A DNA stretch of 49,538 nt from Cyclobacterium sp. (lineage in GTDB: Bacteria; Bacteroidota; Bacteroidia; Cytophagales; Cyclobacteriaceae). A program made the translations under genes and the position numbers. The notes under the pieces were generated by a model, which was given only the letters and a program-made list of their open reading frames with translations, made no database searches and was not told the origin of the DNA. Below are positions 1 to 49,538 of this stretch, in pieces; position 1 is the first letter of the stretch, and every line of letters begins with the position of its first letter. The stretch covers positions 1-49,538 of the forward strand of contig NZ_JABURL010000054.1 of NCBI RefSeq assembly GCF_014762705.1, given 5' to 3'.

Positions 1-70
1 TTGTTTTATAAATAATTTGATTGAAGTTTGTATTATTAAAATTTTTAAAAACCTTAATCTATTTACTACA

Positions 71-3046
71 ATGAAACGAGTTTTACTTGGCTTGGCATGC
101 ACCATGCTAGGGGTAATCTCCGTTTTCGCTCAAGGCAGGACGGTGACCGGAAGGGTTACCTCCGAAGAAGAGCCAGCGGGGATACCTGGTGTAAATGTAA
201 GCGTAAAAGGAACCATGGTAGGAACCATTACCGAAATTGATGGTTCTTATTCCTTAACGGTTCCTGAAGGATCAGATGTGTTGGTGTATAGTTTTGTTGG
301 GTTCAATACCCAGGAAATCAATATCGGCAACAGAAGCCAGATTAATGTATTGCTAATGCCAGATGTCACTACCCTGGGAGAAGTTGTGGTGGTTGGATAT
401 GGTACCCAGTCTTCCAGGTTGTCGGTGCAGAGTATCTCTTCTCTGGACAATTCCCAAATTGAAGGCATGCCTATTTTCACCGCCCAGGAAGCTCTGCAGG
501 GTCAGGCAGCGGGTGTGCAACTGACCGGGACTTCTGGTGTAGGTGGTGCACAACAAAATATTCGGATTCGTGGAGTCGCTTCTCTTACAGCTGGAGGCTC
601 CCCCCTGTTTGTTGTTGATGGAGTGCCGTTGAATGATGGCAGCAGTTCGGATTATTCCAATACTTCAGGTGCTATAGCCCTGAACCCTTTAATGGAATTG
701 AACCCCAACGAGATTGAGTCCATTTCTGTTCTTAAGGATGCTTCGGCTGTTGCAATCTATGGTTCAAGGGGTGCCAATGGGGTAATCCTTATCGAAACCA
801 AAAAAGGAAAGTCTGGGCAATCCAGGATCAATGTGGACTATTATCAGGGAGTACAAACCCCCACCACTGTAAGACCCTATATGTCGTTGCAGCAGTACAA
901 TCAGTACCGTTCCTTAAGATCGGATACTCCTGCCAGTGACTTCCCACAGCAGGGATTTGACTGGCCGGATGCTGTCATTCAGCAAGGGTCCATATCCAAT
1001 TTGAACCTGAGTGCTTCCGGAGGAAGTGAAAGTACCACCTATTTTATTTCCGGTACCTATTTCAACCAGGATACCTATGCCCTGGGAAATGAACTGGACA
1101 GGTTTAACGGACGCCTGAACATGACCCATAAGTTTTCTGAGAAGGCAAGAATTGGAGCGAATATTGGTTTGGCAAAAACCGATAATGACCGGATTTATTC
1201 CGATAACAGTACCTATGCTCCGCTGACTTCTGCCTTCCTTCATCTGCCCTATACCAGGCCTTATGATGATAATGGAAATTATTCGCGTTTGGGTTTCATT
1301 CCCAATCTGTTGGCCATAGAAGACCTGGCCATCACGGATTATATTACCCGTAGGACTACTGCCAATACGTTTTTTGAATTGGACATTTTACCTGACCTGA
1401 CTTTCAAAACAGACTGGGGAATTGACCAAATTCAGACAGAGGAAACATTCAGATTTCCTGATATTGTGGAGCCTACAGGTAGTGGTTACAAGAGAATTAT
1501 TCAGGATTACAAATGGTTGTCTACAAATACGCTGAATTATGAAAAATATTTCGGCCCCCATTACGTGGCGGGTTTACTTGGTTATTCCTATGAACAGGCA
1601 GATTTTGCCAGCATGACAGTGGAAGGGTCCGGGTTTGTGAGCGACAGATTGCCCAATGTGGCCTCCGCAGCTACTCCTACAATTACCAGTTCTACAGGTA
1701 CCAACTGGAGGCTGGCCTCCTATTTTGCCAGGTTCAATTACCGCTTTGATGATAAGTTCCTATTTGAAGGTAGTGCCAGAAGAGATGGTTCTTCCCGATT
1801 TGGTGCTGATAACCGCTATGGTAATTTTTGGGCACTTTCTGCTGGCTGGATTCTTTCAGAGGAAGCATTTTTACAGAACAACAGCTTTTTGGACTACCTG
1901 AAAATAAACACCAGTTATGGTACCTCAGGTAATGACAGGATCAGTAATTTTGAATCCCTGGGATTATACGAGGCAGGTACCCTCGGCGATTATGCGGGTA
2001 GTCCCGGGATTTTTCCAAGTCAACCTGCCAATCCGCTACTTGGATGGGAGGAATCGGCTCAATTTGATATAACTGTAAATGCGGCCTTGTTGGATAACCG
2101 CCTGGAGATAGAAACCTCTTTTTGGAACAAGGATACCAAGGGCTTGCTACTGGATGTTCCCATTCCTTACACTACAGGTTATGCCAGCTTGACCCAAAAT
2201 GCTGGTACCATGCGGAACAGGGGGGTTGATTTGATGATCAGGTCAGTGAACCTGGAGACTCCTTCTTTTGAGTGGAGCACCACCCTGAATATGGGCTTCC
2301 TGAAGAATGAAGTACTGGAATTACCCGGTGCATCTGAAGACAATGAAGGCAGAAGATTCGTTGAGGGCTCTGCCAGCCAGCGGGCCATAGAAGGCCACCC
2401 GGTAAACACCTTTTACCTGGTACGGTATAATGGAATCAATCCGGAAACCGGCGAGGCGGAGTGGTTGACCAAAGATGGAGAGCCTACCACTACTTACAGT
2501 GCCAATGACCGGGTGATTGTGGGATCAGCTATTCCCAGGATTTCAGGTGGAATAACCAATACCTTTTCTTACAAAGGGCTGCGTCTTTCTGCCTTGATTA
2601 CCTTTGTGGAAGGAAACCACATCATGTACGATGACCTGCGGTTCTTATACAATCCCAACAACCTGAACAGTTTTAACCTGGATCCTCAATTGCTGAATTA
2701 CTGGACGGAAGACAATAGAAATAGCTTTGCTCCCAGGTTAAATGGTGATACTCAATCCAGTTTTGGTCAGCGCTCTACGCTTCATCTCCGAAAGGGTGAT
2801 CATATCCGGTTGAGAAATCTTTCTCTTAGCTACAATATCCCATCCACGCTGTTGGAAAATACGAAAATCATCCGAAGTGCCAGGGTATATGGGATGTTGC
2901 AAAACTTCCTGACCATTTCCAATCTGGAAGATGGCCTGGAACCTGAGGTCAATGACGGAGGGGACAATAACCAGCGACAGGGAGAATCCTTCTTTACTCC
3001 GGCACAGGCCAAATCAGTCACCCTGGGTGTTTCTTTAGGATTCTAA
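71..3046 (+). CDS. SusC/RagA-family TonB-dependent outer-membrane receptor
   Basis: Predicted outer-membrane importer that takes up oligosaccharides or similar nutrients together with the SusD lipoprotein encoded next to it, powered by TonB. The reading frame is open from position 17, but the ATG at 71 starts a clean signal peptide (MKRVLLGLACTMLGVISVFAQ in two parts: basic head, hydrophobic core, AQ cut) so it is preferred; this gives 991 aa. A carboxypeptidase-regulatory domain lies at about residues 23-97 (GRVTSEEE to LLMPD), then a TonB-box-like LGEVVVVGYG, a plug at about 115-235 (LQGQAAGVQ, IRIRGVAS, GSRGANGVILIETKKGK) and a long beta-barrel ending in aromatic F. The susD partner starts 13 nt downstream, so the two are one operon. 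The substrate cannot be read from the sequence, because no enzyme gene follows and the upstream side is outside the window. Confidence 0.95.
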   Translation: MKRVLLGLACTMLGVISVFAQGRTVTGRVTSEEEPAGIPGVNVSVKGTMVGTITEIDGSYSLTVPEGSDVLVYSFVGFNTQEINIGNRSQINVLLMPDVTTLGEVVVVGYGTQSSRLSVQSISSLDNSQIEGMPIFTAQEALQGQAAGVQLTGTSGVGGAQQNIRIRGVASLTAGGSPLFVVDGVPLNDGSSSDYSNTSGAIALNPLMELNPNEIESISVLKDASAVAIYGSRGANGVILIETKKGKSGQSRINVDYYQGVQTPTTVRPYMSLQQYNQYRSLRSDTPASDFPQQGFDWPDAVIQQGSISNLNLSASGGSESTTYFISGTYFNQDTYALGNELDRFNGRLNMTHKFSEKARIGANIGLAKTDNDRIYSDNSTYAPLTSAFLHLPYTRPYDDNGNYSRLGFIPNLLAIEDLAITDYITRRTTANTFFELDILPDLTFKTDWGIDQIQTEETFRFPDIVEPTGSGYKRIIQDYKWLSTNTLNYEKYFGPHYVAGLLGYSYEQADFASMTVEGSGFVSDRLPNVASAATPTITSSTGTNWRLASYFARFNYRFDDKFLFEGSARRDGSSRFGADNRYGNFWALSAGWILSEEAFLQNNSFLDYLKINTSYGTSGNDRISNFESLGLYEAGTLGDYAGSPGIFPSQPANPLLGWEESAQFDITVNAALLDNRLEIETSFWNKDTKGLLLDVPIPYTTGYASLTQNAGTMRNRGVDLMIRSVNLETPSFEWSTTLNMGFLKNEVLELPGASEDNEGRRFVEGSASQRAIEGHPVNTFYLVRYNGINPETGEAEWLTKDGEPTTTYSANDRVIVGSAIPRISGGITNTFSYKGLRLSALITFVEGNHIMYDDLRFLYNPNNLNSFNLDPQLLNYWTEDNRNSFAPRLNGDTQSSFGQRSTLHLRKGDHIRLRNLSLSYNIPSTLLENTKIIRSARVYGMLQNFLTISNLEDGLEPEVNDGGDNNQRQGESFFTPAQAKSVTLGVSLGF

Positions 3047-3059
3047 AAATAACTTTGAC

Positions 3060-4475
3060 ATGAAAAATTTAACAAAAATACTATTCATGGGATTGCTTGG
3101 CTTAAGCCTGGCTTCTTGCGAGGATTTGCAGATCGATCCCCAACAATCCTTATCTACGGAATTGGCTTTTGCCGACAGGCAGGCAGTGGAAGGATCGTTA
3201 TTGGGTGTATACTCTTTGTCTCAGGAATTTGAGGTATTTGGTTCATTGCCCCACGTGATCTCTGATTTTCAGGCAGACAATGTAGATTTTATTGGATCTT
3301 TCCCCACCTTACAGGATATCCGGTTATATGCTACTCAATCGGACAATACGACCATCAGGGATCTTTGGAGAAGACATTACAGGGCCATATTGGCGGCAAA
3401 TGCCGTAATTGAATTTACTCCTGATTCCCCGGATGAATCGCTCACCGCTGAGGAAAGGGATCAGTTTGTAGCAGAAGCCAAATTTATGCGTGCATTGCTA
3501 ATGTTTCAAATGGTAAACTTGTTTGCCCAGCCCATTCAGCAGGGAGAATCCTCACCGGGAATCCCTATCGTATCTGATGCTTTCACTGGTGAAATAATTG
3601 GATACCCCAGAAGCACGGTTGGAGAGGTGCATGCTTTTATTTTAGAGGACCTTACCACTGCAGTTCCGGATTTACCGGCATCTTACGGTTCGGCTTCTTT
3701 TACCAGAGGCAGGGCTACTCAGGGAGCGGCCAATGCTCTGCTATCCAGGGTTCACCTGTATCGCGGCGAGTGGCAACAGGCGGCTGACAGAGCTCAGCTT
3801 GTTTTGGATGATGAAACTTTGTATGGTTTGGCCACAAATTATGCGTTCTGGGGAGAAAATAACCAGGAATATGTTTTCTCTATTCAAAATTCAGAGATAG
3901 ACAACGGACGAACAGGTTCTGGTGGCTGGGCATCTTATTATAACCCGGCCGAAGATGGTGCGAGAGGAGATGCTCCATTTTCTGAATACCTGTTGGATGC
4001 CTACGATGCTGACGACCGCAGGCTGACAGAAATTTCAAAAGAAGGGGACAATGAGCGTATCTATACCACCAAGTTCCCGGATGCTATCAATAATTCCGAC
4101 AATTCTCCTATTATCCGGACTACAGAAGTGGTATTAAACAGGGCAGAAGCACTTGCGCAACTTGAGGGCGTAAATGCGGAATCCCTGGACCTGATCAACC
4201 AGCTGAGAGAGAGGGCTGGATTGGCTGAGGTTGCGGCCGGAGATTTTTCCGGAACGGAGGATTTTGTGGATTTTATTCTGGAAGAAAGAAGGAAAGAATT
4301 GGCTTTTGAAGGCCATAGGAGAATGGACCTTTTGAGGTATGGAAGGGCCCTCCGTCCTGAAGAAGATGATCATTTTGCTGCTTCGCAGGCCGGACAAGAC
4401 AAGACCATATTGCCCATTCCGCAAAGAGAATTGGACATCAATCCTGAATTGGTTCAGAATGATGGATACAATTAA
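3060..4475 (+). CDS. SusD/RagB-family nutrient-binding lipoprotein
   Basis: Surface lipoprotein that caps the SusC barrel and binds its substrate. The 471-aa protein begins with a lipoprotein signal (hydrophobic run then LASC, Cys about residue 19). The N-terminal SusD segment with helical TPR-like repeats (for example RVHLYRGEWQQAADRA) is followed by the C-terminal family signature ILEERRKELAFEGHRRMDLLRYG and the usual ending LPIPQRELDINPELVQNDGYN (20 residues shown at most, ends in GYN). It follows susC by 13 nt and is the last gene of the pair; the next genes are on the other strand or separated by a repeat and a terminator. Confidence 0.95.
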   Translation: MKNLTKILFMGLLGLSLASCEDLQIDPQQSLSTELAFADRQAVEGSLLGVYSLSQEFEVFGSLPHVISDFQADNVDFIGSFPTLQDIRLYATQSDNTTIRDLWRRHYRAILAANAVIEFTPDSPDESLTAEERDQFVAEAKFMRALLMFQMVNLFAQPIQQGESSPGIPIVSDAFTGEIIGYPRSTVGEVHAFILEDLTTAVPDLPASYGSASFTRGRATQGAANALLSRVHLYRGEWQQAADRAQLVLDDETLYGLATNYAFWGENNQEYVFSIQNSEIDNGRTGSGGWASYYNPAEDGARGDAPFSEYLLDAYDADDRRLTEISKEGDNERIYTTKFPDAINNSDNSPIIRTTEVVLNRAEALAQLEGVNAESLDLINQLRERAGLAEVAAGDFSGTEDFVDFILEERRKELAFEGHRRMDLLRYGRALRPEEDDHFAASQAGQDKTILPIPQRELDINPELVQNDGYN

Positions 4476-4488
4476 GATTTTATAAACC

Positions 4489-4675
4489 TGAGTTCGACTT
4501 AATTTCGTTAAAAAGCCGTCATTCCGAGGCTTAGAGAGGGTTTTGAGGGGTGAGAGCCGTGGGAATCTCTGGCCAAACGAGACTGCCAAACCCTTTCCCA
4601 GCGCCTATACCCACGACAAAGGGTTCGCAGTGACGATTCAATTGGTTTTTATTGACGATCTTAATTCGAACTCAG
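4489..4675. repeat. MITE/REP-like palindromic intergenic element
   Basis: About 187 bp bounded by near-perfect terminal inverted repeats: CTGAGTTCGA followed by CTTAA at 4489 and its complement TTAA-TTCGAACTCAG ending at 4675 (14 of 15 positions pair). Inside are imperfect complementary arms (CCGTCATTCCGAGG near 4517, CGCAGTGACG near 4627) around a centre containing GGGAATCTCTGG. The GTCATTCCGAG...GGAATCTC pattern resembles repeats dispersed in many Bacteroidota genomes (known pattern, recalled, not searched). It lies directly behind susD, so its RNA form could also fold as a 3' structure. The ORF running through it is not credible. Confidence 0.6.
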
Positions 4676-4687
4676 TTATAAGCATAA

Positions 4688-4719
4688 AAAACCATCCACT
4701 TTTCCCAGTGGATGGTTTT
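4688..4719. terminator. Bidirectional intrinsic terminator between susD and the DUF6702 gene
   Basis: Perfect 13-bp stem AAAACCATCCACT / AGTGGATGGTTTT with a 6-nt loop TTTCCC. The arms carry A-runs on the left and T-runs on the right, so it can end transcription from the susCD operon on plus and from the DUF6702 gene on minus. Confidence 0.85.
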
Positions 4720-4776
4720 CTTTATTGACCCTTTTTGGGTATTTATCAGATGGCTAACCTGCTGTCTGTCTAATGC

Positions 4777-5268
4777 TTAATCCAGTTTCAAAACACCCGA
4801 AGTTTTCTCTTTTCTGGTGATCAGGCTTTTGGGTTTCCGGTCCTTATAAAAATTCACAATATTTTGTTGTTGGGGGAAATCATCGATCAGGATATTGTTG
4901 TAAATGGTCACCTGCTCCGGAGCGGGAATTTTCTCCGATTCCATATAAAACCAGGCAGCCTCTGCTTCTATTTCATGGCCCAAATAAGTGATGGTCAGCG
5001 TGTCCCCTTTGATAACTATAGTGTTGTGGGTCAATATGTATTTTTCTATTTGGGATTCCAATACATCGGGTCTATCTGGCGATAGGAAGTTGACCTGATT
5101 TCCGCTCATATTGGTTAAGGCAACCTCCAAATCATCCCAAAAAATCTTCTGGGCGATTTCAATGGTCTGGTTTGTGTCATTGTAAACCATGTCGGTGAGG
5201 CTGATATAGAATGGATGTGCCGCTGGCCAATAGGTAAGCAGTGCTATCAATAAATGTATTGCAAGCAT
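4777..5268 (-). CDS. DUF6702 family secreted/periplasmic protein
   Basis: 163 aa. A short hydrophobic N-terminus (LAIHLLIALLTYWPA) is followed by the family hallmark HPFYISLTDMVYN and then KIFWDDLEVAL, as recalled for DUF6702, a Bacteroidota family of unknown function. No catalytic residues are evident; it is probably exported and rich in beta-strand. It is divergent from the HupE/UreJ-like gene (about 90 nt between starts), with an M1 peptidase next. These three families are often found together in Bacteroidota (from memory), so a joint role in metal or envelope handling is possible but unproven. Confidence 0.8.
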   Translation of the reverse strand: MLAIHLLIALLTYWPAAHPFYISLTDMVYNDTNQTIEIAQKIFWDDLEVALTNMSGNQVNFLSPDRPDVLESQIEKYILTHNTIVIKGDTLTITYLGHEIEAEAAWFYMESEKIPAPEQVTIYNNILIDDFPQQQNIVNFYKDRKPKSLITRKEKTSGVLKLD

Positions 5269-5357
5269 TTAGGAAGTGGATTTTTGTTTTATCTGTAAAA
5301 TATGCATTAATATTACAACAAAATTTTCAAACCAAAAGTAAAACATTTACCAATCCT

Positions 5358-5939
5358 ATGAGTCAATTTCAGTTGTATTTTAATCTGGGAATCCAACATA
5401 TTCTTGATCTGAAAGGTTTTGACCACATTCTTTTTGTCATTTCCCTTGCCGTGATTTACATGTTGCGGGATTGGGGAAAAATCGTCGTTTTGGTCACCGC
5501 ATTTACTATCGGTCACTCACTGACCCTTGCACTGGCGACCCTGGAATTGGTAAGGATAAATTCCGACCTTGTCGAATTTTTAATCCCGGTAACCATTGCG
5601 ATTACTGCATTTAGCAATATCCTCAAACCCAGGCCTTCGGGAGGCGGGGGGCTGCAGCTCAATTACTTGTTTGCTTTGTTTTTCGGACTGATCCACGGCT
5701 TGGGATTTTCCAATTATCTGCGCTCGCTTTTGGGGAGAGAGCAATCTATTTTTCAGCCATTGCTTGCTTTTAACATTGGCCTGGAAGTAGGTCAATTGGT
5801 CATTGTGGTGCTGTTTTTAATTGCCTCCTCATTGATAGTAGGCATTTTTGGTGTAAGTCGAAAAGAATGGGTGCTGGTTATCTCTTCTGTTATTTTAGGA
5901 ATGGCCACCATGATGATTCTTGAAAACAAATATTGGTAG
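5358..5939 (+). CDS. HupE/UreJ-like integral membrane protein
   Basis: 193 aa when started at the ATG at 5358. The longer open frame from 5241 adds 39 residues without homology character and would overlap the divergent DUF6702 gene, so it is rejected. About six hydrophobic segments are present. HupE/UreJ-type motifs are visible: LKGFDHILFVISL near the N-terminus, FTIGHSLTLALA, LFFGLIHGLGFS and NIGLEVGQL, with histidines inside membrane segments that could bind metal. HupE/UreJ relatives are nickel or cobalt permeases or accessory proteins; this short form lacks an N-terminal extracellular domain. The M1 peptidase gene follows after 112 nt. Confidence 0.82.
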   Translation: MSQFQLYFNLGIQHILDLKGFDHILFVISLAVIYMLRDWGKIVVLVTAFTIGHSLTLALATLELVRINSDLVEFLIPVTIAITAFSNILKPRPSGGGGLQLNYLFALFFGLIHGLGFSNYLRSLLGREQSIFQPLLAFNIGLEVGQLVIVVLFLIASSLIVGIFGVSRKEWVLVISSVILGMATMMILENKYW

Positions 5940-6051
5940 AAAATCCTAAATTTTGAAAACCAAAGCCATTATTTAAAGCTTTATTTATTAAATTTCATTC
6001 CATAATGAAAGAATTGGTTAATTTAAAGTCCTATTGGATAAACTAAAACCT

Positions 6052-8373
6052 ATGAAAAACATACGCTACCTCTTTCTGTCCATTATCCTGTTGCCAGGGA
6101 CAATTCTGGCTCAGGTCGATGAACAACGACATGGCAATCGCTTTGAACAACTGGGTCCAATGCTTAGGTCTCCCAATGTATACCGGACCGCTTCAGGCGC
6201 CCCTGGTCATCAATATTGGCAGCAAAAAGCAGATTATGAGATAGAGGTAGAGTTAAATGATGACAACCAATCCATTCGGGGCAAAGAGAAAGTCACCTAT
6301 TACAACCAATCGCCTGACCCACTGGACTACCTTTGGTTACAATTGGATCAAAATCAGCGGGATAGTGATTCCGAGACCCCGAAAATATCCAGCAATCGCA
6401 TTCAGCCAAAAATGAGCTTGGGGCAGTTGCAGGATATCATCTGGCACGACATGGACCTGGGCCTGAAGATTTATTCTGTTCTTGATGATCAGGGTAATGA
6501 AATTCCTTCCACTGTCAATCACACCATGATGCGATTGGATTTGGCACGGCCATTAATGCCCGGTGAGAGTTTCACTTTTCATATTGAGTGGAGTTTTAAC
6601 ATCCATGACAGGATGAGTTTTATAGGTGGAAGACCTGGGTATGAGTATTTCGAAGCGGATGGCAACTATCTTTACACCATGTCGGAATGGTTTCCACGCA
6701 TGGCAGTGTATTCTGATTTTGAAGGTTGGCAAAACAAGCAGTTTGTAGGCAGGGGTGAGTTTGCGCTTGTATTTGGAGATTATGAAGTGGCCATAACCGT
6801 ACCTGCAGACCATATGGTCGGGGCCACAGGGGTATTGCAAAATCCGGAAGAGGTGCTCAGCAGCAAGGAAATGGAAAGATGGAATCAGGCCAAATCCTCC
6901 TATGATGAACCGGTGGTCATCCGCACGCAGGGAGAAGCCGAAAAACTTGAAAAAGGCAAAGCAACAACAAAAAAAACATGGGTTTATCATGCCGACAATG
7001 TCCGGGATTTTGCCTGGACATCTTCCCGTAAGTTTATATGGGATGCCATGGCAGTAAAATTGGGTGGGAAAGATGTGATGGCCATGTCTTATTATGCCAA
7101 GGAGGCCAATCCACTATGGGAGCAGTATTCCACCCGGGTAGTAGCCCACACTTTGAAATCATATTCTTCACGAACTTTTGATTACCCTTATCCGGTAGCT
7201 ATCTCGGTAGAGGCCACCAATGGCATGGAGTACCCCATGATTTGTTTCAATTATGGCAGGCCGGATAGCGATGGAACCTATACGGCAGCCATAAAATATG
7301 GCATGATATCGGTAATCATTCATGAGGTAGGGCACAACTTCTTTCCAATGATCGTGAATTCCGATGAAAGGCAATGGACCTGGATGGATGAAGGATTAAA
7401 TACCTTTATGCAGTTTTTGGCGGAACAGGAGTGGGAGCGGAATTATCCTTCCAGAAGGGGGCCGGCTCACAAAATTGCTCCATATATGAGCAGTGAAAAA
7501 CACCTGCTGGAACCGATCATGACCAATTCTGAAAATATCATCCAATTTGGACCCAATGCTTATGCCAAACCGGCTACCGCTTTGAATATTCTTCGGGAGA
7601 CAGTAATGGGCAGGGAGTTGTTTGATCATGCATTTAAGACTTACGCACAAAGGTGGATGTTCAAGCATCCTACTCCGGATGATTTATTCAGGACGCTTGA
7701 AGATGCTTCTGCCGTAGACCTGGACTGGTTTTGGAGAGGTTGGTTTTATGGTACCGATCCGGTGGATATGGCCATTCAGGATGTAAAATGGTATAAAATT
7801 GACAGTAAAAAACCAGTAGAGGTAAAAGCGGACCAGCGGGAAGCCTATGAGCGGGAGGAGTCTTACATTTCAAAAACGCGGAATGCCACAGCCATTCCAG
7901 AGACTTTTGTGGAGAAAGATCCCAAAGCAGCAGATTTTTACAACAGCTATGACCGATTTGCTGTAGGACCTGAGGATGAAAAAGCATATAACGATTTTAT
8001 CAATAGTCTCAGCAGTGATGAGAGAGCCATGTTGGAAAGCGGGTTGAATTTCTATGAAATCAGTTTTGAAAACGTTGGGGGCCTGGTCATGCCCATCATC
8101 CTTGAATTTCAATACGAAGATGGTAGTTCAGAAATTGAAAGAATTCCTGCACAAATTTGGCGCCTGGATGAATATGAGGTCAGTAAAGTATTTGCCAAAG
8201 AGAAAGTAGTCACTCAGATCATTTTGGACCCTTACCGGGAAACGGCCGATATAGACGAAGGCAACAACTACTGGCCGAGACAATTCCAGCCTTCCAGATT
8301 TGAAATGTTCAAACAGCAATTGCCAGCCAGAGGCACATCCACAGGCCCGAACCCTATGAAGAAGAAAAGATAA
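6052..8373 (+). CDS. M1-family zinc metallopeptidase (aminopeptidase N-like), exported
   Basis: 773 aa starting at the ATG at 6052, which opens a signal peptide (MKNIRYLFLSIILLPGTILAQ split as basic head, core, AQ cut); a TTG 18 nt upstream is less likely. The zinc site is complete: HEVGH at residues 424-428, then 18 residues, then Glu447 in WMDEG, the HExxH-X18-E arrangement of M1 peptidases. The exopeptidase motif GxMEN is replaced by GMEYP at 391-395, so the substrate N-terminus may be held differently. The N-terminal beta domain (DYEIEVELNDDNQSIRGKEKV) is typical of the family. The C-terminus is Lys/Arg-rich (PMKKKR). It ends before a strong bidirectional terminator shared with the amt operon. 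Confidence 0.93.
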   Translation: MKNIRYLFLSIILLPGTILAQVDEQRHGNRFEQLGPMLRSPNVYRTASGAPGHQYWQQKADYEIEVELNDDNQSIRGKEKVTYYNQSPDPLDYLWLQLDQNQRDSDSETPKISSNRIQPKMSLGQLQDIIWHDMDLGLKIYSVLDDQGNEIPSTVNHTMMRLDLARPLMPGESFTFHIEWSFNIHDRMSFIGGRPGYEYFEADGNYLYTMSEWFPRMAVYSDFEGWQNKQFVGRGEFALVFGDYEVAITVPADHMVGATGVLQNPEEVLSSKEMERWNQAKSSYDEPVVIRTQGEAEKLEKGKATTKKTWVYHADNVRDFAWTSSRKFIWDAMAVKLGGKDVMAMSYYAKEANPLWEQYSTRVVAHTLKSYSSRTFDYPYPVAISVEATNGMEYPMICFNYGRPDSDGTYTAAIKYGMISVIIHEVGHNFFPMIVNSDERQWTWMDEGLNTFMQFLAEQEWERNYPSRRGPAHKIAPYMSSEKHLLEPIMTNSENIIQFGPNAYAKPATALNILRETVMGRELFDHAFKTYAQRWMFKHPTPDDLFRTLEDASAVDLDWFWRGWFYGTDPVDMAIQDVKWYKIDSKKPVEVKADQREAYEREESYISKTRNATAIPETFVEKDPKAADFYNSYDRFAVGPEDEKAYNDFINSLSSDERAMLESGLNFYEISFENVGGLVMPIILEFQYEDGSSEIERIPAQIWRLDEYEVSKVFAKEKVVTQIILDPYRETADIDEGNNYWPRQFQPSRFEMFKQQLPARGTSTGPNPMKKKR

Positions 8374-8528
8374 AGTAACGAATTCCTATTGAAGCGCTTG
8401 AGCATAGGATCATTTCCTTTACCTGAATTCAGCCTGATTGAATAATAAATCATCATTCCAAGGCTTAAAATTCAGTCTAAAATAATTCGGGAAATTCTAC
8501 CTGGTTTCATAAAGCATTTCCTTAAAAT

Positions 8529-8560
8529 AAAAAAGAGGCAGTCTTAACTGCCTCTTTTTT
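8529..8560. terminator. Bidirectional intrinsic terminator between the M1 peptidase gene and amt
   Basis: Stem GAGGCAGT (8535-8542) / ACTGCCTC (8547-8554) with loop CTTA, flanked by six A on the left and six T on the right, extending the stem to 14 bp. It serves the convergent genes on both sides. Confidence 0.9.
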
Positions 8561-8586
8561 TATAAAACGGTAATTAATGCTGAAAC

Positions 8587-9819
8587 CTATTCTTTGGTGG
8601 CGAAATCAGGATAAGCATGCATACCATGTTCATTGATGTCCAGTCCTTCGATTTCTTCCCGTTCATCCACCCGTATACCAATGGTTTTCTTGAGAACAAA
8701 AAATACCAGGAAGCTAAATAATACACAGAATGCGCCTATGGAAAATATCCCAACAAGCTGAGATAGAATCTGAGATCCGCCTGACAAATCTCCAAAAATT
8801 CCTACCGCAAGCGTACCCCAGATCCCACAAATCAGGTGTACAGAGATCGCACCGACAGGGTCGTCAATTTTGATTTTGTCAAAAAGAACCACGCCAAACA
8901 CGACCAAAATACCTCCAATAAAGCCAATAATTACGGCATCCGTCGGAGACATAAGGTCGGCACCAGCGGTAATACTCACCAAACCAGCCAGTATCCCATT
9001 AAGTACCATGGTGATGTCGTAAGCCTTGAATTTCAAATAAGAGGCCAAAAGGGCACCAAACGCCCCTGCGGCTGCTGCCAATGCAGTGGTTACAAAAACA
9101 AGAGAGACGGCACCGGGGTCTGCTGATAATACAGAACCTCCATTGAAACCAAACCATCCAAACCAAAGCAAAAACACACCAAAGGTGGCCAAGGGGAGAT
9201 TGTGACCTGGTATGGCATTGGTTTTCCCATCCTTGTATTTCCCTATTCTTGGCCCCAGCAAATAAGCGCCTATCAAAGCACCCCAGCCTCCCACGGAGTG
9301 AACAATGGTAGATCCTGCGAAGTCATAAAAAGGTGTTGCCAGGGTATCCAAAAATCCACCTCCCCATTTCCACATGCCTACTATGGGATAGCATATACCT
9401 ACATATAAAAGGGAAAAGAAGATAAATGGACCCAGCTTGATCCTTTCTGCAACTGCTCCTGAAACAATGGTAGCTGCCGTAGCTGCAAACATTGCCTGGA
9501 AGATAAAATCTGTAAAAAAGGTATATCCTTCATTGTAAGCCGAGGTGTTCCCCCCTTCCGGAAGACTTATTCCCAGACCAGCAATTCCAAATACTCCTCC
9601 TGAAAAGGCTTCTCCAGGGTACATGAGGTTAAAGCCAATAAATGCATAGGTAATCAATCCCAGGGCCGGGATGATGGTGTTTTTAAATAAAATATTGACA
9701 GTATTTTTTGCCCTGGTCAGTCCTGCCTCCAAAGCTGCAAATCCCAGGTGCATGATGAAAACCAAAATGGTGGCCACCATGATCCATAGGTTATTAACGG
9801 TAAATAATTCCTGGTTCAT
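8587..9819 (-). CDS. amt: Ammonium transporter (Amt/MEP/Rh family)
   Basis: 410 aa, the usual size for Amt. Inner-membrane trimeric channel for NH4+/NH3. Eleven hydrophobic segments can be traced. Family signatures are present: an early LEAGLTRAKN, the conserved FAGSTIVHSVGGWGALIG region carrying the first pore histidine, GFNGGSVLSA, and ISVHLICGIWGTL with the second pore histidine. The N-terminus lacks a long signal peptide, as in many Bacteroidota Amt proteins. It lies 46 nt downstream of a PII gene on the same strand, the classic glnK-amtB pairing, so PII is expected to plug the channel when nitrogen is plentiful. Confidence 0.96.
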   Translation of the reverse strand: MNQELFTVNNLWIMVATILVFIMHLGFAALEAGLTRAKNTVNILFKNTIIPALGLITYAFIGFNLMYPGEAFSGGVFGIAGLGISLPEGGNTSAYNEGYTFFTDFIFQAMFAATAATIVSGAVAERIKLGPFIFFSLLYVGICYPIVGMWKWGGGFLDTLATPFYDFAGSTIVHSVGGWGALIGAYLLGPRIGKYKDGKTNAIPGHNLPLATFGVFLLWFGWFGFNGGSVLSADPGAVSLVFVTTALAAAAGAFGALLASYLKFKAYDITMVLNGILAGLVSITAGADLMSPTDAVIIGFIGGILVVFGVVLFDKIKIDDPVGAISVHLICGIWGTLAVGIFGDLSGGSQILSQLVGIFSIGAFCVLFSFLVFFVLKKTIGIRVDEREEIEGLDINEHGMHAYPDFATKE

Positions 9820-9865
9820 TTGTATATAATTTTATAAGTTGGAATAAAATTTGGTTGATGATAGG

Positions 9866-10204
9866 CTATAGGGCACTTTCTCCAGTGTCGTCATTCCTAA
9901 TCCTAAAAGCTTTGCCTACCTCATAGACAAATATTTTACCGTCTCCAATTTCGCCTGTTTTACCCTCTTTGAGTATACAATTGATGACATCTTCTTCCAT
10001 TTCATCGGGCACCACTATTTCAAGTTTTGTTCTTGGAATAAAGGTGGGTTCATAGGCTACCCCTCTATAGGTTTGCATTTTGGCATGTTGAAGACCCATA
10101 CCTTTTACTTCGAAAAATGTAAGAAATTTAACACCCAGGCTCGATAGGCATTTATGAATTTCCTCAAATTTCGAAGTTCTAATTAAAGCTTCAATTTTTT
10201 TCAT
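9866..10204 (-). CDS. P-II nitrogen regulatory protein (GlnK-like)
   Basis: 112 aa, normal PII length. Starts MKKIEALIRTSKFEEIH, with the T-loop region TYRGVAYEPTFIPRTKLEIV that keeps a Tyr at the position uridylylated in proteobacteria, and the C-terminal PII signature GKTGEIGDGKIFVYEV followed by an RIR motif. It senses ATP/ADP and 2-oxoglutarate and binds the Amt channel encoded next in the operon. The segment before the T-loop (GLQHAKMQ) differs from enterobacterial GlnB, so uridylylation cannot be assumed. First gene of the operon, with a good promoter 58 nt upstream. Confidence 0.95.
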   Translation of the reverse strand: MKKIEALIRTSKFEEIHKCLSSLGVKFLTFFEVKGMGLQHAKMQTYRGVAYEPTFIPRTKLEIVVPDEMEEDVINCILKEGKTGEIGDGKIFVYEVGKAFRIRNDDTGESAL

Positions 10205-10261
10205 TTTACTAACAGGGTTAATGTTTTATTAATGATTCTATGATTAAAAATTTATTTTTTT

Positions 10262-10292
10262 CAAAAATATAAAATCAAAACTGATTTATCAA
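10262..10292 (-). promoter_or_regulatory. Predicted Bacteroidota promoter for the PII-amt operon
   Basis: On the minus strand a TTG (10290-10292) is followed after 20 nt by TATTTTTG (10262-10269), matching the phylum's -33 TTTG / -7 TAnnTTTG pattern. The -7 element is 57 nt before the PII start codon. Confidence 0.55.
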
Positions 10293-10312
10293 TACATTTT
10301 TGGCTAAATATT

Positions 10313-10334
10313 GGTGTTTGGGTGGTTAAACACC
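10313..10334. promoter_or_regulatory. Inverted repeat upstream of the PII-amt promoter
   Basis: GGTGTTT (10313-10319), 8-nt spacer, AAACACC (10328-10334): a perfect 7-bp palindrome about 20 bp upstream of the predicted PII promoter, in an otherwise AT-rich 370-bp gap. It is a candidate operator for a dimeric nitrogen or stress regulator; the regulator is unknown. The rest of 10205-10574 shows only AT-rich leader and the promoter elements listed. Confidence 0.35.
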
Positions 10335-10496
10335 CTAAAATCATAAAAAAAATGTATAGATTATTTATAATAGGTGAAAAAAATACCTCTTTTACAAATA
10401 TCAATGCTTATTGATTAGAGGTGTAATGTTTTTATTGGCTATAGATTGGACTGTATGTGAAGAAATAGTGCCAAAAAAAGGCAAGGGTAAATCCCG

Positions 10497-10523
10497 TTGG
10501 GAAAGGTAAAAAAATTAACTTTG
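10497..10523 (+). promoter_or_regulatory. Predicted Bacteroidota promoter for the nucleotidyltransferase gene
   Basis: TTG at 10497-10499 and TAACTTTG at 10516-10523 (TAnnTTTG consensus) with a 16-nt spacer, slightly short for the phylum. The -7 box ends 51 nt before the ATG at 10575, which supports that ATG over the upstream TTG start. Confidence 0.5.
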
Positions 10524-10574
10524 CAGGAATTGTTAGCTTTAAATTTTAAACTTACCAACAATTCTTTTGAAGAT

Positions 10575-11477
10575 ATGACAAAGAAGCCTACACTTTTGAT
10601 ATTAGCTGCAGGAATGGGCAGCAGGTATGGAGGAGACAAACAAATCGATGGATTTGGACCCAATAAAGAGACCATTTTAGAATATTCTGTTTTTGATGCC
10701 ATCCGATCCGGTTTTGGGAAAGTGGTATTCATTGTGAGGAGGGAGATATTGGAAGAAGCAAAGGCCATGTTTGTTCCTAAATTTGGGGGAAAGATCGAAC
10801 TGGATTTTGTAGTGCAGGCCCTGGATAGCATGGTGCCGGAAGTTTACCAAAATCCCGAAAGGAATAAACCTTATGGTACAGCGCATGCCCTATTGTGTGC
10901 CAAAGATGTAATCCATGAACCTTTTGCCGTAATCAATGCCGATGATTTCTATGGTGAGGAAGCCTTCAGGATGCTTGCTTCATTTTTGACCCGGGAAGTA
11001 AAGGCTGACCTTCATTGTATGGTTGGTTATGCGATAAAAAATGTATTGTCTGATCATGGAACAGTGAGCAGGGGAGTTTGTGAAGCTTCAAAAGAGGGTT
11101 ATCTATTAGGAATGATAGAACGTACACGTATATCCAGAAACACGGATGGTATTTTTCATGAAGATGGGGCTGAAAAGGTTGAAATTTTGCCGGAAAACCC
11201 CGTTTCTATGAATTGCTGGGGTTTTCATCCTGCGGTATTTGACCAAACGGAAAAGCTATGGTTTCCATTTTTAGAAGAGAATAAAGAGAATTTAAAATCT
11301 GAATTTTATATTCCCAAAGTGGTCAATTCCTTGATCCAGGAGGATATGGCCAAAGTTAAAATTCTGGAAGGTGGGAAAATTTGGTTTGGGGTAACTTATC
11401 CCGAAGACAGGGACCATGTAATGAATGCCTTGAAAAATTTACACCAGAAAGGGGCTTATCCGGAGAAGTTATGGTAA
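10575..11477 (+). CDS. Sugar-phosphate nucleotidyltransferase family protein
   Basis: 300 aa from the ATG at 10575; the in-frame TTG at 10497 lies inside the promoter and is rejected. The N-terminal Rossmann-like nucleotide-binding signature is clear: LLILAAGMGSRYGGDKQ, followed by KETILEYSVFDAI. An acidic INADDFYG (about residue 120) corresponds to the metal-binding Asp motif of NTP transferases, and GTAHALL precedes it. These enzymes couple an NTP to a sugar phosphate; the exact sugar cannot be told. Relatives in Bacteroidota are commonly annotated only as nucleotidyltransferase. It stands alone, with a 305-bp gap before DoxX. Confidence 0.85.
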   Translation: MTKKPTLLILAAGMGSRYGGDKQIDGFGPNKETILEYSVFDAIRSGFGKVVFIVRREILEEAKAMFVPKFGGKIELDFVVQALDSMVPEVYQNPERNKPYGTAHALLCAKDVIHEPFAVINADDFYGEEAFRMLASFLTREVKADLHCMVGYAIKNVLSDHGTVSRGVCEASKEGYLLGMIERTRISRNTDGIFHEDGAEKVEILPENPVSMNCWGFHPAVFDQTEKLWFPFLEENKENLKSEFYIPKVVNSLIQEDMAKVKILEGGKIWFGVTYPEDRDHVMNALKNLHQKGAYPEKLW

Positions 11478-11782
11478 ATGGCGAATTCTTTTGGGCCAGT
11501 TGAAATTGACTTTGTCGGATAACTTTTTATTCAACTGATGTGTCTTGCCCACTGGCTAAAACTTACTGTTAATCGAAGAATCAAACCTTATTGGGTTTAT
11601 TACCATGGAAAAACAGGAGTTTTGGCTTACAAGGATTTCCGACACGGCTTGGTAAGGGAAATTAAAATGTCTTACCGTAGTTTAAGCCAAAAGGCCAATC
11701 AGAGGGATAAAATTTTGTAATTCGTATTTATTTTTAATTAACTTTAAGTCAATATAACATTTCACCCTTATATATTTTAAGC
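11478..11782. other. Intergenic region without a recognised gene
   Basis: 305 bp between the nucleotidyltransferase and doxX-like genes. A 60-codon frame at 11538-11720 has no leader, no hydrophobic or conserved pattern and is not supported. The last 60 bp are AT-rich (TTAATTAACTTTAAG near 11736) and probably hold the promoter of the next gene. No terminator hairpin was found. Confidence 0.5.
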
Positions 11783-12199
11783 ATGAAAAAATTAGTTTTT
11801 TCCCATTTTCCTGTTGCAGCAGATGTGGCCTTATTACTATTAAGAGTTGGAGCCGCTGTCATGCTGCTCACCCATGGCTGGTCAAAAATCACGAATTACA
11901 GTGAACGTTTAAATAATTTTTCCGATCCCATTGGTTTGGGCCCTTCTTTATCTTTGCAATTGGTCATTTTTGCAGAGGTCTTTTGTGCTATATTTTTGAT
12001 TCTTGGTTTTATGAGCCGGCTCTTTTTGATTCCCCTGATTATCAATATGGCTGTGATTGCCTTTATTTCTCATGGAGACGATTCTTTTAACAGGCAGGAA
12101 TTACCATTGTTATATCTATTGGTATTTGTTGTTCTGATGCTAATGGGCCCCGGTAAAATTTCTCTGGATGGTCAAATTCTAAAGCGCCGCCGGTATTAA
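11783..12199 (+). CDS. DoxX family membrane protein
   Basis: 138 aa with four hydrophobic segments. The family pattern is visible: ALLLLRVGAAVMLLTHGWSKI near residue 15-35 (20 residues or fewer per stretch), then a G-S-rich loop (PIGLGPSLSLQLVIFAEVFCAI) and a second half ending LMGPGKISLDG. DoxX/DoxD-type proteins are small inner-membrane proteins linked to quinone or thiosulfate redox chemistry and to oxidative stress; the exact role here is unknown. Its 3' end overlaps the 3' end of recF on the other strand by 4 nt. Confidence 0.85.
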   Translation: MKKLVFSHFPVAADVALLLLRVGAAVMLLTHGWSKITNYSERLNNFSDPIGLGPSLSLQLVIFAEVFCAIFLILGFMSRLFLIPLIINMAVIAFISHGDDSFNRQELPLLYLLVFVVLMLMGPGKISLDGQILKRRRY

Positions 12200-13308
12200 T
12201 CTGTGCCTCCCGGATAGATTTGATTGTCTTTGATTTCAAAAAACCGGGCATCAGCACTGATGGTTTTGAGGATTTCTTTGGATCTTTCCGGTCTGGCATC
12301 TGTGATGAATAACTGCCCGAATTCCTTTTTGGCCACCCTGTCCATTAAGTGAAAAATACGCTGATCATCGAGTTTGTCAAAAATGTCATCCAGCAGCAAT
12401 AGTGGTTTGGTCCCTTTGATAGCTTTGAAAACAAAAAATTGGGCCAGTTTCAAGCTTATCAAAAAGGATTTCTTTTGCCCCTGAGAGCCGAATTTTTTAA
12501 TGGGGTGCTGATTCAGCCGGAAAAGATAATCGTCTTTATGAATACCGTAGTGGGTTCTTTTCAGCATAAGGTCTTTCTCAAATGAGCTTTCGAAAGCCTG
12601 TGGGAAATCTTCCTTTTGGACCTGGCTTTGGTGGGCAATGCTAACCTCTTCCTTTTCTCCGGAAATAGCCCTGTAGTGGTCTGTGAAATAAGGGGTGAAT
12701 TCGGCCAGAAAGTCAGTTCTTTTTTTGAATATGGCCTGAGAAAGGGGTATCAACTGCCTGTCATAGGGAAGTAATTGTTGTTTGTCGGCACGTTTTGCTT
12801 CTGCAAACCTTTTCAGCAAGGCGTTCCTTTGTTTTAAATAGTGCTGGTAGCGGATCAGTAATTGCAGGTAATTGTTGTCGGTCTGACTGATCATGCCGTC
12901 GAAAAATTTCCTTCTTTCCTCGCTTCCTCCATTGATCATCAGGGTGTCGTCCGGTGCAATCAGTACCAGTGGCAATAGGCCAATGTGTTCGCTGAGCCGG
13001 TGATACGCTTTGCCGTTCACTTCCATCCTTTTTTTTTTGTGGCTTTCAAACACACAATTCAGGCTCAGTATTTTATCGTTCAGGCCGAAATCTCCCTTGA
13101 TGGTAAAAAAATCTTTGCCATGCATGATGTGATAACTGTCCAGGGGAAGCAGGGCACTTCTGGTAAGGCACAGGTAATGGATGGCATCCAGCAGATTGGT
13201 TTTGCCTGCCCCGTTTTCACCGAAAAAGCAATTTACCTCTGTGTTGAAATCCAATTGCACCCTTTGGTAATTTTTAAATTGAATTAGTTCCAGGTTTTTT
13301 AGGTGCAT
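12196..13308 (-). CDS. recF: DNA replication and repair protein RecF
   Basis: 370 aa, standard RecF length. It starts MHLKNLELIQFKNYQ, with Walker A FGENGAGKTN at about residues 30-39, ABC-type signature region GSQGQKKSFLISLKLAQF and Walker B PLLLLDDIFDKLDD, followed by QLFITDARPE. RecF is an SMC-like ATPase that loads RecA at gaps with RecO and RecR. It is divergent from pdhA (105 nt between starts) and convergent with the DoxX gene. It is not next to dnaA/dnaN/gyrB here, as is normal in Bacteroidota. Confidence 0.97.
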   Translation of the reverse strand: MHLKNLELIQFKNYQRVQLDFNTEVNCFFGENGAGKTNLLDAIHYLCLTRSALLPLDSYHIMHGKDFFTIKGDFGLNDKILSLNCVFESHKKKRMEVNGKAYHRLSEHIGLLPLVLIAPDDTLMINGGSEERRKFFDGMISQTDNNYLQLLIRYQHYLKQRNALLKRFAEAKRADKQQLLPYDRQLIPLSQAIFKKRTDFLAEFTPYFTDHYRAISGEKEEVSIAHQSQVQKEDFPQAFESSFEKDLMLKRTHYGIHKDDYLFRLNQHPIKKFGSQGQKKSFLISLKLAQFFVFKAIKGTKPLLLLDDIFDKLDDQRIFHLMDRVAKKEFGQLFITDARPERSKEILKTISADARFFEIKDNQIYPGGTD

Positions 13309-13371
13309 GGATATTTCAGCGGTTGTTGTCTACTATTTTTGAAAAAGGCGTCGAAATTGCTTTCATTTCAT

Positions 13372-13379
13372 TATATTTG
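13372..13379 (+). promoter_or_regulatory. Predicted -7 promoter element of pdhA
   Basis: TATATTTG matches the TAnnTTTG consensus and lies 33 nt before the ATG at 13413. No convincing -33 TTTG is found at the expected distance, so the call is weak. It supports the downstream ATG, since the open frame from 13323 begins upstream of this element. Confidence 0.4.
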
Positions 13380-13412
13380 AACCCAAAGTTAGCATATTTT
13401 ATAGAATACGGT

Positions 13413-14435
13413 ATGGCAAAGAAGAGTACTAGTACAAGTAAATCTAAAGTAAAATATTCAAAGGAAACCTACACTTATTGGTTTGAGAGCATGTTGTTGA
13501 TGAGGCGTTTTGAAGAAAAAGCAGGACAGCTTTACGGGCAACAAAAAATCAGGGGTTTCTGTCACCTGTATATAGGTCAGGAGGCCTGTGCTGCTGGTGC
13601 AATTACCGCTTTGGAAAAAGATGATAAATGGATTACTGCCTATAGGTGTCACGCCACTCCATTGGGTCTTGGAACAGATCCTGGTGCTGTAATGGCGGAA
13701 CTTTTTGGTAAGGAAACAGGAACTACTAAAGGCAAAGGAGGCTCCATGCATATTTTTGATAAATCCAAGAATTTTGCGGGTGGACATGCCATTGTGGGAG
13801 CTCAGATTCCCATGGGACTTGGAATTGGTTTTGCCGAAAAATACAAGGGGACCAAAAACCTATGTATCTGTTACATGGGTGACGGTGCGGTAAGGCAAGG
13901 TGCTTTCCATGAAGCGCTCAACCTGGCCATGCTTTACAAGTCTCCTGTGATCTTTGTGATTGAAAACAATGGTTATGCCATGGGTACCTCGGTCAAACGA
14001 TCCTCTAATGTGGATGAGTTGTATACCCTTGGTGAATCTTATGATATTCCTTCCTTTCCTGTAGACGCCATGAATGTGGAAGAAGTTCATGAGGCAGTAA
14101 AGGAAGCGGCTGACAGGGCCAGAAAAGGTGACGGGCCAACCCTTTTGGAATTCAGGACTTACAGGTATAAGGGTCATTCCATGTCTGATCCACAGAAGTA
14201 CCGCACCAAAGAAGAAGTGGAAGAATACAAGCAAAGGGATCCTGTGGAGCAGGTTAAAGCTACCATCCTTGATAATAAAATCCTCAGCGAAGAGGAAATC
14301 AAGGAAATCGAAGCTAAGGTAAAGAAGCAGGTAGCCGATGCCGTAAAATTTGCAGAAGAATCTCCCTGGCCAAAAGGAGAGGATGCATTTAAAGATGTCT
14401 ACGCAGAAGATGATTATCCCTTTGTAAGGGAATAA
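13413..14435 (+). CDS. pdhA: Pyruvate dehydrogenase E1 component, alpha subunit
   Basis: 340 aa from the ATG at 13413 (the frame opens at 13323 but those 30 codons precede the likely promoter). Thiamine-diphosphate enzyme that decarboxylates pyruvate and passes the acetyl unit to lipoyl-E2. Visible motifs: LMRRFEEKAGQLYG, GFCHLYIGQEA, GGSMH, the ThDP motif GDGAVRQGAFHEALN ... ENNGYAMGT, and the phospholoop-like RYKGHSMSDPQKYRT. The N-terminus has a Lys/Ser/Thr-rich tail (KKSTSTSKSK). No E1 beta or E2 gene follows; E1 beta must be encoded elsewhere. A closely related acetoin or branched-chain E1 is possible but the motifs fit PDH well. Confidence 0.93.
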   Translation: MAKKSTSTSKSKVKYSKETYTYWFESMLLMRRFEEKAGQLYGQQKIRGFCHLYIGQEACAAGAITALEKDDKWITAYRCHATPLGLGTDPGAVMAELFGKETGTTKGKGGSMHIFDKSKNFAGGHAIVGAQIPMGLGIGFAEKYKGTKNLCICYMGDGAVRQGAFHEALNLAMLYKSPVIFVIENNGYAMGTSVKRSSNVDELYTLGESYDIPSFPVDAMNVEEVHEAVKEAADRARKGDGPTLLEFRTYRYKGHSMSDPQKYRTKEEVEEYKQRDPVEQVKATILDNKILSEEEIKEIEAKVKKQVADAVKFAEESPWPKGEDAFKDVYAEDDYPFVRE

Positions 14436-14457
14436 TCGGCTAAAATAAAATTTTGAG

Positions 14458-14482
14458 ACCATCCGGAAAAACTCCGGATGGT
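14458..14482. terminator. Intrinsic terminator between pdhA and the fatty acid hydroxylase gene
   Basis: Stem ACCATCCGGA (14458-14467) / TCCGGATGGT (14473-14482), loop AAAAC, followed by a T-rich tract on plus. It ends pdhA; the minus-strand gene ends three nt beyond, so it may serve both. Confidence 0.9.
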
Positions 14483-14484
14483 TT

Positions 14485-15108
14485 TTATTTTTTAGGGCTT
14501 GTGCCAAAAACATAATCCCAAAATGGAGTACTGACACCAAATGCCACATCCGGGTCTTTGTAATGATGGATGGCATGATTGATCCAAAGGACTTTCATGG
14601 GACCCTTTGGGGGTTGAAAGGCATGTATGATGTAGTGTATGCTTAGATATGCTGCATATCCAAGTAAAAACCCTGGCAAAAAGTAATAAACATAATCAGC
14701 TATCAAAAAATAAAATAAATAATATAGCAGTATGGCATATCCTGCTGATAGAATTGGCGGCATGGCCAACCTTTTTTTGTCTTTCGGGTAATCATGGTGT
14801 ATGCCATGAACCGAATATTGTATTCTTCCCTTCCATGTGTTGTTGGGATTCATATGATAGAAGTACCGGTGCATCAGGTATTCCATCAGTGTAAATAATA
14901 CGTAACCTCCCAGAAAATTGGCTATTCTGATCCCGATGGAGATCTTGCTGTGGCAATATGCCTGGTAAAGAAAAAAGGCGGAAAGCAGCAAGAATAGGGA
15001 AATGGGAATTATTGCATGTGTTTTGGTGATTTTTTCTAAAATGGGTTGCTTGAAAATTTCAGCAGTCCCATGATTGTCTGGTTTGTCTAATTTTCCAATC
15101 TTTTTCAT
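14485..15108 (-). CDS. Fatty acid hydroxylase / sterol desaturase superfamily membrane enzyme
   Basis: 207 aa with about four membrane segments and the di-iron histidine clusters of the superfamily: HRYFYH (EYLMHRYFYH), HGIHHDYP, HYIIH and HAIHHYKDP. The order and the YPKDKKRLAMPP segment after the second cluster resemble fatty-acid 2-hydroxylases, which hydroxylate acyl chains of sphingolipids or other lipids. Many Bacteroidota make sphingolipids and hydroxy fatty acids, so this is a plausible role, but the substrate is inference. It is monocistronic, convergent with pdhA. Confidence 0.87.
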   Translation of the reverse strand: MKKIGKLDKPDNHGTAEIFKQPILEKITKTHAIIPISLFLLLSAFFLYQAYCHSKISIGIRIANFLGGYVLFTLMEYLMHRYFYHMNPNNTWKGRIQYSVHGIHHDYPKDKKRLAMPPILSAGYAILLYYLFYFLIADYVYYFLPGFLLGYAAYLSIHYIIHAFQPPKGPMKVLWINHAIHHYKDPDVAFGVSTPFWDYVFGTSPKK

Positions 15109-15398
15109 TTCATGTGTCTATAATTTGGTTTTCAAATGCCGGAACTTGTTTTGCAGCAAGGATCGGATAGCCTGTTCCATATCGGGAGAATCTCACTATG
15201 ATAATCACCGTTCTGTGTGCTGTCGCTCACTTCAAGTCTACCTGCCTCAGGAAGGCTCTATTTTATGGTAGTTATTTCTTTTAAGCTAAGACAACCGGAT
15301 TTCAATTTACCCTATAGAAAAAAAATAATTTTTTGAGTAAGGGTAAATGATGAAATGGTTGTCACAGGACTATACCACAAATTGAAAAGAACAAAATC
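15109..15398. other. Intergenic region upstream of the signalling locus
   Basis: 290 bp between divergent genes. No gene is supported; a 65-codon plus-strand frame crossing the hydroxylase start is a shadow. The last 70 bp hold the AT-rich block and the candidate ECF promoter described separately. Confidence 0.5.
15341..15364 (+). promoter_or_regulatory. Candidate ECF-sigma promoter of the 15399 repeat-protein gene
   Basis: After an A/T block (AAAAAAAATAATTTTTTGAG, 15319-15338) come GGGTAAA at 15341-15347 and, 16 nt after GGGT, GTCA at 15361. This bipartite arrangement, T-run + GGGT + about 16 nt + GTC, resembles promoters recalled for FecR-associated ECF sigma factors of Bacteroidota. It ends 34 nt before the ATG. 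No copy was found before the sigma factor or STN genes. Confidence 0.4.
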
Positions 15399-16487
15399 AT
15401 GAAGAAAAGTTATTGCTTGATCGCTATTAGTTTCGGATTTACCCTACTGTTTGGCCTGTTTGAGGCTGCGGCTCAGGAAAATCGACCCGCCCACCTGGGC
15501 TTTTTATACCCCATCAGTACAAACGGTGTTAAGGCGGCAGACTATACCAATGATGTCAGTATCCATGCACTGGCCGGCCTTTCGGGCGGGGAAAGAGGCC
15601 TGGCCATTTACGGACTTGGAGGAGTAATTCAGGGAAATGCTACCGGATTTCAAACTGCAGGATTATGGCTCTCCGTCTCCGGCGAGCTGAAGGGGGCTCA
15701 GGTAGCCGGGCTTATCAATCAGGCACAACAGGCCAATAAGGGCATTCAGGTAGCAGGATTGGTGAATAGATCCAAGGAGGGGTCCGGCTCTCAGCTGGCA
15801 GGGATTACCAACTCCACAACATCTCTCCGTGGAGCCCAGGTGTCAGGGATCGCCAATTTTTCCCAGAAGGCGGAGGGTATTCAAATTTCTGGAATCCTTA
15901 ATCAGGCAGAAGTGGTGAATGGCATTCAGATTTCAGGTTTGGTAAACAAAGCCAAAACTGTAAGAGGAGTTCAACTGTCAGGTTTGATCAACATTGCTGA
16001 CAGCAGTGACTACCCCATAGGCATCATCAATCTGATTGCCAATGGAGAAAAAAGAATTGGCTTTTCCGTAGATGAAAATCTCACCCAGTTGATCAGCTTC
16101 AGGTCCGGGGGAAATCGCATGTATGGGATCATTGGTTTGGGATCTAATTTCTCCAATGATGATCTTCCTTACGCCATGGAGACAGGTATAGGTTTCAAAC
16201 TTACAGATAGCAAAAGATTCAGGCTGGATCTGGAAGCCAGTAATTTATGGGGGACCAATTTCAGGAAGTGGGGTGGATATTCTAAAACTGGATTAAGGGT
16301 ATTGCCGGTAGTAAAGCTTTCCAGAAGTTTGCAGCTGTACGCCGGTCCAAGCTTGAATTACATGCACACCCAATACCAAAATGGATCGGAACTGGCACAA
16401 TTCAGGATTTGGGAAAGGAATCGTGCTAATTCCTATAAAGCCATCCATTGGGGTGTTAATGCGGGACTTCAGTTAGCCATCCATTGA
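15399..16487 (+). CDS. Secreted GxQxxGLxN repeat protein (LA_2272-type surface repeat family)
   Basis: 362 aa with a signal peptide (MKKSYCLIAISFGF... ending EAAAQ). Residues about 85-205 hold eight tandem units of 15-17 aa with the pattern G-x-Q-x-x-G-[LI]-x-N (for example GAQVAGLINQ, GIQVAGLVNR, GAQVSGIANF, GIQISGLVNK). Such regular short repeats suggest a beta-solenoid or a beta-barrel-like surface structure. A C-terminal region of about 150 aa (SDYPIGIINLIANGEKRIGFSVDE ... FRSGGNRMYGIIGLG) is shared with the STN-domain protein at 18272, and its tail looks like outer-membrane beta-strands. The family name is from memory. It lies upstream of the ECF/FecR genes behind a candidate ECF promoter, so it is a likely regulon member. 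Function unknown. Confidence 0.75.
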   Translation: MKKSYCLIAISFGFTLLFGLFEAAAQENRPAHLGFLYPISTNGVKAADYTNDVSIHALAGLSGGERGLAIYGLGGVIQGNATGFQTAGLWLSVSGELKGAQVAGLINQAQQANKGIQVAGLVNRSKEGSGSQLAGITNSTTSLRGAQVSGIANFSQKAEGIQISGILNQAEVVNGIQISGLVNKAKTVRGVQLSGLINIADSSDYPIGIINLIANGEKRIGFSVDENLTQLISFRSGGNRMYGIIGLGSNFSNDDLPYAMETGIGFKLTDSKRFRLDLEASNLWGTNFRKWGGYSKTGLRVLPVVKLSRSLQLYAGPSLNYMHTQYQNGSELAQFRIWERNRANSYKAIHWGVNAGLQLAIH

Positions 16488-16671
16488 CGCTCAAAATGAA
16501 TTAACCTCAATGAAAATGACTGATAATTAAAGGAGGTGAAGCCCATTTCGCTCAATGGGGAAATGGACATCATGTAAAAGCCAAACAGTTGGACTGAAAT
16601 TGATCAATAGTTGTTTATCTTTCCCAACAAGTGCAAAATGAAGTGGAAAGAAAGGATTGCCAATATAACCT

Positions 16672-17259
16672 TTGGATGGAGTGAGAAAAATTTCCGGAGA
16701 AAATGATGATTTGCCAGAGCTCCTTGATGAAGCGGTTTTTGAAGCGCAGTTTAAAAATTATTTTAAACCACTTCATGCCTATGCGCAGGCTTTATTGAAA
16801 GACGGTGAAGCAGCCAATGAAATCGTACAGACGGTTTTTCTGAAGCTTTGGGAAAAGCGCAAGACCCTGGAAATTTCCATTTCCCTGAAAGCCTATTTGT
16901 ACAAGTGTGTGTATTATGACAGTCTGAATTACCTCAAACATGAGAAAGTCAAAATGAAACATTTGGAAGAAAACCGGTATGAAATGGCAAATATCAGGAG
17001 CGCGGATGCGGCGTACTCAGTGGAAGATAAAGAGATACAGTCAAAATTGAACCATGCATTGCTCCGTTTACCAGAAAAGTGCAGGACGGTTTTTCTGCTC
17101 AGCAGAATGGAAGAGCTAAAATATCAGGAGATTGCTTCGCGCCTCGGTCTCTCTGTCAAAACGGTGGAAGCACATATGGGCAAAGCCCTGAGGACCCTTA
17201 GAGTGGAACTTGCGGAGTTCCTTCCCCTCATAATCATTACCTGGACGTTTTTATTTTGA
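16672..17259 (+). CDS. ECF-family RNA polymerase sigma factor (FecI/RpoE-like)
   Basis: 195 aa. Region 2 spans about residues 25-95 (FEAQFKNYFKPLHAYAQALL, EIVQTVFLKLWEKR, LKAYLYKCVYYDSLNYLK) and region 4 about 130-180 (LPEKCRTVFLLSRMEELKYQ, IASRLGLSVKTVEAHM). There is no usable ATG: the frame offers TTG at 16672 or GTG at 16681 (preceded by GGATGGA), so it starts at a rare codon, perhaps keeping translation low. The C-terminus is hydrophobic (LPLIIITWTFLF), common in this group. fecR begins 3 nt after the stop, so they are cotranscribed. It is expected to be held inactive by the FecR protein and to direct transcription of surface-protein genes. Confidence 0.92.
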   Translation: MDGVRKISGENDDLPELLDEAVFEAQFKNYFKPLHAYAQALLKDGEAANEIVQTVFLKLWEKRKTLEISISLKAYLYKCVYYDSLNYLKHEKVKMKHLEENRYEMANIRSADAAYSVEDKEIQSKLNHALLRLPEKCRTVFLLSRMEELKYQEIASRLGLSVKTVEAHMGKALRTLRVELAEFLPLIIITWTFLF

Positions 17260-17262
17260 CTT

Positions 17263-18237
17263 ATGGAAGATCAACTACTGATAAAATACCTGCTTGGTGA
17301 AACGGATAGTGTTGAGGCAGAGGAAGTTGAAAAGTGGATTGCAGCTGATGTCCAAAACAGTCGCTATTTTGAACAGCTCAGATGGATTTGGGAGAATTCA
17401 GCCCGCTTACTTGAAAAGTCAGAGATAGATGAAAATGAGGCCTGGAAGCAATTCAAAGATCGTAGGGTGATAATTGAAGCGAAAAACAAGACTGCCAGGC
17501 ATACGGTAAATTTACCGGTTTGGCTACGGGTTGCCGCTGCAATTTTTCTGGTGCTGATTGGAGGTTGGGCTTTAATGAGCAATTTGCCCGGACCGGTAAG
17601 GGCACTTTATACCGGAGTAGTGTTTGAGACCCTTGAAGAACCCGTAAAGGAGGTTTTAATGGACGGTTCGGTTTTGACATTGAATAAAAATTCACGTTTG
17701 ACTTATTCTCAGAAGCTTTTTGGAAAACAGCGGCTGGTAAGCTTGTCTGGAGGCGAAGTTTATTTTGAAGTAGTAAAAAATAAGGCAAAACCCTTTGTGG
17801 TTATCACAGGAGATATGAGGGTTACTGTTTTGGGGACCTCTTTTCATGTTCATCAATCACCGGAAAGCATTGAAGTCATCGTAGATGCCGGATTGGTGAG
17901 GGTGGAATTCCGCGATCAGTTGATTTTGCTGAAAAAGGATGAGAAAGCAGTGATTGATGTTTCCTCCGGTTCAATAGAAAAAGATATCAACGGCAGCCAG
18001 CTTTTCCGCTACTATGTGGATGGAAAGTTTGTGGCTGAATCTACCGCCCTGCCGCTTTTGGTGGAGGCACTCAATAAAGCCTATGGAAGCAAAATAAGAA
18101 TAGCCTCAGAAAGGGCTCAAAATATGTTCATTACCACCACCCTGGAATACGGCTCCTTAGAAAAAAACCTGGAGGTGCTCAGGGAGACCCTGGATTTGAG
18201 CGTAATCCGCCAAGGTGATAACATTATTGTGGAATAA
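17263..18237 (+). CDS. FecR family anti-sigma factor
   Basis: 324 aa. A cytoplasmic N-terminal part (residues 1-85; LIKYLLGETDSVEAEEVEKW) binds the sigma factor; one membrane segment lies at about 87-105 (WLRVAAAIFLVLIGGWALM). The periplasmic FecR domain runs about 127-225 (EVLMDGSVLTLNKNSRLTYS, VSLSGGEVYFEVVKNKAKPF, VTVLGTSFHV) and a C-terminal DUF4974/STN-like domain about 260-324 (FVAESTALPLLVEALNKAYG to GDNIIVE). It takes a signal from an outer-membrane partner's STN domain and releases the sigma factor. It follows the sigma gene by 3 nt and precedes the STN gene by 34 nt, so that gene is the natural partner. Confidence 0.95.
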   Translation: MEDQLLIKYLLGETDSVEAEEVEKWIAADVQNSRYFEQLRWIWENSARLLEKSEIDENEAWKQFKDRRVIIEAKNKTARHTVNLPVWLRVAAAIFLVLIGGWALMSNLPGPVRALYTGVVFETLEEPVKEVLMDGSVLTLNKNSRLTYSQKLFGKQRLVSLSGGEVYFEVVKNKAKPFVVITGDMRVTVLGTSFHVHQSPESIEVIVDAGLVRVEFRDQLILLKKDEKAVIDVSSGSIEKDINGSQLFRYYVDGKFVAESTALPLLVEALNKAYGSKIRIASERAQNMFITTTLEYGSLEKNLEVLRETLDLSVIRQGDNIIVE

Positions 18238-18271
18238 TTCCTTAATTTCATGGTTGGAAGATGATTTGTAA

Positions 18272-20038
18272 ATGCGTTTTAATCGTTTTTGTGTTTTATT
18301 GCTTTTAGCGATCGGGTCTACATTTCAGGGGCTGCTTTACGCTCAGGATTACCTTTTAAGAGAAATAGATTTTTCCGGCACTGCTGAGGGGAATGTGGGA
18401 TCGGCTATGGAGGAAATTGCAGGCAGGCATGGGTTTTATTTTTCTTACCAAAGCTCTTTGGTTGATTTGGAATCAAAGCTCCCTTTCTCTTCTTATCAGG
18501 GTAAGTTAGCAGGATTCCTTCAGGGAGTTTTTGGTGATTCCCACGAATTCAGGGAGCATGATGCATATGTGATCATCCGTTATGCTCCGGGCAAATTAGA
18601 TGCAGATCTGGAGATGGTGGCAGATGGCAAATCACTGGTGATACAAGGCCAGATACGGGACTATCACACAGCGGAGCCCGTTTCCACTGCCAGTATTTAT
18701 GAAAAAAATGGTTTGGCCTATGCCATGTCTGATGGGCAGGGTAATTTTGAGTTGAGACTGAAATCTGCATCTCCCTCATCTGTATGGCTGACTTTACGCA
18801 AGGAAGAATACAGGGATACCTCTTTTGTACTGCTTCCCCCGGTACAGGTGGATCTGGATAAGCATGCCGGAAGTAGGTTCCGCTTTTTACCGGGAAATGG
18901 ATCGGCAGACAATTTAGAAGAAAGTTTTTGGGGAGGAATGTTCATTGGGTTCAGGCAAAGGATGCAAAGGCTAAACCTTGCCGGTTTTTTTGCTGAAAGT
19001 CCCGTTCAAATGTCATTGATTCCGGGCTTGAGTACCCAGGGAGTATTTAGCAGCCAGATGATCAATAATTTTTCCCTTAATTTATTGGGGGGCTACACGG
19101 CGGGGGTAGAAGGCTTGGAGGTGGCTGGTCTTTTCAATATGAATCAAAGGATGGTAAGTGGCATGCAAACAGCAGGGCTTTTCAATATGGTTGGCGGGGG
19201 AGTTTCCGGTTTTCAGGCCGCAGGGATCTTTAACAATGTATATGATAGCCTGTCTGGATTTCAGGTGGCTGGAATACTTAATAAGGTGGGAAATGATCTG
19301 AATGGAGCCCAGGTGGCCGGATTGGTCAATCAGGTAGCTGGTAAAGCCCGGATTCAGATAGCCGGTTTGGCCAATCGCTCCTACAGTACCGATGGGTTCC
19401 AGCTGGCGGGCCTGATTAACCGCACAAAAGCAGGTGCAGGCAAAGTTCAGATTGCAGGAATACTTAATCAATCCGGGGCTAATGTGGATTACCAGGTAAG
19501 TGGCTTGTTCAATAAGGCAGATACCGTTGTAGGCCTGCAGCTGAGTTTGGTGAATGTAGCAGCCTCCAGCGATTACACGCTGGGCTTGGTCAATATCGTT
19601 GGGGATGGGGAAAAAAGTATTTCTGTTGGCCTGGATGAATCTTCCTTTGTCCAGCTCAGCCTGAGAAGTGGGGGGAGAAAACTTTATGGCTTGCTGGGGA
19701 CAGGGCTGAGGCTGCATCCCATTACCCTATTCGGGCTGGACCTGGGTTTAGGTTGGCACGCCATCCGCAAAAGGTCTTATTTTATGGATGTGGAGCTGGT
19801 TAACAGGTTGTCCAGCGATTTTGCCGGGATTTCAAATCATTCCAATGTATTTAGAATGCTGCAGGGCTTTCAAAGTGGCCGCATGAAATATTATGCCGGG
19901 CCTACCATTGCCTTTAGTGTGTTGGACCAGTCATGGGCCTGGCCTGTTGGCGGATGGGTAATCGCCGAAAAGCGCAACAGCAGGGGCTTATTTGCCCTGC
20001 ATGCCGGGTTGACAGGGGGTGTGCAATATGTTTTTTGA
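18272..20038 (+). CDS. STN-domain outer-envelope protein fused to GxQxxGLxN repeats
   Basis: 588 aa. Order of parts: signal peptide 1-24 (ends LLYAQ); STN signalling domain about 25-107 (SAMEEIAGRHGFYFSYQSSL ... DAYVIIRY); carboxypeptidase-regulatory domain about 123-195 (LVIQGQIRDYHTAEPVSTAS); a linker; about ten GxQxxGLxN units at about 275-445 (GLEVAGLFNM, GMQTAGLFNM, GFQVAGILNK, GAQVAGLVNQ, KVQIAGILNQ); then the C-terminal domain also found in the 15399 protein (ISVGLDESSFVQLSLRSGGR, KLYGLLGTGL). There is no TonB plug or large barrel, although STN and regulatory domains normally sit at the front of a TonB-dependent receptor. Last gene of the sigma-fecR operon, so it is the probable signal transducer. 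Its surface ligand is unknown. Confidence 0.85.
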   Translation: MRFNRFCVLLLLAIGSTFQGLLYAQDYLLREIDFSGTAEGNVGSAMEEIAGRHGFYFSYQSSLVDLESKLPFSSYQGKLAGFLQGVFGDSHEFREHDAYVIIRYAPGKLDADLEMVADGKSLVIQGQIRDYHTAEPVSTASIYEKNGLAYAMSDGQGNFELRLKSASPSSVWLTLRKEEYRDTSFVLLPPVQVDLDKHAGSRFRFLPGNGSADNLEESFWGGMFIGFRQRMQRLNLAGFFAESPVQMSLIPGLSTQGVFSSQMINNFSLNLLGGYTAGVEGLEVAGLFNMNQRMVSGMQTAGLFNMVGGGVSGFQAAGIFNNVYDSLSGFQVAGILNKVGNDLNGAQVAGLVNQVAGKARIQIAGLANRSYSTDGFQLAGLINRTKAGAGKVQIAGILNQSGANVDYQVSGLFNKADTVVGLQLSLVNVAASSDYTLGLVNIVGDGEKSISVGLDESSFVQLSLRSGGRKLYGLLGTGLRLHPITLFGLDLGLGWHAIRKRSYFMDVELVNRLSSDFAGISNHSNVFRMLQGFQSGRMKYYAGPTIAFSVLDQSWAWPVGGWVIAEKRNSRGLFALHAGLTGGVQYVF

Positions 20039-20383
20039 TTGAATTGCTGATCAAGCCTACCTGATTCCACGCAAGGATTTTATCAGAAAAGGGTCTTAGC
20101 CGTAGCGTTTGCGGGTCTGGTACCATGTATTTCCGATTTGAAAAAGATAGGGTGGAGGAAATGTAGATTATTGGGAGGCAAGATTTGGATAAGAAATTCC
20201 AGGTGTAGCATGCGTGGGAACGGCTTCGAAGATGTTCACGCTTAACACTGTTATTATTGGGTTCTATCGATAATTTATTTCGGTGTTGACTCAATTCTCT
20301 CCCTCTTATTTTGTAGATCCAAAATGCGTTTTGCCCCCTAATTTTTCGGGAGTAGTTTCCAATACCCTCAGTTCTGCCATTAC
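20039..20383. other. Convergent intergenic region without a recognised gene
   Basis: 345 bp between the ends of two convergent genes. No start-proximal or conserved coding pattern was found on either strand; frames on both strands run in from the flanking genes only. No clear terminator hairpin was found. Confidence 0.45.
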
Positions 20384-22735
20384 TCAAAATTCCGACCGGA
20401 ACACGGCAAAATTGTCAAGTTCAAAAAGGGGTCCTGCCCCGGACAGCCGCAGTCGGAGTTGCTTCGTTTCGACCGGATCAAAGTATTGGATGCGTTTTCT
20501 GCCTACCGTCTCACCGGCTGCCACAGGCTGCCATTGGCCATCCTGCCAGGCTTCGAGTACGTACTGCCGGATGTGTTGCCCCTTGCGCAATACTTCCTCC
20601 AGGAGCAGCAGGTTCACACGCTGGCTTTGGGGGAAAGTTAGTGTTATTTCTGAGGAAGGGTGGTTTTTAGAAGAGGTGATTCCTACTGGATTAGCAAAGG
20701 TGGTTTCGATCGATTTACCAAAGTTGTTCAGTAAAGTAACTTCTGCCGGCGGGATAAGGCCGCTGGTATCCGGCGTCATGTTTACCAGTAAATTGGCTCC
20801 TCGCCCGATCGTTTCCAGATAAGCATTCTTCAAAAAGGAAACATCTTTCAGGGTTTTGTCCGATTCCGGTTTCCAAAACCAGGTGGAGCGGGTGTGCAGG
20901 TTGGCCTCTGCCGGTATCCAACCTGCATTTTGAGGACCAACCCATTTGGCAAGTCCTTCCCCTGGTTTTACGACGTTTTCCAAGGGGTATTCTGCCCAGC
21001 CCTGTTCACTGCCTGACCAGCGTACATCCGGCTTGGTACCTCCCATAATGATGGCCCCGGGTTGTAACAGCCGTACCATATTTGCGATGGCATCGCCATA
21101 AGCCGTGCCCAGTGGTTGCCTGGTTTTAGGATCCATCACATCCCATCCAAAAGGATCATAGGCGCCGTCAAACCAGAGATAGGAGATTTCTCCATAGTTT
21201 GTCAGTAATTCTCGGAGCTGTTCCAGAAAAACAGGGAAGTACCTGTGTATATCACCCACAATTTTGCGCTCCCCTTGCGGGTCAGGCGTACTGGTACATC
21301 CAAAATGCTTATCCCCACCGGAAAGGTAAAGACCAATTTCCAGATCGTATTTTCTGCAGGCATCTACAAACTCCCGGACGATATCTCCTTTCCCCTTTTT
21401 CCAGGAAGCGTTTTTTACCGAATATTCCGTGGTTTCCGTTGGCCAGAGACAGAAGCCATTGTGATGTTTGGCTGTAAGTACGATGTGTTTGGCAGCAAAA
21501 GATTTCGCTGTTTTAGCCCACTGATCGGCATCCAGTCTTTTGGGATTAAAAAGTTCCGCAGCAGGTACACTCATCATGTCAGAATCAACAAAAGTGGCGG
21601 GACCAAAGTGAATAAATGCCCCGAGTTGCCGCTCCTGGTAGGCCAACTGAGCTTCTGTGGGCCTGGTTCGAAATGGCTTTGAAGGATTGATGTAGATTTC
21701 CTGATTGCTATCGGCTGCCTCAAGCACAGGCAACCAATCTCCCTGATGTGCGGGGGCAACGATTGATTGCTCCAGGTTGTCTTCAAAGAAGTGAGCGAAT
21801 AACTCCTCAGGCCTTCCATCAAAAGTTGCCCATTGCAGGTCCCCGGCGGTAGTTTGATCGCTTCCTGTGAAATAGAGAATTGTCTTCCCCTCGAAATAAC
21901 AGAGCTCCACATCGGAGGCATTGCTTTCGGATATAGCGGGATCAATTAAGGGGATGTTTTTATGGTCCGGATTAAAGGTGACAAACGGGCTGTCATCGGG
22001 TGCATCTTCCCAGTCGATCAGGTTCCTGGAGCGGGTAATGCGTGTTTCGTACCCCGGTTGAAGCGATTCCAGGTAGAGTGTGTAGTACCAGCCCCCTTCA
22101 TAATACAGGGCTGGCCCACCTACGTATTTGTCTTTGCCATAGCTGGCTTCCGGAATTTCCTGCCAGTTTTTCAGGTCTGTGGACCTGACATAGCGAAAGG
22201 TAAAGGGAGTCCATTGGGGATCGCTGGTTTCGTAGAGGAGGATGAAGTCTTCCTTTCCCCGACAGACGGCCGTGTTGAAAAAATATTCGTCCGGATTGGC
22301 CTGAAGTATGGTTTCAGGTTTGGTCCATTCTTTTAGGTCCGCAGAGCTGGTGACAACGATTTCCGTGATTTTGCGCCAGGGTTTGTTCTTTCCGTAGTAG
22401 CCGGCAAACACATACACCCGGTCTTTCCAGGTCAGGACGGTTCCGAAGGCATGGTTTTTCAGCGGCACGGAAACGATTTGGTTGGTGGCAAGGTCCCGGA
22501 TGCGCACTTCGTCTTCCTGGAAATGGTCTCCGGGTTTGGCCCCGGGGATGTCCCAAAAACGTTGGTTGTTTTCCAGCAGGTACAACTTGTCCTTAAACAC
22601 GAAAGGGGAGGTTTCCACCAGTGGGGAGCCCAGCCGCCCCTGCTTTTGGATGGGGTTTTGCCAGTTGGTTTGTGCCATCAGTTGGTGGCAAAAAAGGATA
22701 AAGACGATATAGGCAATGCTTCGGAACGAGGACAT
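20384..22735 (-). CDS. Beta-propeller / GH29 alpha-L-fucosidase fusion, exported
   Basis: 783 aa with a signal peptide (ends HQLMAQ). Residues about 25-345 look like a five-bladed glycosidase propeller of the GH43/GH32/GH117 type: repeated units such as SSADLKEWTKPETIL, RSTDLKNWQEIPEASYGK and SRNLIDWEDAPDDSPF, with SPFVFKDKLYLLEN at the first blade. Residues about 360-690 are a GH29 fucosidase: GAFIHFGPATF at 372, KHIVLTAKHHNGFCLWPTET, and LWFDGAYDPFGW with the expected nucleophile Asp523. A C-terminal galactose-binding-like part follows (YVLEAWQDGQWQPVA, RLRLSGAG). It hydrolyses alpha-L-fucosides by family; whether the propeller is catalytic or only binds sugar is unclear. Neighbouring phosphoesterases and a SusD remnant suggest a former utilisation locus. 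Confidence 0.88.
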   Translation of the reverse strand: MSSFRSIAYIVFILFCHQLMAQTNWQNPIQKQGRLGSPLVETSPFVFKDKLYLLENNQRFWDIPGAKPGDHFQEDEVRIRDLATNQIVSVPLKNHAFGTVLTWKDRVYVFAGYYGKNKPWRKITEIVVTSSADLKEWTKPETILQANPDEYFFNTAVCRGKEDFILLYETSDPQWTPFTFRYVRSTDLKNWQEIPEASYGKDKYVGGPALYYEGGWYYTLYLESLQPGYETRITRSRNLIDWEDAPDDSPFVTFNPDHKNIPLIDPAISESNASDVELCYFEGKTILYFTGSDQTTAGDLQWATFDGRPEELFAHFFEDNLEQSIVAPAHQGDWLPVLEAADSNQEIYINPSKPFRTRPTEAQLAYQERQLGAFIHFGPATFVDSDMMSVPAAELFNPKRLDADQWAKTAKSFAAKHIVLTAKHHNGFCLWPTETTEYSVKNASWKKGKGDIVREFVDACRKYDLEIGLYLSGGDKHFGCTSTPDPQGERKIVGDIHRYFPVFLEQLRELLTNYGEISYLWFDGAYDPFGWDVMDPKTRQPLGTAYGDAIANMVRLLQPGAIIMGGTKPDVRWSGSEQGWAEYPLENVVKPGEGLAKWVGPQNAGWIPAEANLHTRSTWFWKPESDKTLKDVSFLKNAYLETIGRGANLLVNMTPDTSGLIPPAEVTLLNNFGKSIETTFANPVGITSSKNHPSSEITLTFPQSQRVNLLLLEEVLRKGQHIRQYVLEAWQDGQWQPVAAGETVGRKRIQYFDPVETKQLRLRLSGAGPLFELDNFAVFRSEF

Positions 22736-23157
22736 GGTATGGATAATGAAATTTTAGATTAATGGTGACTGTTCACCAATATACAAAATTTGATGTTTTT
22801 AGGAATTGACGGAAGGCCAATCTCATCCTATACGCTATTTGGTTTCGATAGGTGTTTTTCGGGAATAGTCGTCGATACGCAGTCAAAAATGAATCTTGGG
22901 CTTGTACCCTGTTGTTTTTTCCTGCCTGCTCCTCCGAATTGGAAACGCGCCCTGCTTAGAGAATTTAAAATTTCTGGGCTTGACCACCCTGCCCAGGCTT
23001 TGGGCGCTCTTTGAGATGCCTCAATTACAAAAAGACAAAACCCGCGTCACAATAACATTACATGACCTAAGTATCTTGTAAGATGTCACAATTCATTCAT
23101 TTTTTCTTTACCTTCAGGAAACCCGAAAAGGCGTAGCTGGTAAAAGAAATTAAGCCG
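22736..23157. other. Divergent intergenic region without a recognised gene
   Basis: 422 bp between divergent starts. Frames of 60-75 codons on plus lack conserved patterns. A small inverted repeat GGTGA-CTG-TTCACC (about 22763-22776) lies near the fucosidase gene start and could be an operator. Otherwise AT-rich leader sequence only. Confidence 0.4.
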
Positions 23158-24915
23158 ATGAAAAATCTTATTTATTTAGTGTTCGTTTTGCTCATTTGTC
23201 CGAATGCTACTGCTCAGGAAAGCAAATGGGAGAGCTGGTTTTGGCCAAACAAAGGGCTACCTAGAAATGCCAATAGCCCCCTATTTCAAGATTCGCTCAG
23301 TTTAAGGCCTTTTCGGCTGTTCCAGGGACCGGAGATTTTTCCGCTGGTGAACCAGCCGGCAAGTGCCATATATAAAATTGATTTAGACGATCTGCTGGAT
23401 ACGGAGGAGCCTTGGATTATCGAGTTTTGGTTGATAAATCATGTCAATCAGCCCATAGGCTTCGAAGTATTTCTTGAGCAGCGACCACTCCTCTCCAACT
23501 GGAACAAAAAATGGCTTTTGCCCGGACGCGAGGAGACCCAAAGGTTTTGGGATAAGTATTTTACTCACCTCGTTCTTTCCAATGAAGAAAATGGTCTACG
23601 GATCTACGAAAATGGCGACCTACTTTTCCAAGGAGAAAAGGCCATGGGTCAGGTCTTTCTCCTGCGTTCCTACCTTCAGGAAGAGCCTTTTATGAAGTTA
23701 GACCACTGGGTGAAACACCTGTCATTTTTTTCAGGACCGATGGCTGAAAATTGGGTAAACGAGAGATTTCGACAGCATCAGCGCTGGAAAAAAGAAGGAA
23801 TTCGAATTCCCGGCAAATTTCATTTCCTGGCAGAACCCTATCTCTACGTCCCTGGTTCCAATCAGATGCAAATCACCTTTGAATTGGATCGTAAAGCAGA
23901 GGTAAAATTGCTCTTTGGTGAAGATATCCGTTCATTTGAGGCCTTAGAGCTATCTCCACAACATGAAAATCGCTACCACGTACGATTGAACGATCTGAAA
24001 TCCAATAGTCCGTATTTTTACGAGATTGAGGCAACGGATGAAAAGGGAAACATCCTAAAAAGCGGACCATTAACGTTTCGTACGGCTCCGGAGAAGAATT
24101 CCCCGATTCTGGTCGGTCTGGTGTCCGATACCGAATCCCGCCCCCAAATCAACGAGCAAATCGGAATGCAGCTTTGGAATGAACGGGTAGATCTGGTTTT
24201 GCACCTTGGAGACATTACAGATGGAGGAAATGAATCCGAAAAATGGCAATGGACACAGGAATTTTTTCCGGGCTCTTCAGCGCTCTATTCAAGGATACCG
24301 AATATACCTGTAGCAGGAAATGGAGAAGGTGACCTTTTCTGGTACAAAGCCTATCATCCGCAAGCCGATTCACTGGGTTGCTATAGTACCAATTATGGGC
24401 CGGCGACATTTTTTGTGCTCAACTCCAATCAACCCGGTGAACTCCAAAAAGGAGGTGCCCAATACGAATGGCTCAAAAATGAACTTTCTCAATCAAAAAG
24501 CCCCTGGAAATTTGTGATGATGCACCATGCTCCCTACTCCATGGATGAGGATGACTATGGGGATACCTGGCAAGGAAAAGGAAGCTATGGAGACAGGCGG
24601 TTTCAGCCGCTATTGAGGTTGTTGGAAGATTTTGATGTAGACATGATGTTTTTTGGGCATTTGCACACATACATGCGGAGCTTTCCATTGAACCAGGATC
24701 AAATCGATTTTGACAGAGGGATCACCTATGTGCAGGTAGGTGGAATGGGGGGCAATCTGGAAGATTTTGCACCTAACCGGGTCCCGTTTTCCGCCAAAAC
24801 TTTCCGTGGGTTTCATTATGGTACGATCTCCATTACCCTCGGCAGACTCGAACTTCGGGTATATACAGGAGATGGAAAATTGATTGATATTTTTGAAGTC
24901 CGGAAGAAAAACTAG
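23158..24915 (+). CDS. Purple-acid-phosphatase-like metallophosphoesterase, exported
   Basis: 585 aa with a signal peptide (ends NATAQ). Residues about 20-215 form a lectin-like/unassigned N-terminal region. An Ig/fibronectin-like domain at about 225-315 (QMQITFELDRKAEVKLLFGE, FYEIEATDEKGNILKSGPLT) precedes a calcineurin-like phosphoesterase domain with GLVSDTE, HLGDITDGGNESE (Asp352), GNGEGD (Asn388), MMHHAPYS and GHLHTY (His501, His503). This order is typical of purple acid phosphatases. The usual GNHE motif reads GNGE: the His normally involved in catalysis is Gly389, so activity or substrate may differ. A SusD C-terminal remnant begins right behind the stop codon. Confidence 0.88.
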   Translation: MKNLIYLVFVLLICPNATAQESKWESWFWPNKGLPRNANSPLFQDSLSLRPFRLFQGPEIFPLVNQPASAIYKIDLDDLLDTEEPWIIEFWLINHVNQPIGFEVFLEQRPLLSNWNKKWLLPGREETQRFWDKYFTHLVLSNEENGLRIYENGDLLFQGEKAMGQVFLLRSYLQEEPFMKLDHWVKHLSFFSGPMAENWVNERFRQHQRWKKEGIRIPGKFHFLAEPYLYVPGSNQMQITFELDRKAEVKLLFGEDIRSFEALELSPQHENRYHVRLNDLKSNSPYFYEIEATDEKGNILKSGPLTFRTAPEKNSPILVGLVSDTESRPQINEQIGMQLWNERVDLVLHLGDITDGGNESEKWQWTQEFFPGSSALYSRIPNIPVAGNGEGDLFWYKAYHPQADSLGCYSTNYGPATFFVLNSNQPGELQKGGAQYEWLKNELSQSKSPWKFVMMHHAPYSMDEDDYGDTWQGKGSYGDRRFQPLLRLLEDFDVDMMFFGHLHTYMRSFPLNQDQIDFDRGITYVQVGGMGGNLEDFAPNRVPFSAKTFRGFHYGTISITLGRLELRVYTGDGKLIDIFEVRKKN

Positions 24916-24926
24916 AGTGCGGCATA

Positions 24927-25136
24927 GATCTGGATATTCTTTTCCGGGAATCAGGCTTTGAACTGTACTGGGAAGGCCTTCGGAGGGTGTATCAAATCAG
25001 GTATGGAAGATACGAGGACAGTTGGACAGGAAAAACGGACAGCGATCCCAATAAAAGACTGTTTCCCATTCCCCAACGCGCCATAGACGGGGCATCCAAT
25101 GAGGAGGGATTCCTGGTACAAAACCCAGGGTATTGA
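24927..25136 (+). pseudogene. C-terminal remnant of a SusD-family gene
   Basis: An open frame of 69 codons plus stop, with no start, reads DLDILFRESGFELYWEGLRR, then VYQIRYGRYEDSWTGKTDSD and PNKRLFPIPQRAIDGAS, ending NEEGFLVQNPGY. This is the distinctive end of SusD proteins (E-R-x-x-E-L-x-W-E-G-x-R-R, I-R-[FY]-G, FPIP, LVQNPGY). The rest of the gene, and any susC, are gone: the phosphoesterase stop codon lies 12 nt upstream. It marks a deletion that fused the phosphoesterase gene to the end of a lost SusC/SusD locus. Its terminator is still present. Confidence 0.85.
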
Positions 25137-25160
25137 TTGCATTTCGGTTTGATGCATTGT

Positions 25161-25192
25161 AAAAGCCGGTGGGCATTTCCTTACCGGCTTTT
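25161..25192 (+). terminator. Intrinsic terminator retained behind the SusD remnant
   Basis: Stem AAAAGCCGGT (25161-25170) / ACCGGCTTTT (25183-25192) with a 12-nt loop and a T-run. It now ends the phosphoesterase transcript. Confidence 0.85.
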
Positions 25193-25608
25193 TTGGTAAA
25201 TGTTTGCTTGTACATATTTTTACTTCCCTGGATCAAAAGATGATCATTGGCGTATTGTTGGAGTGGGCACCGGTAGTGTCACCGCATATATGCGAGATAA
25301 TACGTATGGTTGATTAAATAAATTGAAGTAATTATTCTTGCGGTAAAAAATAGGAGGCAAAACAAGTAGTTTATACAATTTCTTCCAGCACCAGGATCTC
25401 GCTACTCAATAGGAAGTGTTTTATTGGTTTATCCTTTATACTATACTTTCATCTGAATTTTGGTTGTTTTGCTGGTCATTTTTGGTACAGTCCCTTAGCG
25501 TTTATTTTTGGAGCCGAATGCTTGCCTATCTTCTTTCACTTCCGTTTACATTTAGTTTAAGCCAATCCATTCCTAGGAAAACACAGCTAAAAGTTTTTAA
25601 ACTCCTAT
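25193..25608. other. Intergenic region without a recognised gene
   Basis: 416 bp between the terminator and the end of the minus-strand phosphoesterase gene. A 69-codon plus frame at 25416-25625 is rich in aromatic and hydrophobic residues by base composition but has no signal or conserved pattern and overlaps the next gene's end. Probably decayed sequence of the lost locus. Confidence 0.4.
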
Positions 25609-27438
25609 TTACTCGAATCGTCTGATTTCCTCACGTTTCAGATCGATTAAAAAATGGTCTGAAGGCAGTGAATGATAAAGTTTTTCGAAAATACGGAAAA
25701 ACCGGACCAGTTGGGCATCCAGTGCCTGCCCTTCCAACAATGGCTTTTGGTGCAATTTTGAGAGAAGACCTTCATAAAAACGTTGTCTATCCGAGGGAAT
25801 AAGGTTTTTCCCCAGCTCATCCCCATTTTTAAGTAAATAAAAGTCCTCAATAAGCTCTCCCGGAAGACCATCAGTTCGCTTTATATCCTTTGATTCTTTT
25901 AGCTTTTCCATCAAAAATACTTCGCCTTCCTCTGAACCCATGCCTGACCAGCGTTCCAATTCCTTGCGGCTGAGAATTTGCAAGGTATAAGCAAGATTTT
26001 CCGGCCAATCGGAAGGGATAAACCGCGACCTGGTAAGTTCCGAAAGGTGCATTCGGGTGTAATCCCGGTAATTTCTTGTTTGCAAAATGGTGCTATCCCA
26101 ACGTTGGGGATCCTGATGGTCAAGGAGCCATTGCTGCTCTATCCGATACATGTCAAAAAATTCATCCATCCGATTTACGATATCGAGTTGAATCGTCGAA
26201 ATTTCTATGGTTTCCGGCTCCGGAAAGGTAAGGATTTTGTAGGCAGGGGGAAAGGCGGCCAGGGAAGGTACCTGGATATTGTAGAGCGTTTTACCCGTTG
26301 AAGCCTCTTTAAATATCCCGGTATCGTTGATGTGCATGTGTCCGGCAAAATGAATACCAATTCCTGCTTTGGTATATTCACTGCTAGTCTTTTGCGAAGG
26401 AACTCTTGCCAATTGAAATTTATTTTCTCCAAATAGTAATTTCATCTCATCCGAGGCGTAATCGTGAAAATCCACCAAAGGATAGTGACTAAAGGAAATC
26501 AGTGTTTTTCCCCGTTTTTCAGCCTCCCTGACGACTTTACTAATCCAGCCCAGCTGGTGTTGCTTCTCTTTCACTGCCTGATTAAATCCCACCGAGGAGC
26601 CGCTCCACTCTTCTCCGGTATGAGTGTATACATTGCCATCCAGCGCTAAAAGCCAAATACCTGCTACCGGTTCTACTACATAGCTGGCATCCGGCAAGAG
26701 ACTTCCCTCGCTTCCGGAAGCATACACCCGCCGGTCCAGTGAGGAATTATCTACTGCCTGGCGAAAGTTATAACCATCCACATCCAACTCCTGGAAGGGG
26801 TGCGCCCAAAATAAATCTTGTTCGGATGGGAAAAAGCCAAAATCGGAAAGGGCATGGGTTATTTCTTCATATCCCCAATAGTCGATCTGACTAGAAATCG
26901 TCACTTCTTTTGATGGGAAAAAATCCGCATCACCTGCAATGGCTTGTTCGGAGCCATCCGCTGCCAGAAAATCTTTTTTGCCGCCGATTCCGCCGAAAGG
27001 TTTCACCGGATCGTGGTTTCCGGTAGTTAAGAAAAACCGCATTCCGCATTCTTCTGCGTATCGGTCCAAAATCCCTTGTAAAGCCAGCACATTCATCGGC
27101 TGTCCGTCATCGGTAAAGTCACCCGGAAGTACCACCAGTTGTATGCCTTTGCTTTTTAAATCCTCCATGGCCTGGATAAAGGCAAAATAGTTTTCATTGA
27201 AAAGCCGCGTGGAATTCAATTGGCTTTTCATGCTGCGGATGGTCGCGTACTTGCCCGTTTTGGGATTGAATACTCCCTTGAAATCCGGTGAATGTAGCGC
27301 AGCATAGACATCCTGCAAATGGATGTCGGAAAGAAAAGCTAATTTAATTTCCTTGGATTGGGCAAGCGAGGCTGAGTGGATTCCTGCTAGCTGCCATAGG
27401 ATACTCAAAAAGAGTAGGGGGAAATATGTCTTTTTCAA
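25609..27438 (-). CDS. Calcineurin-like metallophosphoesterase, exported
   Basis: 609 aa with a signal peptide (ends ASLAQ). All five metallophosphatase motifs are intact: FLSDIHLQD near residue 35, VVLPGDFTDDG, LTTGNHDP, FSHYPL and AGHMHIND. The insert between the third and fourth motifs is large, and about 200 aa follow the phosphatase domain, mostly helical with no recognised domain. Acts on phosphomono- or diesters in the periplasm or at the surface; substrate unknown. It faces the other phosphoesterase gene across the SusD remnant, consistent with a locus once used for phosphate-bearing glycans or organophosphates. Confidence 0.88.
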   Translation of the reverse strand: MKKTYFPLLFLSILWQLAGIHSASLAQSKEIKLAFLSDIHLQDVYAALHSPDFKGVFNPKTGKYATIRSMKSQLNSTRLFNENYFAFIQAMEDLKSKGIQLVVLPGDFTDDGQPMNVLALQGILDRYAEECGMRFFLTTGNHDPVKPFGGIGGKKDFLAADGSEQAIAGDADFFPSKEVTISSQIDYWGYEEITHALSDFGFFPSEQDLFWAHPFQELDVDGYNFRQAVDNSSLDRRVYASGSEGSLLPDASYVVEPVAGIWLLALDGNVYTHTGEEWSGSSVGFNQAVKEKQHQLGWISKVVREAEKRGKTLISFSHYPLVDFHDYASDEMKLLFGENKFQLARVPSQKTSSEYTKAGIGIHFAGHMHINDTGIFKEASTGKTLYNIQVPSLAAFPPAYKILTFPEPETIEISTIQLDIVNRMDEFFDMYRIEQQWLLDHQDPQRWDSTILQTRNYRDYTRMHLSELTRSRFIPSDWPENLAYTLQILSRKELERWSGMGSEEGEVFLMEKLKESKDIKRTDGLPGELIEDFYLLKNGDELGKNLIPSDRQRFYEGLLSKLHQKPLLEGQALDAQLVRFFRIFEKLYHSLPSDHFLIDLKREEIRRFE

Positions 27439-27459
27439 TTTAGCTGTAATTTATGAATT

Positions 27460-27714
27460 TTAGACAGGTATGCGTGCTGGCTTTAGAAAATCCCATACTT
27501 GCAACTGACAGGATAACTTGACCGGAGGTAGTATGGTTGCCGACAGTAATCCGTAGGTAGCTCCTATACAACTAGCGCCTTCAAATCGGGTATAATTTCC
27601 TGCTTCCGCTTCTCGGATATCCCAATTCACACTGGCCCTAATCGACTCCTTTTTTCGGATCAATCCCTGAATGTACGTATTTTTCTGATCGGGGCCTTGA
27701 TCCTTCGAAAACAG
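27460..27714 (-). pseudogene. C-terminal remnant of an unrecognised gene
   Basis: A minus-strand frame without a convincing start, running from about 27714 to a TAA at 27460, reads like ordinary protein: KNTYIQGLIRKKESIRASVN, WDIREAEAGNYTRFEGASCI, GATYGLLSATILPPVKLSCQ. The composition is unlike a chance frame, and an upstream stop is met at once. I do not recognise the family. It lies 22 nt before the phosphoesterase start on the same strand, and the next 170 bp upstream show no coding pattern, so it is probably the tail of a deleted gene. A short genuine gene is possible but unlikely. Confidence 0.4.
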
Positions 27715-27885
27715 TCAGTGGAAATTGCTTGCTTTTTGTTCACAAATAATACGCCTAATAGTCCTCAATTCCGGCATATCGAAAAACAAAAGAAAACGCT
27801 AATACAGGAAGAGATAGCTCAAAGCCAGATGGACCGGGCACCCGGTTAATTCGACGGCTCTTGATTCCAGTAGTAAACAGCAGAT

Positions 27886-28752
27886 TTACGATTCATGGGT
27901 TTTGTCACTTTCCTTCCGAAAGAAGGCTTCCAAGCGCTGTACCCCATGACGGGGAGCCACATTGTCTTGCGCCATCATGCTGAGAAAGAACTCGTACGGT
28001 CCATAAGTCTGCGAACTTGTAAAGGTGCGCATGATTCCTAAGGCAGTTCGTCGCATCCAATCAGGAAGGTGAACGATTTTGACCTCCTTGCCCATCGCTT
28101 CAAGGGCCAATTTGCCGACTTCATTTTGCGTGAGGATATCCGGACCACCTACTTCAATTTCCTGCTGAGGGGAAACGATGCTTTCAATGACCACCCTTGC
28201 AAGGTCACTTCCGTGAATGGGGTTGAGCTTGTATTCGCCATCACCGAAAAGGTAAACCTTGCCGGACCTGGCCATGGCCAGGAAGTCCTTCATGTCAGAG
28301 AAAAAGCCATTGGGTCTGATGATACTGTATTCCAATCCGGACGCTTTAAGCGCATCTACAAAGCGTTCCTTGGCGGCAGTGATTTTTAAGTGCCGCATTT
28401 GCTCACCATTCAGCACAGACACGTAAACAAACTTTCTGGCTCGCTGCCGCATGGCAAATTCCAGCAAGTTGACATTGGCTTGATAATCTACGTCCATATA
28501 ATTCAGACCATCCTTTTGGCGGGTAATTCCTACTGTGGAAATAACCGTATCGATGGGATCCTGAAATGCTGGAAAAGAGGCCGGCTTTGTGACATCAACG
28601 ATCTGAATTTGATCTGATCGCAACCCCATGTTCCTGAGTTTCTCCTCGTTTCGCCCTAATGCAAAAAAATCAACGGCTTGGCTCGTGAGTTCTTTGGCAA
28701 TATAGCCTCCCAAATAACCGGTGGCGCCGGCCAGAATTATTTTTCCCTGCAT
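27886..28752 (-). CDS. NAD(P)-dependent atypical SDR oxidoreductase (NmrA-like)
   Basis: 288 aa, soluble. The N-terminal glycine motif GATGYLGGYIAKEL (about residue 9) binds NAD(P); TVISTVGITRQKDGLNYMDVDY and VYVSVLN follow the Rossmann pattern. The active-site YxxxK of classical SDRs is absent (KITAAKERFVDAL instead), which places it with the atypical SDR/NmrA/NDUFA9-like groups that bind the nucleotide for reduction or as a sensor. A C-terminal FLSMMAQDNVAPRHGVQRLE helix follows. The serine hydrolase gene lies upstream on the same strand with a 33-nt gap, so they may be cotranscribed. Confidence 0.85.
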   Translation of the reverse strand: MQGKIILAGATGYLGGYIAKELTSQAVDFFALGRNEEKLRNMGLRSDQIQIVDVTKPASFPAFQDPIDTVISTVGITRQKDGLNYMDVDYQANVNLLEFAMRQRARKFVYVSVLNGEQMRHLKITAAKERFVDALKASGLEYSIIRPNGFFSDMKDFLAMARSGKVYLFGDGEYKLNPIHGSDLARVVIESIVSPQQEIEVGGPDILTQNEVGKLALEAMGKEVKIVHLPDWMRRTALGIMRTFTSSQTYGPYEFFLSMMAQDNVAPRHGVQRLEAFFRKESDKTHES

Positions 28753-28785
28753 TGTATTAAAGATTGAATAGTTGGAATTCGAGAA

Positions 28786-29940
28786 TCATTTTTTGGTGTT
28801 TTTCAGTTCCATCAAAACCTTGATCAAAAATTCCACGGATCCTTTTTGGAATTCAGATTGATTGAAAGTGCCACAAAGATAAGCATCCAACCCGGGACAA
28901 TAGTACATGAAGGAGCCTGTAAATCCGTGATGGCCAATCAGGGTGAAATCGGATAAAAGGGGAAATAATTCTTTGAGTTTCCATTGCATCAACCCATAGC
29001 CATAGTAAGTTCCTTTGCTGGCTGGCGTCCAATCTTGCATGGCCTTCAAACTTTCTTTTTGGATCAATTTTCCATCAAATAGCGCTTTCAGGAAGGTAGA
29101 AATATCTTTGGCGGTGCTCTGTAGACCAGCACCTGCCCAATCACTCGAAAGGCTTTTCATCTTCGAAACTTCCTGCTCACCAAAGTAGATCTTAGTGAGG
29201 GGAGTGGCTGGTTTTTCCAGCGGCTCAGACCGTAGATGCATGGAAGTATGAGTCATTTCCAATGGGCTGAATATTCTTTCCCGGAAAACCTCCTGTAGCG
29301 GCTTTTGCTCCAATGCTTCAATGATCAGACCGGGTAGCAGGTATTCGGTATCCGTGTAGTGGTAGCCAGTTCCCGGTGCAAACAGGGCCCGAAAACCGTT
29401 TTTGTAGAAATCCAGCAGTTCCTGTGGAGTCCAGAATTGATCTGGATTCTCGAGGGCAACCGTCAGCATGTTTTCTCCTATTCCGGGCTGGTCCTCGAAG
29501 TAGTCGGAGAGTCCGGAGCGGTGCTGCAGAAGGTGGGCGACGGTGATTTCCTGAGTCCAATCATTTCCCTCCCAGATGTGAAGTCCCCGGGTCAATGCTT
29601 CTGGGAGGTATTGATGCATGGGATCCTCAAAGGCCAGTTTGCCCTCTTCTACCAGTTGGGTAATAGTGACAGCAGTAAAGGATTTGCCTAAACTCGCTGT
29701 ATGGAATGGGCTTTCGGTTTTTACTTTTTCTCCGTTTTTGAATTCTCCGTAGGCCCAGCTTTTCTGAAAACCCAGGGCATGAAAATCCAGCCGAAAAACC
29801 CCCTGATGCAACTGTTCCTTTTTCATGACTTTTTGGAAAAGCCTGTCTAGCTTTCGTTCCAGTTTTGGGAGGCTTTGCGTGAATAGAAATTGAAGTAAAA
29901 ACATAGCTGGAATAAGAAAATAAAGGGTTCGGCGTTTCAT
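28786..29940 (-). CDS. Serine hydrolase, beta-lactamase/PBP-like (class C fold)
   Basis: 384 aa starting at the ATG at 29940 (the frame extends 18 codons upstream, but those lack the signal peptide MKRRTLYFLIPAMFLLQFLF). The catalytic SxxK is ASLGK in PFHTASLGKSFTAVTI; the second-motif Tyr is in GYHYTDTEY (Y-x-D rather than Y-x-N), and the third motif is HxG in IGHHGFTGS. Such proteins are esterases, peptidases or D-aminopeptidases at the cell envelope; a true beta-lactamase role is not implied. Its 3' neighbour is the SDR gene. Confidence 0.85.
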   Translation of the reverse strand: MKRRTLYFLIPAMFLLQFLFTQSLPKLERKLDRLFQKVMKKEQLHQGVFRLDFHALGFQKSWAYGEFKNGEKVKTESPFHTASLGKSFTAVTITQLVEEGKLAFEDPMHQYLPEALTRGLHIWEGNDWTQEITVAHLLQHRSGLSDYFEDQPGIGENMLTVALENPDQFWTPQELLDFYKNGFRALFAPGTGYHYTDTEYLLPGLIIEALEQKPLQEVFRERIFSPLEMTHTSMHLRSEPLEKPATPLTKIYFGEQEVSKMKSLSSDWAGAGLQSTAKDISTFLKALFDGKLIQKESLKAMQDWTPASKGTYYGYGLMQWKLKELFPLLSDFTLIGHHGFTGSFMYYCPGLDAYLCGTFNQSEFQKGSVEFLIKVLMELKNTKK

Positions 29941-30039
29941 AATTGATGGCTTGTTGGGAAAAAGAATCCGGCAGGGAAAGCCGATGAAACTCACAACTCT
30001 TCCCTGCTTTTTTCTTTGAAATTTAGATACCTTTTCTAA

Positions 30040-30600
30040 TTAGAAGAGGCTGATGCCTACTCCCAGGGAGAAGTTGGTTGCGTCTAGGTTTCCACCTTCT
30101 TTTTGGGTCACCCGAGCCATATATAACCGGCTTTGGATATCCAGGGCCCATTTTTGACGTTGTAGCACTTCATATCCTGTGGAGAGCAATACGCCTTTTC
30201 CCCACTCGCTCTTCTTGGAATCCGCCTCGGACTCGTAGAGTGCTCTCATATCCAGAGAAGCACCATATCCTGCGCTGACCCACCATTTATTGGTCGCCCA
30301 GTATTGAATAGATGGGATGATCCCCTCAAAGCTTCTGTCTACTCCGTCGGACTCATAGATTTGTCCTACGGTATTCACATAGATGGCTGTTCGGGGAGAT
30401 ACAAACCAACCCATTTTGAGATTGGGAAGGGAGATTCCGCCACGCGTAGTTTTTTCGCTCATCCCATCGGTGAAGTGCAATACGCCTACACCTAAGGAAG
30501 CTCCGGCTGTGAACCCTTTTCGATTGGGTTTTTCCGTTTGAGCCTGAATGTTTAACGTGGTAATCAGGCCAATAAGGATGATGAAGATTTGCTTTTTCAT
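30040..30600 (-). CDS. Small outer-membrane beta-barrel protein
   Basis: 186 aa. A signal peptide (MKKQIFIILIGLITTLNIQA-Q) is followed by alternating amphipathic strands rich in aromatic and Gly residues (FTAGASLGVGVLHF, WWVSAGYGASLDM, KWALDIQSRLYMARV) and a last strand FSLGVGISLF ending in Phe, the usual signal for barrel insertion. Specific function unknown. The upstream region carries a 49-bp element (30673-30721) and a 70-bp leader closely similar to those of the gene at 35438, so both are expected to be controlled together. Confidence 0.75.
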   Translation of the reverse strand: MKKQIFIILIGLITTLNIQAQTEKPNRKGFTAGASLGVGVLHFTDGMSEKTTRGGISLPNLKMGWFVSPRTAIYVNTVGQIYESDGVDRSFEGIIPSIQYWATNKWWVSAGYGASLDMRALYESEADSKKSEWGKGVLLSTGYEVLQRQKWALDIQSRLYMARVTQKEGGNLDATNFSLGVGISLF

Positions 30601-30672
30601 TGTTTGTGTTGTTTAAGTATGATTTGTGTTTGTTTTAAATTGATAGTACAAATTTGGGCTTTCGGACCCGGC

Positions 30673-30721
30673 CAGTCGTCTTGAATTACGATTCGGGACG
30701 TTTTGATGAAATCCAGGACTT
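30673..30721 (-). promoter_or_regulatory. Candidate operator E1 (two direct half-sites) before the 30040 barrel gene
   Basis: Read toward the gene: half-site 1 AAGTCCTGGATTTCATC-AAAACG, half-site 2 TCCCGAATCG-TAATTCAAGACG, then ACTG. The halves share TCCyGrAT...CAArACG and repeat at about 22 bp, two helical turns. It lies 72 nt before the ATG, just upstream of an ATTTGT that could be the -33 box. Copies stand at 31018, 35318 and, as a half, 31847. Confidence 0.7.
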
Positions 30722-30741
30722 TTTGCCCATGGCATGTGCCA

Positions 30742-30957
30742 TTATGCTTCTTTCGAGGATTTGAGCATGAAGTTGACCAGACTGACTCCTCCGCCTACGG
30801 CCATTCCTGTACTTATCCAGAAGGTGATTTGATTGTCAAAGTTCACCCCTAATAAACCCAGGGCAATAATTCCAATGGCTGTGCCGATGGCTACTCCCAG
30901 CATTGTCCCGATGGCGACACCGATACCTGTTCCCAGTGTAATTGCTTTGTTTTTCAT
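30742..30957 (-). CDS. Small glycine-zipper membrane protein
   Basis: 71 aa starting at the ATG at 30957 (MKNKAITLGTG); an upstream in-frame ATG at 30996 adds 13 residues lying in the leader. Residues 8-40 are a hydrophobic stretch with repeated G-x-x-x-G spacing (GTGIGVAIGTMLGVAIGTAI), a second segment follows (FWISTGMAVGGGVSLVNFML). Glycine zippers pack helices tightly and occur in small stress or membrane-anchoring proteins. No family recognised. It is preceded by its own copy of the operator-like element, 60 nt upstream. Confidence 0.65.
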   Translation of the reverse strand: MKNKAITLGTGIGVAIGTMLGVAIGTAIGIIALGLLGVNFDNQITFWISTGMAVGGGVSLVNFMLKSSKEA

Positions 30958-31017
30958 TCTTGTTTGATTTAAGTTTTTGACTAATGATTGGGACAAAGTT
31001 GGGGTGAAAAAAGGCGT

Positions 31018-31066
31018 CAGTCGTCTTGAATTATGATTCGGGACGTCTTGGTGAAATCCCGGACTT
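31018..31066 (-). promoter_or_regulatory. Candidate operator E2 before the glycine-zipper gene
   Basis: Read toward the gene: AAGTCCGGGATTTCACC-AAGACG then TCCCGAATCA-TAATTCAAGACG-ACTG. It differs from E1 at only a few of 49 positions. Same orientation, ending 60 nt before the ATG at 30957; an ACTTTGTCCCAATCA leader follows, as in the other copies. Confidence 0.7.
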
Positions 31067-31179
31067 CGGAATCGAAAAGAATTAAAAAGCGGACGGTTTA
31101 AGCGCTTTAAAAAAAAGATGCCAAAAAGAGGGTGGAATTCCTTTTGGCATTTTGGTAAGGGAAATCATGGTTGCTTTAT

Positions 31180-31800
31180 TCAACGTAGGTTCTCCAGGTG
31201 TTCCCCGGTTAGATACGGTACGTTCTGACTGATTCGCTCTATAGGCCAGTCCCACCATTTAAGGTGTAACAGCTTCCCAATTTTTTCATCCGAAAAGCGC
31301 TTTTTGATTTCCCGGGCGGGATTGCCTCCCACAATCGTGTAGGGGGCCACATTTTTGGTAACCACCGACTTGCTGGCTATAATGGCTCCATCCCCAATTT
31401 GAACTCCCGGCATAAGTGTAGCTCCATAGCCGATCCAGACGTCATTCCCGATGACGGTATCGCCTTTTTGAGGGTAGCTTTTTCCTTCCATGGCTTTTTC
31501 CCAACCATTTCCAAAAATGGCAAAAGGATAGGAGGAGAGGGATTTTGATAGGTGATTGGCTCCGTTCATGATGAAGGTCACCTCCGAAGCGATCATGCAA
31601 AACTTCCCAATGATCAATCGGTCCCCGACGAAATCGAAGTGGTATTTGACATTCTTTTCAAAATTGCGAACATCCTCGAAGTCATCATAATAGGTGTAAT
31701 CACCAACTTGGATTTGAGGGCTTTTGATCACATTTTTCAGAAAGCAAAGTCGGTCATAACTTGCCAAAGGAAAGGCTTGGTTTTTGTCTGGTCCTGTCAT
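31180..31800 (-). CDS. Vat-family streptogramin A/xenobiotic O-acetyltransferase
   Basis: 206 aa, close to Vat length. Left-handed beta-helix (hexapeptide) acetyltransferase. Signature stretches match the Vat/CatB group: [39 protein letters not shown] with the expected catalytic His, [34 protein letters not shown], and [15 protein letters not shown] ... [11 protein letters not shown] near the end. Vat enzymes acetylate streptogramin A antibiotics; this chromosomal homologue could act on that or another hydroxylated compound. It lies near an MFS transporter and regulator and has a half-copy of the operator-like element 46 nt upstream. Confidence 0.85.
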
Positions 31801-31846
31801 GATTTGATTTTTTTGGTTGATTCAAAGGTGGAGGAAAAAGTATAGC

Positions 31847-31875
31847 CAATCGTCCGGGTTTATGATTTAGGACTT
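31847..31875 (-). promoter_or_regulatory. Candidate operator E3 (single half-site) before the vat-like gene
   Basis: Read toward the gene: AAGTCCTAAATCATAAACCC then GGACGATTG. It keeps the AAGTCC start and GACGAyTG end but corresponds to one half-site, not two. It ends 46 nt before the ATG at 31800, in the same orientation as the full copies. A CTTTGAATCAA follows, comparable to the TTTGTCCCATCAA of E4. Confidence 0.5.
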
Positions 31876-31897
31876 ATTACTGTCTAACTTTTCCAGA

Positions 31898-33124
31898 TTA
31901 ATTTGATTCTGATTCGGGATTGGCTTTCACCTGATTGCTGACCAAAAAGACCAAACCTGCCGATAATAGCATCAAGATAGCCATCAGCCAGCCGATCTGA
32001 GGATAGTTTAGCAGAATGCCGTCCACCCCCTGAAAAATAACCCATCCGGCAATCGCCGCAGCTATGCCTCCCGCCAACTGCTGAATAGAAGTATCAATGG
32101 CTAGGAAGGCACCTCGATCAGACTTTTTTGGAACTGCGGTAGCTAAGGCTGTTGCCGAAACCATTCGTGCATTTACCCCAAAAAACAAGCCCACATGTAC
32201 AAAAATAATCCATTCGAAGCGCTGAATCGCTCCAGCCGTGTACACCACTACGGTAGCTATGGAAAGCAGGGTCCCAATAGCAAATACAGTCCATTTACCG
32301 AACCGATCGGCCAACTTTCCAAAAACTGGGGCAGCTACAAGGCTAGTGACTCCAACAGCCCCGTACACAAAGGGGAGTTGGCTGTCCGTTAGCCCTAGAT
32401 TATTGGTGAGAAAGGCGGCGTTGAAGGTCATGAAAATTACGTCTCCACTCACAATCAGGATATTGGCACCATAAACTGTCCAATAAGATGATCTTTTCAA
32501 GTTGGAAATAATATGATTCCAAGGAGCGGAAAATTGGGAAGCAGGATTTTCCAATGGTCGAATAAGAAAAACCACAAATAAAAGCGCTAAAACTCCAAAA
32601 CTGAAAATCATCCCATAAGCCATTTTCCAAGAAAAAGAACTGGCAATATAAAGGGATAAAGGAAGACCCATTACCAAACTAGCGGCAAAAGCCATTTGAA
32701 TCCATCCCATCACTCGGCCCCTTTGTGACAGCGAAAATACATCCGCCACCATAGCGAAGCAAATCGAAGCAATCACTCCTCCGAAAGCTCCTGTGATAAT
32801 TCGGGATGTTAAGAGCATGGGGAATGACGGAGAAAACGCACAAAGTAAAATTCCTATCAAAAAACCAGTGTAAAATACCAGTAGGAAGGATTTTCTTTCA
32901 AACCGATCCGCATAGCCTGAAGCCAGCAGCGCGGAAATTCCAGCACTCAGTGCATAGGCAGAGGCAATCAGTCCAAATTCTTCAGTACTAAGCTGGAGTT
33001 GTTTCAAAAGTGTACCGCTCAACGCAGGAAGCAGCATGTAATCCAATACGACAGTAAAAAGAAGACCCGCAAGTCCCAGAATGACCAGTTTTTGGTAAGA
33101 AGTGAATCCTTCCTTTTCAGTCAT
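31898..33124 (-). CDS. MFS transporter (drug/metabolite efflux-type)
   Basis: 408 aa with twelve hydrophobic segments in two halves. Features of 12-TM major facilitator proteins: YADRFERKSFLLVFYTG after TM2 (the A-motif region GxxaDrxGrk), LTSRIITGAFGGVIASICFA in TM4, GRVMGWIQMAFAASLVMGLP, and a second A-motif-like GKLADRFGKWTVFAIG in the C half. The substrate is unknown; similarity is to antibiotic/arabinose efflux-type members. The regulator gene ends 12 nt upstream on the same strand, so the two form an operon, and a Vat-like gene follows downstream, suggesting a protective role. Confidence 0.9.
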   Translation of the reverse strand: MTEKEGFTSYQKLVILGLAGLLFTVVLDYMLLPALSGTLLKQLQLSTEEFGLIASAYALSAGISALLASGYADRFERKSFLLVFYTGFLIGILLCAFSPSFPMLLTSRIITGAFGGVIASICFAMVADVFSLSQRGRVMGWIQMAFAASLVMGLPLSLYIASSFSWKMAYGMIFSFGVLALLFVVFLIRPLENPASQFSAPWNHIISNLKRSSYWTVYGANILIVSGDVIFMTFNAAFLTNNLGLTDSQLPFVYGAVGVTSLVAAPVFGKLADRFGKWTVFAIGTLLSIATVVVYTAGAIQRFEWIIFVHVGLFFGVNARMVSATALATAVPKKSDRGAFLAIDTSIQQLAGGIAAAIAGWVIFQGVDGILLNYPQIGWLMAILMLLSAGLVFLVSNQVKANPESESN

Positions 33125-33136
33125 GAAAAATCAGTT

Positions 33137-34912
33137 TTAATGGGCTTTGACCCAAGCTTTTGGGGTGAGGCCAGTTGATTTTTTAAAAAAGTCATTAAAT
33201 ACCGATTTGGATGTAAATCCACTATCGTATGCCATCCCCAATAAGGTGATGTGTGCATTGGCCTTGTCAGTCACCTTTCGTTGGAAAATCGCCAGGCGAT
33301 GGGAATTGACATAGTCGTTGAAATTTTGACCCAACTTCATATTGATAAGCCATGAAAGCTTATTTGGGTGTATCTCGATCTGTTCGGCCAAAGATCGTAA
33401 AGTCAGATCGGTGTTGGTCACTACTTCTTCTAAGGCCATTTTTGCGCGTAGGCTTTGAAGAAAATGTTCGCATTCCTCCTCGGACATCTGACTGTTTTGG
33501 GCAATGACCAATTGTTGGTTGGAGGGATGTTGGCGATGCGCTTTATGGTCTTGAAAATTCATCTGACGATAGATTTCCTGAAATCGCCTGTCTTGCCGGA
33601 TATTATCCCAAACCCACCAGTATTTCAGGCTGACCATCATGCTTGATTTTTCTTCCAGACCTTTCTGAAGGAAATGAATAGCCTCATCAGGTCGGTTCAT
33701 CAGGCTGTACAAGGCGGCCGGATCACATGGATCGATGTAGTGACTGTTTTTCAGTTCCTCAAGCACCCCTTCGGTTTCGCCGCTGAGCACTTTTACAGTC
33801 ATCTGGTCCAGCTTGACCAGGCCCTCGCCGTTCGTCAACTCGCTCGCCCGGTCAAGGGCCTGAAGGGCTTCTTCAAATTTCCCCAAATAGCCCAACACCA
33901 ACCCTTTCCAGCGAAGGGCCTCACTAAAGTTGGGGTCAATACGTAGACTCTCTTCAAAAGCAGGAAGGGCATCTTCAAAACGACCTGAGAGATAATAGCA
34001 TAGACCCAGCCACCAAAAGCTGATGATGTGGAGGGGGTCCCGTGACAGATTTTCCTTTGCGATGGCAATGGCCAGGTCGTAATCCTTTTGGATAAAAATG
34101 TAATAGTTGGTGATGAAATCGATCTCGTTGTTCAGTCCTGCGGCTACTGCTTGATTATAGGATTGGATAGCTGCTTCCCAATTCCAATCATGAAACAGGT
34201 GGACGTAAGCCATCACTTTGTGCGCACGCATATCTTTTGAATTGATAGCCAATGCTTTTAGCGCATATTCTCTGGATTTCTGAAATCCTTCTTTAGCTGA
34301 AATCAGATTGAAGCCTGCATGGTGAAGATAGGTTTCACCGATATAGGCATAAGCTTCAGTAAATTCGGGATCTAGCTTGGTAGCTTTCGTAAACAAAACC
34401 AAGGCTTCTTTGACATCGGCCAGGTCTTTCCGCTTGAAGTGATGGCTTGCTTTCAGGAAAAGATCGTATGCTTCCGGATTTGTCGTTTTTGCGGAAACAA
34501 GGCTGTCCTCGATTTCCAGGTGTCCAAAATTTTCCCGAATCCGGTCAGCTACCAAAAGGCTGATTTCGTCCTGCAAATCAAAAATATCCTCTAAAGTCCG
34601 ATCAAAGGTCTCTGACCAAATGTAAAACCCGTTGTCTGTTCGGATTAACTGCACAGCAATCCGCACCCGGCTTCCGGCTTTTCGGATGCTCCCTTCAATG
34701 ATTGAGGATACTCCCAGTTTATTTCCGATGATCCGGACGTCTGGTTTTTGATTCTTAAATACAAAGGAAGAAGTGCGTGCGATCACTTTCAGCCCCTGGA
34801 TTTTACTCAGTGCATTGATAATTTCCTCAGCCATGCCATCAGAAAAATACTCGTTTTCCGGGTCTGAGCTTAGGTTGTCAAAAGGAAGTACCGCGATTGA
34901 GCGAATATTCAT
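33137..34912 (-). CDS. TolB-like/TPR/AraC one-component transcriptional regulator
   Basis: 591 aa, no signal peptide or membrane segment. Residues about 1-125 match the TolB/FlgO-like N-domain found in CadC-like and adenylate-cyclase proteins (SIAVLPFDNLSSDPENEYFS, DGMAEEIINALSKIQGLKVI, GNKLGVSSIIEGSIRKAGSR, VRIAVQLIRTDNGFYIWSET). About 165-440 are tetratricopeptide repeats (for example AYAYIGETYLHHAGF, PAFEESLRIDPNFSEALRWK). The last about 100 aa form an AraC-type DNA-binding domain (DLTLRSLAEQIEIHPNKLSW, ITLLGMAYDSGFTSKSVFND, FFKKSTGLTPKAWVKAH). The TPR part probably senses a partner protein or ligand. It heads an operon with the MFS gene and lies between clusters bearing the 22-bp direct repeats, so it is the best candidate to bind them. 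Confidence 0.9.
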   Translation of the reverse strand: MNIRSIAVLPFDNLSSDPENEYFSDGMAEEIINALSKIQGLKVIARTSSFVFKNQKPDVRIIGNKLGVSSIIEGSIRKAGSRVRIAVQLIRTDNGFYIWSETFDRTLEDIFDLQDEISLLVADRIRENFGHLEIEDSLVSAKTTNPEAYDLFLKASHHFKRKDLADVKEALVLFTKATKLDPEFTEAYAYIGETYLHHAGFNLISAKEGFQKSREYALKALAINSKDMRAHKVMAYVHLFHDWNWEAAIQSYNQAVAAGLNNEIDFITNYYIFIQKDYDLAIAIAKENLSRDPLHIISFWWLGLCYYLSGRFEDALPAFEESLRIDPNFSEALRWKGLVLGYLGKFEEALQALDRASELTNGEGLVKLDQMTVKVLSGETEGVLEELKNSHYIDPCDPAALYSLMNRPDEAIHFLQKGLEEKSSMMVSLKYWWVWDNIRQDRRFQEIYRQMNFQDHKAHRQHPSNQQLVIAQNSQMSEEECEHFLQSLRAKMALEEVVTNTDLTLRSLAEQIEIHPNKLSWLINMKLGQNFNDYVNSHRLAIFQRKVTDKANAHITLLGMAYDSGFTSKSVFNDFFKKSTGLTPKAWVKAH

Positions 34913-35317
34913 TTAACGATTAAAGGTACCAAAGACTGGTGTTTTTTAAATTACAATATTCCTAAAGTTAAAACCTCCTGAAATTTTTGCCAAAAGAAAT
35001 TGCTTAAAAAAAGGAGAAATGTATTTTTTATATTTCTTGCTGCCTCGAGTCTGGTTTTTCAACCGAATCCGATTTGGGTTATCGGTAAAGCTAATTTGAG
35101 CATCATTTTCTCTTTTAATTTTCATGTGGTAGTAGTGGGGGCTGCAACTGCCCCCGTACTTAAAGTTTATCCGGTTTGCGATTCACCGATAGAAGGGTTT
35201 CCCACCTGAAGCTTTGCGTTCATTTACAGAATGTGGGCTGCCATCCGGTGTTACATACCATAAATGCAATCGGAAGCAGGAAAAGATGATATTTCTTTTT
35301 TGTCATCTTTTTTCCAA
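34913..35317. other. Divergent intergenic region without a recognised gene
   Basis: 405 bp between the regulator start and operator E4. A 69-codon plus frame at 35000-35209 and a short one after it lack any conserved pattern. AT-rich promoter-like sequence lies next to the regulator start (ACTTTAGG, TACCTTTA on minus). No operator copy precedes the regulator itself. Confidence 0.45.
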
Positions 35318-35366
35318 AAGTCCCGAATCTCACCAAAACGTCCGCCATTACATTTTGGGACGACTG
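35318..35366 (+). promoter_or_regulatory. Candidate operator E4 before the 35438 barrel gene
   Basis: Reads toward the gene AAGTCCCGAATCTCACC-AAAACG then TCCGCCATTACA-TTTTGGGACGACTG. It keeps both half-site ends and 49-bp length. It ends 71 nt before the ATG, like E1, and the leader after it (CGGAAAGCCCACATTTGTCC, then CATCAATTTGAAACAAACAC) matches the E1 leader over most of its length. Confidence 0.7.
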
Positions 35367-35437
35367 ACCCTCCCGGAAAGCCCACATTTGTCCCATCAAT
35401 TTGAAACAAACACATGTCCTATTTAAACACGCTAAAA

Positions 35438-36088
35438 ATGAAAACCGTATTAACATTCTTTCTGACAATTGTGACACTAAGTGCATTTTCACAAAGCAAC
35501 CTTCAAACAGGTGAAAATACCGGAGTAGACTATAAATACAGAATTAGTTTGCCCGGGATAACCGTTCCCCAGTTGTTTACCAAATCTTGGGATGACCGGA
35601 CAAATACGCAGCATATCGAAATCCATGTTAAGCGTATCATGGATAATAAGAATATCGTTGGTTTAAAGTTTGCTAGCTGGCGTTTATTCCAACCTATGGG
35701 AATTCTTTGGTGGGATGGGCTTCTGGACAAAGTAGAGTCCGGAACGGAATTTTATCCCGGCCACATGCGGGAAACCGGGATTGGAATAAGCTATCAACGC
35801 ATGTTGTGGAAAGGATTATTTGCTACTGTTGAAGTGTTGCCACAGTATAAAACCTATTTGGATGAGGATAACAACAAATTAGGAAATGGCTTTAAACTAT
35901 ACAATTCTCTCCATTTGGGTTACCATTTGGCCTTTGGGAAGAAAAAACGATTTTTCGTTGAGCCACAGGTTCATTCTCAGGTTTGGCTTTTTGATACCAA
36001 CACGCCGGATGAATTTAAGGCCTTGGATAATAAATGGAAGAACTACTTCCTTTTTGAACCCAATTTCTATTTCGGCGTGAACTTCTAA
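35438..36088 (+). CDS. Predicted outer-membrane beta-barrel protein
   Basis: 216 aa from the ATG at 35438, which starts a signal peptide (MKTVLTFFLTIVTLSAFS-Q); eight codons upstream belong to the leader. The rest alternates hydrophobic and polar residues with many aromatics (GISYQRMLWKGLFATVEVLP, SLHLGYHLAFGKKKRFFVEP) and ends YFLFEPNFYFGVNF, a typical barrel C-terminus with Phe. No family recognised. It shares operator and leader with the gene at 30040, on the opposite side of the regulator, so both may be induced together. Confidence 0.72.
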   Translation: MKTVLTFFLTIVTLSAFSQSNLQTGENTGVDYKYRISLPGITVPQLFTKSWDDRTNTQHIEIHVKRIMDNKNIVGLKFASWRLFQPMGILWWDGLLDKVESGTEFYPGHMRETGIGISYQRMLWKGLFATVEVLPQYKTYLDEDNNKLGNGFKLYNSLHLGYHLAFGKKKRFFVEPQVHSQVWLFDTNTPDEFKALDNKWKNYFLFEPNFYFGVNF

Positions 36089-36438
36089 ATGATGTGGCTA
36101 CTGAAATGGCTGAAATGGCCCTACCTAATTATTTATAAAGGAAAATAAAAAAACTAATGCAAAACAGCCTATCCATCCGACAATCCCGGTAAACAATTGC
36201 ACTAGGCTGCGATTAAGACTCAGATTTATTGAAGTCCCCTGCAATCGGCATAGGAGGCACGCTTGGGAAACATTTCTAGATAGGGGGCTATGGTTATTAA
36301 ACCCCTTCATTTGAAATTCAGGGTATCCACTTTCAGGCTGGATATAACGCCAAAATATACGTTTTCTTTTAAAGTAATAAGCACCTAACCCCATTTAGAA
36401 TTCGGGAGTTAGATGCTTATTATAGTTTAACGATATGC
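36089..36438. other. Convergent intergenic region, no recognised gene
   Basis: 350 bp. An 89-codon minus frame at 36125-36394 has a hydrophobic C-terminus but no start-proximal signal and no conserved pattern; not supported. The end near 36375 contains the hairpin listed separately. Confidence 0.4.
36375..36422. terminator. Probable hairpin terminator behind the SusC/D operon
   Basis: Near-perfect 14-bp stem AATAAGCACCTAAC (36376-36389) / GTTAGATGCTTATT (36408-36421), one mismatch, 18-nt loop. T-tracts on either side are weak, so termination strength is uncertain. Confidence 0.5.
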
Positions 36439-36942
36439 TCATGGGGCTACAACGGTAACCTTTCCTACATCATAGACGATTTGCTTATAATCAAAGCCCT
36501 GATAACCGTGATTGGTAGCTAACACGGTGACATCAAATTCCCCGGCCGTTTTGTACGTGTAGGCTGCATACCATCCCGTTTCACCAAGGGCAGTAGTAAG
36601 ACCACGTGCTTTAACTAAGCCGTAATCCTGATAGCGGTCACTTACAATCAACACTGGGTTTCCAAACATGTCAATGGAATCCGTTTCGCTATTTTTCATT
36701 TTCATAATTCTTCTTTCTCCTCCTGGCCATACCGACGCAATATCGGCCTCTGTATCTACAACAAACTTCATCGGCATGTTGACTGTTGGTTGAGTAATAA
36801 GGGAATCATTTCCGTCTATGTCCGACATATACATCTTCACATCGTTCACTTTAGGGTAGGGAACAATATCCTCCTCCAAACAGGAAAAGAAGGTGATGGA
36901 GGTAACCAAACCTATAAGCACAGAATATTTTATTTTTTTCAT
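36439..36942 (-). CDS. Surface lipoprotein of the SusC/D operon (accessory glycan-binding candidate)
   Basis: 167 aa from the ATG at 36942 (the frame extends upstream into the susD end, but this ATG opens a lipoprotein signal MKKIKYSVLIGLVTSITFFSC with Cys about residue 21). The rest is beta-rich with no recognised domain (VNMPMKFVVDTEADIASVWP, TALGETGWYAAYTYKTAGEF, VTVLATNHGYQGFDY). Position and lipobox suggest a SusE/SusF-like surface glycan-binding role, though it is much shorter than SusE. It is the last gene of the operon. Confidence 0.7.
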   Translation of the reverse strand: MKKIKYSVLIGLVTSITFFSCLEEDIVPYPKVNDVKMYMSDIDGNDSLITQPTVNMPMKFVVDTEADIASVWPGGERRIMKMKNSETDSIDMFGNPVLIVSDRYQDYGLVKARGLTTALGETGWYAAYTYKTAGEFDVTVLATNHGYQGFDYKQIVYDVGKVTVVAP

Positions 36943-37012
36943 ATCTTTTTTTTCTAAGGGCAGATCCATTAAGGCCTGCCAATTGATTTTTGATTTCTTA
37001 TCCCATATCAGA

Positions 37013-38497
37013 TCAATACCCCGGATTTTGGACCAGGGAAGCATCTTTTTCTATCTCATTAACAGGAATTGGCAGAAGCAGTTGATACTCTTCTATCGGC
37101 TCCGTCGTATAAATCTGAGTATCATAGACAATTGGAGTCATTAAAGCGTAAGAAATCTTTTCAATGGCCTTACCTGTTCTGACCAAATCGAAAAAGCGGT
37201 GGCCTTCAAATGCCAATTCCAATCTTCGTTCATGAAGGATTCGCTCCAGATCCAACTGGTCGGCAGTGATGCCATTAAGGCCCGCTCTTTCTCGCACCAT
37301 ATTGATATAGGTAATCGCCTCATTCGGTTGGTTCATTCCATGCAGGGCTTCAGCATACATTAACAGGGCATCAGCATACCGGGTGATCATGTAATTATTG
37401 TCGGTGCCGGTGATATCGTACTGAGACAAGGTACTTTTCTCAGGAACAAATTTTTTAGGCCAGGGTTGTAGTTCCGGGCTTCCCCCCAACAAAATTCCTG
37501 AATCCAATGTAGTGGTGTAACGGCTCCAATCCGGATCACTGATCCAATCGTCGTCTGCTACAAATTCCTGAAGAAAATTGAACATGATTATCGGACCCCC
37601 ACCTGATGCAATACCGTATCGGTATCCGTTTTCGTTTGTCATCCATTTGAAAAGGAAATTCGGTTGGCCGGCAGTAGCATTATAATTTACTTCGAAAATA
37701 GATTCGTCATTGAATTTATTCTCAAAAGTGTGAATCTGGGAAAAATCAGATAATAGGGTATAATTACCTGCCTCCTTATCAACAATTAACCGTTTTAGGG
37801 CTTCCGCTGCTTCTGAGTGATTTCCCTGAAACAAATGTGCCTTTCCCAGCATGGTCAGAGCTGCTCCTTTAGAGGCCCTTGCCTCCTCGCCTTGAAGATC
37901 TGCATCGCCCTTCGAAAAACAATTGGCGACGGCCGTTTCGAAATCAGGAATGATAACTGTATTGTATATTTCACTTACAGATGTACGTCCTATGCCAATA
38001 GCAGATGAAGGATCATTCAGCCTTTCCACCACTTTCGGCACATCTCCATAAAGCCTTACCAGGTTAAAATAGGCAAGTCCGCGAAGGAAACTGGCCTCAC
38101 CGCGGTACGCATTTAGCAATGCAGTCTCTGCGGTGCTGGCGGGTACATAATTGTTGATAATATCAATGATGTTATTGGCATTGACGATTATCTTGTAATG
38201 ATCCCGCCACAAGCTAAACCTGGAGTTACCACTGTTTTTCTTGAACAGGTAATCGTTGCTTTGGGAATTGACAACTCTTCCGTCATCTGCAATGATTTCA
38301 ACGTATTGGGGAAGTTCGTTCCGGGAATAAATGGACTGCAAGGGTTCATAACATGCAATTAAACCTGCCTTGATCTCACTGGGATTGTTGAAAAAAGCCC
38401 CCGTCGACAGGGTATCTTCCGGCTGCGTGTTCAAGAAGTCCTCCGAACAGGAAATCAGAGTAGCAGCTAATATGAGCAGTGAAAATAATTTCTTCAT
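37013..38497 (-). CDS. SusD/RagB-family nutrient-binding lipoprotein
   Basis: 494 aa. Lipoprotein signal (MKKLFSLLILAATLISC). TPR-like helices are visible (AALTMLGKAHLFQGNHSEAA, RGEASFLRGLAYFNLVRLYG) and the C-terminal signature ILHERRLELAFEGHRFFDLV, ending LLLPIPVNEIEKDASLVQNP-GY. It binds the glycan for the SusC encoded 12 nt upstream. The downstream lipoprotein gene starts 70 nt after its stop. Divergent enzyme genes suggest a pectin-related substrate. Confidence 0.95.
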   Translation of the reverse strand: MKKLFSLLILAATLISCSEDFLNTQPEDTLSTGAFFNNPSEIKAGLIACYEPLQSIYSRNELPQYVEIIADDGRVVNSQSNDYLFKKNSGNSRFSLWRDHYKIIVNANNIIDIINNYVPASTAETALLNAYRGEASFLRGLAYFNLVRLYGDVPKVVERLNDPSSAIGIGRTSVSEIYNTVIIPDFETAVANCFSKGDADLQGEEARASKGAALTMLGKAHLFQGNHSEAAEALKRLIVDKEAGNYTLLSDFSQIHTFENKFNDESIFEVNYNATAGQPNFLFKWMTNENGYRYGIASGGGPIIMFNFLQEFVADDDWISDPDWSRYTTTLDSGILLGGSPELQPWPKKFVPEKSTLSQYDITGTDNNYMITRYADALLMYAEALHGMNQPNEAITYINMVRERAGLNGITADQLDLERILHERRLELAFEGHRFFDLVRTGKAIEKISYALMTPIVYDTQIYTTEPIEEYQLLLPIPVNEIEKDASLVQNPGY

Positions 38498-38509
38498 AAG
38501 ATAGTATTT

Positions 38510-41500
38510 TTATAAAGATAAATTGATTCCAAAAGAAATAGTCCTTGCCAGGGGATAGGCACCACGGTCGATTCCCTGAGAAAGTGCAGAATTCCCCTGA
38601 AAGTTTACCTCTGGGTTATAGCCTGGATATTGAGTAAAGAAAAACGCATTTTGTACGCTCAGGTACATACGTAGATTGGCGATCTTGGCTCTGCTGGCAA
38701 TTTTATTGGGCAAAGTATAACCCAAAATCACGTTCTGAATGTTTACGTAAGTACCTTTGAAAACCAAACTTCCCGAAGCGCTGGCCCCATCGGAACTTTT
38801 TCTGATTGGAGTAGCATATATCGCATCAGTTTGGTTAGGCCTCCAATAATTTTCAAAATATTCAACGGTCATACTTCTTCTTCCTCCCCCTCTTCCCAGC
38901 ATGCTTTCAAATTCCACCATAGAGAGGTCACCACCTTGTACTCCATTTACCTGAACCGAAAGATCGAAATTTTTATAGCCGAAATCATTGGTCATACCCC
39001 ACACAAAATCGGGATTATTCTGGCCAATAACGGTCTGATCGGCCGCAGAAAGGATACCGTCTCCATTCACATCTGCCGCCTTGGGTGTTCCCGGATTGGA
39101 CCTGTTAGCCCATATAGACTGCTGAGGATTGAAAATAGGGGAAGTTTTTACATCTTCCCAATCATCGAATGCGCCGAGATTGTAATAGCCCCAGATACCT
39201 GCCAATGGTCTGCCTTCGCTTGTATAGCCATTGTTGGTGATGATGGGACGTTTGTCTTTTCCGAGATCCAAGACCCTGTTGCGGTAATAGGATAAATTGG
39301 CACTGGTTCTCCAGTTAAACAGCCCGGTAACATTTCGGGTGGTAATGGAATATTCAAATCCCCTGTTTCGCATAGAGCCCACATTGGCCATGTAAGAACC
39401 AAAACCGGTAACGATCGGCAACGGCATATTAAATAACATGTTGTCGGTCTGCCGGTAGAAGTAATCCACACTGAACATCACCCTGCTGTCTAATATTTCC
39501 AGGTCGGTCCCAATACCATAATCAGTGGTTTCTTCCCACCCCAGAGAGGGGTTGGCTACCTTACCATCTACATAAGAAGGGGAAATAGTAGAACCCGAAC
39601 CCAATACATAAGCACCTGAATTCAAAGTACTTAGCGCAAGGTAATTGCTGATTCCGGCATTACCAATCACACCCCAGCCACCACGGATTTTCAGATCGCT
39701 AATATATCGTCTCAAGGGATCAAAGAAACCTTCATCTGAAGCACGCCAGGCGACGGAAAAGGAAGGGAATACTCCCCACTTATTATCTTCACCAAACTTG
39801 GAAGAGCCATCACGACGGATACTGCCTGTAAAATAGTATTTGCTATCATAATTATACATTACCCTGGCAAAACTACCAATCATGGTTTCACGGGACTGAT
39901 TTGTCCTCGCATCATTTTGTCCGTCTACGACGGTAACACCCTGATTAAGGGTAGGGACTAAATCTGTGGGATAATCATATTTGTTCATATAGGAACTCCT
40001 ATAAATTGCTTCATCTACAGAGTATCCCATCATGGCATTCAGGGAATGGTTGCTGAATTTCTTGGCATAAGTCAGGAAGTTTTGGGAATTCCACATGAAG
40101 TGATTGTTCATTTGATGGATACCCCTCGACCTGGAGAAAGGTTGTTGGGTAGTGGGCATTGAGTTGGGAAGAAAATAATCCCTTTCCCAGAACCTGATCT
40201 GCGTATGAAACTCTGACCGGAATGTCAGGTCTTCTAAAAGCCTGAATTCACCATATAGCGTTGCCAGGTTTTTGATGGTTTTTCTAGTATCCTTGATCTT
40301 GAAGGTGGACAATGGGTTAACAGCAAAATCCAAATTCCAAAACCAAGGGTTTTCGTACGTCGATTCAGTACCATAATAATGTGGGACACCGTTTTCATCC
40401 GTAGGCGCCCAAATGGGAGGTAAAGCCAGTGCATTGTAAAAAGGATTGTTGCTGGCACCACCTTCCGTATTGGACAAAACATCAGTCGTTTCAATGGACG
40501 GAGCAAGCATAAGGCCTAACTTTAACCATTCGTTTACCTTCATGTCTATATTGGCTCTCATGGAGAAACGTTCATACCCTGAAGCCTTGATAATCCCTTC
40601 CTGGCCGAAATAGCCACCGGATATCCTATAGTTTACATTGTCAGTACCGCCTGCCGCAGAAAGTTGGATATCATCCACCCGTCCCATTCGACTGATCACA
40701 TCCTGCCAGTCGGTATCATGAGGGCTGTTTTTGGTGGTGTCGGTAACGGTGATCCATCTATAGAACATTTCGTAGGGATCCTGCATGCCTTCTTTGTTTC
40801 TGGAAAAGTTTCTCCAGTTGGAAATCCTGGTTTCGTCAGAATCCGTCCATTGCCATAGAGGGGCTTCAGGATTATTGGTGCCAAAATTGGGATCCTCAAT
40901 GATGTACGCCGCTGCCCTGGATTCATCCATCATTTGCAAAAATTGATCTCTATTCAACACATCCACCTTGTTAAGCATCGATTGAATGCCTGAACTGGCA
41001 TTCACTGAAATGGTGGGTTTTCCGGATTTTCCCTTTTTTGTAGTTACCAAAATCACACCATTTGCAGCCTGTGTACCATAAATGGCACTGGAAGAAGCAT
41101 CTTTCAATACCTCAATGGATTCAATATCTGAAGGGTTAATGGAGTTTAATGGGTTTTCTGTTTTATTATAACCCTCTTTTATGGGGAACCCGTCAATAAC
41201 GATCAATGGACTATTACTGGCATTGATGGAGCTTACACCCCTGATCACGATATTTGAACCACCACCAGGAGCGGTATTGTTGTTTGAAACCCTAACACCG
41301 GCCATCCTGCCCTGAATGGATTGGGCAAAGTTTGAGTTTGGCCTGTCTTTGAGATCTTCTGAAGAAACCGATGAAATGGCCGTGGAAATATCCCTTCTTT
41401 CTTGGGTTCCATAACCAATGACCACTACTTCATCTAAGGCAGACAATTCTTCATTCAAGGTTACATCGATGGTGCTTTTATTCCCCACGACCACCGATTG

Positions 41501-41890
41501 GCTTTCAAAACCTATAAAAGAGAAAACAAGGGTAGAACCTTCCGGAACCGTAATGGAATAATTTCCGTCCAGGTCGGTAACAGTTCCATAGGTAGTGCCA
41601 GGAACGGTCACCGTCACTCCGGGAAGGGATAGGCCTTCATTGTCCACGACCGTTCCCTGGATTACCACATCAGCCACCTTATTTGACCTGGTAATTGACA
41701 TAGCTGTTGATGTTAATGCTGGATTACTTGTTGTAAAATCCATTCCAAAAACGGAAGCATTTTTAGGAATGGGAGGTGTAGCGAAAGCCATTTCCTGGGC
41801 GCTAGCATTGGTCGCAAAAAGCAAGACCATTGCCATGCCAAATGAGGCTTTCCCTATCCTCGCTGAGAGGATTGGGATTCTTTTTTTCAT
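38510..41890 (-). CDS. SusC/RagA-family TonB-dependent outer-membrane receptor
   Basis: 1126 aa from the ATG at 41890 (MKKRIPILSARIGKASFGMA), which gives a long signal region ending NASAQ; an ATG 24 nt upstream adds eight residues. A linker of about 35 aa precedes the carboxypeptidase-regulatory domain (VIQGTVVDNEGLSLPGVTVT, DLDGNYSITVPEGSTLVFSF), then the TonB-box-like DEVVVIGYGTQ, the plug (QSIQGRMAGVRVSNNNTAPG, NIVIRGVSSINASNSPLIVI, AIYGTQAANGVILVTTKKGK) and a barrel ending SFGINLSL. First gene of the operon with SusD and a lipoprotein. Divergent from the DUF1593/pectate-lyase genes. Confidence 0.95.
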   Translation of the reverse strand: MKKRIPILSARIGKASFGMAMVLLFATNASAQEMAFATPPIPKNASVFGMDFTTSNPALTSTAMSITRSNKVADVVIQGTVVDNEGLSLPGVTVTVPGTTYGTVTDLDGNYSITVPEGSTLVFSFIGFESQSVVVGNKSTIDVTLNEELSALDEVVVIGYGTQERRDISTAISSVSSEDLKDRPNSNFAQSIQGRMAGVRVSNNNTAPGGGSNIVIRGVSSINASNSPLIVIDGFPIKEGYNKTENPLNSINPSDIESIEVLKDASSSAIYGTQAANGVILVTTKKGKSGKPTISVNASSGIQSMLNKVDVLNRDQFLQMMDESRAAAYIIEDPNFGTNNPEAPLWQWTDSDETRISNWRNFSRNKEGMQDPYEMFYRWITVTDTTKNSPHDTDWQDVISRMGRVDDIQLSAAGGTDNVNYRISGGYFGQEGIIKASGYERFSMRANIDMKVNEWLKLGLMLAPSIETTDVLSNTEGGASNNPFYNALALPPIWAPTDENGVPHYYGTESTYENPWFWNLDFAVNPLSTFKIKDTRKTIKNLATLYGEFRLLEDLTFRSEFHTQIRFWERDYFLPNSMPTTQQPFSRSRGIHQMNNHFMWNSQNFLTYAKKFSNHSLNAMMGYSVDEAIYRSSYMNKYDYPTDLVPTLNQGVTVVDGQNDARTNQSRETMIGSFARVMYNYDSKYYFTGSIRRDGSSKFGEDNKWGVFPSFSVAWRASDEGFFDPLRRYISDLKIRGGWGVIGNAGISNYLALSTLNSGAYVLGSGSTISPSYVDGKVANPSLGWEETTDYGIGTDLEILDSRVMFSVDYFYRQTDNMLFNMPLPIVTGFGSYMANVGSMRNRGFEYSITTRNVTGLFNWRTSANLSYYRNRVLDLGKDKRPIITNNGYTSEGRPLAGIWGYYNLGAFDDWEDVKTSPIFNPQQSIWANRSNPGTPKAADVNGDGILSAADQTVIGQNNPDFVWGMTNDFGYKNFDLSVQVNGVQGGDLSMVEFESMLGRGGGRRSMTVEYFENYWRPNQTDAIYATPIRKSSDGASASGSLVFKGTYVNIQNVILGYTLPNKIASRAKIANLRMYLSVQNAFFFTQYPGYNPEVNFQGNSALSQGIDRGAYPLARTISFGINLSL

Positions 41891-42285
41891 AAATATTGGG
41901 TTGTTGTTAATCAAATAATGAAATGATGCCCTCTATTTCGGACATTTGAAAAACTTTTAAATTTCGTTAAGAGTGCCGGTATTACTTTTTATGCTTTTTT
42001 TGTAACCATAATTGAACATTTCTCTTTTAATTAAAAATACTAAAACCTCCCGGATAACACACCCTTGCTCCATCCGGATGGAAACTGGATATGTGCTAAT
42101 CTGTCTTTTCAGAAATTCAATAGGACGGAAACGTATAAAATACAAACATGAAAAATATTGCCGTTCTATTTTAGTGTTGGCAATATTAGTTAAAATATTT
42201 TTAAAAAAAAGAAAAAAAACTATTTTGTTAAATGGTGATCTCATGTAATATTATGGCTACTTAGATGGCTACTTCCCAAATTAAT
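41891..42285. other. Divergent intergenic region between susC and the DUF1593 gene
   Basis: About 395 bp before the tandem repeats. AT-rich; frames of 78-95 codons on both strands are low-complexity and not credible. A short direct repeat ATGGCTACTTAGATGGCTAC occurs near 42254. Probable promoters of both operons lie here but no consensus element is convincing. Confidence 0.4.
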
Positions 42286-42412
42286 ACATGAATTTGAGCC
42301 TGCCTTCCGGACGGGCAGGTATCTCACCTTTTAAAACAAATAATAAACACATGAAATCGAGCCCGCTTACCGGACAGGCAGGCATCTGACAGCTAAAAAT
42401 CAAATTATAAAC
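42286..42412 (+). repeat. Two ~63-bp tandem leader repeats ending at the DUF1593 start codon
   Basis: Unit 1 begins ACATGAATTTGAGCCTGCC (42286) and unit 2 ACATGAAATCGAGCCCGC (42349), both ending in an A-rich TAATAAAC / TTATAAAC; the gene start ATGAAATTC at 42415 falls at the same place in a third partial unit. Unit 1 holds a hairpin CCTGCC-TTCCGGACG-GGCAGG (42299-42319), echoed imperfectly in unit 2. The units are roughly 75% alike. Stops follow the ATGs inside the units, so they do not encode an N-terminal extension. Confidence 0.65.
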
Positions 42413-42414
42413 AG

Positions 42415-43710
42415 ATGAAATTCAATAAGACTATACTATCAGCTTTGGCCGGATTATTCTTTTTTGCCGGACTTATAAGCTGCAATGAACAACTAAAGGA
42501 ATCTGCCATACCCAGGGTATTAATCAGTTCGGACATTGGTGGAACTGATCCTGATGACTTTCAGTCCATGATTCACTTGTTGATGCACGCAGATCGATTT
42601 CAGTTGGAAGGCTTGGTTTCATCACCTTATGGAGAAGGTTCTACAACGGATTTTCAGGACATGATTGATTTATATGAAAGGGATTACAGCCAACTCCATT
42701 CCCATGCCCCGTCACTTCCGACTCCAAAATCTCTGAGAGAAATAACCAAGCAAGGGCAAAAAGACGCGGCACCTTTCAAAGGATTCACTACTCCAACCGA
42801 AGGATCAGAATGGATTATTAACTGTGCCAAGAAGGAAATAGATCAACCTCTTTGGGTTTTGGTTTGGGGAGGGATTGAGGACCTGGCGCAAGCACTCCAT
42901 GATGCTCCTGAAATCAAAGAAAATATCAAGGTTTATTGGATCGGAGGTCCAAACAAGAAATGGAGTATCAATGCCTATTCTTATATCGCAGAACATCACC
43001 CGGACCTCTGGATGATCGAGGCAAATTCAACGTACAGAGGATGGTTTATGGATAATGATTCTCCTGATGATTTGGGAGGAGATGCTTATTATGAAAATTA
43101 CATTCAAGGACGGGGAGCATTGGGGAAGGATTTCATCAAATATTATGAAGGTAACCTAAAAATGGGCGATACTCCATCCCTGGTTTACCTTATGAATGGA
43201 GAACCTAATGACCCTGCAGGAGAAAGCTGGGGAGGAAGTTTTGAAAAGATCGATCGTAGTTCCAGAAATGTTTTCATGGGTGGAAGTACAGTGGAAGATA
43301 CCGTGGCGGCATATTCCACTATTGAGTGGAGATTTGAAGGGCCAGAAATAACTATTCCTGAGGATTCTGTAGTGTTCGAAATAGAAATTCAAAATCAAAC
43401 ATGGCCAGGATATTATCTTGGAAAAGGAACTTATGGAGTTAAATACTCCTCTAAAAAACCTGAAACCGGAACTTATAAAACTAGTAGTGACATCGCTGAA
43501 TTGGATGGACTGGAAGGAGCATATGTCAGTATAGTGCCCTGGCCGGGTAAAGCTACTTCAGATGATTATCAACTAGGTTCTAATTGGTACAGTGACCGGC
43601 AAAATCCAGGACTTTATATCGAGGATCAGCAAGGAGCAAAAACCATCTCAAAATACAGACGGGAGTTTTTAACGGACTGGGCAGCGCGGTGGAAATGGCT
43701 CGAAAAGTAA
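42415..43710 (+). CDS. DUF1593 nucleoside-hydrolase-like lipoprotein (Sde182-type)
   Basis: 431 aa with a lipoprotein signal (ends AGLISC, Cys about residue 23). The N-terminal domain carries the nucleoside-hydrolase-like Asp cluster RVLISSDIGGTDPDDFQSMI, then WVLVWGGIEDLAQALHDA and KVYWIGGPNKKWSINAYSYI, as in DUF1593/Sde182 proteins. A C-terminal beta domain follows (VFEIEIQNQTWPGYYLGKGT), as in longer members. By family it would act on a glycosidic N- or O-linkage, but the substrate is not established; linkage with a PL1 lyase suggests plant cell-wall glycans. It is divergent from susC. A second DUF1593 fragment lies downstream. Confidence 0.85.
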   Translation: MKFNKTILSALAGLFFFAGLISCNEQLKESAIPRVLISSDIGGTDPDDFQSMIHLLMHADRFQLEGLVSSPYGEGSTTDFQDMIDLYERDYSQLHSHAPSLPTPKSLREITKQGQKDAAPFKGFTTPTEGSEWIINCAKKEIDQPLWVLVWGGIEDLAQALHDAPEIKENIKVYWIGGPNKKWSINAYSYIAEHHPDLWMIEANSTYRGWFMDNDSPDDLGGDAYYENYIQGRGALGKDFIKYYEGNLKMGDTPSLVYLMNGEPNDPAGESWGGSFEKIDRSSRNVFMGGSTVEDTVAAYSTIEWRFEGPEITIPEDSVVFEIEIQNQTWPGYYLGKGTYGVKYSSKKPETGTYKTSSDIAELDGLEGAYVSIVPWPGKATSDDYQLGSNWYSDRQNPGLYIEDQQGAKTISKYRREFLTDWAARWKWLEK

Positions 43711-43754
43711 TTGCAGCTATTTCAAAATCAAACCATTAATCCTACACCTTAATT

Positions 43755-45143
43755 ATGAAAAGCATCAGTTTAATGGTCGTGTTAAATATAATTGTCTTTA
43801 GCCCTGCCTTCTCTCAGCAACTTGCCTTTACCACTGCTGAAGGATACCGAAAGTATTCCAAAGTCGGTCGGGGAGGGACTGTGTATGAAATCACCAATCT
43901 GGATGATAGTGGAGAGGGAAGCTTAAGGGATGCAGTTGAGACTACCGAGCCTCGGACTATAGTCTTTAGAGTTTCTGGAACGATCGCTTTGGAAAGTCCT
44001 CTGCGCATCAAAAAACCCTATATTACCATTGCTAGCCAAACAGCTCCCGGAGATGGGATTTCTATTAAAAAGCACCCCCTCATGATCGATACTGATCATG
44101 TGATCATCCGGTATTTGAGGGTAAGGCTGGGGAATGAATCAGGTGATGATACCGATGCTATTTCCAGCAGATATACCAAGCATATTATTTTAGACCATAA
44201 TTCTGCAAGCTGGAGTGTAGATGAAACCATGTCAATTTACCATTGTGATAGTATTACGGTCCAGAGGAGCATTATTTCGGAAAGCATGTACAACTCTAAT
44301 CATATAAAAGGAGCTCATGGGTTCGGAGGAATATGGGGTTCTAATTATAGTAGTTATCACCATAATCTTCTTACCCATCATGGTAGCCGAAATCCAAGAA
44401 TGGCTTCAGGTTCAGGATAAACGGATTATCGAAATAATGTAGTCTAAAACTGGGGGTATGACAGCACTTACGGAGGAGAAAACCAGCAGGTCAATAATCC
44501 AAAATTTGCATTTTCTACCATCATTATGGTTGCTAACTATTACAAACCAGGGCCAGCTACCGAGCCAGGTGAGCTTCGTCATAGACTAGCCAACCCAACA
44601 ATGTGAAATTCAACTAGTGACTTTGGCCAATGGTATATAGCTGATAATGTGATGTAAGGAAACGCAAAAGTCACTTCCAACAATTGGGACGGTGGAGTTC
44701 AGCCTCAAGGTGGAGATGAAAACTTGAAATTCGTGAAACTTGAAAAACCATGGAATGCTATGCCTATCCATCAACAAATCGCAGAAGAGGCATTTAACTT
44801 AGTTCTTGAGAATGCTGGTGCTGCATTGCCCAAAACAGATAAAGTGAATACCCGGATAGTCAATGAGACGAAAGGTGGATTTGCAACATACGAAGGCGCT
44901 ACCTATAGACAAAAACAAACCTTATCTGACCCTACTAAAAAGTCAGGAATTATAGATACTCAAAATGATGTTGGCGGTTGGCCTGAATTGATCAGTTTGC
45001 CAGCACCAAAAAACTCCGACCAAGATGGAATACCCGATGAATGGGAAAAAGCAATTAATCTAGATCCCCAGGATCCGGAAGACCGAATTCTGCTTCAAGA
45101 ATGATATAATATGCTGGAAATGTATTTGAATTCAATCAAATAG
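43755..45143 (+). pseudogene. Pectate lyase (PL1-type) pseudogene with five in-frame stops
   Basis: 463-codon frame, open by homology throughout, with no frameshift. Signal peptide (ends SPAFSQ) then ITNLDDSGEGSLRDAVET, TIVFRVSGTIALESPLRIKK, ITIASQTAPGDGISIKKHPL, the lyase core LDHNSASWSVDETMSIYHCD and HHGSRNPRMASGSG. After the stop at codon 222 the frame continues in family style: TDYRNNVV, NWGYDSTYGGE, MVANYYKPGPATEPGE, NWDGGVQPQGGDE, NDVGGWPELISLPAPKNSDQ, ending MYLNSIK. Internal stops are at codons 222, 231, 284, 301 and 450. The truncated 221-aa product lacks part of the beta-helix and is unlikely to be active. Confidence 0.88.
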
Positions 45144-45236
45144 TAACCGATCAGGAATATTTAAACGCCCGATTAAACCCAAATCAGATTTTAATTATAG
45201 CTGTGGATACTCAACTCCACTGAGGGGCTTCAAATC

Positions 45237-45694
45237 ATGAAAAAAGTAAATCTTTCTCTATTTCTTATACTATTCCTCTCCAATAATCTTTTTGCTCAGG
45301 AAGGTATAAAGAAAGCTCCTTCAAAGCCGAGAATAGTGGTTTTGACTGACGTTTCCACTTGGGAAACCGATGACAATGAATCACTTGTTCGTTTGATGGC
45401 ACATGCTGATCTCTTAAAGATTGAAGCCTTGATTTTTACTACCGGATGGAGTTTGGATAAAACCCGGGAGAATTTTATGGGTCTTATTCATACAGCAATC
45501 GATGCATACGAGGATACTATGATGGTAGCATTTATGACATCCCTGTGTTTTCGGTCATATCCGGAAAAGATGCTTTGGCTGTCAGCAAAAGGTATGTATC
45601 CCAAACCAATCCAGATCCTCAAGAAGATGATGGAGAATTGACTGTTTTTGAGTTTAAGGATGGAAAAATTTTCAGAATAACGGAGTATTGGTAG
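45237..45694 (+). pseudogene. Broken DUF1593 gene joined to the tail of a SnoaL-like gene
   Basis: Starts with a signal peptide (MKKVNLSLFLILFLSNNLFA-Q), then a DUF1593 N-terminus RIVVLTDVSTWETDDNESLV, RLMAHADLLKIEALIFTTGW. Homology stops near 45520; a 134-aa product ends at 45641. In another frame, 45533-45694 reads DIPVFSVISGKDALAVSKRY, DGELTVFEFKDGKIFRITEY-W, which looks like the end of a SnoaL/NTF2-like protein (inference from its DGKIxxxxEYW ending). The locus appears to be a deletion joint of two unrelated genes. The remainder of the DUF1593 gene (about 300 codons) is missing. Confidence 0.65.
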
Positions 45695-45703
45695 GTATGG
45701 GTT

Positions 45704-46282
45704 TCACCAATCCATTTTCTTTTTCATCCGGCTAAAAAACTCTGGTGTAACTCCAAGGTAGGAGGCAACCAGTTTTTGGGGAATTCGGGTTTCGTATTTC
45801 CTGAACTTTTCATGAAAAGCGCGATATCGCTCCTCACCAGACTGGCTGATGGTCTCTAAAATCCGCTCTTGAAAAGACACAAAAGCACGTTGGGTGATGA
45901 TTCGAAAGAATCGCTCCAGTTGAGGAATTTGTGCATACAGCTCCTCCAAATCTTCATAGGAAAGCTCCAAAACGGTACTTTCTTCCAAAGCCTGAACATT
46001 GAAAATGGCTTCCCCTTGCGTAATGAAACTTTTCAAATCACTGATCCACCAGCCCTCAAATGCAAATTGGATAATATGGTCTGTTCCTTTGGCATCGGTA
46101 AAGTAGGCCATGACCGATCCATCCAGTACGAAATTGGTCACTTTGCTTTTTCCCCCGGCAAATACCAAAAATTGACCCCTTTTGAATTTGCGGGTGCTGA
46201 GTTTTGAAAGAATTAACGATTTCTCTGAATCAGATAGTACAATATGCTTTTCCAGACTTTGCCAAAGGAGTTCAGGTTCCAT
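45704..46282 (-). CDS. Crp/Fnr family transcriptional regulator
   Basis: 192 aa, cytoplasmic. N-terminal cyclic-nucleotide-binding-like beta-barrel at about residues 15-130 (KFKRGQFLVFAGGKSKVTNF, VLDGSVMAYFTDAKGTDHII, ESTVLELSYEDLEELYAQIP) and a C-terminal winged-helix part (RIPQKLVASYLGVTPEFFSR, MKKKM) with recognition helix about 170-190. No Fe-S cysteine cluster is present, so it is not an oxygen-sensing Fnr. Such Bacteroidota proteins often regulate a divergent gene; the cyclase operon starts 101 nt away on the other strand and is the likely target. Confidence 0.9.
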   Translation of the reverse strand: MEPELLWQSLEKHIVLSDSEKSLILSKLSTRKFKRGQFLVFAGGKSKVTNFVLDGSVMAYFTDAKGTDHIIQFAFEGWWISDLKSFITQGEAIFNVQALEESTVLELSYEDLEELYAQIPQLERFFRIITQRAFVSFQERILETISQSGEERYRAFHEKFRKYETRIPQKLVASYLGVTPEFFSRMKKKMDW

Positions 46283-46383
46283 CTTGATCTAGGTTAAGTG
46301 AAAGTCTTAATCAAGGTCATTCGACAGGGATTGTAATTGGCGGACCTTTGAAAGGTAATTATAAACCAAAAAATGCATATAAC

Positions 46384-47367
46384 ATGAAAAAGTGGATGAT
46401 CATTTCCTATTTTCTTACCTGTCAGGTGGGAATAGGGCTAGCTCAGGATATTTCTTCTGAAAGGGTTGGGAAAAGTCCCTGGGGACCTGAAGATGAAATC
46501 GGGACGCTCAACTTAATGACCGAGCAAAGTCGCTTGGAGGTATTAAGTCGAATTAGTTCTGGTAAGATCTATGATTTAAGTGTGGAGTACTTTGTGGGCA
46601 TGCCGAGCTTTCATGCCTTAGGAGATCCCGCCTACCAGTTCTGGATGACCCATACTCCTAAAGGTACCCTGACTGATAATCCCAATGGGTTAGGGGAGGC
46701 CATGAATTCCAAAGTGAGCTATACGGGGGATGCCATTTCCATGTATACCCATATGGGTACCCATATCGATGCGCTCAACCATTTTGGGCTGAATGGAAAA
46801 GTATGGAATGGCTTTTCTGCTGACGATTTTTTAGGGGATAAAGGCTGGAAAAAAACCGGTGCTGAGACTATCCCTCCTGTTATTGGTAGGGGAGTCCTAA
46901 TTGATATTCTGGTTTTGAAACAAGTAGATCAACTTCCTGATAATTACAGAATTGACTCCTCTGATCTGAAAGAGGCTTTGGCAAAACAAGGTGTGAGCTT
47001 ACAGAGAGGTGATATTGTCCTAATCCGAACTGGGCAAGCTCGGCACTATGAGCAGGCAACCAAATATCTCGATCAGTATCCCGGGATCAATTTGGATGCT
47101 GTAAAATGGCTCGTAGAAGATCAGGGAATAATGCTACTTGGCGCAGATAATTTAAGTTTTGAGGCGTTTCCTCCTGAGCGTGAGGATAATTGGGTACCTG
47201 TCCATACCTATTTGTTGGCTGAGAAGGGGGTGATGTTTATTGAGCAAATGAATCTGGAAAGTCTCGCTGAAGATGGAGTCTATGAATTTGCCTTCATCGG
47301 AACTTCTTTAAAGTTAAGAGGTGCTTCAGCTGCTCCCATGCGACCAATTGCAATCCCAATAAAATAG
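46384..47367 (+). CDS. Cyclase/kynurenine-formamidase-like hydrolase, exported
   Basis: 327 aa starting at the ATG at 46384, which opens a signal peptide (MKKWMIISYFLTCQVGIGLA-Q); the 12 codons upstream are leader. The metal-binding motif of the cyclase family HxGTHxDxxxH is complete as HMGTHIDALNH at residues 123-133, followed by GRGVLIDI and GDIVLIRTGQ. The family includes kynurenine formamidase and isatin hydrolase, which open amide or lactam bonds using a divalent metal; the substrate here is unknown. First gene of a four-gene operon with a DMT transporter (7-nt gap), GNAT and nitroreductase. Confidence 0.88.
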   Translation: MKKWMIISYFLTCQVGIGLAQDISSERVGKSPWGPEDEIGTLNLMTEQSRLEVLSRISSGKIYDLSVEYFVGMPSFHALGDPAYQFWMTHTPKGTLTDNPNGLGEAMNSKVSYTGDAISMYTHMGTHIDALNHFGLNGKVWNGFSADDFLGDKGWKKTGAETIPPVIGRGVLIDILVLKQVDQLPDNYRIDSSDLKEALAKQGVSLQRGDIVLIRTGQARHYEQATKYLDQYPGINLDAVKWLVEDQGIMLLGADNLSFEAFPPEREDNWVPVHTYLLAEKGVMFIEQMNLESLAEDGVYEFAFIGTSLKLRGASAAPMRPIAIPIK

Positions 47368-47374
47368 CCTGGTT

Positions 47375-47821
47375 ATGGAAAATCTTCAGTTGATAGGATT
47401 GGCATTTGGCGTTGGGATTCTCATTGTCATGCAGGGAAGTTTAAATGCCCAGCTCGGTGTTAGGCTTGATAATGCGCTTTTGGCATCCTCGATCAATCTC
47501 CTTGTAAGCGGGGGTTTAGCGGTTCTGGTCTTGCTTTTTGCTTCCCAAAATCTTCCTGCTTTGAGTAAGCTACAAGCGGTCCCCATGTATTTGTTGTTCG
47601 CCGGTGGTATTCTCAGTTTTCTTGCAATTACTTCATTCTACTATGTGATTCCCAAAATCGGCATCGCTACTACCGTGGCCTATGGATTGAGCGGCCAATT
47701 GATTTTTGCAGGAGTCGCCAGTCATTTTGGATGGTGGGGTTTGCCTGTTGAACCCATTACCCTAAAGAGATTAATGGGAATTGCACTGATGATATTTTCT
47801 GTTTCCTTGACCAAATCTTAG
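47375..47821 (+). CDS. DMT-family (YdcZ/DUF606-type) small transporter
   Basis: 148 aa with five hydrophobic segments. Matches the DUF606/YdcZ-type pattern: LAFGVGILIVMQGSLNAQLG, LLASSINLLVSGGLAVLVLL, PMYLLFAGGILSFLAITSFY, IGIATTVAYGLSGQLIFAGV, and a tail LKRLMGIALMIFSVSLTK. Half-size members act as dimers in small-molecule export. It starts 7 nt after the cyclase gene and ends 7 nt before the GNAT gene, so it is cotranscribed and may export the hydrolase or acetyltransferase product. Confidence 0.85.
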   Translation: MENLQLIGLAFGVGILIVMQGSLNAQLGVRLDNALLASSINLLVSGGLAVLVLLFASQNLPALSKLQAVPMYLLFAGGILSFLAITSFYYVIPKIGIATTVAYGLSGQLIFAGVASHFGWWGLPVEPITLKRLMGIALMIFSVSLTKS

Positions 47822-47828
47822 TCAAAAG

Positions 47829-48539
47829 ATGCAACATCAAAATATTTTCAATCTCACCGAGCTCTGGAAACTGGGAGGGCTTAGTTCTGGAAAATTGGTT
47901 TCAGAAAAGGGCGTCTTCTCAGGTATAGCAAGCATCGGTGATTGGCCCAATAAACTATGGGTAGAGGGGGTATTGACTCCAGAAAAGCTTGAGATTCTTA
48001 ACTCAATTGGAAAGGGAAAAGCGTTAAGCTTTGCCCTTTGGGAAGAAGGAATACAAGAAGAATTATTGACTGAAATTGGCTTTCAACCCACAATGGAATT
48101 AATTGGAATGTCTGGTGATTTAAAAAATTTTTCTCATTCAGATCAACTGGATGTCATTCTGAAAAAGATCAATACAGCTGAAGAAGCTATTACTTGGTCT
48201 AGGGTTTTCTTCGATGCCTTTGGATATGAAATTCTTTCCCCTACTGTTCTTGCCTTGAAAGAAAAGGTTCATTTCTACACGGCTTGGTTTAAAGGAAAGC
48301 CCATTGGGACCAGTATGGTTTTCATAGACTCAGCAGGAATTGCGGGGATTTATTCCATAGGCATTGCTCCTGCTTTTCGGGGGCAGGGTTTGGCAAGTCA
48401 GCTATTTAAAGCTACCCTTTCAGAAATCAAAAAAACAGAATCAATTAGGGCTATCCTTCAAGCTTCCGCCATGGGCTTGGGCTTGTATATGAAATATGGC
48501 TTTCATTCTGATTTTAAAATCAGGTTTTACAAACGATAA
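47829..48539 (+). CDS. GNAT family N-acetyltransferase
   Basis: 236 aa. The C-terminal half is a GNAT domain: YTAWFKGKPIGTSMVFIDSA, GIYSIGIAPAFRGQGLASQL with the acetyl-CoA loop RGQGLA, and a closing LYMKYGFHSDFKI. The N-terminal 110 aa (ending in SGDLKNFSHSDQL) look like a degenerate second GNAT-like half. It transfers an acetyl group to an amine of an unknown small molecule or protein. Third gene of the cyclase operon. Confidence 0.85.
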   Translation: MQHQNIFNLTELWKLGGLSSGKLVSEKGVFSGIASIGDWPNKLWVEGVLTPEKLEILNSIGKGKALSFALWEEGIQEELLTEIGFQPTMELIGMSGDLKNFSHSDQLDVILKKINTAEEAITWSRVFFDAFGYEILSPTVLALKEKVHFYTAWFKGKPIGTSMVFIDSAGIAGIYSIGIAPAFRGQGLASQLFKATLSEIKKTESIRAILQASAMGLGLYMKYGFHSDFKIRFYKR

Positions 48540-48553
48540 AAAAAGAAAAAGAA

Positions 48554-49186
48554 ATGAATTTGATAGAAACATTGAATTGGCGATATGCCACAAAGAAATT
48601 TGACCCGCAAAAGAAAATTGATTCGGACAGTTTAGAACTGCTTCAGGAGGCCATTAGGCTGTCAGTTTCCTCCTATGGTCTTCAACTGTACAAAGTTTTG
48701 ATTATTGAAGACCCGAAAGTCAAGAAACTGCTTCGGGAAGCTTCCTGGGATCAGTCTCAAATCATGGATGCTTCTCATCTATTTGTTTTTTGCAGTTACA
48801 ACCAACACTTCACCGAAGGTATCGATTCTTTCATCAACCTTTTGCAAGACGGAATAGATGAATCCAAAAAAACCGGAATTTTAGCTTATGGAGAAACTAT
48901 CAAAGAAAGTGTTAACCAAATGGAAGAGTCAAAGAGACAGGCTTGGTCGGAAAAACAGGTCTATTTGGCCATGAATAACCTGTTGATTGCAGCCGCAGAA
49001 CTTAAACTGGATGCCTGTCCTATGGAAGGTTTTGAAGCTGATAAATATGATCAGATTTTAGGATTACGAGAACAGGGTTTGCATGCAGTTTTAGTGGCGC
49101 CTGTAGGGTTTCGTGCAGCTAATGATTCGGCACAGTTTCGGAAGAAAGTCAGGAGAAGCAAAGAGGAGCTATTTGAGATAATTTGA
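48554..49186 (+). CDS. NAD(P)H-dependent nitroreductase family flavoprotein
   Basis: 210 aa, the size of NfsB-type FMN enzymes. Starts MNLIETLNWRYATKKFDP with the flavin-binding RYATKKF motif, SSYGLQLYKVLII, KQVYLAMNNLLIAAAELKLD, CPMEGFEADKYDQILGL and a final PVGFRAANDSAQFRKKVRRS. It reduces nitro- or quinone-like compounds with NAD(P)H. It follows the GNAT gene by 14 nt, so it belongs to the same operon. The operon as a whole looks like small-molecule detoxification. Confidence 0.92.
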   Translation: MNLIETLNWRYATKKFDPQKKIDSDSLELLQEAIRLSVSSYGLQLYKVLIIEDPKVKKLLREASWDQSQIMDASHLFVFCSYNQHFTEGIDSFINLLQDGIDESKKTGILAYGETIKESVNQMEESKRQAWSEKQVYLAMNNLLIAAAELKLDACPMEGFEADKYDQILGLREQGLHAVLVAPVGFRAANDSAQFRKKVRRSKEELFEII

Positions 49187-49202
49187 TAAAAAAAGGAAAC
49201 CG

Positions 49203-49538
49203 ATGGAAATATAGAAGCTGGTTTTTCAAAGTGGAAACCTGGAAGAAACGCTATGGTTTTATCATGAGAAACTGGGGTTTGAGCTTCTTTTCAGAAATGA
49301 AAACGAGTTTGGTTTCCGTGTGGGGTTTTCGGAATTGGTTTTTGAAACAGCCCCTGTTGGGTCTTCTTCACACTATCATTTTGTCTTCCTAATCCCAAGT
49401 AATTTTATTGAACAAGCTTATCAATGGTTAATGGAACGGAGGCTGTCCGAAAAGGGCAGCCTTTTTTATGCGGCTATTTTTCCGGAATATTCGGAAAAGT
49501 TTGAATCTCCAATATTTCGTAGCACTGATAAACAATAA
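49203..49538 (+). pseudogene. Truncated VOC (glyoxalase-like) family gene with a stop at codon 4
   Basis: A 112-codon frame from ATG (49203) reads MEI-stop-KLVFQSGNLEETLWFY, then HEKLGFELLFRNENEFGFRV, GFSELVFETAPVGSSSHYHF, VFLIPSNFIEQAYQWLMERR. The first 85 residues match VOC proteins (WFYxxxLGFE, ELVFE), but codon 4 is TAG and the C-terminal part of the domain is replaced by sequence containing a terminator. No other start fits: the ATG-free frame uses GTG at 49320 only. It begins 17 nt after the nitroreductase stop and was probably the last gene of the operon. The frame stops at the window's edge. Confidence 0.75.
49440..49467 (+). terminator. Intrinsic terminator at the end of the cyclase operon
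   Basis: Stem AGGCTGTCC (49440-49448) / GGGCAGCCT (49454-49462), one G-T pair, loop GAAAA, followed by six T. It lies inside the broken VOC frame, showing that the frame's 3' part is not original coding sequence. Confidence 0.85.

Follow-up and report, generated by a model that had tools for sequence, protein, structure and literature searches.

Proteins of the AraC/XylS family (AraC, MelR, FeaR, and others) are mostly activators. Their half-sites are usually, if not universally, direct repeats about two helical turns apart, and in class II activation the site of the regulator adjoins the −33/−35 region of the promoter. CadC and HilA are one-component regulators whose output is an N-terminal OmpR-type winged helix. 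The regulator described here is encoded in a stretch of 49,538 nucleotides from a Cyclobacterium sp. that was analyzed as a whole (hereafter the window), and it resembles both groups in part. With the AraC/XylS family it shares a C-terminal HTH_18 domain and a putative site adjoining the −33/−35 region, but it differs by its sensor part and by a putative core site that is palindromic and accompanied by one more half-site in direct orientation. With CadC and HilA it shares, distantly, a TolB-like and TPR-like sensor part, but its output is a C-terminal AraC-type double HTH. Such TolB-TPR-AraC regulators are present in many Bacteroidota. The titles and abstract beginnings of the open-literature matches listed hold no description of a TolB-TPR-AraC regulator or of such an operator; the parts are of known kinds, and within the same material no description was found for their combination.

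Here, we propose that four copies of a sequence element on both sides of the regulator gene, E1 to E4, are very probably the activator-dependent promoters of a small regulon under that regulator. The proposal is drawn from what was computed on the sequence: an element that is confined to these copies in the genome, keeps a fixed spacing within its promoters, co-occurs with the regulator, and has conserved targets. The features of the locus are listed in Table 1.

Table 1 Elements, −7 boxes, and genes of the regulator locus (positions in the window)
Feature	Position	Strand	Description
E1	30673..30721	-	49 bp; palindrome 30678-30699; upstream half-site 30700-30721
E2	31018..31066	-	49 bp; palindrome 31023-31044; upstream half-site 31045-31066
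E3	31847..31873	-	minimal module lacking the upstream half-site; palindrome 31852-31873; GATTG 31847-31851; including promoter, 31823-31873 (-)
E4	35318..35366	+	49 bp; upstream half-site 35318-35339; palindrome 35340-35361
−7 box of E1	30649..30656	-	CAAATTTG
−7 box of E2	30994..31001	-	CAACTTTG
−7 box of E3	31823..31830	-	CACCTTTG
−7 box of E4	35383..35390	+	CACATTTG
NAD(P)-binding NmrA-like protein	27886..28752	-	Pfam; order kept; probably in the E1 operon
PF00144 (beta-lactamase-fold serine hydrolase family) gene	28786..29994	-	Pfam; order kept; probably in the E1 operon
omp186, E1 target	30040..30600	-	predicted outer-membrane beta-barrel; weak Pfam OMP_b-brl, E 0.003, below cut-off; pairing kept in relatives
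E2 target	30742..30957	-	71-aa Gly/Ala/Ile-rich (glycine-zipper-like) membrane protein; pairing kept in relatives
E3 target	31180..31800	-	Vat-like hexapeptide acetyltransferase; Pfam Hexapep; NCBIfam Vat_ABCDEFH 293.5 bits, cut-off 300
MFS transporter	31898..33124	-	12 nt past regulator gene; Pfam MFS_1; position kept; probably co-transcribed with regulator
Regulator	33137..34912	-	591 aa; TolB-like N-terminal part ~1-140, TPR ~146-455, linker 457-473, AraC-type double HTH ~478-591
omp224, E4 target	35438..36088	+	signal-peptide protein, probably outer-membrane; pairing kept in relatives

The sequence-only reading had placed a TolB-like/TPR/AraC regulator between the element copies, and this is where the gene lies. 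Pfam matched TPR and HTH_18 in the protein, the latter as an AraC-type double HTH (E 4.1e-11; 43.4 bits against a cut-off of 33.6), and its C-terminal part also gave weak matches to the AraC, FeaR, and MelR models. Pfam gave no match to an OmpR-type winged helix in the protein, and the AraC-type domain stands in its place. The AlphaFold2 model, built with 46 aligned relatives, has a pLDDT of 89.1 and a pTM of 0.83, with a flexible linker at residues 457-473 and AraC-domain helices at 505-511, 516-527, 557-563, and 569-580. In a Foldseek search with this model, the best matches were TPR proteins, and the periplasmic sensor of CadC appeared at ranks 4, 8, 10, and 11 (3ly7; E 6.5e-7, TM 0.59 by target, 12% identity). 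The NCBIfam model of HilA/EilA covers residues 6-298 of the N-terminal side, whose first part we take to be TolB-like, with 51 bits, far under its cut-off of 589. Because of the Foldseek, HilA/EilA, and HTH_18 matches, the regulator is regarded as resembling CadC and HilA in the sensor and differing from them in the output.

The minimal module of the element is an imperfect palindrome of 22 bp followed by GAYTG and then, after 16 bp, by a −7 box of the Bacteroidota type; it can be written as GTYC-N14-RRACG-N20-YANNTTTG. When read toward the downstream gene, E1, E2, and E4 begin with a 22-base upstream half-site that starts with AAGTCC, followed by GTCC-N14-RRAC and GACTG. In these three copies, 35 of 67 alignment columns are invariant, 34 of them inside the 49-bp element, and a matrix made from them scores the sites at 65-74 against at most 6.4 in five shuffles of the window, a descriptive figure, as the sites are the input of the matrix. 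The three 49-bp copies of the sequence-only reading were thus borne out. Its spacing of 60-72 nt from the start codons also holds, the measured distances being 72 (E1), 60 (E2), and 71 nt (E4), as does the common leader of E1 and E4, in which 53 of 75 positions are identical (alignment score 34; maximum 6 in 500 shuffles). E3 had been read as a half copy 46 nt before the vat-like gene; the distance is right, but the copy is a full minimal module that lacks only the upstream half-site.

The same reading had taken the element for two direct half-sites. A direct repeat does exist at a period of 20, but it is weak (agreement at 9/18 positions in E1 and 8/18 in both E2 and E4), and over 40 non-redundant sites the agreement at this period (~0.32) is barely above that at other periods (0.25-0.32). 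The palindrome pairs match at 7 (E1), 8 (E2), 6 (E4), and 6 (E3) of 11 positions, and six or more pairs were found in 4% of random 22-mers from the window. Over the 40 sites, matching of the inner seven pairs reaches 54% at the true centre versus 11-38% at shifted centres, and several flavobacterial and saprospiral sites come near GTTCCGATTTnnAAATCCGAAC. The direct pair was therefore dropped as the core and demoted to an additional upstream half-site. A core palindrome of 22 bp differs from the direct-repeat sites usual for AraC proteins, which speaks against the proposed reading.

CANNTTTG lies exactly 16 bp downstream of the element in all four copies. The pattern was searched in the window and in 76 loci with regulator relatives, where it matched 77 times, in 49 of these 77 loci, and never in 20 shuffles; as the loci were picked by the regulator, with near-copies included (40 sites after their removal), the proximity of element and regulator in them is partly by design, and genome scans are the fairer test. 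Across the 77 loci, the distance of the −7 box was constant in 77 of 78 cases. Over 29 aligned sites, the element and the −7 box had mean column identities of 0.82 and 0.88, respectively, against 0.55 for the spacer. The −7 box of Flavobacterium psychrophilum, of the TAnnTTTG type, is placed at −12 to −5 (PMC9723704). On this scale, the upstream half-site would reach from −77 to −56, with the palindrome next to it (−55 to −34) and GAYTG after that (−33 to −29). The likeness to the housekeeping promoters of Bacteroidota is the −7 box of this type; the four boxes of the window differ by C as the first base, and their −33 region is GAYTG adjoining the operator.

The most likely mechanism, as judged from these sites, is a sensor-activator that would bind beside the −33 region. 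The regulator would be a one-component protein that receives a signal through its TolB-like and TPR parts; as it shows no evident membrane segment, its sensor part, unlike that of CadC, is probably cytosolic. The C-terminal AraC double HTH would bind the palindrome GTYC-N14-GRAC, which ends at about −34, and the GTCC half-site, 20 bp upstream in direct orientation in E1, E2, and E4, probably strengthens the binding. GAYTG would fill the −33 region beside the bound protein, which would then recruit RNA polymerase for transcription of the targets. Because the palindrome adjoins the −33 region and the −7 box follows at a fixed 16 bp, the arrangement would be that of class II activation. The sequence-only reading of an AraC activator beside a −33 box is thereby supported, with a palindrome as the core instead of direct repeats. 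Direct binding, its stoichiometry, the signal, and the transcription start sites are parts of this model that we infer, and so are the extents of the operons and the sign of the regulation. As to the sign, a repressor that owns the element and, before a signal arrives, keeps RNA polymerase off by covering about −77 to −29 would also have a site abutting the core promoter, and the results here are compatible with either. However, a repressor site is expected to tolerate more positions than the single spacing between palindrome and −7 box that was observed, and AraC proteins act mostly in the other direction; repression is therefore considered unlikely.

The link between the element and the TolB/TPR/AraC gene was analyzed in 295 genomes of the same family. 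A model, R1 (73 columns), was built from 29 of 50 listed sites, including E1, E2, and E4 but not E3; L040 3355, L041 9851 (shifted), and L044 9016 were omitted, together with 18 sites whose loci are weaker or more distant, and the model is tuned to GTCC sites. In the own genome, its top four matches were E2 (E 1.1e-18), E1 (5.0e-18), E4 (3.0e-16), and E3 (2.8e-7), and the next one (E 0.004) lay on the contig of a paralog of the regulator. The regulator was matched at E<=1e-60 in 90 of the 295 genomes. The element was found in 49 genomes at E<=0.01 and in 36 at E<=1e-3, in a scan whose stricter filters lose weak matches and with the latter cut-off set after the list had been viewed. The regulator is encoded in every one of the 36 genomes that pass E<=1e-3, and none of the 205 genomes without a regulator match carries the element at this cut-off; at E<=0.01, 43 of 49 have a regulator match, and the other six have weak element matches only. 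When nine genomes matched to R1 were left out, the regulator was encoded in 27/27 element genomes. Fisher p-values for the co-occurrence were 7e-22 and 5e-27; they ignore phylogeny and are overstated because the genomes are related.

In 50 of the 90 genomes, the regulator match extends as far as the AraC part; the element (E<=1e-3) is present in 34 of them. Two of the 40 genomes with a shorter match also carry it (G120 and G222), and both were seen on inspection to have full-length regulators, the other 38 being counted from the match alone. Against the link, sixteen of the resulting 52 genomes with a full-length regulator are without the element at E<=1e-3; among them are G123, G153, G174, G195, G238, and G266, of the genus of the window, which have only a 33-37% relative. 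The bare pattern is at background level in a phylum sample of 296 genomes (51 matches versus 49 in the reversed control; 12 of the 51 within 10 kb of a regulator match), and it also matches family genomes in which the regulator was not matched, such as G050, G052, and G089. The regulator of G249 is a fragment (93% over 107 residues) beside an omp224 without its first 43 residues and promoter; regulator and promoter were lost together, and the genome is therefore uninformative on orphan operators. Of 85 elements, 68 have a regulator match no more than 10 kb away, 2 more are near fragment matches, and 15 have none. Since related element-bearing bacteria carry such a regulator, E1 to E4 look like its candidate sites, and the link made in the sequence-only reading gains support from the co-occurrence, the proximity, the conserved targets, and variant sites near the paralog.

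This paralog (C36) is 37% identical to the regulator and has GTTC sites beside it. By eye, they read GTTC-N14-GAAC and another GRAC at a distance of 20 bp, followed by N5, N16, and CATCTTTG; one follows directly after the stop codon of the paralog, and the other precedes a glycine-zipper-like reading frame. A module within 5 kb was found for 33 of the 46 aligned regulators. The second recognition helix begins at residue 570, where 11 of them have Ser and 22 have Thr. In the nearest site, base 3 is C with Ser570 in 10/11 (the exception is L066) and T with Thr570 in 22/22, a pattern confounded with lineage. The paralog also has Thr at this residue together with its GTTC sites, and both kinds of site are nearby in L047 and L070. 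A partial Mantel test failed as proof of recognition by the AraC domain: operator distance correlated with AraC-domain distance at r 0.23 (given the N-terminal part) and with N-terminal distance at r 0.37 (given the AraC domain; spacer control 0.01), i.e., it follows the AraC part no better than it follows the N-terminal and TPR parts. Another DNA-binding protein encoded elsewhere, such as a dimeric TetR- or MarR-like one, might bind the palindrome, with the TolB-TPR-AraC gene as a mere neighbour in the regulon. Palindromes fit simple dimers, and the elements with no regulator nearby and the distance test agree with such a protein. Against it stand the presence of the regulator in every genome with the element at E<=1e-3, the covariation of sites with residue 570 in 32/33 cases, confounded as it is, and the genes listed beside the regulator-distant sites in L132-L134, among which there is no other regulator; we consider binding by another protein very unlikely.

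The genome-wide motif search suggested in the sequence-only reading gave only E1 to E4: the full pattern matched four times in the 6.08-Mb own genome and not at all in the reversed control, and the idea of an operator withstood the possibility of many unrelated copies. A 33-base stretch with up to three mismatches matched only E1, E2, and E4, and a 27-base pattern of the E1/E4 leader with three mismatches allowed matched only these two leaders. Similar copies lying close together and the alike leaders might suggest that no regulator is involved and that the copies are a dispersed repeat or an RNA element that is transcribed, but there is hardly any chance of this: the genome matches are exactly E1 to E4, each equally far from its −7 box, so the element is no dispersed repeat, and Rfam gave no match at the gathering score in 29900-36200, with the element upstream of the expected transcription start.

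The regulator reading is also consistent with the target genes. The order regulator, MFS, Vat-like, element, glycine-zipper, element, omp186, PF00144, and NmrA-like is largely kept in Lunatimonas salinarum (L038), Algoriphagus marincola (L039), A. boseongensis (L041), A. yeomjeoni (L042), A. iocasae (L044), A. formosus (L045), and Cyclobacterium lianum (L037), some of which have lost parts of the MFS or PF00144 genes. For omp224, Pfam gave no match; its ORF is listed from 35414, and the relatives point to a start at 35438. An E4-type element precedes omp224 in L037, L038, L039, and L041, a weaker one (E 1.2e-6) precedes omp224 fragments in L042, and in L044 and L045 the element is upstream of a gene with a distant PF00144 match, with omp224 further on. 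E3-type matches without the upstream half-site occur in five relatives (G018, G067, G082, G250, and G292). In G211, G224, and G259, elements distant from any regulator precede omp224 homologues, followed by a glycine-zipper gene, and a distant PF00144 relative. In distant loci, where the gene after the module was picked as the longest ORF within 400 nt (small genes may be skipped, as at E2), 24 of 48 such genes resemble zinc-type quinone oxidoreductases/alcohol dehydrogenases by eye, the one confirmed by Pfam being that of L059, and 4 of 10 scanned are PF00144 proteins. The theme of the predicted targets is envelope proteins and enzymes acting on small molecules.

More tentatively, and with slightly less than even confidence, TolB-TPR-AraC proteins may be a widespread class in Bacteroidota that combines CadC/HilA-like sensors with an AraC output and reads a palindrome whose distance from the −7 box is fixed. 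Their paralogs would be separated by one operator base (GTCC versus GTTC) through residue 570 (Ser versus Thr), and if this is true, each would own a separate set of genes for the envelope and for the modification of small molecules, some of them at a distance from the gene of the regulator. The GTCC/GTTC sites with Ser/Thr570 offer a natural specificity series for recognition of the AraC type. The predicted operator and the promoter geometry allow the regulon to be predicted in other genomes, and, together with the short target list, they make an uncharacterised family of regulators directly testable.

The predicted outer-membrane β-barrel gene omp186 and the signal-peptide gene omp224, each preceded by a putative operator copy, have a common 5' leader, TTTGTnnYATCAATTTRAAACAAACAC. 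With three mismatches allowed, this pattern was found only at these two genes in their own genome, and the pair is also alike in Lunatimonas salinarum (L038), Algoriphagus marincola (L039), and A. boseongensis (L041). The two genes do not look homologous; a copied promoter or a conserved function of the leader would explain the likeness.

Coordinates of the leaders, related loci, and pattern matches
Feature	Location	Strand	Genome	Analysis
omp186 5' leader	window 30626-30652	-		leader alignment and pattern search
omp224 5' leader	window 35387-35413	+		leader alignment and pattern search
Regulator fragment and truncated omp224	L152 8895-9745		G249, same genus as window	
Regulator-region locus with incomplete MFS and PF00144 genes	L153 11292-18896		Cyclobacterium lianum	
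GTTC..GAAC variant sites	L145 14688-14709; L146 9770-9813		own genome, contig C36	
GTCCAAACCCAACGGTTTGGACG-type matches	G320:C3:318262; G347:C10:21255; G369:C7:223636; G434:C12:85108			operator-pattern scan

In G249, a regulator fragment of 107 residues (93% identity) lies next to an omp224 without its first 43 residues, and this is a joint loss of regulator, promoter, and neighbors. In C. lianum, the first 230 residues are missing from the MFS gene, only the two ends of the PF00144 gene are left, and the Vat-like gene lies ~5 kb from the E2-type element, compared with ~0.1 kb in relatives.

On the contig carrying the regulator's paralog (37% identity), one GTTC..GAAC site is located directly 3' of the paralog stop codon and 5' of a zinc-type dehydrogenase gene; the other, ~15 kb away, precedes a glycine-zipper-like frame. 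The GTCCAAACCCAACGGTTTGGACG-type matches of the phylum-wide scan, repeated across several genomes within one family, look like a separate hairpin-forming motif, unlike the operator.

In the regulator itself (window 33137-34912), NEYFSDG (residues 20-26) is invariant in all 46 of the 46 aligned relatives, and this sequence conservation suggests a functional site of the N-terminal domain.
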